From the NCBI GenBank assembly GCA_950295325.1, contig OX485805.1, positions 55,204,758 through 55,268,757 of the forward strand: a stretch of DNA of 64,000 nt, read 5' to 3'. The notes under the pieces are model-generated. The model searched no databases. It was given only the letters and a program-made list of their open reading frames with translations, and was not told the origin of the DNA. Each line of letters opens with the position of its first letter. Within the stretch, counting starts at the first letter, position 1. Below are positions 1 through 64,000 of the stretch, piece after piece. The DNA is from Polytrichum commune (lineage: Eukaryota; Streptophyta; Polytrichopsida; Polytrichales; Polytrichaceae). The translations under genes were made by a program, and so were the position numbers.

Positions 1-3000
1 TCGTCTTCTATGCCCTGTAAGTCAATCATCTCAACACCAGATTCTCCAACTGCCTCCCTTGACTTCCTAAGTTCAGTTTCAAAGGAAGGAGTGAAACTAG
101 GAGCACAGTCAAGGTACCAACCACCTCCAGTGAGATGTGAGGTTGACCATGTACGTTGTTGATTTGCTGAGAACATGCACGTGGAGTTAGACCTGTCAAG
201 CCATGCTGAGAGGAATATAGGGAGATCTTCTTTTGTTATTGTTCCTTTTGCAAGGAGCTCGTACTTGAAATACCTGCGGGAAAGACACAACTCATCATTA
301 AATACCTTGCAATTGACATAGCTGCCATATTAAAAACCAAAACACTAGGTAGATATCAATAGCAACCATGTTTGTAGGTAGTAGAGTTTGAATACCATAA
401 AATGTGTCTCGGGACCGAGACACTCAAACTAGGCCCTGGAATTTCAGAGATTTCTAGGCTTATATGAAACTAGGCCCTAACTAAGCTTATATCAGGTTAC
501 CCTAACTAAGGTTATATCAGACTCCCCTAACTAAGATTGTATCAGATTTCATTACCTAAGCTAATCTCAGATTGCACTAACCAAGCTTAAACCAGACTAC
601 CCTAACTAAGCTTATATCAGATGTCACTAACTAAGCTTATATCAGATATCACTAACTAAGCTTATATCAGATTACCCTCACATCATATTACACTTATAAC
701 ACACAAATCTAACCTCATATCGGATTGACCTTAATACAAGCATATCTAGAAATCACATCAGAATGCACTTATAACACACATATCTAGCCTCATATCAGAG
801 TACACTTATACCAAGTATAGGTAGATATCAATAGCAACCATGTTTGTAGGTAGTAGAGTTTGAATACCATAAAATGTGTCTCGGGACCGAGACACTCAAA
901 CTAGGCCCTGGAATTTCAGAGATTTCTAGGCTTATATGAAACTAGGCCCTAACTAAGCTTATATCAGGTTACCCTAACTAAGGTTATATCAGACTCCCCT
1001 AACTAAGATTGTATCAGATTTCATTACCTAAGCTAATCTCAGATTGCACTAACCAAGCTTAAACCAGACTACCCTAACTAAGCTTATATCAGATGTCACT
1101 AACTAAGCTTATATCAGATATCACTAACTAAGCTTATATCAGATTACCCTCACATCATATTACACTTATAACACACAAATCTAACCTCATATCGGATTGA
1201 CCTTAATACAAACATATCTAGAAATCACATCAGAATGCACTTATAACACACATATCTACTATGATTATAGGTAGTAGAGTTTGAATACCAGAAAATGTGT
1301 CTCGGGACCGAGAGACTCAAACTCGGCCCTGGAAAATCAGAAATGTCTAAGCTTAAATCAGATTACCCTTATACCCACAATTGCAAACTAACCTCATATC
1401 AGATTGCATTTGTAACCCACATATCTAACCTCACATCAGTTTGACCTTACTACTTGAATATCTAGACATCACATCATATTTCACTGCAAACACACATCTC
1501 TACCCTCATATCAGAGTACCCTTATACCAAGTAAATCTAGATTTCAATATCAAATATCATTGTAGGGTTTAGAGTTTGAAGACCAGAAAATGTGTCTCGG
1601 GACCGAGACACTCAAACCAGGCCCTGGAATTTCAGAGATTTCTAGGCTTATATGAAACTAGGCCCTAACTAATGTCACTAACTAAGCTTATATCAGATAT
1701 CACTAACTAAGCTTATATCAGATTACCCTCACATCATATTAAACTTATAACACACAAATCTAACCTCATATCGGATTGACCTTAATACAAGCATATCTAG
1801 AAATCACATCAGAATGCACTTATAACACACATATCTAGCCTCATATCAGAGTACACTTATAAGGAGTACCTGTAGATATCAAACATTGCTAACTAACCTT
1901 ATATGAGATTAAACTTATATCAACCATATATAACCTCATATCAGATTTCACATATAACCCTTAATACAACCAAATGTAGAGCACACACCAGATTTCACAT
2001 ATAACACAAATTTCTAACCTCATATCAGATTACCCTAATACCTCAAAGTGCATACTAACATCATATGAGAGTACATTTATAACACACATATAGAACTGTA
2101 GTATGAAAGGAGAGAACTCACCGAAAGATAACTCTTCGGACAATCAAGTCTGTCCTGTTAAATCCCTCAAATTCGTGAGTTTTGTTAAAGGCCTCCTGCC
2201 CTCGGAAGAATGTGGGAAACGCGTTGTCCCATAATTTCATTCTACAGTCCTCGATGTATGCAACCAAGGTCAAGGGCTCGCTGGGTAGTGCAAAGTTGAT
2301 AGGAAGTCTGTCTTGGCGCAAAGTGTCTTCAAATATAATGGAAGCCTGATCGGATATCTGTATATACAGAGAGTGAATATGAACAAGAATTTGAGCAACA
2401 TCGATTCATATATTGAAATAACCGTGAAACCAAGAGAAAGACCAATTAATGTAAGGGATCAAATCAAGTAACACCGAACTAAAGGGTACATAGGGGATTA
2501 TGTACTCACTCCTTCCCAAAAACATGCCTTGGCTAGGAATGCCTGCAATTTGTCCTCATTGGTGGGCTTGGTTGGCAGTTTGCGAGCCTCACGTGTTGAT
2601 GAAGAGGAATTGAAATATTCCAACCATTTGATTTTACAAGCGGGTGATGCTTTTGTAGTAGCGATCAACTGCAATTTCTCTAAGTTGAGCTCGGGTGCAA
2701 TTGAGTTAAGAGTATAGTGACGCGCAATCTGTGACCCATAGAGCAATATATTAAGATCATGGAGATTAATGAATTACTTGAAAAATGTAGAATGGGTTTT
2801 AAAGTAGTGGACATACCTCCCGAAGCCATCCATCTGTTAAGTCTGGGTTTGCCACACAAACTAGTTTTGACATTTTCTTATGAAGTGCCTCGGCTCTCTT
2901 TGAAGCAGCGACCTTCATGGCGGCTGTTTTTTCAGCAGTAGACACCTCTCCATCCGTTTGCTCAAGAAGTTGACGAACGCCCTCATCTGCAGCAAGTACC

Positions 3001-6000
3001 AGTTTGTGCTGGAAAGGGATTACCATAGTTAGTTTGTAATCAAACAACTGCGACAAAAAAGAATTATGAAAGCACATAAAGAAACAAAAACATTCAAACA
3101 TCAATTATAAGTACCAAATGTTGAAAGGAATTAGATATAAGAGTAATCACATCATCAAGCATCAACATCACATCATACCTGGAAGATGAAGCTCGTGAAT
3201 ACATGTAGATTTAATGAATACCATGTCTTCTTTGAAGTTTGAGATTTCTTGCACCTTTTAATGTCAGAGGGAGTCAAAATGTCTTGGTACTGTTCGAGCG
3301 GCATAAGTCCATACTTCTGCACCCTAAATAGAGTGTGAACTGTGTTTGTCTTCACGTGAGAGTCTTCCGTATGTCTACAAGTAACAATCATATATTAAAG
3401 ACAAAAACAAAATAATATATTTACATAGATGAAAACCTCAAAAAGTGGACTTAGAAAACTTACTTGTTGATATTATGCATAACTTACATAACAATACCAA
3501 TTTTTCCCTTGGTGTCAAGGAGGATGCTATCCACCAAAAAATGCCAGGACTCTTCTGTTTTGTGAAGTCGTTCAATATGGTTCAACCAAGCCTGCCGCCT
3601 ATGGTTCCCGTCACAAACAAAGAACATCAAATTCGTAAAATTGGCTAACTCTGGAACGGACAGAAGAAAAGAGTTGAATTGTTCATTTTTGGCACTCCAA
3701 ATAGGACCCCACGATGCCTTATCAGCCTCATTAACCTCATGTGTTTGTCCTTCTTCATTTGTTATTGTCACATAAAATACCGAGGCACCCTCTCTATACC
3801 CATGCACAAACTCCTGCTCCAATTTAGCAAGATCACTTGGGAGAGTTGGCCTCACCATAGGCATGGCCAACATTCTGCACAAGGGAATAGGGAACCTTGA
3901 GGAACTCAGGGGTTGGACTCTCAGTCGAGAAATCGTGGCAACAGAATTAAGTTTCTGTCGGTTCCTGATATCATCTTCATCCCCTTTATATGGATCTCTA
4001 TCTCCAAGCCCCTCTTCATCCTCATCCTGACCCTCTTCAGAATAGTCTAGAGAAAACAGAGAAAGAGCAGGAACATCCTCCATTGCCTTGTTCTCTACCT
4101 GCAAAATATATGTACTAGTTAATCAAGGAGAGAACATGAGCTCAGCTGCCATCAGTTATAAGTGTATGTGGTATTGTTTGACCATCAAAAGACATGTCTC
4201 GGGACCGAGACACTAGTACTAGGCACAAATATTCAACTCATGAAATAGTGATCCTTACATCGGATCACCCTCTTAGCTCACATTGCAAATTTACAATATA
4301 TCAAATTACACTTATATCAGGTTACAATTATATAAGATTACACTCATATCAGGTTACACTTATATCAGACTACACTTATAGCCCCTAAAATCATAGTGAG
4401 GTGGAAGAGTTTGATAGTCTCAAATAGTCTCTCGGGACCGAGAAACTAGAAATCAACTCTAAAATTCAATTTCAAACCTACCTATCCTTACAGATATCAA
4501 ACCTTAGATCAGATTACACTTCTAACAAACATTTCTAACATCATATCAGAGTACACTTATAACAAGCATATCTAGATATCAATATCTACTATGATTGTAG
4601 GTAGTAGAGTTTGAAAACCAGAAAATGTGTCTCGGGACCGAGACACTCAAATTCGGCCCTGGAATTTCAGAAATTTCGAAGCTTAAATCAGATTACCCTT
4701 ATACCCACAAGTCCAAACTAACCTCATATCAGATTGCACTTGTAACCCACATATCTAACCTCACATCAGTTTGACCTTAATACTAGCATATCTAGACCTC
4801 ACATCATATTTCACTTCAAACACACATGTTTGGTGTCAAATCAGAGTACCCTTAAACCAAGTAAATCTAGATTTCAATATCAAATATCATTGTAGGGTTT
4901 ACAGTTTGAATACCAGAAAATGTGTCTCGGGACCGAGACACTCAAACTCGGCCCTGGAATTTCAAAAATTTCAAAAATTAAATCACATTACCCGTATACC
5001 CATGAGTCCAAAGTAACCTCATATCAGATTGCACTTGTAACCCACATATCTAACCTCACATCAGTTTGACCTTAATACTAGCATATCTAGACCTCACATT
5101 AGATTGCACTTCAAACACACATGTTTGGTGTCAAATCAGAGTACCCTTATACCAAATAAATCTAGATTTCCATATCAAATATCATTGTAGGGTTTACAGT
5201 TTGAATACCAAAAATTGTGTCTCGGCACCGAGACTTCAAACTCGGTCCTGGAATTTCAAAAATTTCAAAAATTAAATCACATTACTCGTATACCCACAAG
5301 TCCAAACTAACCTCATATCCGATTGCACTTGTAACCCACATATCTAACCTCACATCAGTTTGACCTTAATACTAGCATATCTAGACCTCACATTAGATTG
5401 CACTTCAAACACACATGTTTGGTGTCAAATCAGAGTACCCTTATACCAAATAAATCTAGATTTCCATATCAAATATCATTGTAGGGTTTACAGTTTGAAT
5501 ACCAAAAATTGCGTCTCGGCACCGAGACACTCAAACTCGGCCCTGGAATTTCAGAAATTTCTAAGCTTACATAAGATCACCCTTATACCCACAAGTCCAA
5601 ACTTACCTCATATCAAATTGCACTTGTAACCCACATATCTAACCTCACATCAGTTTGACCTTAATACTAGCATATCTAGACCTCACATCAGATTGCACTT
5701 CAAACACACATATCTAACCTCACATCAGTTTGACCTTAATACTAGCATATCTAGACCTCACATCAGATTTCACTTCAAACACACATGTGTAGTCTCATAT
5801 CAGAGTACCCTTATACAAAGTAAATCTAGATTTCCATATCAAATATCATTGTAGGGTTTATAGTTTGAATACCAGAAAATGTGTCTCGTGACCGAGACAC
5901 TCAAACTCGGCCCTGGAATTTCATAATTTTCTAAGCTAAAATCAGATTAGCCTTGTACCCACAATTGCAAACTAACCTCACATGGGTTTGACCTTAATAC

Positions 6001-7334
6001 TAGCATATCTACACCTCACATCAGATTGCACTTGTAACCCACATATCTAACCTCACATCAGTTTGACCTTAATACTAGCATATCTAGACCTCACATCAAA
6101 TTTCACTTCAAACACACATGTGTAGTCTCATATCAGAGTAGCCTTATACAAAGTAAATCTAGATTTCCATATCAAATATGATTGTAGGGTTTACAGTTTG
6201 AAAACCAAAAATTGTGTCTCGGCACCGAGACACTGAAACTCGGCCCTGGAATTTCAAAATTTCTACGCTTACATCAGATTACCTTAATACCCAACATAGC
6301 TAACTAACCTTAGAAAACCTAACACTTGTAACCCACATATCTAACCTCACATCAGTTTGACCTTAATACGTCCATATCTAGACCTCACATCAGATTTCAA
6401 GAACTCCAAGAACGACACAAAACCCTCACCTTCACCCTCAACCGTCAACCCTCCCCCTCACCAGAAATGTCTCCCTCGGCAGGTATAGGTGTCTACCTTA
6501 TTTCAGTTCACAATCTTGGATCTCCGAACACTATGCAAAAAAATAAAATTCAGGGTGTTTTTGTGTGGGACAACGTACCTCTTCCCCGAATTGCTGTTCT
6601 TCATTGTCCATTTTTGCTTCGCGAAGATCACCTTTATCAGCGCCTTGATCGAATTCGCCAAGGATTTGTTAAGTGTATATGTCCGGTGCTCATTAGCTAT
6701 GAATTTGGCCTTATACAGTGTTAGCATTTGAAAGACCCCTTACCCTAAACCCAAAACCATTCAAGTCACCAATTGATTACAATCTTTACAAACCTGCTCC
6801 TCACTTTGATCTGATGTTGAGGCACTGGAGGTTGCCTCAGGTTGAACCTGTGTCTGCGTCATTCCCTGTTCCAGATACCCAAACCAAACCCAATTCACAA
6901 TCCCCCACCAAACATAAAACACAACATAAAGGAGCCGATACCATTGCCCACACAACAAGGGAATTTAGAGGGTCTCATCTGTTCCAACTATCCGTGATAG
7001 AACTTAACATTATGATTGCACATATAAAAATTTCATTATGATTGCAGATAAACATCACCTCACTGCCCCCTTTGTCAACTTCGTTGTCTTCCTCCGATAC
7101 ATGAAATAATACTACTGGAGCTACCTCTGGAACATCAAACGTTTTTTCCCCTTTGGAACCTCTACTTGTGCCCCTAGAAGAATTAACCCCTCGTCTACCC
7201 ATTGTTGTCCGCAAGTTGTACGGCGTTCCTAAGCTCCCTCTTGATTCTAACATTTGCCTTCTCTCAATACGCCTCTGTTTTTCAATAGTCCTCCTAATCT
7301 CTCGATCTGCTCTCGCTCTCGACCTAGTGTTCAT
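1..7334 (-). CDS. ParB/sulfiredoxin-like DGNHRR-box protein, multi-exon, 3' end beyond window
   Basis: Eight exons join with correct GT-AG sites and consistent phases: 7334-7059, 6865-6794, 4098-3488, 3374-3179, 3008-2817, 2728-2510, 2345-2122 and 273-1, continuing off the window. No internal stop occurs over about 690 codons. The N terminus (about 65 residues) is very basic and probably nuclear. An acidic stretch in exon 3 is followed by a core with S-R-F-x-I-P-L, P-M-V-R-P, then F-F-V-C-D-G-N-H-R-R-Q-A-W and W-H-F-L-V-D-S-I. The G-N-H-R-R-x-A-W box with a following hydrophobic strand recalls the G-E-R-R-x-R-A box of ParB/Srx-fold proteins; this is a family-level resemblance only. A decayed paralogue lies at 37020-38023, with the phase-2 intron after the core at the same place. 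The first two exons are supported by phase and splice sites only. It diverges from a MULE transposase and may be that transposon's second gene. Biochemical function is unknown. Confidence 0.62.
345..2121. repeat. Satellite array with palindromic core, in an intron of the ParB-like gene
   Basis: Two nearly identical 474-bp units begin near 349 and 822, followed by degenerate units. Each contains short sub-repeats of the type AACTAAGCTTATATCAGATT and one near-palindrome GTGTCTCGGGACCGAGACAC (9-bp arms around GA) at about 404, 876, 1297 (one mismatch) and 1592. The array fills the intron between exons 2345-2122 and 273-1 of the minus-strand gene. No coding signal is seen. Confidence 0.85.
4190..6400. 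repeat. Satellite array, ~295-bp monomers, second intron block
   Basis: This is the same family as the array at 345-2121. The palindromic core recurs near 4195, 4430, 4627, 4922, 5217, 5512, 5881 and 6217. Spacing is 294-295 bp in the middle of the array and 336-369 bp later. Variants change the central dinucleotide (GA to CA) or one arm. Monomers also share the motif TTTGACCTTAATACTAGCAT. Short open frames inside are chance products of the repeat. The array lies in the intron between exons 6865-6794 and 4098-3488 of the ParB-like gene. Confidence 0.85.
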
Positions 7335-7774
7335 CTCTAATAATATTGAAGCAAACAGATCTTATATATCATTGTCAACTCTGTCATAATTAACATCTAT
7401 TCTCCATCATTATGTTCACATTTTGGATAATTGTGTTCACATTGGATTTAGATAATTAATCTGCATTTCCTTGATTTATTCCTCTGTTAATCCACACAGC
7501 ATTAATACACTACAATTGGCGGCACTAAAACCTATTCTACATAATGGAATCCTGCCATGTCACATATTTGGTGGTTGATAAAGTATTGACTATTATTGTA
7601 GTACATTCTTTTCCTACATGAAACAGGGTGTCCAACATTTACATAAATAAACATTGACTATTAATTGATCTAACATGTTATCAAATATTCGCGCATTGGT
7701 GTCTACCCTAGGTGTATATAATACCCGATTGCTTGTACCCATTCCTTCATGTCATCTCATCATATTCTTCTCCA
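7335..7774. promoter_or_regulatory. Divergent promoter region between ParB-like gene and MULE transposase
   Basis: The 440-bp AT-rich spacer has two outward TATA-like boxes. TATATAATA at 7715-7723 on the plus strand is about 52 bp before the transposase ATG at 7775. TATATAAG on the minus strand (7362-7369) is about 28 bp before the first ATG at 7334. The latter leaves almost no 5' UTR, so the true ParB-like start may be a later in-frame ATG. Confidence 0.4.
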
Positions 7775-10700
7775 ATGGGTACTGACTCAAGTCTCCCAAG
7801 CCCTGCTCCTTTAGGTTCTCCTAGTACATCTCAAGTTCACACCACGTTGTCCATCGATGGTTTCGCAGTTGTCAACAACATGAAGATTGACAACCCATCT
7901 GACTCCTCAGTTACTCCGGCGGTCATGGTTCAGAGTCCACATGCACGGACTCCATCCTTGCAAGCGGATGTTGCAACGCTGATAGAGGACTTGTCTACTT
8001 TACAGACTCATGCATATTCTAGAGTAGGGGTTATTAAACCGGGCACGTACTCTAGATCTGTATTAAGGAGTTTCCCACTTCCCAAATGACAGAAACTCGG
8101 TTGCGCAGGATGCACTGCAATTCATAGTTTAGGGATTGACCATTGTCATAAACATGACAGTGACAAAAATGGCAAAGGGCCCCATAAGCGTTTTTGTCGT
8201 TAATCACAATGTAGCATTCTATTGTTTGGGATTTATTATTGCAGAGCTACTATCATGCTCTCCACATTATTCGTGGCGGCCGTCATTCTTATGGCCTTAT
8301 TTGCCAATATATATTATAACCAACAATGTTTAGAATGTATGTCTGTTCTTGGTTTCTACTATTTGAAAACAGGTAAACATAACACCTTGTGAGTGTATAT
8401 GATACGCCCACCTCTTTTGCTCTATTTATATTGGAATATTATGTTTGAAATAGATATCGGTTTCTTACCTATCTGGGACTTGCATCCAAAAATGGTTTTT
8501 CAGCCGTTTTTCAGCTTACTCTCCATGTCTCTCTATTATCTTCTGAAATTCTGCTTGCTGGTACATAAATTACCAGTTTGCACAGTAATTTGTTCCCTCT
8601 TATATATTCATGCCATTTCAATGTTCACAGTACTTGTTTTGTTCAGAGTTATGTGGTATACTATGGCCCTGCTTCGTGCTGAACCTCATTCTGTTCCGGT
8701 CCTCTTTCCATTAGGTGAAGACGGTCATGCTATAGTCACTTGTGCAACATTGAGTTTGAGGTTTCAATATCGTGAGGTCACTATCTTTGTCGAAGAAGAA
8801 GTTTTTGACGATCATACCGGTCTAGTTTCACATGCAGTTCGTCAGACTAGAGTAGATAATGACGTCGGTACGTTCTGGTTGTTGAAGCCTGGAAAATATC
8901 GTGTATATGGAGTCTCTGAGCCTATGTTTGAGTGTTCCACTGAACTTCTAACACCCAAGGAGTCTTCCACTATTAGCATTGAGAGACCGGTGCTGTCTAA
9001 GGTCAAAATTGAGCCCGGTCTAAATACAATTTATGAGTTGAGTGATGATTCCGACGGCAATGTTGAATTCTTAAAATCAACGAGCAGAGTCCAAGCTTCG
9101 TTGTCTCCACAAGTAGTTCGCAAGGAAACAACTCCTCCTGTTAGTCCGTCTCCTAATCCTGGTCAGGCCAAGGTTGTGGCAAGTCCTCTTGTCAGTATCA
9201 TTCATTCATTGATGCGCCTTGGAGCTCGTAAGCGGTCCAAAAGTGTGTTATCTCGAATTAACTTTGATGCGATCAGACTCCAGCAGGTTGATTACCTTCC
9301 TCCTCGTTACGATGGGGACGTTATCTTCGAGTTTCCACCTTTAGGTGACCATGGCCATAATACAAAGGCCAAGCTGCTTCGTGGAATGGATAGAAGGTAC
9401 GATGGCCATGCTTGGACTCGCACAATTACATTCAATATTCAAAATGATCTGAAGCTTTTGTTTCGTGCATCTTCTTGTTTGGGCCACCTCCGTTGCGACA
9501 ATCCTGCCTATGAGTATCTTCAGCGAGACCATAGGATTTCCAAAGTGAATGAAACAGAGTGGGAAGGATTATCTGAGAAATTGTTTGAAGTGGGTTCCAA
9601 GCCTCCAACTGGTTCGACCGTTGTTTGCAAATCATGTAACGTCCCTCCCACCTGTGTTGTTGTCTGCACTGCCAAGATCTACTATGTTACCGCGACACCT
9701 CACATGACGAGGGCTTGTGTGCACTTGGGATCTCACGACCATCCCGTCAAGTCAGGTGATCATCGGGACTTCATCGATTTGACAAACACCTTGATTGGGG
9801 ATCAAGTCGAACGCACCCCATCAGCCACTCGCTCCGCTATTGTGCTTGAAACTGCAAAGGAAGTATTGGGCCCACTCCTCCTTGCTAAAGAAGGTGACCC
9901 ACAAAAGATCTTGGAGCTGGACGAGCTGCAAGTTATTTTCGATCGGTGTAAGCACCTCACCTCGCCCAACATTCGTAACGCAGTCACCACGTTCAGGACT
10001 ATGCGTCGCTTTGGAGTCATGGACAGTATTACCAAGTTACGCGGTGCTAGCAATTGGAGGTTTGTGCAACAGAATAGGTTTCCAGGGCAAGGAGCGGACA
10101 TGGACAAGGTCTTTGTCTTCAAGATGTCTGAAGTTGGACCGGGCAGCGGAGTCGACCTTGTCAAACGAATGCAACCCGGTGGTGACTTGGAGAACTCCTG
10201 GATAATGTTTGACCATGTCAAACGTGTCAGGTCGTGGACGACAATGGCTTGCCATGTGTACGATTCCACATATTGCCGTGTCATGACCATCGCAGTATGC
10301 GACATGCAGTCTGAAGATGTTGCAGCCCAGTCAGTGGTATGAAAGAACCTGAACGCTCTCATGGCTCAACATGGAGTGGACAAAGTCAATTTTAAAGGTT
10401 TCATGGCCGACAATGCCCAAACCAACTGGAATGCTGTTCGAATCATTTACGAAAGTGGAGATGTGTCTAAGAAGATGGTGGATAGAGAGAGGACTTGTCT
10501 TTTCCATTGGACGCAGTCCTTGGAGAAACATACCAAGGCCGATATCCGTCAAGACCTGCAACATCAGCATCGAATACTATGCCAGCAATACAAGAATGCA
10601 AAATCGATGGCGGAGGCCGAGACAAAGTATTTGGCAATTCGGGCATGGTGGATGTCATCCGGGGCAGCAACTGAACAAGGTCTACCTCGACTGGAGCTCT

Positions 10701-11506
10701 GGCTGGCCTTCTGGCATTTCCGTTACCGCCAATGGGGTGGATTTATGGAGTTGGTAAGTCTATGTTTCCCTCTATATTTCCTGTATAGTTCCCACTTTAT
10801 GCTTCAACTACATTGATTCCGCCATTATTCTAATTCGGACTGTATGGGCATTGCAGGATCTAAATGAAGCTGAACTAGCGGAAATGCCATCCTGTAACCT
10901 TGCTGAATCTATCCACAACAAGTGGAAGCAACAATCTGGCGATCGGGGCAGCGACCTTTATGTGGCAACAATCGATGACTTCGTGCGTGCTTTCATGCAG
11001 TGCTCAGCATATTCCCAATTCCTAAAGGGAGAGAACCCTGGAACTGGACCGTCGAAGGAGGAATTGAAGTTGAGGCGTGCTCAGAGGTCTACCGTAAAAA
11101 CAGAAATCTCGAAACCGCTGCATAAGGCCATCTTGAAGATGCCTAGCGGTGACGAGTGGTGCACCAGGACTCCCCACCTCGAAGGGGAAGAGGTATTTGT
11201 TTCTCTGAAGCGTAAACCGGATACTGCTTTCGGTGACAAACGTGAATCTCACAGGCCAGACAAGATCAGTATATCCCGACCACGCGTCCAAACCAGATCT
11301 GCCCGACTGAACGATTCTCCATCTCCTGTGACAACTCCAGATTCTCCCACAACTCCATATTCTCCCACAACTGCAGATGAAAACCAACCGCAATTTCCAA
11401 CACACAACGCTCCGCAGCGGGTGGATCGGCACCACGTCACCGCGATTGAGGAGACATTATGCAACCCTGCCTAGTGGCACATCGCACAGCTGCCTAAGAC
11501 ATCTGC

Positions 11507-14345
11507 TGTGAACCCTTTGAGTGGTCCACCACTCTGCGGGATCACTTTTAGTTAGAATGTTAGCATTAAAAGTTAGAATTGATAGGGAATTTAGGAAAAA
11601 TTAGTTCATTTAGCATTTAGCCTAGAAGAAGGAAGGTCAAAATGAAACTAAGTAGTGCTAGAAGATAGCAAAGTAGAAAAAATGTGCTAGCTAGTAAAAA
11701 CAACTAGCTAAGCAAATATTAGTAGATGCTAGTTATTAAGCAAATGTTAGTAGATGCTAGCTAAGCAAGTGTTAGTTTATTAGTTAGTGTGAGGCACACA
11801 AGACTATTGGAGGTGTTTTACGTAAGAAGATAAAATCGGCGTGAAGAATTTTGAAGACAAAAAAGAAAGAGAGCAAGGGGGATACTTGCCCACTTGCCCC
11901 CTTGCCAACTCGATGGCGGAAAAATTAGAAAGATTTCTAAAGGTTTTTTGTCGGAGCCACCTCGGCGAGAGGGTGGCAACCTCAACCGGGAAAACCCCCG
12001 AGCCAAAATTTCGGGAAAGGGTTTGAAAAATGGATCCGGTGGAGGAGGGGTCCAACCCTTTTGTGAGAGGGTTTAAAAACCCCTCCTTCCACCTTGTAGC
12101 TCTCTCTCTTTCTCTAGTTTTTGGGCGAAGCCCTGCTTCAATGTAGTTAGGAAAAAATCCTTTAGCATGTATTCTCAATGGTCTAGAAGAAAGGCTTGAG
12201 AACCTCCTCTACTCTCTCTCTCCTAGTTAGGTTGTGTGTTTATTAACACACCAACAAAATTATTCCTTCTTTTGTAGAGGTAGGTTGGATGGTAGAGTTT
12301 TGAGTAGAGGCATTATAGACCTCATCTGCCAATGCCCTGAAGGCTTAGTTCAAAAGCTAGAACAAGATACTTATCATTTTTCTCTTAGAGAGATTTCATA
12401 TAGCTATCCATAGCCGTTTCCCATTTGTGATTTGGTTGAGATGACAATTAGTTATGGATTTTCAAAGATGGAGTAGAAAAACTGGGTGGTCTTGTGGGTA
12501 GCGGCTGCTGGATCAGACCTGCGAGCCCAATAGGAATTTTAATTCCAAGAAATTATATTTTTCCCAAGTAGAACTTTTGTGTAGCTTTCCAAAATGGCTT
12601 AGAACATTTGATTTGAGCATGATTTGAATTAGATATGAATTGTGCAAGATGGGACACATAGTTTGAGAACTTTTGGTTGACTGCTGCATTACAGAGGACC
12701 TGCTGGGTTCACTTCGGCTTACCTTTCTAATCACATATTTTTATCAAATACATCTTTTTAATATCTCTCCAGGGTCATATAGAACGTTTGATTTGACTAA
12801 GATTTGAATTAGATATGAATTGTTGAAGGCGAGATACATAGTTTAAGCCTTCTTGATTGACTGCTGTGTTACAAGGAGTCCGCTGAATTTCTATTAGCTT
12901 AACCTGCTGATGTCATAATTTTTCTAGTTAGAGCTTGTTCATAGCTTTCCAATGGTATAAGGAAAGCCTAGATTCAAGTAGTAAGGAATGTGCTATGAAT
13001 TTTTGAAGTTAGAAGATAGATAGGTGGGTTGGAAGGGTCGGTTGAATCGACCTCACACTTCCAACCCTCATAACTTTTGCATTTCTTATCCGATTAGAGT
13101 GATTTTTAGATCATTGGAAAGATAATTTGGTGCACTAAGTATAAATATTATGCTTAGGATTAAATTACAGGGCAGAATAACACTTTATATTTTAATTGTT
13201 AACTAAGGTACGCTTACTACCAAACTAGTTACAAAGAAGGAGGCAAGGTCGACGCTCGGAAAGTGGAACAAGGAAGGAGGTAGCGGCTCGGCCTACATCA
13301 AGCCCAAATCAACCGAGGAAAATTGAGGTAAATTAACTAACCTTAAGCCTTCCATTTAGGATTGGAGGGAGCACGGCTAAGGTACGCATCTCTAAACCCA
13401 CTCACCTATCTCGTAAGGTCAAGTGGCTTGACCACTTGACCGCCAAGGGAGTACCCAATTCCATTGTTTTCGGGGCCCTTGGTATGTTTTGTGGTAGTAG
13501 CTTCATTTATTAGCAAGTTTCGTGTGTGGTAAGTCGGATTAATCACCGATACGACCACTCTGAATGTTGTTGGTGGAAAGGTGGGGTTAATGACCCACGA
13601 ATCCACTATTATGTTGTTGGCCCCATAGATTGGGAGTAATGGCCCCAATTTATGAAGATTGCGCAACAGGTTGAACCTACAGGTCGCCCGTCACCCTGGT
13701 CCCATTGAGTTGCATTTCGTGGTCTATCCAGTGTAAACACATTTAACAATCAAAACATACCAAATAAATCGTAAACCCTTGTTGGCAAGAGACCCGAGGT
13801 AAGGGGTGATGCCTAATATGTTAATGTAGTAAGTTAGGACGTGCAAACAAAAGTAAGTAATTAAGAAGGAATTTGTGTGAAGGGTGGGACTTAGGCCAAG
13901 TTCCCCCGCTTAGAAAACTAAATAGAACTAAATAAAGAAATAGGAAGAATTGAATGGTCCATCAAATTGTCGTTATTCCGTTCGTTGAGTTAGGATGGTA
14001 TGAGTCACACCCGGTTGGGTGTATCAGAACCATCCCAATTCACAAATTAGGATTGCCTTGGTTTCAAGGCTGGTGCGTCTGCGCGTAGAATAGGTTGTAG
14101 GTTAAGGTTAGAACTAGATATGAAATTGGTTAGTGGAGTTTAAAGCCACACTAGTAAAAAACTAAGGCCTAACCTCCGGAGGTACTACGACGCATATTTA
14201 ATCTCCCTTAAAAATCTAACTACTCACGTTATACACCTATCATCCGGGTTCGGTTTGGGCGCCTGCAAATGCAGGCCACCTTCACCGAAGGGCTTGTGTG
14301 ATACTTTTAGGCTCCCTCGAAAGGGGGTGGCCCAAAAGTACCACA
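11507..14345. mobile_element. Solo-LTR-like insertion in MULE copy A
   Basis: The 2,839-bp element begins TGTGAACCC and ends AGTACCACA. It is flanked by the 5-bp direct repeat TCTGC (11502-11506 and 14346-14350). TG...CA ends with a 5-bp duplication are typical of LTR retrotransposons. Removing the element and one TCTGC restores the transposase reading frame exactly, which independently confirms the borders. No second internal copy of its ends and no gag or pol is seen, so it is a solo LTR or an LTR-like non-autonomous element. A TTTAAAAAC box near 12070 followed by CT-rich sequence could be its promoter. Confidence 0.8.
12421..13060. repeat. Diverged tandem repeat inside the solo LTR
   Basis: About three imperfect units of 180-230 bp share the phrases GATTTGAATTAGATATGAATTG, ACACATAGTTT or ATACATAGTTT, TTGACTGCTG, and CTGCTG or CCGCTG. 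Nothing coding is seen in them. Confidence 0.5.
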
Positions 14346-15167
14346 TCTGCGAAGGCTTGCTTTGCTCTACAAGCAATCACCAAGAAGAAGTGCGTCGCTC
14401 GGATTGTACAAGACAGGAAGAGCACTGCTGCACCTACCTACTCAGGCCTCATGGATAACTATCGGAAGAAGAGATTGGACCCTCAAGACTTCTTTTTCTG
14501 CAATGACGACATTGAGAGATGCGTTAAGGGTACAAAAAGGAGGAGGGTGGTCTCAGTCCCGAACGTTCCGGAGGTATGGCCGGTTAAGTTGGGAACCAAC
14601 TTAACCTGCAAAGAGATCCTCTCTTTAGAAAACGCAGGATTTAGACTGCCCCAGCGGAAGAAGATGATACCTTCCAGAATTTTTCAGGACCACCCGTTAC
14701 CTTTGGACTTAGCAAGCTACACGACTCCTGCATATCCGGATGAGTTTCCCACCCGGCGTTCAGGGAAGTTGATTAAGCGCAACAAGAAGGCCCCGTCAAC
14801 AAAACACGCCAATAATTGTGCCTCAGCCCTATCACTGAAAGCCAAAATGCACAAATTGTGCATGCTTCCAGCCCCTGCCTTAGGATGCATCGTCTCGTTG
14901 GATTCCGGCACGCCCCCAAAGGTTCAGCAATACTACTTGACGATTTCGCAGCTGTCAGCATGCACTTGTCCTAACTTCAAGGACATGGCGACTAAAGCAA
15001 TTGGAAAAAGGGGTCATTGGGCCAACTGTAAGCATTTGTACTATTTGTTTACTGTAGTCTGTGGTTTGGACTCAGAATCAGACACGTTCATTCATGCAGC
15101 TAGTTTTAGCTTCAACGAAGTGAAGCGAGTTTTGGAAGGTGGTTTGCTGAAGTACCTTGACTCTTAG

Positions 15168-15610
15168 AGTTTTCTGTTTCTTTAAAGTAACATATGTATG
15201 TAAGATTTGTTATAATCATGATGTAATGAGACTAAATGGGCCACTACAAGACATTTGACGCACCACATGTATTTCGTTGTTCCAAAGTTGCGTGACCTTT
15301 TTAGAGTACCACTAATTCTCATTATACTGAAACAATACGTGTTTGACTTGAGACAAACCCATATTTATTACTGATATTAGTTCCAAATGTTCAATTTAAC
15401 ACCCTAAACCATATTTTTCACTGATACAATAACAATTTTTCCTGTATCAGAGCCCTTAATTGTCCACGGTCATAGGTCACACTGTTCACTAAGTTTAGAA
15501 AAATTAATTACTAAAAATAAATTTAGTCCAAAAATACCATAAATTTACTACTTAAAATAACATTTTAATCAAAATATCTCGGAAGTTACCGCTCACCGCT
15601 CACCGCTCGC
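15168..15610. other. 3' flank and probable terminal region of MULE copy A
   Basis: AT-rich sequence without a gene. It ends in GCTCACCGCTCACCGCTC at about 15592-15609, immediately before the LINE fragment begins. A similar triple repeat in the same orientation relative to the transposase lies downstream of copy B (minus strand, about 38450-38470). This suggests it marks the transposon's 3' terminal region. Confidence 0.4.
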
Positions 15611-16125
15611 AAAATAGCTTCGTCCCCCGGTAATATAGTGGTTGATTGAGAGTAAATATTTCCGACTAGGGCTACGGCGTCCTGCGGATATCCGAGGTCT
15701 TTCATAATGGCGAGGAGTCTGGCATGATCGATAGAGCCAAAAGTGTTCTTGAAATCTATGTAGAGGATGTAAATGTCTTGATTGGTGAGGCGTGCATCTT
15801 CTAACGCGGCGATGAGGATTTGAAGCTGGCGAGCCGTACATCTTTCGGCTCTAAAGCCTTCTTGGCTATCATGTAAAATTTGGTGTTTTTCCCCATAGGA
15901 GGAGAGTATACTAGTAAGCGTACTAGTAAAGAGTTTGTAAATAGTGTTGGCAAGTGCAATAGGACGATGGTTGGTGAGGTGGTGGGGGTTGCTTTTTTTG
16001 TAAAGGAGTATCGTAAGGCTTGTTTTCCAAGCTTCAGGTATTTGTCGTTGTTTATAACAGTGGATGAAAAACAGTAAAAGGAGTTTGTGGAATCGTGGCG
16101 GCATGTTTTTGAGTATGGTGTTGGG

Positions 16126-17529
16126 CAGGGTTGTCTATCGCGACGTCATGACGGTGTCGTGCTGTCATGTCATGTCGTGTCGTGACGGACCCCTCCGTCA
16201 CGACACAATAGGGTCCACGTAGGGTCAACATAGGGGGAACGGACTAGGGTGGGTAAAATACTTACCTTCTTGCCAAGGTGGCGTCCTATGTGGCAGAAAA
16301 CGCCGACGTGGTCGTGGATATGCCTAGCGCCAGGTAAATCATTTTGCCATTTTGTTTACCATTTTGTTAAAATCAAAGTAGTAAAAAACGACTAAGGAGG
16401 GTGTGGGGCGGACGGGGGACGAGGGTGGGGCGGACGGGGGTGGGGGGGGAACGGAGCGGACGGGGTCGGGGTCGGGAACGGGGGGGAACAGAGCGGACGG
16501 GGTTGGGAACGGGGGCGGACAGGGGGGGGGGAACGGAGCGGACGGGGTCGGGAACGGGAGCGGACGGGGTCGGGAACGGGGGCGGACGGGGTCGGGAACG
16601 GGGGCGGACGGGGGTGGGGGGGGAACGGAGCGGACGGGGTCGGGGTCGGGAACGGGGGGGAACAGAGCGGACGGGGTTGGGAACGGGGGCGGACAGGGGG
16701 GGGGGGAACGGAGCGGACGGGGTCGGGAACGGGAGCGGACGGGGTCGGGAACGGGGGCGGACGGGGTCGGGAACGGGGGCGGACGGGGGGGAACGGGAGC
16801 GGACGGAGGGGGGGAAATTTTTTTTTTAAAAAAAATTTGGGGCGGACGGGGAAGGGAAAGAAAAAAAAAAAAAAAGCGGACGGGGGGGAACGGGGCGTAC
16901 GGGGTTGGGAACGGAGCGGACCGGGGGGGGGGGAAATTTTTTTTAAAAAAAATGGGGCGGACGGGGAAGGGGGAAAAAAAACAAAAAAAACAAAAAAAAA
17001 CAAAACTGGGGCGGACGGGGGAGCGGACGGGGGGGAACGGGGCGTACGGGGTTGGGAACGGAGCGGACGGGGTCGGGAACAGGGGCGGACGGGGTCGGGA
17101 ACGGGGGCGGACGGAGGGGGGGGGAAATTTTTTTTAAAAATGGGGCGGACGGGGAAGGGGAAAAAAAAAAAAAAAAAAAAAAAAACGGACGGGGGAGCGG
17201 ATGGAGGGGTGGACGGGGGGGGAACGGGGCGTACGGGGTTGGGAACGGAGCGGACGGGGTCGGGAACAGGGGCGGACGGGCTCTAGTAAATTTTTCCCCA
17301 CTTTACCTTTACTTTGCTGACATGTCATCAGACGTGGACATTGTAAATCCTACGTGTCCGAATTGGGTTAATGTAATTACACAAAAAAATCGGTAAAATT
17401 CAAGTCCGTCAGGATAAAGACAGCATCCGGCATAATGTCGTGACGGATACGTGTCGTGACGGATACGTGTCGTGACGGCACGACATTATGCCGGGATTAC
17501 CCTCCGTCACGACACAATAGACAACCCTG
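16126..17529. mobile_element. Non-autonomous hAT element in the LINE reverse transcriptase
   Basis: The 1,404-bp element has perfect 13-bp terminal inverted repeats CAGGGTTGTCTAT and ATAGACAACCCTG, flanked by the 8-bp duplication GTGTTGGG (16118-16125, 17530-17537). CAGGG-type ends with 8-bp duplications define the hAT superfamily. Subterminal copies of GTCGTGACGG in both orientations lie at both ends, as expected for transposase binding. It carries no transposase; its centre is a G-rich minisatellite. Excision in silico leaves the LINE frame intact across the junction. Confidence 0.9.
16390..17282. repeat. G-rich minisatellite cargo of the hAT element
   Basis: Roughly 0.9 kb of GGCGGACGGGGTCGGGAACG-type units. 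A ~175-bp higher-order block is repeated (starting near 16436 and 16611). Three punctuating segments run from poly-G through AAATTTTTTTT to AAAAAAA, then restart with GGGGCGGACGGGG. G-runs of 3-9 recur continuously, so G-quadruplexes are expected on the plus strand. Long open frames here are composition artefacts. Confidence 0.9.
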
Positions 17530-19644
17530 GTGTTGGGAATTTTGTCAGGTCCCGGCATTTTCCCATTGGTAAGGTTTTTTAGACACATATCGTATGTTGC
17601 TTGGTCTAGGTAGGTGTACAAGGGAGTGAAGGCGTCTCCTCGTTTTTCTAGTGTATATTCGTTGAGGTCGTGCCACGGGTACTGCCTAACCCCGCATAGG
17701 CATTGTTGGGGGTGGTCGGGTTGGTAATGACATGTTGGGACCGTTGGTCTATTACTTATGGATTGTTGCACATGGATCTCTTGTGCGATTTCTGTGGGGT
17801 TGGTAAGGATATTGTTATATCGGTCGATGAGGCAGTCGAAGGGGGGGATGTCATTATTCTTAAAGACTTTTCTGTTAATTTTTTTGGGACTTTTGTCATA
17901 TAATTGTTGGTATTTACATATGGTTCTTTTGATTTGTTGTGTGGTGTAGGTTGTTGTTATTTTTCGGGCGTTATTTTTGGCTTCTTTGGCGATGTTAGCT
18001 AAGTTGGCTATCCAAGGTTCATACGAGTGGGGAAGATGGGGGGGTAGGGGAATAGTGACATAGGTATGGTTGTTAATTTCTTGTGTGATGATGGGGTGGG
18101 TGTGCCAATTTGGGTTATTTTTTGTGATATATATGGTTTTCCTGATAAGGTGATATGTAGATAGGTGTTTTTTCCATTCTTTTTGGAGTTTCTTAGGGAG
18201 ATAACCGCCTTGCTTGTTAATCTTGTTGGATAGTGTGGGGATGGGTGGTGCACTGCATGTGTCTAGGACGGTGGTTGTGATATTTTCGGTGAGAGAGGTT
18301 AGTGATTCACATGCTAATTGCCATTGTTCGCTTGTTAGATGGTTATTGTTTAGTAGTTGTATAAGTTCGTCGATTTGGTTGGAGTTGTTCTCGAAGAATT
18401 GGGTATGGAATTTTTCTAGATTTTCTGTTGGTATAGGGTTAAGTAGTCTAGGTGGTGGGTCAGAGGGTGTGGTTGGTTCTTTTGCAATGAGTGTATTTGG
18501 GGGGATGCGGAGTTGTATGGGTAGGTGGTCGGAGTTTAAGTGTGCGGTTTGGATTGTAGTTGAAGTGAATTGTTGGTGATGGGGGGTATTGATGTAGAAG
18601 CCATCTATTAGGCTATTTTGTGTGTAATTATGCCCTCCTTGCCTAGAGAATGTTGTGTTTGTCGGGATGTATCTTAGTTCTAGGTTATCTGTATAGGAAC
18701 GCCAGAGGTAATCTTCCGGTTGTGGCGGTGTGGTTAGTTGATCATTTTGTCTACCTATTAGAGCTACATCTCTGTTGAAGTCACCGCATAGAATATATAT
18801 GTGATTAGGATGTGTATTTATTTGATGAGTGATGTTAGTTTTTATGATGGGGATGAGAGGTAGGTCATCCGCATGTGAGGGCATGTAGAGATTAATTAAA
18901 AGCCATGGTTGTAAAGGTTGGTTTGCTATGCGTGTTATTTGGAGAAATGGGGATATATCTGCGGGGGTGGGAATTTTGGAGAGATTGCCTGGAAATGCGT
19001 GTTTGTTGTGTATTAATAATAGTAGGTCCCCTCTGAATCCTCTATATGCCATTCGTTGGCGTGTGATCCTTGTGATGTTGTGGGTATTGTTAAAGAGTAG
19101 TTTATATTGGGGAAACAAGTGTTGTATATATTTTGTGGATTTAGTGGCGGAAAGTTTGGTTTCTTGAATAGTGATGATTGATGGGGGTTGTTGGGGGTTG
19201 TTGGGGGTCCATAATTAGTTCTTGTAGGCATGGCATGGCAGTGTTTAGTGAGGAGGCATTCCATGTTATAGCATATGATTATTGACTAGTTAGCGGGATT
19301 GGATTGGGAGTAGGTGATGATTGAAAGGTAATTGGAGGGTTGGGATGCGTATATTCATTTATAGGTTCCTTATATCTTAGGGCATTCGTTAATAGTGGTC
19401 TAGGTAGATATGGGAATTTTGTTTGTAATTTTTCTATATTAATGGAGTTATGTTCTAGGTGTATGTAATCGTATAAGTGTTTATGTATTGTATTGGGGGG
19501 GTGATTGTGTCTTTATATGCCTGACAGAATTGTGTATATGGGTGTGGGATATTTATATGTCTTTCTGGTGGGTTGTGCAATCTTGACATTTTGTCTAGAA
19601 GGTGGGATGTCCATTCTTGTATTGGTTGGTGTTGTAGGAGTGTG

Positions 19645-20493
19645 TTACATGTGTGAATGGATGGGTTGATGGTTACAACTATGGCATAAATGACTCTTGG
19701 GGGGGGGGTGGTGGTTATATTGTTGTATGTGATTATATAAGTGTGAATGGGAGTGTATTATTTGTGTATGTAGGGGGTGTGTGTTTTGGAAAAAGGGTTT
19801 GAATGTTTCGGTCAAGTGTTGGTATTCGGGGTGAAATTTGATCATACTTGGTAGGAAGTATGTAGTTTGTCTTCGTTTGTGATTGGTAGGATGTTTTTGG
19901 AGTATGTCGGGCATAGGGCCCGGATGTGGGTGAATATCGCCGCATTTCAGTAAAAGGATAGCGAGGAATGTTGGGATTAGATTGTTTGTCTTTGGTGGAG
20001 TACATGGGGGAGCTATCATATTATGTGTTTTTTGGAATATATGTATGTTGTGGTGCGAGATTTGGTTGGATGGTGGCATGTTGTATTTATGACGGAAGGT
20101 TGAGTTGTGATTGTTATTCGTGTGGTTGGGGCAAGGGATAGGGAGTTCTTTTGGGTGGGCATGGTTTGGGGTGGGGGATAGTGTATGGTGTGAGTTGATA
20201 TTGTGTGGGGCGGTTGGTTTGTGTTGCGGATAGCCTAGGCCTAGTATGATGGGGTTAGGGGGGTGGTGTGGTAGGTTTGAGAGTGTGAGTCTTATTGGTT
20301 GGGCAGGTTGGAATACGGGTGGGTAATGTGTATTTTCTGTAAGGGGGTTCTTATAGGTGTATGGGAGTGGGCCCGGGTTGAGTTGTATGTCTCCACATCT
20401 TAGGATGAGTGTTTGAAGGTCCATGATTTGTGCAAAGTGTTTCTGGAGGTTTGGACATTTTAAATGTGTTTGTCTTATTATGTAGAAGTTCAC
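19645..20493 (-). pseudogene. LINE frame with two 2A-like boxes, upstream of the endonuclease
   Basis: A 282-residue frame rich in Pro, His, Asn and Thr. Residues 34-42 read G-D-I-Q-L-N-P-G-P (20394-20368), close to the 2A consensus D-[VI]-E-x-N-P-G-P that makes ribosomes skip a peptide bond. It is preceded by the usual hydrophobic Leu-rich run and R-C. A second, weaker copy G-D-I-H-P-H-P-G-P follows at residues 185-193 (19941-19915), again after Leu-Leu-Leu-Lys-Cys. Similar boxes are known upstream of endonuclease/RT in some animal and trypanosome LINEs. A stop and a frame change separate this frame from the endonuclease, so the element is decayed here. Confidence 0.6.
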
Positions 20494-20824
20494 TAAGGTG
20501 ATGTTGTGACGATTTATTTGGCTATATCCAATGTGGTGGCATTTGAATGGGGGGGGTGGTGTGAGGTAGTGGTGGTGTAAGTGGTTTAAGTGTGGATGTG
20601 GTGGATGTGTCTGATAGATGAAGTTGGGGGGTTTCTTTTAGTGTGTAAGAAAGATTGTCTTTGTGAGGGGTTGTTTTGTTTAGGTGTGGGATGGGATGAT
20701 AGTTTTTCTGATGGTAGAAATTCGTGTGGTTCGTGTTGAGGAGGGTGTACTTGATAGTAAGGTTGTGGTTAATTTCTATGTCGGGTATGGGGCTTATTGT
20801 GGTTGTTGTGTGTAGTGTAAGCGA

Positions 20825-23800
20825 TGTGGGAACACGCGAACACCAAAATATCCGGATTGGCGGTTTTAAGTGCCTAATCCGGGTTGTCCGGATGACCCTA
20901 GTATCGTCCAGGGATTCGGTGAAGTGTAGGAGGTCTAAAACTCTCTGTACCTGCTTATTTCTTCTTCCTTAGCCAAATTTCCGGAAATCCTTATTTCCGG
21001 ATATTTGGTCTTTGAGGACATTCTTAGCCTTTTTCCGGAGTGTGCCTCTCCGGATGTTATTTCTAGGTCCTCTTTATAATACTTACCCACCCCTTTACGT
21101 CTACCCTCTAGAATAAGTGGTTTCTTCCGGTGAAGACGTCCTTGATAAGGTTAGAATCCGGAAACTCCCTCACAACCAATCCGGATTGATCAGGTCCGTC
21201 CTGGCAGGTCACGCAGAGAGATCTGGATTGTTTCTTGGGACCATAGTGGCCAGAGGAGTCCGGATTCCGACCGGAGATCTAACTCGACGGGGTGAGTAGG
21301 TGACCCGTACCACTTTCCGGATTACCCCGTCCAAAGACTGTGAGACCTCTTCAGAAGGTCGGATGGCGTAAGTCCGGCACCTTCCGGATCTTGCCCAGTC
21401 CTAACGATGGCTATCTCACATGGACGTTACCCAGGCATTCGGAACAATGAGGATCTCTTCCTATTGCACTCCGGAGGTAGCCTCCTATCCGGAATCCTTA
21501 CTGATCCGGACCTCTCCTTCTCCGTCCGACGGATCTGTCCGGCTACCTCTACCTTGGATTCTACTCAATCTGAGCTAACTGGGCGTTCCGTACCACTAAT
21601 CCGGACAGGTCCGTCTAAGGACGGTGGGACCTCTTCAGAAGATCAGATTGGCGTAAGTCCGGATCCCTCCCGGATCTCACCCAATCTTCCCAGCGGCTAT
21701 CCCACCTAGACGTTACCCAACCTACCGGATTAGTGAGGTTTCCCTCCCACTACACTCAGAGAGGATCTACAAGGCGATAACCGGATCTGATCCGGGTCTC
21801 CTCTCTCATGTCCTATCCGGAACTCCTATCCCTCATGCTCTCTCTTTCTCTTCCACTAACGATCTCCGGATCATTCACACAAACATCAATAAAGAGAAGT
21901 CAAGGAGTGAGAAACAAAGACATTTATTCGGAGTAGGAGTAATCACAATACAACAATGGAGAAGGAACCCTTCTCAAGCTCCTTATTCAGCCTTAAGTAG
22001 AGGCTCAAAAATCCCTAAACTGAGGGCGGCGGCCCAAGCGGCCGCCGCTTAAGAAAACCTTAACTACCCCCGGTCTCCCGGATTTCCCCGATCCAGATCC
22101 GAGTTTTCCGCTAACACTACCCAAGGAAAATTTTATTAATCGACTTCAAAAACTCCTAAGTCCTACCTGCCTACCTCCATTCTGCCTAATCAATCTAGCT
22201 ACTCCTCTAACTAAGAAGACCGGTGCTTCTTCGGAGCCGATCCCTCCTTTGAGTGACTCCCTAACCCGCTGACGGCGGATGAGCCCCCTGCCGGCGACGC
22301 CTTCTGCAGCCGCGTGAGCATCCTCCTCATGTTCGGAGACGGAGCAACCTCGTCCTCCGAATCCGCTGCCCTCTCGGTCCGCGGGGTAGCGGTCCCTGGT
22401 GTCCCGGAGACTGTCCCTGGGGTTCCGGAAGCTGTCCCCATCCGGATGCTTCGGACTGGAGAAGGATCGCTTCCGGTGCCCTGCTCCGGATTCCGTCCGC
22501 CCGAGAGTGAAGCCGTCCGCGGATCCCTGTTGGAGGCCGCCCTCGAGTGTGGCGGAGGAAATGGACTCACCACTTGGCAGTCCCGTGGAGACGATGGCGA
22601 GGCGTGGGTCATAGGGGCCTTGCCCCTACTCGGAGTGGAATCCCGATCGGAAGTCTGGTGCCGGATCGGCGTCCTAGCCCTATCCGGAGTCCGGGACCTA
22701 TCTGAGTTCCGCGGAACAGGGGACTGGCCCCTTCCGGATCGGACCGACCCGGTGCTCTTCCGCCTCACCTGGGGAGAACGGACCCTTTCCTGAGCCCCTC
22801 CGGAACTACCAGGCCGAGAGCCGCCTCCTTGCTGGCTGGGTCCTGCAGAGGCCGGCGGATTTTGAACCAGGGCTACTTCACCAACCACCTCGTAGAGGGT
22901 TCCGGTTGGTGACCCTGGCGGACCCGGATAGAGCACCCTCCGCGGTGTTCCACTTGGCGGGACCACCCTCTGGATTTCCGCCAGGAGATCCTTCATCATT
23001 CGTGAATACTTCACGAGGATGGGGAGGGTCTGCCTGGCGGAAGCGGGATCTCCGGACTCCATCATCCGGTCGTAGAGATGTGCCTTGTTCACGATCTCCG
23101 CCGGATGACCCACCAGTTCCCGGATCCGGCTGAAGAGCACTGCCTGCTCCGCATGGTACTTCCGGATCTCCTCGCTCTTCTGACTCAGCTCCTGAGTCAT
23201 GGCCGCTACCTGGGCGGTGAGGTGGCGTTCTCCGTCTTGGCCTGCTCCAGCTCCTTCCGGTCTGCCCTCTTTGCCAATTCCCAGAGAATGTTTCCGGGTC
23301 CGCAGTCGTCCAGAGCATGGTTCGCCCCCTTGACGATGTGCTCCAGTCGGTAATACTGGGTCTTGAGGTCCTCCATCCCCTCCTGGAACCGCTTGAATGG
23401 ATTCTCCGGAAAGTCCCAAGCGGATAGGTCCACATTTCGCCATGGGGTCTCCCGGCTGGGTCCGGCTTCCGGATGTTGGTGAGGGGGAGGGGGAGAGAGT
23501 GGCCTCGAGACGGTTGGCGGCGGGCTTCCGGGTGACGAGGGAGGTGCTTCCGGAAGAATAGGGTCGCTGGAGGTCTCCGTCTCGACGTCTCCGGCTTCCG
23601 GAAGCAGCTTGTAGGTGACCTCATCCGCCGCTATTGTGAGCAGGTCCTCCTCCTCTGCCGTGATGCAGTCGAAATGCTGGTAGAGGTGCAAAATGAAGGG
23701 GGAGAGGAAGGAGGGTTTCCGGCCAATATGGGGGAGGGCCCGCCCCACTATCTCCTGGATAATCAGCCCCCAGTTCACCAGCCGGACTCCGGACATGGCA

Positions 23801-24942
23801 CCGAACAGCGTGTTAGCCATGGTAAGGCTGATCCGCTTCGGCTTGTCCGGGTTAAGGATAGGCAGGAGGAATTCCAACACCCTCCTTTCCCTTAGGTTCC
23901 GGCAGTTCCCTGGGTGGAAGCCGTCCTTCGGATCCGCGTCCCCTCTAAATTTTCCGGCGAACAAGCCGTCGCGGCGGCCAGCCCATCCTTCTGTAATCCC
24001 CCGAGGAAACCCGTAGACCCTGTTCCAAATATCCGGAGTCCAGTGTTCCGGATCTCTCCTCTTTGTCCCTAACCACTGATTTCCTCTCTCAAACTTAAAC
24101 TCTCGGAGAGTATCTTCGGCTCGGAGGTTCCAGGGTTTGGCTAGCAACCCTGCGCAACCCATAACCCGGAGATCCTCCGCGAGCTCCTGTAGCTCCCTAT
24201 CCTCCCTCGGAATTGCAGGGATGAGGGCTTTGAGCGGAACCGGGATAGGTTCCCTCTGATCCTCTTCCCGTGCTTCCGGCATTTTCCTCTTCTCTCAATT
24301 CCCGGCTCAATCCTCTCTTCCGGATTCCTTCCCTTCCATCTAATTGCCACAGAGTCCCGGCAAGCCCACTGCCGGTGACTGAAAAGTGCAGAGTCCCAGC
24401 AATCCCACTGCTGGCGGCTCGAAAGAATTAACACCTCACCACTCGTTCTCTCAACAGGTTGCCTTTTTCAGAAAAAAAGTGGGAGAGAGAAGGAAGGGAC
24501 CCTTAAATATCCTTCCTCCCTCTTCCTTCCCCTGTTACCGTTTGGTTTAACGGAAAACGGTTACCAACCGTTTTCCGGCGGTTCTCACCAACGGTTTTAC
24601 TAACATTTTTACCAACGGCTTTCTCCCCCCCCCCCCAACCGTCTTAAGGCCCGTTATAACCGCCACTTCCGGGCCGTTGGGTAATCTTGGCGCGTCCGTT
24701 ACTGGGTCCGGACCAATGGTTTGGACCATGATTACATGGTCCGCCCATCCTATTTGACGGACCGGTCATAGTACTTATTTAGAGTCGTTTTACCGCACAA
24801 GGCGGGGTTAGAATACTCTATTTCCTAGTACCATTAATTTTGTCCTAATAGACCCTATTATCCTTAGATAAGCAAGGTAAAATACGGAAATTGAATCCGT
24901 ATTTCCGTATTTCCGTATTTCCGTCGAATTTGGACTCCCACA
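20825..24942 (-). mobile_element. 4.1-kb TG...CA element, copy 1, with internal ORF
   Basis: The 4,118-bp element begins TGTGGGA and ends TCCCACA. It is flanked by the 5-bp duplication AGCGA (20820-20824, 24943-24947). It interrupts the LINE between ORF1 and the 2A-like frame. Read on the minus strand it has a TATTTAAGGG box near 24510, then an ORF, then a long non-coding tail with many TCCGGA words. No second copy of its ends lies inside, so either it is a giant solo LTR containing an ORF or it is a short-TIR element; 5-bp TSDs favour the LTR type. Confidence 0.75.
22211..24282 (-). pseudogene. Gag-like or plant-transposon ORF of the 4.1-kb element, copy 1
   Basis: The frame starts at 24282 (M-P-E-A-R-E-E-D) and ends in K-K-H-R-S-S at 22211. 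A one-base deletion near 23223, seen against copy 2, shifts the frame. Layout: a folded N-terminal domain (about residues 30-235) with W-G-L-I-I-Q-E-I-V and Y-Q-H-F-D-C, reminiscent of the putative plant transposon/retrotransposon ORF1 domain; a Pro/Ser linker; a coiled coil (about 290-370); and a Ser/Arg/Pro-rich basic tail with R-T-P repeats. The order folded domain, coiled coil, basic tail fits a gag-like nucleic-acid-binding protein. The family assignment is tentative. Confidence 0.55.
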
Positions 24943-24947
24943 AGCGA

Positions 24948-25823
24948 TCTTTGGGTAAGTTGGGTATATTGATTTTGGGTGTGGTTATGGGGTTGTCCTT
25001 GGTGGTAGATATTATGGGAGCATGGGGAGGATCTTATGTGTGTCCAATTTGGGGATGTACATTTTGTTTTATGGGTATGGTAATGAGTGTGATTTTTAAA
25101 AAATGAGTATATTTGAGTGTGTTTGTTATCGATTAGGTGGGTTGGGTTATTGGTGGTATATTGGTCTTGTATTCGATGTTTGGATATGATGTATGGTTGA
25201 AGTAGGATGTCTAGATGTGTGGCTTGGATTTTGATTAGTAGGGTGTTGATTGGGGAATATTGGCTTTGTATGGTGTTTAGAGGGGGGTGTTTGAGTATGG
25301 GTGGCATTAGTTTGGGATTGGGATGGATGATTTCGTTGAAGAGGATGGATGAATCATGCGCCAATGATGTGGGATATTGTATTAATTTATTTGTGGAGAT
25401 GTGGAAGTATGAATGGGTTAGGTGTTGTATGTTGTTTAAGTATTTATGTGTATTGATTGGGATTTGTATAGGGGGGGATGACTTATTGGTATATGGGGGA
25501 TGGGGAGACGTAGGTTGTGTACTTGTGTGTGTATGTGGGATGAGGTGTTGAGGGAGATTTTGTGGGTTGTGTATCGGAAGTTGTGGGGGTGTGTTGTTGG
25601 ATATGTGGTGGTATGAGGGATGAGAGGGTTAGTTGGTATGTGGGTCTCTGATAGAGGTCGAGTAATTATGGGAGTACATGTGGATGTGTGTATGAGTGAA
25701 GTATTGTGTATGGATGTAAATGAGGTAGAACCGCCCACTAGTAGTGTGGGCTTTTTATTATATAAAATAATAACAATACAACATATAATAGAAATGGACC
25801 ATTTGTGGTGTCCTAGGTGACAA
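24948..25823 (-). other. LINE spacer between ORF1 and the 2A-like frame
   Basis: About 0.9 kb of extremely C-poor plus-strand sequence. Minus-strand frames are rich in His, Thr, Pro, Ile and Asn and show no recognisable domain. It is the LINE's inter-ORF region, continued beyond the 4.1-kb insertion at 20494-20819. Confidence 0.5.
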
Positions 25824-28311
25824 CTAACCATTAAATGTGTTAGGTCCTTGGTGGGGCATTAATGGGTTACTATGGAAGCCCGGTGGAGCTTGAAGGGGAA
25901 GTGGTGAGGCGGCCGTGGTAAAAACTTGTGGGGGTGGAGCGGTTCGTTGGAGGAGTTCCGGTGCGGCGGCGGAGAGGCCGTTTACTATACCTTGCATTCG
26001 GAGGTTAGATTGTTGAAATTCATGTGCAATAGTACCCAAGAGTGCTTGAAGGTTGGTGGTGTGATGTGTAAGTGTGGCCGTGGTTTCTTCAAGCTTCCGT
26101 TCCGTATGGGTCGTGATTGTAGTTGAAAGTGTGCAAAATTTTTCATCCAACTTTTCTTCGAACTCCTTCATGGTTTTGTTGAGGTAGTGTTCGGTGATGA
26201 GTGGGTTGGCATTTGTAGCGTTTCCCATAGCTTGGACTTTCTCCGCGATGACTTCTCTAACGGGGGCTTGTGCTATCCGGATCGCCGTCTTATTGGGATC
26301 CGTGCCGTCGATGCTTCCTCGGTGGGGGATGAAATCGATGCGGCGTCCTAAAATGTAGGTTGATTTATGAATCCATTCCGTATACACCGCGGCGTTCAAA
26401 CATTGGATGTGACACCACCCGGCTTGTTTGTCGGGTTGAGTGTTGTTACCAAAGGTAACTCCCACAATGTTGTCCGCCCCGAACGTGTGCTTGATGGCCT
26501 TCGTAATTGTCGTTTGTGACTCCCGTTGTGGTAAATTGTTGGCCACTAATGTAGTACTAATTCTAAGTTCCGACGGGTTGCCGGTGCCACGGTCACGAGG
26601 GACGCTTACTTGGAGCCGTTCGTGGTTGAATGTGAGACCGTCTTTGAGGGTGAGGGTCCGCGCGTCTTCCGTAGTGAGTGTAAGAAATGCGAAGTTCTTA
26701 GCAACCTCCGGCTTGGTGAGGCCCATGAATTCGAGTTGTCGCCCGGTGTAGTAGCTCTCCCGTACTAGGGCTCCGAAAATGTTAAAAGCATGTTCGTGTC
26801 GGAGTGACTCTTCCTTAAGGTGGAGACGTAAGTTACTAGCCTTGTTAGCAAGCTCAAATCATTTTTCTACGTTACCAATGACTAGGTCTCCATCTTCCAT
26901 TTCCATGACAAAGGCACGGTTACCTTTGAGGAGGGCATGCCCATCGCGTTGTGGATGTAGAAGATGGATTTTGATGAAGCCCGCCCAATTCTTGGTGACG
27001 GCATTTATCCCAACATCTATGGGATTTGAGTATGTTGTGCCTAGGGGAATGTCCATTAACTTGAGTCTCTCCATGCAAGCCCCTCGTGCCTCTTGCCTAC
27101 TAATGCTCTTAAATCCATAATCAAAACGAATAGTGACATGAAATCCCTCAGATAGTGCGGTTGATGGATTTACCTTTTCTTGTCTAGGGAGTTGGGTAAA
27201 ATGGAGGTGGTTGCCGGGAACCGCATCCGGCCGTTCGCTTGGGTAGAGTACTTGGGGAATGTGGGAACCCACAAACACCAAAAGTTCCGGATTGGCGGGT
27301 TTTTGTGCCGAATCCGGATATTTCCGGGTGACCTTAGTATCGTCCAGGGATTCTGTGAAGTGTAGGAGGTTTAAAACTCTCCGTACCTGCTTATTTCTTC
27401 TTCCTTAGCCAAATTTCCGGAAATCCTAATTTCCGGATATTTGGTCTTTGGGGACATACTTAACCTTTTTCCGGAGGGTACCTCTCCGGATGTTATTTCT
27501 AGGTCCTCTTTATAATACTTACCCACCCCTTTACGTCTACCCTCTAGAATAATTGGTTTCTTCCGGTGAAGACGTCCTTGATAAGGTTAGAATCCGGAAA
27601 CTCCCTCACAACCAATCCGGATTGATCAGGTCCGTCCTGGCAGGTCACGCAGAGAGATCTGGATTGTTTCTTGGGACCAAAGTGGCCAGAGGAGTCCGGA
27701 TTCCAACCGGAGATCTAACTCGACGGGATGAGTAGGTGACCCGTACCACTTTCCGGATTACCCCGTCCAAAGACTGTGAGACCTCTTCAGAAGGTCGGAT
27801 GGCGTAAGTCCGGCACCTTCTGGATCTTGCCCAGTCCTAACGACGGCTATCTCACATGGACGTTACCCAGGCATTCGGAACAATGAGGATCTCTTCCTAC
27901 TGCACTCCGGAGGTGGCCTCCTATCGGAATCCTTACTGATCCGGACCTCTCCTTCTCCGTCCGACGGATCTGTCCGGCTACCTTTACCTTGGATTCTACT
28001 CAATCTGAGATAACTAGGCGATCCGTACCACTAATCCGGGCAGGTCCGTCTAAGGACGGTGGAACCTCTTCAGAAGATCAGATTGGCGTAAGTCCGGATT
28101 CCTTCCGGATCTCACCCAATCTTCCCAGCGGCTATCCCACCTAGACGTTACCCAACCTACCGGATTAGTGAGGTTTCCCTCCCACTACACTCAGAGAGGA
28201 TCTACAAGGCGGTAACCGGATCCGATCCGGGTCTCCTCTCTCATGTCCTATCCGGAACTCCTATCCTTCATGCCCTCCCTTTCTCTTCCACTAACGATCT
28301 CCGGGTCATTA

Positions 28312-30123
28312 TGTGAGGCCAAACCCCCCACCCTTAAGCGTCCGTAGTCCGAATAGTGGGTTTGGGCTCACATTCCTCCGCGGTATTGGATTTGGACTTG
28401 GATGAGTCCATAGTGCAAGGTTCACCCTTCAAGTGGTCTTGGATTTAACTGGAATTTCACTTTTACAACTCAATGTACGATTTCAATACGTATGTGGAGA
28501 ATGCACAAGTTAACTATGTTATTTTAACCTCCTTATGCTCGGGTGCTATTTTGTCTTTGTTTGCTTCTAACGTCCACCCAGCTTCTTAGCTTCTAACTAA
28601 ACAAACCCAGCTCCTTCATAAACCCAGCTTCTTAGCTTCTAACTAAACAAACCCAGCTCCTTCATAAACCCAGCTCCTTCATAAACCCAGCTCCTTAGCT
28701 TCTAACTAAACAAACCCAGGTCCTTCATAAACCCAGCTCTTTACTTTCTAACTAAACAAACCCAGCTCCTTCATAAATCCAGCTCCTTCATGAACCCAGC
28801 TTCTTAGCTTCTAACTAAACAAACCCAGGTCCTTCATAAACCCAGCTCTTTACTTTCTAACTAAACAAACCCAGCTCCTTCATAAACCCAGCTCCTTCAT
28901 GAACCCACAACTTTGTAGTTGTAATCCCCAACTACCTCACTAATTATTCAAGCCCTTAACTAATCTTCCTACCTAATTTCCCTAATTCTACTAACAACCC
29001 CTTTCTAATCACACAATTCTTCTCTAATCCTAAAATCCTAAAATCCTAGAGAGGAGAGGGGGAGAGAGAATTTCCTAACTTCACTAAGACTAACTAATCC
29101 ACACAAGTATATTTTTGCACTCATCACAACATCAAGTGCTCAACTCTTAAACATGGAACTTGCAACCACGTGTATTCAAAACATGAACTTTAAGTACCAC
29201 AAATTGGAATCATGAATTAACTTTAAAATCCTTCACGTCAACACTAATTCTACCAAGAGGTCAAGCCCTCTTCAAGGCTAACAAGCCTTGGCTCTCAAAC
29301 TAAAAACTAAGCACACACATGTGCTCCAATATGGCTTCCCACACCCACACTTATAACTCGTGGGGTGCCTTGGAGCACAAAGGAAAGAGAGGATGAGTGA
29401 GGAAAGAATGAGGGATTATATAGTAAGCTTGAGGGGGTGAGCACCCTCAAGGCTCACGATAAGCCCTTGAGATTTCCTCCTACTTAGTAGGCGCCAATCC
29501 TATCTTCTAAGCCTTCCTCCCTCAAATGATCAACAAGGATCCTAATTCGAACATTTAACTAGCCTTGGCTTTCTACCTACCACACTTTACCAAACTTGGG
29601 ATGCTTCAACCCAAACTTAGCCTCCTTCGCTTTCCGCCGCCATAACTTTCTCCCCTTACTTTCCCAAATCGTCGCTCACCACTTAATTCAAACCACGATG
29701 CTTAACTCGTGATTTGATTGGTGCTTTGAGAATTTGCTTATCCTCCACCTTGCATTCTTCCTTGGGCCTTCCCCATTAAGTGGCCATGATGAGGTGGTCC
29801 GCTTGTGCGCTCCATGTGATCCTCCATTCATCCCAATTCGAATGCACTTGCCTCTTGAGTCACTTTGGTTGTCTCCATCCATTTGTACTAGCCTACTCAC
29901 TAACTACTCAATCCAAGTTCTCCTTACCTATCCTCATTCACTCAAATCCTTCCGAAGGTAAAAACACAATAACAACTCACATCCTAGCCTCTTACAACAT
30001 GGTACTTCTAAGACTAACATTTCACTCTTTTTATATTTTTGTGAAGTAACATGCTACTTCAAAGTGCATCAACTAACGTTTCAAGGGTCTAAGACTAAAT
30101 GTGGGCACCCTTTTGGGCTCACA
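28312..30123. mobile_element. TGTGAGGCC-type solo-LTR-like insertion in copy 2
   Basis: The 1,812-bp element begins TGTGAGG and ends GGGCTCACA, flanked by CATTA/CATTC (28307-28311, 30124-30128). The empty site in copy 1 reads CATTC, so the left flank has one later change. No ORF with a recognised domain. A relative of its first 60 bases lies inverted at about 42380-42441. Confidence 0.75.
28560..28912. repeat. Short tandem repeats in the TGTGAGGCC element
   Basis: Irregular reiteration of AAACCCAGCTCCTTCATA alternating with TTAGCTTCTAACTAAACA over about 350 bp. Confidence 0.85.
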
Positions 30124-30464
30124 CATTCACACACACATCAATCAAGAGAAGTCAAGGGGTGAGAAGCAAAGACATTTATTCAGGGTAGGAGTAACCACAA
30201 TACAACAATGGAGAAGGAACCCCCCCCCCAAGCTCCTTATTCAACCTTAAGTAGAGGCTCAAAAATCCCTAAACTGAGGGCGGCGGCCCAAGCGGCCGCC
30301 GCTCAAGAAAACCCTAACTACCCCCGGTCTCCCGGATTTCTCGGATCCAGATCCGGGTTTTCCGCTGACACTACCAAAGGAAAATTTTATTAATCGACTT
30401 CAAAAACTCCTAAGTCCTACCTGCCTACCTCCCTTCTGCCTAATCAATCTAGCCACTCCCCTAA

Positions 30465-32537
30465 TTAAGAAGACCGGTGCTTCTTCGGAGCCAATCCCTC
30501 CTTTGAGTGACTCCCTAATCCGCTGACGGCGGATGAGCCCCCGGCCGGCGACGCCTTCTGCAGCCGCGTGAGCATCCTCCTCATGTTCGGAGACGGAGCA
30601 ACCTCGTCCTCCGAATCCGCTGCCCTCTCGGTCCGTGGGGTAGCGGTCCCTGGTGTCCCGGAGACTGTCCCTGGGGTTCCGGAAGCTGTCCCCATCCGGA
30701 TGCTTCGGACTGGAGAAGGATCGCTTCCGGTGCCCTGCTCCGGATTCCGTCCACCCGAGAGTGAAGCCGTCCGCGGATCCCTGTTGGAGGCCGCTCTCGA
30801 GTGTGGCGGAGGAAATGGACTCACCACTTGGCAGTCCCGTGGAGACGATGGCGAGGCGTGGGTCATAGGAGCCTTGCCCCTACTCGGAGTGGCCTCCCGA
30901 TCGGAAGTCTGGTGCCGGATCGGCGTCCTAGCCCTATCCGGAGTCCGGGACCTATCCGAGTTCCGCGGAACAGGGGACTGGCCCCTTCCGGATCGGACCG
31001 ACCCGGTGCTCTTCCGCCTCACCTGGGGAGAATGGACCCTTTTCGGAGCCCCTCCGGAATGACCAGGCCGAGAGCCGCCTCCTTGCTGGCTGGGTCCTGC
31101 AGAGGCCGGCGGATTCTGAACCAGGGCTACTTCACCAACCACCTCGTAGAGGGTTCCGGTTGGTGACCCTGGCGGACCCGGATAGAGCACTCTCCGCGGT
31201 GTTCCGCTTGGCGGGACCACCCTCTGGATTTCCGCCAGGAGATCCTTCATCGTCCGTGAATACTTCACGAGGATGGGGAGGGTCTGCCTGGCGGAAGCCG
31301 GTTCTCCTGACTCCATCATCCGGTCGTAGAGATGTGCCTTGTTCATGATCTCCGCCGGATGACCCACCAGCTCCCGGATCCGGCTGAAGAACACTGCCTG
31401 CTCCGCATGGTACTTCCGGATCTCCTCACTCTTCTGACTCAGCTCCTGGGTCATAGCCGCTACCTGTGCGGTGAGGTGGGCGTTCTCCGTCTTGGCCTGC
31501 TCCAGCTCCTTCCGGTCCGCCCTCTTTGCCAATTCCCGGAGAATGTTTCCGGGTCCGCAGTCGTCCAGAGCATGGTTCACCCCCTTGACGATGTGCTCCA
31601 GTCGGTAGTACTGGGTCTTGAGGTCCTCCATCCCCTCCTGGAACCGCTTGAATGGATTCTCCGGGAAGTCCCAAGCGGATAGGTCCACATTTCGCTATGG
31701 GGTCTCCCGGCTGGGTCCGGCTTCCGGATGTTGGTGCGGGGGAGGGGGAGAGAGTGGCCTCGAGACGGTTGGTGGCGGGCTTCCGGGTGACGAGGGAGGT
31801 GCTTCCGGAAGAATAGGGTCGCTAGAGGTCTCCGTCTCGACGTCTCCGGCTTCCGGGAGCAGCTTGTAGGTGACCTCATCCGCCGCTATTGTGAGCAGGT
31901 CCTTCTCCTCTGCCGTGATGCAGTCGAAATGTTGGTAGAGGTGCAAAATGAAGGGGGAGAGGAAGGAGGGTTTCCGGCCAATATGGGGGAGGGCCCGTCC
32001 GACTATCTCCTGGATGATCAGGCCCCAATTCACCGGCCGGACTCCGGACATTGCACCAAACAGCGTGTTAGCCATGGTGAGGCTAATCCGCTTCGGCTTG
32101 TCCGGATTGAGAATGGGCAGGAGAAACTCTAGCACTCTCCGCTCCCTAATATTCCGGCAGTTCCCTGGGTGAAACCCGTCCTTTGGATCCACGTCCCCTC
32201 TGAATTTCCCGGCGAACAGGCTGTCGCGGCGGCCGGCCCACCCCTCCGTGATTCCCCTGGGAAACCCGTAGACCCTGTTCCACGTATCCGGAGTCCAATG
32301 TTCCGGATCCCTCCTCTTTGTGCCTAGCCACTGATTTCCCCTCTCGAATTTAAACTCGCGGAGGGTATCTTCCGCTCTGAGATTCCAGGGTTTGGAGAGC
32401 AATCCCGCACAACCCATGACCCTGAGATCCTCCGCGAGCTCCTGCAGCTCTCTATCCTCCCTCGGAATTGCAGGGGTGAGGGCTTTCAGCGGAATCGGGA
32501 TGGGTTCCCGCTGATCCTCTTCCCGTGCTTCCGGCAT
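30465..32537 (-). pseudogene. Gag-like ORF of the 4.1-kb element, copy 2
   Basis: Start at 32537 (M-P-E-A-R-E-E-D), end at 30465 (K-K-H-R-S-S), about 690 codons in one frame. The only break is a TAG at 31692-31694 where copy 1 has Trp (TGG). It keeps the frame lost in copy 1 near 23223. Domain layout is as in copy 1. Between them the two copies show what an intact ORF would contain: N-terminal plant-transposon-like domain, coiled coil, and R/S/P-rich basic tail. Confidence 0.6.
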
Positions 32538-34215
32538 TTTCCTCTCCTCTCACCCTTTCTAGCTTGCAACCTCTCTCTCTCTCTTCCGGAGTCCTTCTCT
32601 TCCGTCTAAGTGCCACAAAGTCCCGGCAAGCCCACTGCCGGTGACTGAAAAGTGCTGAGTCCCAGCAATCCAACTGCTGGCGGCTCGAAAGAAGGAACAC
32701 CTCACCACTCGTTCTCTCAACAGGTTGCCTTTTTCCAGAAAAGAGTGTGAGGGAGAAGGAAGGGACCCTTAAATATCCTTCCTCCCTCTTCCTTCCCCTG
32801 TTACCGTTCGGTTTAACGGAAAACGGTTACCAACCGTTTTCCGGCGGTTCCCACCAACGGTTTTACTAACATTTTCACCAACGGCTCTCTTTTCCCCCAA
32901 CCGCCATAAGGCCCGTTGTAACCGCCACTTCCGGGCCGTTGGGTAATCTTGGCGCGTCCGTCACTTGGTCCGGACCAAGGGTTTGGACCATGATTACATG
33001 GTCCGCCCATCCTATTTGACGGACCGGTCATAGTACTTATTTAGAGTCGTTTTACCGCACAAGGCGGGGTTAGACTACTCTATTTCCTAGTACCATTAAT
33101 TTTGTCCTAATAGACCCTATTATCCTCAGATAAGCAAGGTAAAATACAGAAATTGAATCCGTATTTCCGTATTTCCGTCTTTCCGTCGAATTTGGACTCC
33201 CACAGGGAACTCTAGGGAATGCTCGGCGAAGAGTATTGAAGTGGATGATCTCTCTTGGTGGGGTCCCAAGTCGAGCAAAGTCTTCGTTGGTGCGGTGCTC
33301 CTTTATGATGTCTCCACCTTTTTGTATCGCAACCGCTTCATGGATTGGGAATCCCATCCATATTTGTGAGACTATGTCGATGCTCGGAATTGGCTCCTTG
33401 GTTTTTATGCTTTGGGATTTGTGTAAGTTGTGGTTGGCCTTGGGTCCTCCGGCTTCACTTCTCCTCCTCTTTGCACTATGATTGTCGGATGTGGATGTAT
33501 TCCTTGGGCTCTTGTGTGATGTGTTGGGTGGTGTCATTTCGGCTAGATTGATAGTGTCAAATCGAAGTGCGGCGGCTTGGTTCGGAGCGGCGGTGAATTC
33601 ATCATTGGATATGGACAATCGGAGGGAGCTGCCCCCATGCTCGGGGGAGACATCGACTAATTGCATGTCGATGTCGATGTCATGAGATGGGGGGGCCTTC
33701 CCCTTCATAAGCATTGGTTGGCTTGCTTGTTGGGAGGCCTTCACTCCTTCGTCATCGCTGTAGTTGGTGATTAGTGCTCGTCTTCTCCCGCTGCTCCTGG
33801 TCTTGGTGAGCGGTGGGCTGCCGTTGGCCTCCTCCCTGTCTGCGCCGAGTCCCTGCTGGCCGATTCCGTCTCCTGCTATTGGGTGGCCTGTCAACCAGGA
33901 GCGTCGCTGTAGAGTCTTGCCTCCGATGCCTTTGGTGCCTGCTGCTTTGTCTGTGCTTAGGACCAAATCTTCGAGGGCGCCGCTGGTCGTTCGGTGGCTG
34001 CTGCTCATCTTGAGGTCTTCGGCGGCATCTCCTGTGTTGCTCTTGTGAGGGCCTTTGTTCGTGCTGTCTTTCTGTCTGCTACCTGTCTTGGCTTCGGCGC
34101 TGGTAGCGCTCCGGGTGGTCTTCTGTCTGGTTCGGAGGTCGATCTCTAGTCTCGGAACGGACACTGAGGTGAACTTGGGGGCGAGCTGCATGCTGGTAGC
34201 TTGGTGAGAGGCCAT

Positions 34216-36990
34216 GTTGGTGGAGCTGTTGCTGGTATGGATTGAGAGAAGGATGGGAAAATGTGCAGAGGGCTGGGGTTTTTGAAGGGGCAGGTTGAGG
34301 TGAGGATGGTGGATTTTTTGGGGAAGTGGAGCGCTCGGCGGGGTGAAAGTGAGATTTCTGCACAGCGTTGTGCCAGTGTTCGAGATCGTGGTTGGTAGGG
34401 TGGTGGTGTACAAGAATCTGATTTTGGGGGAAGTAGATTGGGATCTGTGGGGGTGGTGCAGAGTGCGAAGTGCAAGGGGGAATGTATCTAGGTTTGGATG
34501 GTAGTGTTCAGTTCGTAATGCAAGATTGAATGCGGGTCTGTGTAGGTAGTGGAGAGTGGGGGATGTTGGTTGGAATGTAGCTGGGTTTGGGCTTAGGTTT
34601 TGGTGCGGTGGGGAGGCAGAGAGTGGAAGTATGGGCATTGTGTCAGTGTGGGTGCATGTGTGCTGACTTTGCAGGGTGTGGGGTTGTCTGTAGGGTGAGG
34701 TGAGGGTGGGTTGGTGTTTACTGCGAGGTGGGGAGATCGTGTGTGAGGGTCTGTATGCTGCGAGATTGTGCAAGATTTGTGTTCGGTGGACTGTTCCTGA
34801 TATTGGAGTGTCGCGCACCTCTCCATGAGGAGTGCCCGAAACACCATGGGCATAAGGGGGACCCCGGAGTGACACCCGGGACTTGTGGCACCGTTGGTGA
34901 GAGGGCCCAAGTGATCCTAGTGTGGGTGAGGGCCCCGGGCGTTGGGAACGCCTCCCACCCACAAAGACTAGGAGGCACAAGGGTAAGACCATGAGTTATG
35001 CGTAGCTCATGGCGTGGTGATTCTAGAAAGCTCAAGAACACCTCAATCGGAGGTGTGAGCTAGGAGTTATGGCCATTTGAGTGGGCCGCTGTCCCGGGAC
35101 AGCGCCCTGGTACAGCAGTGCCTGGGAGTGATTCCCGGGACTGCCAAGGTTCAAACAGGCATAACTTCCTCAAGACTTGCCCGAATGGGGCAAGTGAGGA
35201 GTCCATCGGCATCTACGTGAAGCGTAGATGAAGATGGAGTGGTTGGTTGTTATGATCAGACATCATACAAGGAAGTTATGATGGTCTGAAGCTGCTGGGG
35301 GGTTCTAGGCCCAGCAGCTAAAGGAAAATGTCCACTTGGCCCCAACTCTTGGTAGAGAGACAAGAGGTTGGTTGACGGTGGGGTAGGGGCCCCGCGTGAA
35401 GTCCTAGAGGCTTATATGGGTGAGGTGGTGTGGCCTCACCCACCCGAGGCCAAACGGCAAGGCCTCCATGGGCATTGGCCCATTGTGAGGTCATAGTTGC
35501 CTAGTATGGTTCGGGTTGTTGTAGTGTTGCTCCGGCAATGCGATGATCAACATAGGATTGGACTTCCATGGATGGAAGTCCACATCGAAGAAACGAGTTA
35601 CGGATTAAGGGGTGAGTCCCGAAAGCAAAGTAGGAGGGTTGGTTTCCCTCCTATGAACTATAAGGTCCGGGGTAGGAGGAGCTAACCATTAGCATGGCGG
35701 AATGCGAATGGTTAGCGCTCGTAACCTTTGCTAAAATTGAAAATTGGCAAGATGGTCAAGGGGGCTAGCAAGGGTTGCGACATGGAGTGTGTTTTCGGCG
35801 GGATGGCTTTTGGGGGTTTAATGGATGGGTGAGGGTTTTGGCAATGGGTGCAGCTTTTAGGGGGTGTAGAGGTTTAGGTGGTGGCAGTCTTGGGATTCTT
35901 GGAGGGTTGCTAGCTGGGTGGGTTGGATTGCAGTGTTGTAGGGGGGATCTGTGTGGGGGTCTGTAGGTGGGGATCTGTGGGGTTCTGGTGAAGCTCGGCA
36001 GGCGGTGTTGAGTGCGGAGTTCATTGTGTGTGCACGCTGGTATGGGGAGGAGCGAGGAGTGGCGGCGGCGGTGACAGTGGGCTATTGAAGGTAAGTTTAT
36101 AGATAGTGCATTTTTGGATTTTGTGCTTTGCTTGGTGGTTGTGTTTGTTGTGTGGTAGGTGCAATTAATTTTGCTTACCCTGGTTTGTGTGGTGTGGTGG
36201 TGTGTGGGTGGCGATGGAGCTGTGGTGATGTGTGGAGCGAGTGTGTGCCTTGGAGGGGACCATTTGTGGTAGTGTAGTGGGTCGGTAGAGTATGAGAGGG
36301 TTGTGTGGGAACTTAGTGGGAATTTGTTGTGGGTGAGGGGCCCGTAGCCGCAGCTAAGAGGAGGTGTGTATACAGGGAGCAGGTGATAGTTACTCGGGGA
36401 AGAGAGTGTGAAGGTCATTGCTGGTTGTAGAGTGTGGTGTGTGCAAGCACACAAAATGATGGTGCTTAAGAGCACCCATGTTGTAAATAAGGGTGAAACC
36501 CTAAACTTGAAGGAGTGATATGTTGTTGATGCGCTTCTCCTTCCCTTGCCTGGATCTGGTTCCAAGTGTATGTTGTTGCTGTTCGCCCGACTTTGAATGC
36601 TTGTTGTTGTGGGTGAGACGTACTGTCGCCGGTGGATGGAAGCTAGGTTCAGTTTCTGTCGCCGAATTTGTTGTTCTTGCGCTCCTTGTGTGCTGCGCTG
36701 GTAATCTTCGATGCAACCTCGGTGGCTGTCTGCTGGGTTTCCACGATGGGAGTTGATTGCGCAGCTACTGTGTCTCTCGGCTGGGCTGCTTCGCAGGTGG
36801 TTTACTGTGTCGCTCCGCTGGTTTTTTGTTGTGTCTCCTCGTTTATCTTCTCTGCATCTTCGGTTGTTGGGTACGCCAGGGCATAGCTGCGGTGTTCCTC
36901 CTTGTTGAGTCTGTGCTCGGTGAGCGGGCAACCCTAACTGCGCACAGCGGCGCCGCGCTCCTCCCATGGCCGCAACCCCCCAATGTCCGT
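34216..36990 (-). other. 5' region of the LINE
   Basis: C-rich (minus strand) sequence upstream of ORF1, interrupted by a solo LTR at 34809-35782. Long minus-strand frames of Pro/His/Thr/Ser composition continue through it, probably from base composition. No domain is recognised. The junction with the ParB-like pseudogene lies between about 36960 and 37000 and cannot be set exactly. Confidence 0.45.
34809..35782. mobile_element. Solo LTR (974 bp) in the LINE 5' region
   Basis: Begins TGTCGCGCAC and ends GGTTGCGACA, flanked by the 5-bp duplication TGGAG (34804-34808, 35783-35787). It carries internal short palindromes such as TGTCCCGGGACA and no coding capacity. Confidence 0.8.
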
Positions 36991-37019
36991 CTTGTAAGTC
37001 CATTATCGGACTCGCACAC

Positions 37020-38023
37020 CTTGTAGTCGGCGACGGGAATAAGGTCCTTGAACTCCTCAAGCTTCATTTTCCCAAATGTTCAAATGCGGAGCAATTTGGC
37101 AAGGAGGTTGTCTTTAACATGGTCGTGCTCCGTGGACCTACAAAAAAAGAAGTTAGAGAGAAACAAAAGAAGAATAACATAGCAAACAAAAAACAAACAA
37201 GCAAACCAACAAAACAAAACTCACCAGTTGATGTCATTCATGGCATTAAGGAAGACGGCAGTGCAATTTCTTGGGTCCACGACAATACAATCAACGAAGA
37301 TATGCCAATCTTTGTCGAAGGAGTGATGCTTGGTAATGTGCCTCCACCAAGCTGTCAACCGATGGTTTCCCTCTCATACGAAAAACATCTTGCCGACAAG
37401 GTGAGCAAGGTCGGAATCATTTTGGAGCATGAAATCGAACTCCTCATTGGCCTCCTGCCAAAATGAACTCCAGGAGGCCCGAATGTCGTCGCAGACATGC
37501 AACACCTCATCAAGGTTGTTATACGGAGAGACGTACATGGCTCGGTCACCGTCACGGTAATCCATAACGAACTCATTTTGCAACTGAGCGACATCAACCT
37601 CGTTGATGGGCCGAACAAGAGGAAGACATCTCAAGCGACGCAATGGAATGGAGAAACGTGACTTAACAAGAGGTTTGAGTCGAACCCGTTGAATCACAGC
37701 ATTAGAGTCTTCTTTTTGCGATCTTCGAATCAAGAGCTCAGTCTCCTCTGGGTTGGACTCATCAAGAGGACGCAGCAAGTCTGGTGCAACAAGTGCATCA
37801 TTCTACAAGGTTAAACAAAAAATGATCAGGTAGACACCAAAAGAACAAATAACATAAAAGAAGTGGAGGCGATGTTTGAAAACCAAAATAAAAAAGGCAA
37901 GTCCTATGCATGAAATATTTCTTCACATAAAACATCAACTAATGTCCCAACTCCTACCACGGGAAGCTCCAATTGAACATTACGGTCCTCAGTCGAGGGC
38001 TCTTCTAATAGAATGAGATCCAT
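37020..38023 (-). pseudogene. Decayed ParB/Srx-like gene (copy B), cut by the LINE
   Basis: Exons 38023-37958 (ATG, 22 codons), 37802-37225 and 37137 to about 37020 join in phase. The core matches copy A: S-R-F-S-I-P-L, P-L-V-R-P, E-G-N-H-R-L-T-A-W, W-H-I-F-V-D-C-I. The next exon matches too (T-E-x-x-H-V-K, then K-D-L-I-P). Stops are TGA at 37374-37376, where copy A has Cys, and TGA at 37080-37082. The downstream exons are replaced by the LINE. It lies on the same strand as, and downstream of, the MULE copy B remnant, a different layout from locus A. Confidence 0.65.
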
Positions 38024-38661
38024 GGATTGTGATCTGTGAGCCAAATTTTTGGTCAATTAGTTTAACTATAGACATATAGCTAAGTCTTGGATGAAGTTCT
38101 CCAAGCGGATGGAAATAGTTGAACTATAGGCTAGGAAGTTGGTTATAACTATTAGCACGGCCATAGGCGGCATTAGTTAATTACTGAAACTATCGTCTTC
38201 TTCCCCGCCGAGCTAAGGGGGTTGGCGAGGAGGAGGAAGCCAGGCATTTCTTTTCATAATTTTGAGCGCATAGTTAAACTTATGGACTTGTCTCCCTCAT
38301 CACAGAGATTGTGAGAGGATAATCGTTAAACTATCTTCTAAGCAAAACTTAGTGATTGCCGCAGTGATTGCGGGACACTGTTTTCTATTGAAGCTTATTG
38401 TTATTTTGAATGTTGAGTCGATCGAATGGCCGAAGCCGAGGGAAGCTAGCATGTGAGCGTTGAGTGGTGAGCAATAAAATGACCAATAATAGGATTATAA
38501 AAGAAACTATTCCAATATAGTTTGATTATATATTATGAAAATAAAATTTTTGGCAAAAAAAATATTTAACTTGGCCCTATTACCATGGATTTTAGGAAGT
38601 TTTTTGATCCACGGTGATAGGTACTTTATTGAAATGTCTAGAACTTTATTGTGGCAAACAA
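38024..38661. other. Spacer between MULE copy B and ParB-like copy B
   Basis: No gene. On the minus strand it contains GCTCACCACTCAACGCTCAC (about 38450-38470), matching the probable MULE 3' terminal motif of locus A. A CT-rich stretch (about 38195-38250) may be the upstream region of the ParB-like copy. Confidence 0.35.
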
Positions 38662-40772
38662 CTATGTAGTTGGATCTACAGTTTGCACTACGTACATTTC
38701 ATATGGATATACACATATATTTCTATATATACAAAAATGACGAATAATTGCCTCATACAAACATGACATTTTGTTCCCAGATTGTTGCAGCCACTTGTTA
38801 TGTATTGTTTCTGCTAGGTTGCAAGTTGGCATCTCAGCTCGTTGATCCAAAGTCAGATCCTGTAATACATATTGAAAATATTTTTAGTTAAAAAAATGAA
38901 ATGACACAACAATTTCATCAACAGTAGAGGAGGGACATTTGTGTATTGGAAGAAACTTACAATGAGCATGTGACCTTCCCATTGTCTATATCGATAATGC
39001 CAAAACCCCAACCATTCCGACAAGTTGTACATGCCCTCCTCGGTGGTTGCCCCTGATGACAACCACTAGGCCCGTATCACATGGTATTTGATGTCGGCGT
39101 CCGCCAAACTCTTGGCGTTCTTGTAGTCTTTACAAAGTTGTTTGTGTTCATGCTGCAATGAAGGGCGGATGTGTTTTTGTGTTATTTTATCCAAATTGGC
39201 AGACCAATGGAAAAAACATGTACGCTCGCGACCCTCGAGAGGAACGGATGTGTCACCATCACCGTAAATCTTCCACATAACAATTCAATTTGCTTGGGCA
39301 CTATCCGCTATGAACCTTTTGAAATTGACATTGGGGACACCATTCTCCAGCATGACAACATTTAGATTTTTCCAAAAAATGGTCTGGGCCCGAGCATCCT
39401 CGGATTGCATATCACAACATGCTATTGTGAAAACCTTGCAATGTTTGTTGTCATACACGTGACACGCCATTGTAGTCCAGTCATGTAAATGCTTCACATA
39501 GTCAAACATGATCCACGAATTTTCCATGTCTCCTCCACATTGCATGCACTTCACCAAATCGACTCTGCTTCCAACAAGATCCACTGACATCTTGAACACA
39601 AAGACCTTATCTTTGGACTGCCCTAGAAACCGACTATCATGCACATATTTGAACCCAAAGTGATTTTTCAACGCCATGATGCTATCCAAGGACCCCATTC
39701 CACTACAAATAAAATGTTTCGAGCCCGCCACAAAGTTCCTACAGTTAGGGGAAGCCAAAGTGAAAAACGTATCCATTACCACCTCCAAGGATGCTCCATG
39801 AAGATGGTTTTTTTCTCCTGGGAAAGGACATTTGAGGATGTAATATGCCAAAAATTGTTTATTGGCAGCCATAACAATAGCTGAGTTTTTTGCAGTTGGA
39901 GTTTTAGCCACCTCATTTGCCACACACTGGTAAGCCATGTCTAATGATTCACGACACACTCCAATAGACACAGGGTGGTTGTGAACACCCAAGTGAATAC
40001 AAACACGGGACATGTTTGACGATTGTGAATAGACGTATATAATTTTTGCATAGCAAACATCAAGACATATGGGAGCGGCATGACAAACCTTGCATTGAAC
40101 GTTAGATTTCTCTGGTGGAATTGTACCGACCATGAAAGGAGTGGGTGTAATACCGATCAATTCGGTAGAGTTGCGAACTCCTCCATTTCGTGAAGGATAC
40201 TCACACGAGTCGTTAGGGCATTGGAGATGACCAACGCATGAAGACCTCCGGAAAGTCAAACCAAATTCATTTTGAATGTTTGTTATTTTGGTTCTACACC
40301 AAGCATGTCCATCATAAATCTTGTCCATGCCATCCATTGCCTTGTCGTAAGCATATGGATTTCCAGTCTTGATCGGTGACAAAATGAAAAGGACATCCCC
40401 ATTGAAAGAAGACGGCAAATACTTCACATCCTCTATAACAATGTTATCGAAGTCAATATTTGTGAGATCAGATTTGGATCTTCTACGATACTTGGTGATT
40501 TTGAGGGCTTCCAATATATGAACATTAGATATGGATGACGTAGGATGAATATGAGGTTTTCGAGAGTGTATATGTTGTTCAAGAATATTAAAGTTCAGTG
40601 GCTTGTGAGGAGAGGAGTCATTGCCATGCAGAGATTGTACAGAAGATGTAGAAGTAAAAAAACATGGAGATTGAAATGGATAAGAAGAAGTCCCTGCAAT
40701 GTCCAACACTTGGATGCTATCTTCATCTGAATCACTAAGGACCACTGTGAGCCTGAAGTTGTGTGCCCACAT
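38662..40772 (-). pseudogene. MULE-type transposase remnant (copy B)
   Basis: A paralogue of the transposase at 7775-15167, starting near 40772. It keeps Y-D-G-H-A-W, the Cys/His cluster, C-D-M-Q-S-E-D, A-D-S-A-Q, C-F-F-H-W and, after an intron (donor GTAAGT near 38957, acceptor TTACAG near 38863), N-L-A-E-T-I-H-N-K-W. Stops are TGA at 39285-39287 and TAG at 39066-39068, both where copy A has Trp. The coding part ends soon after the E-T-I-H block; the SWIM finger is missing. An S-D-S-D-E-D acidic motif after V-V-L near the N terminus is shared in kind with copy A. Confidence 0.72.
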
Positions 40773-42441
40773 GTGTGTTAACCTTAGAAATCAATAGAAT
40801 TTAGATCTTGAGTTTTATTTATTGTGAAAAAAACATAAAAAGATTGATGCTTTGGGTTTGGATTAGGATTAGGCGTTAAACTGGAAGAGTTAGCAATATG
40901 TAACTTATTGGGAAGAATTAGATTAGGAGGAATTGTGAGTGTAGAGTTAGATGTTGGTTATAAAGGCTGGGTTTTATTAATTGAATTAGATTATGCGGGT
41001 GTTAAAAATCCGGGTTAGCCCTATCCATTTAGGGAGGGGCACCGGTGGGTTAGGATAACCCTCGGAATTGAGGGTTAGGAAGGGAGACTGGGTTTTTCTG
41101 GTTGCTGGGTTTTTTTGAGCAGCGGCAGAAAGATGAGGAAGCAGAGCGCAGATGTTGCTCTGCCGCAAGGGAGAAGATTGAGTAGTACCAGGGGGCGGGG
41201 TGAGGTTAGCATTGGGAGGATTGTCGCATCAGCAGCAAGGGATTGAACACCGGAAGTAATCACGAAGCTAAGAGATTTTTTTCAAGCAGCTGTGGGTCAA
41301 GAATGAAGGGCTCTACTTGGCAGGAGGGTAATCCAAGAACCAATCTGGGTGGCACCCAAGTTGTCGCAACTGGAGCGAGTTTTGCTCAGCTGGATGAAGC
41401 TCGAACATTTGAAAAGGTCACTGATCATTCTGAAGGAATCTAGGACAAGACTTGAATGAACAAGAACAATGCTAATTGCTTCTACATGTGAACGATTGAA
41501 TTTAGAATCAATGGGATCTAGATGTAATGCGACTAACGGCTCACCCGACCTCAGATTGTCACGCGCCGACCAGATGACATTACAAAGCTAGGAACCCAGC
41601 AATCTTAGCGCACAGAGGGAGCGGCGGAGGAAAAGAGGCATTTTCGGCAATGCAACTAGGCAGGTCGGTGACAAGGGAGCTTTTGTGGCATCTGCCGAGG
41701 CTAAGGGAGAGGAGAATGTGCTTGCAGGAGCAATGGCGGGGAGGGGAAATCTCCTGAACTATGCGTTGGGTTTGGAGAGCTGGGAGCTGGGTGTGGAATT
41801 TCCCTGAATTTGGAAGGGTCTGATGATGTTGAGGCGAGGACGGATGCACGATCAGCACACCAGTGATGCTCTGGCAGCTGCAACCAGGTGCAACATTAGC
41901 CACTTTCGCCGACAAGCCACTTCCACCAAGGTCGCCTCTTTCTAATCCAGTGGGGAACTGTTGAATCAATTTACACTTAGCTACCACATTGCTGAATCTG
42001 GTGACATTCCCAGTGTTTGAACGGCCGCATAGGCAAGGCCTCCATTGTGAGGGGGAAGAGCGAACAGGTGGTCAAAGGATCCCAATGAGTTGAAAGGGTG
42101 AGCAGTTAGTGAAGGGGGTGGTAGTTGGATGGTTAGGATGTTAAGTGATAAATGCTTCTTAGGGATTAGGTAGGCAGTGGTTGGATTGAGTGGGGATTTA
42201 GGCTTGGTGTGGGTGTTGTGTTTTTGGTGGATGTTGTGAGTGGCAATGAGCACAAGTGCAAAAAATATTTATGAATACTAGGACCTTTTGTCAAATGAAT
42301 AAAAGCCTTGTGTTCAATATTCATATGGGTTGATCATTGGGGGCTTGGTCCCGTGGGCTAAGTGGGATCAACCGAGGTGTATGTGAGCTTTAGGCTCTCA
42401 CCCGGACTACAACGCATAAGGGTGGGAGTTTAGGCCTCACA
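40773..42441. other. No gene; probable repeat remnants
   Basis: No convincing coding region. Its right end (about 42380-42441) is an inverted relative of the start of the TGTGAGGCC element at 28312 and ends in GGCCTCACA. The other border and target-site duplication were not found. Confidence 0.35.
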
Positions 42442-42720
42442 TATATTAAAATTGTTTCCTAAGGAACAAAACTAACATTGTACAACAGAAAATTTGAAAG
42501 ATGGGAGAAAGAGAAACATGTATAAATGGTTGTTAAAATAACCACATATCTCATAGAATAATTTGAAATGGTCCTTCATGCCCTTCCCTATATTTGCACC
42601 TTTTTATATATATAAATTTAAAAGTAATGTTGTTGTTGTTGTTTTTTCAATCGGATAGGTATCACACTAATAAATGTATCTATTTAAAGAAATCATAAAT
42701 AATGAAGTCATCGACAAGTT

Positions 42721-42799
42721 CTTGTCTCCAAAGGCCTTTTGATGTTTAGACCTCTTTTTTTAACACCACTAAGGCTAGTGACGGGGCTTTGGAGACAAG
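42721..42799. repeat. Perfect-arm hairpin
   Basis: CTTGTCTCCAAAG (42721-42733) and its perfect complement CTTTGGAGACAAG (42787-42799) enclose 53 bases. It could be a MITE remnant. No target duplication is evident. Confidence 0.5.
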
Positions 42800-43136
42800 T
42801 ATAAATGAAGTTTTGTTGTTCTTAATTTAATTTATTGGTTTTTTGTTTTCTTAGAAAAGAAACCCTTAGTGAAACAACTTTATGAAACCTTATATTTATA
42901 TGAAAAGGCTAAACCAAAAAGATAAAAATAGAAGTATAATATTCTATCATTCTTTCATGTGTGATACGTCATAATCATCCCCCATAATCATGAAAATTTG
43001 ATGAAATCCTTAAGTTTTGAATGTGTGTTCCACATTGGGATAAAATTTCAAACATTATGGACCACATGTGGCTTCAAGTTAAACACTCCAATAATAGTTG
43101 TTGTTTCGGCTTTTTTGAAATTTATGAAAAAAAACC

Positions 43137-43381
43137 ATATTCGTTAATTTGAGACTTTCTGTTGTCTCAAATTAATATATGGATTACAACAACATGGTCT
43201 AATGTTTAGGTCGTCCTACCTAAACCATCTTGATATGAGTTCTTAATTGGGTTCTTGATATGAACACCCGCTTCAAAATATTTGCATTTTACAACATTCT
43301 CCAATATCTGTGTGATTTTATCCATGTTCTTATATTTGTAACTGTCTCAAAATGCCGAAAATTTCCCAAATTAACGAATAT
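43137..43381. repeat. MITE-like element with 14-bp inverted ends
   Basis: ATATTCGTTAATTT (43137-43150) pairs with AAATTAACGAATAT (43368-43381); the ~245-bp interior is AT-rich and non-coding. Confidence 0.4.
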
Positions 43382-43639
43382 AAGAACTCATGGTAGAACA
43401 TATAATGAGGATGAGATAACAAGCATGTAGTCGCAAGAGTACTCTACCCCAATATTATTTGGCCACATGACCAATTTTGGTTGGTTGTTTGACCAAGACC
43501 AAACTTTGGCTCATTTTAAAGACTGCTTTACATCAACAATCACTTGCCATTGGACTCCAATTGAAGAGTGAGATACTAAAACCATGTGTGCCTGGTTCTG
43601 GTTACTTGCCAAACTTTGGCCCATTGCAGAGACCACCCT

Positions 43640-43900
43640 TAAGTCTCTTCCCATAGGGCAAAGCCAACAGATACCATAATGATACATGTTTAAACGAGAT
43701 CGAATAAAGTCTTCAATTATGAACAACTACTCCACACTCAATAGTGAACACCATGAGAAGGGCCTGTGTATTTAGTTAAGAAATCAACGAACGCGCACTT
43801 CTGATAACCGTAATTAAACGAGGACAAGTTCAATTCTTCTAATATATCATCATAAATTTGCTATTGCAACACAACTTTGTGTTGTGTATATCTAATTGGT
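43640..43900 (-). repeat. Dispersed repeat, inverted partner of 63640-63870
   Basis: The reverse complement shares long runs with 63640-63870, including GTTGATTTCTTAACT and GTGTTCACTATTGAGTGT, with matching sequence before and after. Neither copy is coding. Confidence 0.6.
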
Positions 43901-44434
43901 CGAAGTTGAAGAACATGAAAAACGAACCGAAAAACACCCACATACCTTAGCGCCTAACTTAAAGCAAACTCCTAGGGTCCCAAAACTTTCTCTCAACCAA
44001 TTGAAGATTGCTCGGTTTTGGAGTTTCTTTGGAGTGTAAACCCACCCTAAAGGGTTAAAGCGCCGTTGTCGATGATGAGTCCGGTTTGTGGATGGGTAAG
44101 TTGCAAGGTGGCATCATTTGTGGCGCACGAGCCGATGAATGAAGCATCTGCGATGTGATTCTGTTGTCATTCCTTGCTGGCGTGAATTGCTGGCCCCCAC
44201 AACAACAATCTACACCATAACTTACACTCTGAATGTTTTCTGGGTGGATTGGATTTTGAGTAGATGAGCCTTGCGAATGCGAGGCTGGGCGAGGGGGAGT
44301 TCAAGCTTCAAAGTGCACACTTTCAGTTACAAGAGAGAATTGCAGGTGGATAACGTCGTGCAGCGAGGAAGAGATTGAAGCAGGGTTGGCGTGAAGGAAG
44401 ATTTGGAAGGTTTGGAAAGAAGGGGAGAAGCAAG

Positions 44435-50722
<6,288 letters not shown>

Positions 50723-51224
50723 GAAGAGCACCCTAAGGGATGGGCCTGTGCCTGCTTGTGGCTGTTTTGATCTTGTCAATATCGTGTAATCCTAGTCAAC
50801 GAGAACTTGGACATGTTGAGCACATCTTCATCACAGAACTAGTCCATGGAAAAGTCAAGCTTGTGTGCACGTGTTACTTTGTAGAAAAGTGGGCTGGGCC
50901 GTGCAACAGGGCCAGGCCCAAAGGTCGTACAAATTATGGTAGTCTAAAAAGAAGGGGATTGAAGTGTTTGCACAACTCCTCACAACGGGAATGAAAGCTG
51001 CACTTAGAGGAATTTTAATTGTGTTTGAGAGAATTTTCCTTGTATGAGAGGAATCAAGTGCAAAATTAAGAGAAACCAGTGAGAGAAATGTATCTGTATT
51101 TGGTATCAAGCAAATTTCTTTGTTTCAGAATTGCACTTAGGTTGATTGCTTTCCTACATTAAGGACTTCCAAATGGATCTACTCGGGCTGATTTCACATC
51201 CTGTGACTTCATACTAGAAACCTC
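50723..51224. other. 3' UTR and flank of glutathione reductase
   Basis: Follows the TGA at 50720-50722. No domain or second gene is visible. A clear AATAAA signal was not found. Confidence 0.4.
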
Positions 51225-51455
51225 GAGAGCTCCACAAGAGATTATTGACATCTCAATACGATTTGTTGTTTCTTGAATCAGGAGCTGCTGCTTCAAATCC
51301 AATTAGCAAGTTCTTAAAAGAGCACCAACTCTTTGTTGGTGCATTAAACTTCATGAACGTTTCAGCAATTCCAGTTGATCCAAATTCAATGATTCAGGAG
51401 CGATCTTGGGCCTTGGGTTTACTGAAAACGCCTGATATTCTGAGGGAGGATTGAT
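51225..51455 (+). pseudogene. Gene fragment, possibly nucleolar URB1-like
   Basis: An open stretch of about 76 codons without an obvious start. It contains F-M-N-V-S-A-I-P-V-D-P-N and Q-E-R-S-W-A-L-G-L-L. The pattern S-x-P-x-x-P followed by Q-E-R-x-W-A-L recalls the C-terminal region of plant URB1 (nucleolar pre-ribosomal-associated protein 1). It ends in stops and no neighbouring exon was found, so it looks like a transposed or decayed fragment. The assignment is weak. Confidence 0.25.
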
Positions 51456-53948
51456 TTTGTGATTCTTGCTGAAGGGAGCACTCTGAAGAAAGCAGGAGAC
51501 TGGATGAAAATGCCAGTTTGAACCATTCCCCCAATGTTCTGGAAACGGTTGGCCGTTGATGTGCGGGATGTTGAGCTAATGGTGCAGGGGATACCTAGGG
51601 ACATAAAGTGATTGGCACAGGTGCAACGGGACAGGACAGCACGGGCCCATACTAGTATTAAGCACTAAAAGTTAGTACCTGAAATACCCTGAAATGCCCT
51701 TAGTGTTTTGATGTTGGAGGACTTGCTCCACTAATTGGGTCAAAGCACAATTTTGGAAACATGCCATACCATGCAGTCTCTGATAAAGTTATGGATTTAT
51801 TGACAGACTGTCATGGATCCGTATATACTGAACCTTGTCTATTTAGAATCATAGACAATATCATTGATTTCCTACCCAGCAATCACTTGGAACAGATCAA
51901 CAGATATCACAATGTATGAATACTGCTCAATGGCCTAGACCCATGACACCATTGCATAAATTGCATAGGTGTGCTCGCAATAAACCTCAAAGGGATATCA
52001 TAGTGCTTGATCAAGCAATACATAACCTGCAAAATACTGCCTCCAGGCTTTACCAAATTTATACCTTGTGGACCTCTTTTCCACTTAATAAGGACTTTGG
52101 CATATATATAAAAAAGAAACTACCAGGAAATTGCTAAGAAATACCATGGTTCTGTTTGATTTTGCACATGCTTAGGTCGAGTATGTTAACATGGTAACTC
52201 TACCTGTCGTTAATGACTCCATGGTCTCCATGTCAATCACATCGTCCTTGTGTATGATCTGCATGAGTCTCCACTTCTTTCAGGAATGCATCAAATCCAA
52301 GCACACGCACCTTGGTCTCCAGTTTGTTCATTCTACTGATATTCTCTGGGGATGCGTGTAAGTGGAAAAAAATTGGCAAAAGAGCAGTCGTAAAGGAGGA
52401 ACTTAGTTATACACTATCTTACATAGATTTACTAAGTTACCTCCCAACCAATGTTGATATTCACAGAGGATCCTTGTCACAAGCATTTTTTCACAAGTAT
52501 AAAGCTAACTGATGCAAGACCTATCGATCGGGGCTTCTACCTGTATGTTCAAGTGCAATTTGACGACCTCAGCCGGCACCTTCCAGACAAGCTTCGTTGA
52601 GCAGGTGTGTCAGCAACGATGCAATCAATTGTGGAGCAGCTGATCGTCAGCCTATTTTGTGCAGATGAAATACCTCACTGCCTCAAAGGGAAGCTCCAGA
52701 TGCGAGACGTTTAGGTTTCTATAAGTGTGCTCTCATCGAGTAAGTTTCATGTGGATCCGAACCCTCACTGAAATTTGTGGGTTGGTTCAGTGGTACCTAT
52801 TCTGTGGATTTTCCATGTGTACCTAGCAGCAGTTGGATGTGACAGAAATACGTATCGGTGGATCCTCAGGAACCATTTTCTGCCCCCATCCTGTGTCTGT
52901 CAAGTTACATAAAGAAAATCCAGAGACAGACACCACATGGCCTCATGTCTCACATATATTTGCACGAGTGAAGTGATTGCCGCTCTCGTCGGGTCATGTA
53001 AGATGTTGCACCTGAGTGTACGAACCCTCACTGAAATTTGTTGGTTTGGTTCAGAAGCATCTATTTCTGTGGATTTCCCATCTGTACCTGACAACAGATG
53101 GATGTGCGATTGGGGTTACTACTCCGCTGCTGCTGTTGGCAGTCAATTGTTTGCAATAGAGTTATCTAAGTACATTGTAGGCAGTAAATTTCATGTTTTA
53201 TATCTCCTGAACAAAGGGAAACTTAACCCTTGACGTCCCAAAAGGACGTTCTAATCCATGAGAAGAGTTTGGAAGGGAGGATGCGCATGCAATTGTAATC
53301 ATTTTGTCTCAAATTGTTTTGTGGCAATAGATGGCATATGTATCTACTTGTTACCAACGAAAATAGGAATAATAATAAAAATATATAACTCAAAAGGAGT
53401 TGTTTTTTTAATCACAAATATGTTGGAAATTGGTACCGGTGAACGTTTTTCACCGGCTGAATGCAACGGAATCACAAAATCCTTGATAAAGGAGGATGAA
53501 GTGAACTAGTAAATAGGATTGTGTAATTTCCTTGAAGATATAACTCTTGAATGAGTCATCACAGATTTCTCATTTGAATTTCAGACTCACAAGATTCAGA
53601 TCACATAGACCACTTGAAAAATGAAGAATCGCGGATCTATTATCACAAGCCAAGGAGAGCTTCGGCCATCGTCCCGCAAGCAGTAGTTTATTGCCAGCAT
53701 CTTGAAAGATGAGGTAAAAATGTGTTCATGTGGTTTGAATCCACACACTGAAACTAGACTAATCAACATGTTCCGCTCCTATGCTCAAATCTCAATTCAG
53801 AGTTCAGACTCACTCCGCTACATTTGTTTACTCCGTATCCTTAGTTATAATGCTCCAATCGGGAAGAAGATTTACACAGCCTGCTGTCCATTAAGTCCCA
53901 CTCCTAAGCATCATGGGACTGAAATTGCAGGCTGTAAAATCCAGGTTC
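51456..53948. other. No gene seen
   Basis: Short frames only. It contains a small tandem duplication (about 52750-52845 and 53025-53120). From about 53635 to 53760 is the 3' flank of the HMA gene, with CCCGCAAGCAG and GCCAGCATCTTGAAAGATGA shared with the second HMA gene. Confidence 0.5.
52750..53125. repeat. Two diverged copies of a ~95-bp segment
   Basis: CGAACCCTCACTGAAATTTG followed by GGTTCAG, CTGTGGATTT and GTACCT occurs near 52758 and again near 53029. Confidence 0.6.
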
Positions 53949-55236
53949 TCAATACCATGTGTATGAACGAGGATAATCCTCAGTATAGTACGTTTGTGCA
54001 TATGGAGGCACTCTGTCATACTGAAAAGTTGGCCACCCGAAAGAATCAGGTCCTAAAGGACGAACATAAGAAGCTCTAGGCGATTCATAACACGGATTGT
54101 CGAAGAAATAGGTTTCCGAGTGCGAGGGTTGTTGTCTGTAGTATGAGGCACGGTTCGGGGAAGAGCGGTAGAAAGATTCTTCTAATCGTCTGGGCCTCAT
54201 GTAATCTGACCGAAAGCTTGTGGAGTGGGCCAACTTCGTGGGCAACCTATGTATACCTCCATTCCAGAATTCGGACTTCCTCTTCACACGCTTCACTTTT
54301 TTCAATGCTTCAAAAGGATCCGCATAGCCTCGCACAGTTACTCTCTCGCTCCCTTGGTCGCAGAAAACTTGGTACACACCGCCGAGCTCCAGAAGCTCTT
54401 CCTGCACTTTCTCTTCGCATTTCGAGCAGCACATGGGCACCCAGAATTCAATCTCCTGCACAGCAATGAAAAAGTTGTGTTTGTGTGAGAGATTTCCTTG
54501 CAAGTGGCGTTACTTCAGAGATGAATGAGGGTCCAATAAAGTATCACAATTACAGAATGAAATAGATTGTACTTTATGATACATTTAAACCTGATGATAT
54601 TTCATAACATTACTCAGCTGATGAGCTGTTTTCATGGCCCAGATTCGAGAATAAAGACCCCGGATGCCGGAATCCCACTGCTTCAGACTGAATCTGAAGT
54701 CAGGGCAGCTGAACACAGCTTATCAGGTGAGTGTGTTATGTTTGATTAATTGTGAGATTTGAGTATTTGAATTGAAGAGAAGCTACTTTGAAGATACAGA
54801 ACTATACGTAACCTGATTTTGGTGACATTGGGTGACAACACATGAGACTGTCATCTCATAGTCAAGCATTGGATCCCATGATTGGCATTGGAGGTAAGAA
54901 GGGAAAATTAGAGCAGGATTTGAACTCACTGGAAGGGATCGCCTGGAGTCGCCATAGCCATGGTTGTGAAGACGCTCATAGCTGTCTCCCCTCCAGGACT
55001 CACTCCTTCCATACATCATCTGCAAAAAATAATTTTGCTACAAATGAGTTACAAAACCCTCAGAATCGACTTCCAGTCGCAGACCCGATCAGAATGCAAC
55101 CATGGCTGAGCTCACTTCGTTGACGTGCTTCACCTCTTCGTTCAAAGTGTCGCATTTCTTCTTCTCAAACGAGTACATTAAACTTGCAAGAGTACGTAGA
55201 GGTCAAACTTACCCCATTCATCCGCATTGACGACAT
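53949..55236 (-). CDS. HMA-domain (HIPP-like) metal-binding protein, copy 1
   Basis: Three exons in phase: 55236-55213 (8 codons), 55019-54930 (30 codons), 54455-53949; 206 residues. Exon 3 begins with E-I-E-F-W-V-P and the metal motif M46-C47-C48-S-K-C51 (MxCxxC), then a ferredoxin-like heavy-metal-associated fold with G-Y-A-D-P-F-E-A-L-K-K-V-K. The family binds copper, zinc or cadmium through the two cysteines. The C-terminal half is Ser/Tyr/Pro/Arg-rich and low in complexity and ends T-W-Y, so the CaaX isoprenylation box of true HIPPs is absent. A close paralogue lies at 59504-60514 with identical exon phases. Which metal or partner it binds cannot be told. Confidence 0.85.
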
Positions 55237-55429
55237 GTTGTAAGAAAGATCAGCTTAGAAAACTGAGCCTAAAATCTAAAATCTTCTGCACACCCTTTGT
55301 TGCCGATTGCTGCCCAGGTGGACCCAAATTTTTGCTCTTCTCTTCGAACCAGAGACCCAAATTAGCTAATTGGTGAATGTGAGAAAGAGGTTGCTTAGCA
55401 AGCATGGGAAGAGCAGTCGATGCTGGATC

Positions 55430-55459
55430 TTTTATAATGCTTCCTCACGAAAGCGCGTG
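55430..55459 (-). promoter_or_regulatory. Core promoter of HMA copy 1: TATA box and CGCG element
   Basis: On the minus strand, TATAAAA (55436-55430) lies about 195 bp upstream of the ATG and CACGCGCTTTC (55459-55449) lies just before it. The same pair is found before HMA copy 2. A-CGCG-C fits the CGCG box bound by calmodulin-binding CAMTA factors; binding is inferred. Confidence 0.45.
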
Positions 55460-57658
55460 CGGCCAGCATCCTTGATCCTCGATGCAGGTCGGAAATTGCA
55501 AGACCCAAGTGGAAGCTGAGACTGCACAACCTGCACACAGTAAGCACAGTAAGTATTTCTAGATCCTAGTGACAGCTGCGACGCCACCTGTCCCAAGAAC
55601 CAGGGGTAAGCCAGTTGGTAGTATGAGTAAGACTACACTCATTATCCCAATTAGTGTGGATGTGGGTGGGAAATTAGTGAAGGTGATACTAAATTTCTTT
55701 ATGCTATGAAATTAGTGCCACCAAAAGATCCGGGAAGGATTGTTCATCTCGGCGTTATTCACTAAAAATATTATTCATAGACAGTACCGACATTATTCAT
55801 CATGGCATTATTCACCGACAAGCATGTGCTTGCATATAATTATTTTTATCACTCTGCAAGTACCTTAGAGCACACACTAATTTTCTTGAAATTTATGGTA
55901 AATGGGCACGTATTCATGAATTTAGTATCACTTAATAAAAAAATAAGCTCTCACTAATTTTGAGACTTGACAAAAACAATGCATGTTTCGGGAATGATTG
56001 TCACACGCACGAATTGGGATAATTAGTGTAGTAAACATATATGTTTGATAATCAAACTTAGCCTTTGTGATAGTGATTGAGGACCCATCATCATTTTCAA
56101 GTGCACGATTTTGATACAGTATTAAGTACATGAGCTAAGCAACCTATTTCGGTTACTCATCTTAAACGGACACCTATATTTGAGTGGTGTATGGTATGGT
56201 GGGGATCTAAGAACGGACACCAAAAAGAAATATCCTTAAAATATATTAGATTACGTGCTCAAAATAATATGTTAACCATTTTGACGTGTTCAATCGTCAA
56301 ATGTCCTATATGACCATTTTAATGAACTTGAAAGCCTTCACTTTGATACTGACTGAGATATTCATATGAGCTCTCGGAATTATGAAGAAAATGACTACCT
56401 ACATGCGCAATTTGGGATTTGCTAAACATCTCGCACTAATTGTGTGTTTAGTATCCTCCAAGAAGTGGGTGTAGAGCTAAAAGTGTCCGTTTAAGGCCCG
56501 CTTCCTTAATTGTAACCCTGCTGGCGACAGCTCGGCTGTCACGGCACCGCCCTCTTCGACGGCTGCAGATTTGCTGGCAAGGACAGTGAGCCTGCCGTCG
56601 TATATTTTTCGTCAGCTACGGTGAATGCAGTGGTTACGTGCAGGGTGAGGGAGAGGAAGCTGCAAAGAATGAGCTTCAGATCTTAATTTTGGGGAAGGAA
56701 TAACACAACATACAATCATCCTGGCACCTGCAATCTGTACATGGTGTGGTTCCTTGTGGAATATATCCAAGTTCTTTTGATGCAGTGTCCGGGGAGTTTT
56801 TTGGGCATAATCGGTCCAAATCCTAGTGTGTTTCAAGTCCAACCGGTTTCATGTTGTGATCTTTCGGTTTTTCTGTAGTAATTTGAGGTATATTTCACGG
56901 ATTCCTCTAAAATGATTGGTTATTTTCTCAAACTCAACCGGTTCATCTGTAACTAGCGGTTGATTCTACCCGTTCATTGTTTTGATGCACCTACACTAAA
57001 TAGCTGATGTAGTGCAGCGTTAAAAATGGTGTGTCATGTTAATTAGCTGAGTGGTTGTTGTGACTTATCATGTGGTACCAAGTGTCATGTGACACGCTCT
57101 CTAGCTGCCACCCAGTGATTGCAAGACAAATCAATTCGGGTCGCTGATGAATAGTGTGGCTCAATTATCTGTCAAGACAAGTTTCTGCCTAATTGATCAA
57201 GCTAGGGCCTATGAACAGCATTTCGGCCTCACCTAACTAGGATTTTCTCCACAGCCAACTTGCACCAAGTGTGGATGGGGAGGAGGGTAGCCTTCATCGC
57301 TTGAAATTGGAAATGATGAACACAGCTACACTTATTAGCAGCATGCATGACGTTGAAGTAATCTAGTCGTAGCTACTAGCTAGGTGACCTTTGCGAAGTG
57401 CGAGTAATGATCCAGTCATGGCAAGTCTCGCGGAGTAAAATGAGTACAATTGAGCCTTTCTTGCTCCAAAATATTGCAAACAAGTATGCCAGGCGTTGTT
57501 GATTGAAACAAATCAATGCAGAAAATTACAAATCCTTGAGCTAGCTACGCACAATCTCACGACACAATTCCAAGGTCGAACACACTATACATGTGATGTT
57601 CCTACTGCTCATTCACATCAGTGCGGCTTTTTCTTGTCTTCATCAGGTTGTCACCAAT
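55460..57658. other. Intergenic, no gene seen
   Basis: AT-rich sequence without splice-supported frames, RNA genes or clear repeats. Confidence 0.5.
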
Positions 57659-57679
57659 ATGAAAGCTTACACAAAGTAA

Positions 57680-57868
57680 GGAAGGCATGTGGAAACCTTA
57701 CATCGTGTAAAGCTCCTCCTCGAGGGCTACCTCACGACGCACGTCGGTCCTTACTCCGAACTCGAAGTGCTTGACCTTGATGAGGAACTCGAGTCAACTG
57801 TAAATGCTACTTGTCACGGCGAGCTTGTGCTCTGCTTGTGGTATGAGGATAGGGTGGGCAGTAGGTAA
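57680..57868 (+). pseudogene. Unrecognised open stretch upstream of FHA gene
   Basis: Sixty-two codons between stops, with no ATG. Composition is protein-like (L-L-L-E-G-Y-L, then S-E-L-E-V-L-D-L-D-E-E-L). I do not recognise the family. It could be an exon remnant or a transcribed leader of the FHA gene 70 bp downstream. Confidence 0.2.
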
Positions 57869-57939
57869 GTAGGAGGATAGCCAGCGAATCGTAGGAAGAG
57901 TGGTTGAATTTTGATTTAGGTTTTGGTTTTTGTGTGAAG

Positions 57940-58761
57940 ATGGGAGAGATAGAAGCAGGATTTGCGAAGCTGCAGGGGGAGGATTTTGAGTACTACATGC
58001 AGACCTACACGATTGTGTTAGGCAGGAACAGCAAGAAGGCGTCGGTGGATGTGGATTTGGCAGGTCTGGGAGGGGGGATGAACATCTCTCGTCACCATGC
58101 CAGGATCGCGTACGACTTTCAGCGACGGAGGTTTGTGCTGGAGGTTTTGGGGAAGAATGGATGCTACGTGGAAGGAGTGCACTACTCTCCGGAGAATCCT
58201 CCCGTGAAGCTGGACTCGCAGGATCTGCTACAGATAGGCGAGAAGCGGTTCTACTTCCTGCTTCCTGCGAAGAAGATTGCTCGCTCCATAGCGCCCGTGG
58301 TGGCCAGCCCCGCAAACCCTAACCCTAGCTCGAGGAAGAGGGCAGCGGGAGGGGGCGGCCGAAACAGCGCGGCGGGGCCTGCGAAGAAGGTGAAAGCGCA
58401 GGCCAGGATGTCGGGGTACGAAGGAAACTCGGGTCACCAGGAGATCGAGGAACAGGAAATCGTGGGCACCATTCTGTCCAAGCTGAAAAACCAACATCAC
58501 CAAGGCGAGTGGATGGCTGTGGCAAGGTTGCATGGTGACATTCTGAACCACTTTCAGGGTAGGGTTTTGACACCGCAGTTTCAAAGCTTGATGGGGGTTA
58601 ATGAGGAAGGCCAGATCGAGACGGACGGCAAAGGAGGTTTGCGGGCATGGTCGGGGCTCGTGAATCTGCTAAAAAAGTATCCTGGCTATTTCGCCATCAA
58701 TGCCAAGCTCAAGGGTGGCATCAGGGTTGAATATGTGTCTCTCATCACGGATGAGCAGTAG
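57940..58761 (+). CDS. FHA2: FHA-domain transcription factor, FHA2-like
   Basis: A single-exon gene of 273 residues. Start chosen at 57940 (M-G-E-I-E-A-G-F-A-K-L-Q-G), which matches the conserved N terminus of plant FHA2-type proteins; the open frame begins 12 codons earlier. The FHA domain (about residues 24-105) has G28-R29, S50-R51-H52-H53 and N73-G74, the residues that read phosphothreonine peptides. A basic R-K-R and K-K-V-K stretch (about 130-160) is a likely nuclear signal. The C-terminal half (about 180-273) is a second folded segment with W-M-A-V-A-R-L-H and K-K-Y-P-G-Y-F-A-I. These nuclear factors act as transcriptional regulators. Its last codons are repeated 459 bp downstream by a tandem duplication. 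Confidence 0.92.
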   Translation: MGEIEAGFAKLQGEDFEYYMQTYTIVLGRNSKKASVDVDLAGLGGGMNISRHHARIAYDFQRRRFVLEVLGKNGCYVEGVHYSPENPPVKLDSQDLLQIGEKRFYFLLPAKKIARSIAPVVASPANPNPSSRKRAAGGGGRNSAAGPAKKVKAQARMSGYEGNSGHQEIEEQEIVGTILSKLKNQHHQGEWMAVARLHGDILNHFQGRVLTPQFQSLMGVNEEGQIETDGKGGLRAWSGLVNLLKKYPGYFAINAKLKGGIRVEYVSLITDEQ

Positions 58762-59560
58762 TTTTTTTACTCTTAAAGATGACTGACGACTGACAAGCTG
58801 TGTACAGATCAAGTGATCATCATCACAAAACGCAAGAGCAGAAGAAGAAGAAAGAAGTCTCGCTCATTTCCTTTCCCCGCAAGCAGGGATTTAATGCCAG
58901 CATCTCGAATGATGAGGCTATAATGTGGTTTGCATCCACACTGTAGAAATAGACTAACATCAGGTATTACTCAAATTCAGATCCGCTCCCTTCTCCTCAC
59001 TGGGGAATCATCAAATGGTTTGCTAACTATGGCTCCAATGGGGAGCAGAATCGTACAGACTTCTAATAATCATCATATCTTTTTCTTAAACTCCCAATCT
59101 TTTAGCATGGGCTTGAGTGGCAACCTAATTCTAGCTTTTCAGTAGCCCCCGTATGAATGAGGATGCTCCTCAGTATAGTACGTCTGCGAATATGTGTCTC
59201 TCATCACGGATGAGCAGTAGTAATTTTACCTCAAAGATCACTGACAAGGTGTGTACAGATCAAGTGATCATCATCACGAATGCATGAGACGAAAAAGCCT
59301 CGCTCATTCCTTTCCCCGCAAGCAGGGCGTTTTATTGCCAGCATCTCGAAAGATGAGGTAAAAATGTGGAATCATCAAATGGGTTGCTAACTATGGCTCC
59401 AATGGGGAGCAGATTTGTACAGACTGCTAATAATTGATCATATCATTTTCTTAAACTCACAATCTTTAGCATGGGGTTGAGTTGCAATCCAAATCCTACC
59501 ATTTTAATAGCCTCTGTATGAATGAGGGAAATCCTCAGTGTAGTATGTCTGTGCATAAGG
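58729..59560. repeat. Tandem duplication of the FHA-tail/HMA-tail interval
   Basis: The unit 58729-59187 (offset 459 bp) is repeated from 59188. Both copies start GAATATGTGTCTCTCATCAC (FHA last codons and stop) and share CAGATCAAGTGATCATCATC, CCCCGCAAGCAGG, GCCAGCATCTCGAA and CTAACTATGGCTCCAATGGG. They end in GTATGAATGAGG-type sequence, the antisense of an HMA C terminus. Confidence 0.8.
59139..59187 (-). pseudogene. Relic HMA C-terminal tail
   Basis: On the minus strand it reads Q-T-Y-Y-T-E-E-H-P-H-S-Y-G-G-Y then TGA, matching the last residues of the HMA protein encoded at 59504-60514. It is cut off upstream by the FHA-tail junction at 59188. Confidence 0.7.
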
Positions 59561-60514
59561 AGGCACTCTTTCATACCGAAAAGATTGACTCCGTGAACAT
59601 CCGAAAGATTCGGGGCTTGAAGGCCGAACAAATGAAGTTTGGGGAGAGTCATCATATGGCAGAGTTGCATGGAAGAAATTCTCGGAGTGTGAGGGTTGTC
59701 GTCTATAGTACGAGACCCGGCTAGGAGAAGAATGGTAGTAAGATTCTTGTTGTCTTGGGCTTGACATGTAATTTGAACGAAAGCTAGTGGATCGTGTCAA
59801 CTTTGGAGCTGCACCTCCTTTCCAAAATTCGGACTTCCTCTTCACGCGCTTCACTTTTTTCAATGCTTCAAAAGGATCGACATACCCTTGCACTGTTACT
59901 CTCTTAGCAACTTGGTCACACAAAATTTCGTATGCCCCGTCCAACTCCAGAAGCTCTTCACGAACTTTCTCTTCGCATTTGGAGCAACACATAGGAACCC
60001 ATAATTCAATCTCCTGCATCGCCATGCACAAATTACAATGTAATGATCAGAGAATGTGATGTGCACACATGGGATTGAGTTATTTTTGCAGAGCGGGGTC
60101 TTTTACAGAATTTTATTGACATGCTGTCAGCGAATTCTATTGTACCCGACGCTTGATAAAAACACAGAATTACATGTCTACGATACCACAGGAGTTGAAC
60201 TTACAGGAAGGGATCGCCTGGGATCGCCATAGCCATGGGAATGAGGACGCTCACACCTATCTCCCCTCCAAGACTCACTCCTTCCATACATCATCTGCAC
60301 AACAAAATTGCAACAAACGAGAAACTCAACCCTCCTCGACTACAATTGCGCTTCGATCCCGAAGCAAATGGAGCTCACGACCCAAATGCGACCATGGTCC
60401 AGAAGCAAAACCATCATCATCACAGGGTTGAGGTTTATGCAACACAGAAGTATTTCAAACCCAAAGGATTTTGAGGCATTGTGAGCTTGAGTGTACCTCA
60501 TTCATCCACGACAT
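59504..60514 (-). CDS. HMA-domain (HIPP-like) metal-binding protein, copy 2
   Basis: Three exons in phase: 60514-60497 (6 codons), 60294-60205 (30 codons), 60013-59504; 205 residues. It has the same architecture as the gene at 53949-55236: M-M-Y-G-R-S-E-S-W exon 2, then E-I-E-L-W-V-P with metal ligands C46 and C49 in M-C-C-S-K-C, an HMA fold with D-P-F-E-A-L-K-K-V-K, and a Ser/Tyr/Arg-rich tail ending Y-R-G-Y without a CaaX box. Exon 3 is well conserved through the HMA domain and diverges in the tail. The FHA gene lies between the two copies on the opposite strand. Metal and partner specificity are unknown. Confidence 0.86.
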
Positions 60515-60684
60515 GTTGTAAAGCTCAGCTCAGCTCAGCTTAAAAAGGCTAAGTAGATCACCCCCAAGGAATTGGCCCCCCTAGATCTTTGCTCTGCAAC
60601 TTAACTCAAAGCTTATGCAAAGCTGATTCAGATGTTGATGTGGAGCTTCTAATTGGCATGATTGATTAGAGCCTCATGAACGCT

Positions 60685-60719
60685 TTATAGAATGCTGTTG
60701 CAATCGAGAAAGCGCGTGA
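60685..60719 (-). promoter_or_regulatory. Core promoter of HMA copy 2: TATA box and CGCG element
   Basis: TATAAA (60690-60685) about 172 bp upstream of the ATG, with CACGCGCTTTC (60719-60709) before it, on the minus strand. The identical 11-base element and similar spacing occur at copy 1. Confidence 0.45.
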
Positions 60720-63639
60720 CAGCAGCATCGTCCCTACTTCCAACTTTTTTTTCTTCTTCTTTTTGCAGGTCGGAATCGGGAGGAGAGAATCGCCGAGAAT
60801 GAAGGCACTTCCTGTGGCTGGGGAGCAAAACCTGTAGATGGGTCGATGTGCGACGGTGGAGGTGTACTAGCAGACATTGTTACAACGAAGGCGAGGTTAG
60901 TGACAGGCAGGAAGCGCGTACTGGGACACCCACCTGTCGCATGTGCAGGGGGGCCAGTTGGGAAAGTGCACATTTAGCAAGCATTGGAGAGAACAAAATT
61001 TGGCAATCTTGCTTCACTCAATATGCTTTAGTGCTTTGCTATTTAAGCGGCATGTGATGATTAGCAGCGCGGATTTAGAACTTGGACAATATTAAACTAC
61101 TGTCCGCGTGGCGACAACTCTGCTTGTCTGCCTGTCGCAGGAGCACCGTCCTTCGGACCAGCGTCCTGCGTAAGCTTTGCTGATGATGGATCATGGATGT
61201 ATGTGCAATTTAGCTTGCCATATCCACACTTATTTAAAAGGGCCACTGCACATACGAGACTGAAGGCCCGTGACCATTGCATTCTAAGGGCCCGTTCACA
61301 TGGGGTCCCAACGCCCACTTATGGAGGCAAGTCCTAACATGGAGGCAAAGTCCCAACTTTGGAGCCTCAAGAAACCATCAAAATAGGGGTCGATTATCAT
61401 TAAAGTCGGATCTTGATGATTCCATGTACAAATGTTCACATGACTTGTGTGGGGAGTTGGGTCTAGCTTTTGCTCAACCCAACTCTCAACACGAGTCCTA
61501 AGCCTCATCTCCGAAAAGTGTTGCTATGTAGGCATCTATGTCATACTTGGGACTTAAGATTTGGGATCATGTGTGAAGTGGTAAGTCCCAACTTCCATAC
61601 TCTCAACGACTGAGATTACACGGATTGACCTTGAGTGACTTGGGACCCGTGGGAACCAGGCCCTGAGATCTCTCATTGGTTGCAAAAGGTTGAGACCGTC
61701 CTAAGGGCCCAAAGAAATTAGTATGGATGAATAGTCTACATGGATTCCTACATGGCAAACTATGGATAATGTTTCATGGTTTGCCAGAATTTGTGTCAAG
61801 CCCACTTTCAAGGGGTAGGGTTGGCGCAAATTTCAGCATACCATTTCAGTGGTATGGCCTTTGGATGAGAATCAAGGGCCTTCACAAGTACATGGTCACG
61901 GCCCTTGGGCTTGTGTGTGAAGTGGCCTTAATGTCATGCCCACACTAGGGCCAATTGTTGCTCCTTGGTAGCAAGAGGAGTCCCTTTCGAATAGGAAAAT
62001 TTGTCTTTTTTTGAAATTATTGCTATCAATAAGGGATTTTTGTTTTACTCAAAGTAACCTCATTGAATCTAATGTACTAGACTTTGGCCCATTCACTTCA
62101 CTAAATACAAGGTAGAAACTCCTATCCATATGGAAACTTTCCTAGTGTTGTGGGGGGCCAATCGTTGGTCCTAGTGTGAGCATGTTTTAATTTACTACCG
62201 AAGTAATAAAGTATAGTAATTGTATTTTATACTACAGTTGCTATATGGATCAATTAACAAAAATAGGAATTTTTTTTTGTGATTTGATATTTGACCCTAG
62301 GTAATTCACATGGGTAACAAGGCAACCTACTCGTGAAGGCAACCTAAATGCATGTCATAATGTTGAAGTGAGCATATTTGCATAGGGGAACACCTTGAGG
62401 GGAGTGCTTAATGAAATTTAAGGGCACTTGTGTGGAGTTGGGAACTTGAGAGCACATGCCCTTGAATTCCATAATGCACGATGCCAAAGGGCATTCCACT
62501 ACATAAAAACCATATATGGTGGGCATTATGTGGGCCACAATGCACTCATAGGAAATGTGTGAATTCTCTCAAATAACGGACACATTTCTAAGGACATTTA
62601 AAAGTCACAAGTCTTTATGATTGCAAATATGTCAATGTCAATTTTTTAAGTTTTTTTCTTTTTCTTTGAGTCAAATGATAATAAAATTACACTAATAAAA
62701 TACATCAGTGACCCCAAGCTGGGTTTGGGAGAGGGGCACAGAGAAGGCGCCCACACAACGACTCACTAGACCATATATACACACTAGTTTGAAACCTTGG
62801 AAAACTACACTAAATGAGATAGTTAATGTCATATGGTATTTAATGTCACTATGGTAACTTTCGGATGACACTTCTCATAAACAAGTCTTAAAGCACTGTC
62901 ATGGATGATGGATGAGTTCATCCATTGGCCAACCTCTACCTTCTCTTGTCCGCAACTTTTGACAAAATATTGTCATGGATGATTGAAATTTGGATGAAAA
63001 ATCACTTCGAAAGTGACAATAATTGCAACACTATAAATCTATAATCCCCCAAAACCATGACAAGGAATGACAAATAATGTTGGGTACATATTTAGTGTTG
63101 GTGACACTATACCAGGGTTTGAAATTAGTATTGAGCAAGAGAATTAGAATTGGTGACACTAAATATCATATTTAGTGAACTAAAAATCCGTAACCATAAG
63201 CCAAAGACACTTGCCTCGATGACAAGAAGCCCACAAGTTCCGCACAACATGGTTGTGAGGCATGAAAGAGATTTGATTTGATTTATTTTGTCCTTAAACT
63301 TCTACAAGAAGTTGTTGTTGTTAAGACAAAAGTGAGTGCTACAGAATGATTGAATGACTGCATAGAATGGGGGCGAGAGGGAATTCCATACTATTGTACC
63401 TCTTTTGTCATCTAACAAAAACGTCCTCAAGTAGCATGTAGGTCAGAGGTCGCCTTGTAAAGAGCATTTGACACCGGAATTAGCTTCAAAGACCCTGGAT
63501 TAGTCTGTAGGCTGCTGGACACATGAATAGGTTGGGTTTCAATCCCTTTGTTGTGGCTTTGTGAGGATTTAAGGTCTGTGGATGTTATTTGGTTTATTTT
63601 TCATGTTCTCCAACTTCTACATATTAAATTTACACAAAA
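60720..63639. other. Intergenic, no gene seen
   Basis: Short frames only, no domain, RNA gene or clear repeat recognised. Confidence 0.5.
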
Positions 63640-63870
63640 AATATATTAAAAAATCGTGTTGCATTAACAAATCTACGATGAAACATATACAAAAACTAGA
63701 TTGAAAATCCAACCTCCCTTGATTTAGTTATGGTTATTGGAAGTGTATGTTTGTTGATTTCTTAACTGGATACGTTGGTCCTCCCAATTGTGTTCACTAT
63801 TGAGTGTAGAGTAGTTATTTATATTTGAAGATGTAATCCAATCTCTTGTAAACATGTGTCTGTACGATGT
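63640..63870 (+). repeat. Dispersed repeat, partner of 43640-43900
   Basis: Matches the reverse complement of 43640-43900 over about 230 bp with small gaps. Non-coding. Confidence 0.6.
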
Positions 63871-64000
63871 TTGCTCTTTGATCCTCACCGAACCACATAC
63901 CAATCAAATATAAGGGTCCGATTAGGAAAACAAGCTACTTAAGACCCATCCGCCTTATTAGAAGAGACATGCCCATGGTGCTAGAGTAAAGATGACAACT

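What the first reader, a model, noticed from the sequence alone, without database searches (positions are those of the whole stretch)
1..15610. A MULE transposase paired with a ParB/Srx-like gene: a possible two-gene transposon
The transposase and the ParB-like gene occur side by side at locus A and again, decayed, at locus B (37020-40772). Known plant MULEs carry mudrB, ULP1-like or VANC-type partners; I know of no ParB-fold partner. A nuclear ParB-like protein co-travelling with a MULE could act in target binding, anti-silencing or transposition control. Orientation differs (divergent at A, same-strand at B), so the unit has been rearranged in at least one locus.
Basis: partly seen in the sequence, partly recalled or inferred. 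Interest (0 to 1): 0.82.

Follow-up and report, generated by a model that had tools for sequence, protein, structure and literature searches.

The report
Plant transposon carrying ParB-methyltransferase gene
A large, many-copy jumping gene in what looks like a land plant carries, besides its transposase, a bacterial-looking protein that joins a ParB-like part to a DNA-methyltransferase-like part, together with arrays of palindromic DNA sites that this protein may recognise.

Summary
The pairing is real. In the host genome (408 Mb, a land plant by its genes) the window copy is a 20.6-kb transposon that starts 4,977 bases left of the window. A MULE-like transposase gene and the ParB-like gene are divergent, inside shared inverted termini with 10-bp target duplications: 10 of 10 TIR pairs examined, 0 of 90 swapped controls. 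Of 20 TIR pairs, 13 enclose all three gene probes. This kind is in print: Ectocarpus Sola1-1 carries a 1,104-aa ParB-methyltransferase opposite its transposase. New, as far as my searches show: a MULE-like transposase, a land plant, module exchange between subfamilies, a non-canonical catalytic motif, and arrays of palindromic sites around the gene. Between families 1 and 1b the palindrome is conserved while its surroundings are not; 94 of 100 listed sites lie within 10 kb of element genes (random 1.3%). I infer that the protein binds these sites and marks or organises its own copies. The ParB fold is not confirmed.

The parts
1..15625 (.). Part of the MULE-like element that lies in the window; the whole element is C3:55199781 to window 15625, 20.6 kb
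   Evidence: Alignment of copies, TIRs and TSD CCCGGTAATA on both sides
15596..15625 (-). Transposase-side terminal inverted repeat, reading GGACGAAGCTATTTTGCGAGCGGTGAGCGG inward; the other TIR starts at L007:5024 outside the window
15626..15635 (+). 10-bp target site duplication CCCGGTAATA, other copy at L007:5014-5023
3463..4122 (-). Exon 1 of the ParB-like/methyltransferase gene, with DGNHRRQAW; this copy has an in-frame stop near the exon's end
2121..3376 (-). Exons 2-5 (linker) of the same gene by homology: 3376-3179, 3014-2814, 2731-2504, 2372-2121
   Evidence: tblastn of the L019 gene model
3..275 (-). Start of exon 6; it continues left of the window, then the methyltransferase exons follow in L007 (about 8157-7774 and 7624-7348, then the GSSIHACR exon)
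405..6232 (+). 12 copies of the palindromic iteron TGTCTCGG-GA-CCGAGACA (up to 3 mismatches) starting at 405, 877, 1298, 1593, 4195, 4428, 4628, 4923, 5218, 5512, 5882, 6215, in an intron of and upstream of the gene; 2 more in L007; none elsewhere in the window
8717..10758 (+). Transposase gene, first large exon (start not determined): zinc-finger-like region, two acidic residues and CxxH by eye; in-frame stop at 10340-10342 in this copy
10857..11503 (+). Transposase second exon with CNLAESIHNKW, interrupted by the insert
11504..14345 (.). 2.84-kb insert of another repeat; a 99.2% identical copy sits at a different site of the C5 element
14346..15167 (+). Transposase C-terminal part with a SWIM-like CxC...CxH (by eye)
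36993..37739 (-). Locus B: decayed ParB-like exons of another subfamily
38743..40742 (-). Locus B: decayed transposase of another subfamily

Best explanation
A giant DNA transposon family of a land plant, MULE-like, with two divergent genes. One encodes a transposase that acts on the shared TIRs and makes 10-bp target duplications. The other encodes an accessory protein of about 1,080 aa: ParB-like domain, linker, beta-class DNA-methyltransferase-like domain. SHOWN: the unit, its ends, the gene order, the methyltransferase homology, palindromic iteron arrays inside the unit whose core is conserved between two subfamilies, and dN/dS well below 1 in the ParB-like exon within two subfamilies. INFERRED: one protein from the exons (no RNA evidence); the ParB-like part binds the palindromes in its own element (as ParB binds parS clusters), gathers on the element, and there marks it or shields it from silencing, or serves synapsis. 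The altered catalytic motif suggests that the methyltransferase domain is either a divergent enzyme or an S-adenosylmethionine-binding or DNA-binding module that has lost catalysis.
For: Ends: 186 TIR sites against 0 for the reversed control pattern; of 100 listed, 90 have a gene probe within 30 kb on the inner side and 9 on the outer side; 13 of 20 TIR pairs enclose all three probes, 16 of 20 at least two; 10 of these 20 pairs fetched, all 10 show a 10-bp TSD (9 perfect, 1 with one mismatch), 0 of 90 swapped. Gene order: 45 elements with all three probes in the expected order; 6 of 6 further family-2 loci have the divergent pair. Methyltransferase: PF01555 E 1.3e-4 (below its curated cut-off); PHROG DNA methyltransferase E 3.5e-6; Enterococcus phage 9184 DNA methylase E 1e-6 over 81% of the domain; PDB DpnA E 2.6e-7 (profile positions 165-221) and CcrM E 2.5e-4 (14-221) with a four-sequence profile. 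Iterons: 583 exact genome copies, control 0; 94 of 100 listed within 10 kb of a gene probe against 1.3% random; core 0.84 identical between families 1 and 1b, flanks 0.31. Family 2: 7 of 7 loci have other palindrome arrays between the ParB-like gene and the transposase. Selection: ParB exon dN/dS 0.21 (L019/L030) and 0.145 (L017/L023). Precedent.
Against: No direct evidence of binding or methylation. ParB/Srx: no Pfam or PDB hit, profile comparison with SopB not significant, model pLDDT 37. Catalytic motif IV is D-h-P-[ED], or QFPD in one copy, where the two phage relatives aligned have DPPY and DLPY. The family-2 palindrome also fills arrays in an unrelated repeat family (5 of 5 clusters opened away from probe hits), and of 16 clusters formed from the listed sites only 1 lies within 15 kb of a listed probe hit, so it is not specific to these elements. 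Iteron hits in 1b were picked by similarity, which inflates their core identity. dN/dS values against family 1 have saturated dS, and the methyltransferase exons changed too little between families 1 and 1b to show selection (ratios 0.65-0.83 on few changes). 26 of 27 transposase hits at 62-66% identity have no scored ParB-like hit within 50 kb, except that one has it at 36 kb, and 78 of 83 locus-B-type ParB-like hits have no listed transposase hit within 20 kb; all lists were capped, so this is open.
Confidence: 0.5

Rival explanations
1. The accessory protein works for transposition: it binds subterminal or internal iterons to bring the far ends of a 16-20 kb element together; the methyltransferase domain is a structural remnant.
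For: Conserved within units with intact TSDs; catalytic motif non-canonical in each of the five forms read.
Against: In families 1 and 1b the iterons sit in the middle of the element and in introns, not at the ends. Motif I keeps a D, a G and an S, and the acidic residue after the next strand, more than a mere remnant needs.
Confidence: 0.2
2. The accessory protein is an anti-silencing factor that acts without methylating: it binds iterons and displaces host silencing, as VANC proteins do in Arabidopsis VANDAL elements (recalled, not looked up).
For: Plant host, iterons in non-coding parts of the element, altered catalytic motif.
Against: No sequence relation to VANC was tested; no methylation data.
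Confidence: 0.2
3. The palindromes have nothing to do with the ParB-like protein; they are amplified tandem repeats or promoter elements recognised by a host factor.
For: In 1b they sit in a 234-bp tandem unit; the family-2 palindrome is shared with an unrelated repeat family.
Against: Between families 1 and 1b only about 30 bp around the palindrome still align; the arrays flank the ParB-like exons in both; the unrelated family also carries a gene with a DGQH motif reminiscent of ParB-like domains (motif judged by eye).
Confidence: 0.25

Closest known systems
Sola1-1_Ec32 of the brown alga Ectocarpus (PMC12477816; passages read)
   Same: 21.5-kb DNA transposon; one accessory protein of 1,104 aa with a ParB-like domain and an N4C/N6A DNA methyltransferase domain, on the strand opposite the transposase.
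   Different: Sola1 transposase there; MULE-like transposase with 10-bp TSDs here. Brown alga against land plant. No iteron arrays are mentioned in the passages I read. Sequence relationship not tested, because its sequence is not held.
ParB-methyltransferase proteins of green and red algal transposons (Iyer et al. 2011; Petroll et al. 2025; known only through the citing passage, neither paper held)
   Same: Same type of accessory protein, in transposons.
   Different: Which transposon superfamilies, sites and motifs they have could not be read.
Phage beta-class DNA methylases (Enterococcus phage 9184, Brochothrix phage BtpYZU01) and DpnA/CcrM
   Same: Motif order IV then X and I; alignment over most of the domain.
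   Different: DPPY/DLPY in the two phage proteins against D-h-P-[ED]; single genes of about 740 bp in these phages against a multi-exon gene with a ParB-like N-terminal part.
Plant MULEs (MuDR with mudrB, VANDAL with VANC, ULP1-bearing MULEs; recalled)
   Same: TIRs, TSD of 8-11 bp, a partner gene.
   Different: Partner gene of another kind; the Pfam MULE profile PF10551, which finds other MULEs in this genome, does not match this transposase.

Membership tests
MULE (Mutator-like) superfamily | Terminal inverted repeats and target duplications of 8-11 bp | tested here: met
   10-bp TSD in 10 of 10 pairs examined, plus the window copy and the C4 and one family-2 copy by eye
MULE (Mutator-like) superfamily | Match to the MULE transposase profile PF10551 | tested here: not met
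   No match up to E 1 for family 1 (scanned in pieces), locus B or family 2; profile comparison with six other MULEs of the genome not significant. The name used here is therefore MULE-like
MULE (Mutator-like) superfamily | RNase H-like DDE domain with CxxH, SWIM zinc finger | tested here: inconclusive
   D, D, CLFHW and CNLAE motifs seen by eye; SWIM E 0.076, below cut-off; model pLDDT 40
ParB/Srx superfamily | Profile match to ParB or Srx families | tested here: not met
   SopB profile comparison not significant
ParB/Srx superfamily | G-x-x-R box and ParB N-terminal fold | tested here: inconclusive
   [DE]GNHR in 15 of 16 aligned copies, 14 of them followed by xxAW; the 16th, locus B, ends before it; strand-helix order fits what I recall of ParB, but pLDDT 37
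Beta-class DNA N6A/N4C methyltransferase | Sequence homology and motif order IV before X and I | tested here: met
Beta-class DNA N6A/N4C methyltransferase | Catalytic [DNS]PP[YFW] | tested here: not met
   DIPEG, QFPDG, DLPEG, DVPDN, DIPEN
ParB-methyltransferase transposon accessory proteins (Ectocarpus Sola1-1 type) | Both domains in one protein of about 1,100 aa, strand opposite the transposase, inside the transposon | tested here: met
   Gene model of 1,082 aa in L019 (no RNA evidence), order in 45 elements; the ParB half rests on the motif only
ParB-methyltransferase transposon accessory proteins (Ectocarpus Sola1-1 type) | Common descent with the algal proteins | not testable with these tools
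   Their sequences are not held
parS-like ParB binding sites | Palindromic sites clustered at the ParB gene | tested here: met
parS-like ParB binding sites | Bound by the ParB-like protein | not testable with these tools
   Needs a binding assay

The most novel reading that the evidence does not exclude
Large plant transposons run a nuclear ParB/parS-like self-recognition system: each family has its own palindromic iteron array and a matching ParB-like/methyltransferase protein that loads on its own copies, marks or shields them from silencing, and evolves together with its site; the methyltransferase part uses a new active-site motif or has become a cofactor-sensing module. A second, unrelated giant repeat family (DGQH-motif gene, palindrome arrays) would then have the same kind of system.
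Probability: 0.25. Interest if true: 0.9.

Novelty: new variant of a known kind. Interest (0 to 1): 0.68.

Why it matters
ParB-methyltransferase proteins have been proposed to bind and modify their own transposon (PMC12477816), but no site was named in the passages I read. Here two families each offer concrete candidate sites, in one case conserved where the surroundings are not, in a genome with many copies and unequal combinations of parts. That makes the proposal directly testable by binding assays and by long-read methylation data, and it extends the accessory class to a MULE-like transposase and a land plant.

Tried and rejected
Giant open frames of 2,390-2,527 aa around some 66% transposase hits: of two fetched, the one whose frames I listed (L015) runs through N, so an artefact there. 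ParB-like gene as a gene of its own: rejected after the downstream exons were read. Structure folds: the window-only alignments A2 and A5 gave pLDDT 37 and 40, so no fold search was run. I did not send the deeper alignment A1 to the fold tool, because its rule names other locus sources than the one I used. Relatives of the ParB-like exon in viral contigs, phages and plasmids (one chance hit at E 10): none. SopB profile comparison: not significant. MULE profile comparison: not significant with thin alignments. Transposase profile in PDB: nothing. Transposase dN/dS: saturated, and the locus-B row of that script was read in a wrong frame, so it is not used. Family-2 palindrome as a marker specific to these elements: rejected. 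Host name: not established; one search gave nothing useful. Rows dropped: one search used 83 of the 150 ParB-like rows (the best ones, two of them left out by slip) and the 35 chromosomal of the 38 rows; the cluster list used 84 of the 100 family-2 sites listed (repeats inside two clusters left out).
Full report
HOST AND COPY NUMBER. The window is C3:55204758-55268757 of a 408-Mb genome. Two of three chromosome ends read (starts of C1 and C2, not the end of C3) carry CCCTAAA repeats. Chlorophyll-binding proteins give 43 hits, and the NAM/NAC profile, plant-specific as I recall, gives 28 exon hits and none in 14 control genomes. I take the host to be a land plant; its name is unknown. The ParB-like exon gave 150 scored hits of 1,210 candidates and the transposase 107 of 1,794. 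Counts are lower bounds, because only part of the candidates is scored.

THE PAIR. Of 80 transposase hits with at least 79% identity, 56 have a ParB-like hit upstream on the opposite strand within 50 kb (35 within 8 kb), 7 have one in another arrangement and 17 have none within 50 kb; the random expectation is about 1.4 of 107 within 15 kb. With the methyltransferase exon as a further probe, 70 of 80 have at least one partner within 30 kb. Of 150 scored methyltransferase-exon hits (1,144 candidates), 97 have a ParB-like hit upstream on the same strand within 30 kb, 3 one on the other strand, and 50 none. In family 2, 6 of 6 loci fetched between the genes have a ParB-like exon at one end and a transposase exon at the other, divergent; they were chosen because call lists already placed a transposase hit and a ParB-like or methyltransferase hit there. 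Against: 26 of 27 transposase hits at 62-66% identity have no scored ParB-like hit within 50 kb, and 78 of 83 locus-B-type ParB-like hits have no listed transposase hit within 20 kb; the lists were capped, so this is open.

ENDS. Comparing copies gave the termini. The methyltransferase-side end reads GGGAAAAGCTATTTTGCGAGCGG and the transposase-side end GGACGAAGCTATTTTGCGAGCGG. The pattern AGCTATTTTGCGAGCGG with up to one mismatch occurs 186 times, its reversed control 0 times. Of the 100 listed sites, 90 have a gene probe within 30 kb on the inner side and 9 on the outer side; they form 20 pairs under 60 kb, 13 with all three probes inside and 16 with at least two. I fetched the ends of 10 of these 20 pairs: all 10 have a 10-bp target duplication, one of them with a mismatch; 0 of 90 swapped pairs do. 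The window copy has CCCGGTAATA on both sides and, by eye, sits inside a reverse-transcriptase-like reading frame. The C4 copy has ATTCATCGAA. A family-2 copy (L017/L018), by eye, has ATCTCCAATG and related termini.

THE SECOND GENE. Downstream of the ParB-like exon the minus strand continues through linker exons into L007, where an exon with LILADIPEG and one with DCTAATG follow. In the related copy L019, splice sites were chosen by GT-AG score, frame and the layout of the C4 copy and give one open frame of 1,082 aa over ten exons. This is a gene model without RNA evidence; the first donor site is weak. It matches PF01555 (E 1.3e-4, 22.4 bits against a cut-off of 26.7), PHROG 3008 DNA methyltransferase (E 3.5e-6) and CcrM in NCBIfam only weakly (E 0.017). 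The domain matches 437 phage records, 43 of them over at least 80% of its length; Enterococcus phage 9184 DNA methylase has E 1e-6. A profile of four sequences finds DpnA (E 2.6e-7, positions 165-221) and CcrM (E 2.5e-4, positions 14-221) in the PDB. Searched with PHROG 3008, the genome gives 38 hits: 3 on the contigs C10 and C12, probably bacterial, and 35 on chromosomes, of which 16 lie within 20 kb of a listed transposase hit, 15 of them divergent.

ACTIVE SITE. The two phage relatives aligned have DPPY and DLPY in motif IV; the plant copies have DIPEG (families 1 and 1b), QFPDG and DLPEG (both in L017), DVPDN (L055) and DIPEN (L056). The aromatic residue is replaced by E or D in each form read. 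Motif I is variable but keeps a G and the acidic residue after the next strand (the L055 and L056 exons were joined by eye). Whether the domain is active cannot be told from sequence.

PARB-LIKE DOMAIN. [DE]GNHR is kept in 15 of 16 aligned copies at 36-74% identity to the window copy, with xxAW after it in 14; the 16th, locus B, ends before it. No profile hit to ParB/Srx was found. The fold from two window sequences has pLDDT 37; its strand-helix order is that which I recall for ParB, but this carries little weight. The name ParB-like therefore rests on the motif and on the published algal architecture.

SELECTION AND MOSAICS. The ParB exon shows dN/dS 0.21 (L019/L030) and 0.145 (L017/L023). 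Between family 1 and L019 its dS exceeds 2, while the methyltransferase exons of the same two elements have dS 0.015-0.027. In 45 elements with all three probes in order, identities to the window copy do not rise and fall together: for transposase, ParB-like and methyltransferase exon, for example, 98/96/97, 96/96/75, 96/75/76, 93/65/75, 92/65/94 and 82/74/97; of 257 pairs of elements that differ clearly in transposase and methyltransferase identity, 156 are concordant and 101 discordant. Four elements of the 96/75/76, 93/76/74, 94/63/74 and 92/68/74 kinds have clean TSDs (C1:15215679, C4:41551070, C4:45360178, C5:26807669), so they moved as units; the ends of the most telling combination, 82/74/97, were not fetched. 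I infer module exchange between subfamilies; unequal rates could explain part of it.

ITERONS. The palindrome TGTCTCGG-GA-CCGAGACA (up to 3 mismatches) occurs 12 times in the window, all between 405 and 6232, and twice more in L007. Exact copies in the genome: 583, reversed control 0. Of the 100 listed, all on C1, 94 lie within 10 kb of a ParB, transposase or methyltransferase probe hit, against 1.3% of random places on C1; 80 lie within 10 kb of a ParB hit. They sit in introns of the accessory gene and upstream of its first exon. In 1b a variant recurs 20 times. Aligned on the palindrome, family 1 and 1b units agree at 0.84 of core positions and 0.31 of flanking ones, and the best BLAST alignments span only about 30 bp; the 1b copies were found by similarity, so the core figure is biased upward. 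In family 2, 7 of 7 loci (L017/L018 and L070-L075) have 2-9 copies of TTTGGGTCG-NN-CGACCCAAA and 4-7 of TGTGCGTT..AACGCACA, nearly all between the two genes; all perfect 8-bp inverted repeats number 23-39 in each of L070-L075 against 0.1-1.1 in shuffles. The first of these palindromes is not specific: 2,562 exact copies of its AG-centred form; of 16 clusters on C1 only 1 lies within 15 kb of a listed probe hit, and 5 of 5 opened clusters belong to another repeat family with a gene bearing a DGQH motif.

LOCUS B. Both genes are decayed and on the same strand; no methyltransferase stretch was found there. Of 99 transposase hits found with the locus-B query, 8 have a listed ParB-like hit within 20 kb: 5 divergent and 3 on one strand, locus B included. 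Locus B is a rearranged or nested remnant of another subfamily.

KNOWN OR NEW. PMC12477816 (passages read) describes the same kind of accessory protein in Ectocarpus Sola1-1 and cites green and red algal cases; the cited works are not held. My searches of the library (listings only) showed no paper on such a protein in a MULE or a land plant; preprints and most subscription papers are not covered. I therefore rate this a new variant of a known kind. The palindromic arrays are the part that would move the field.

Noticed in passing
L065-L069 (C1:613500, C1:3962000, C1:7848500, C1:14117000, C1:21314000) and L056:4855-7366: Another large repeat family with arrays of TTTGGGTCG-NN-CGACCCAAA, a gene with a WLIDGQHS motif (5 of 5 loci, and L056) and a second gene that may be its transposase (4 of 5); three of its frames had no Pfam match above cut-off.
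   Followed up: partly
45 elements listed: Transposase, ParB-like and methyltransferase parts have unequal identities to the window copy, as if exchanged between subfamilies; some such elements have intact target duplications.
   Followed up: partly
window 11504-14345 and L009:6606-9448 (C5 copy): A 2.84-kb repeat, 99.2% identical, is inserted at different sites in two copies of the element: probably a recently active repeat.
   Followed up: no
G000 contigs C10 and C12: Strong DNA-methyltransferase hits (E down to 4e-18) on these contigs, probably bacterial sequence in the assembly.
   Followed up: no
G000:C5:1751760-1846160: A cluster of 14 chlorophyll-binding protein genes with identical profile scores.
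   Followed up: no
L017:3781-4020 (+): A second methyltransferase-like fragment with DLPEG on the opposite strand next to a family-2 element.
   Followed up: no
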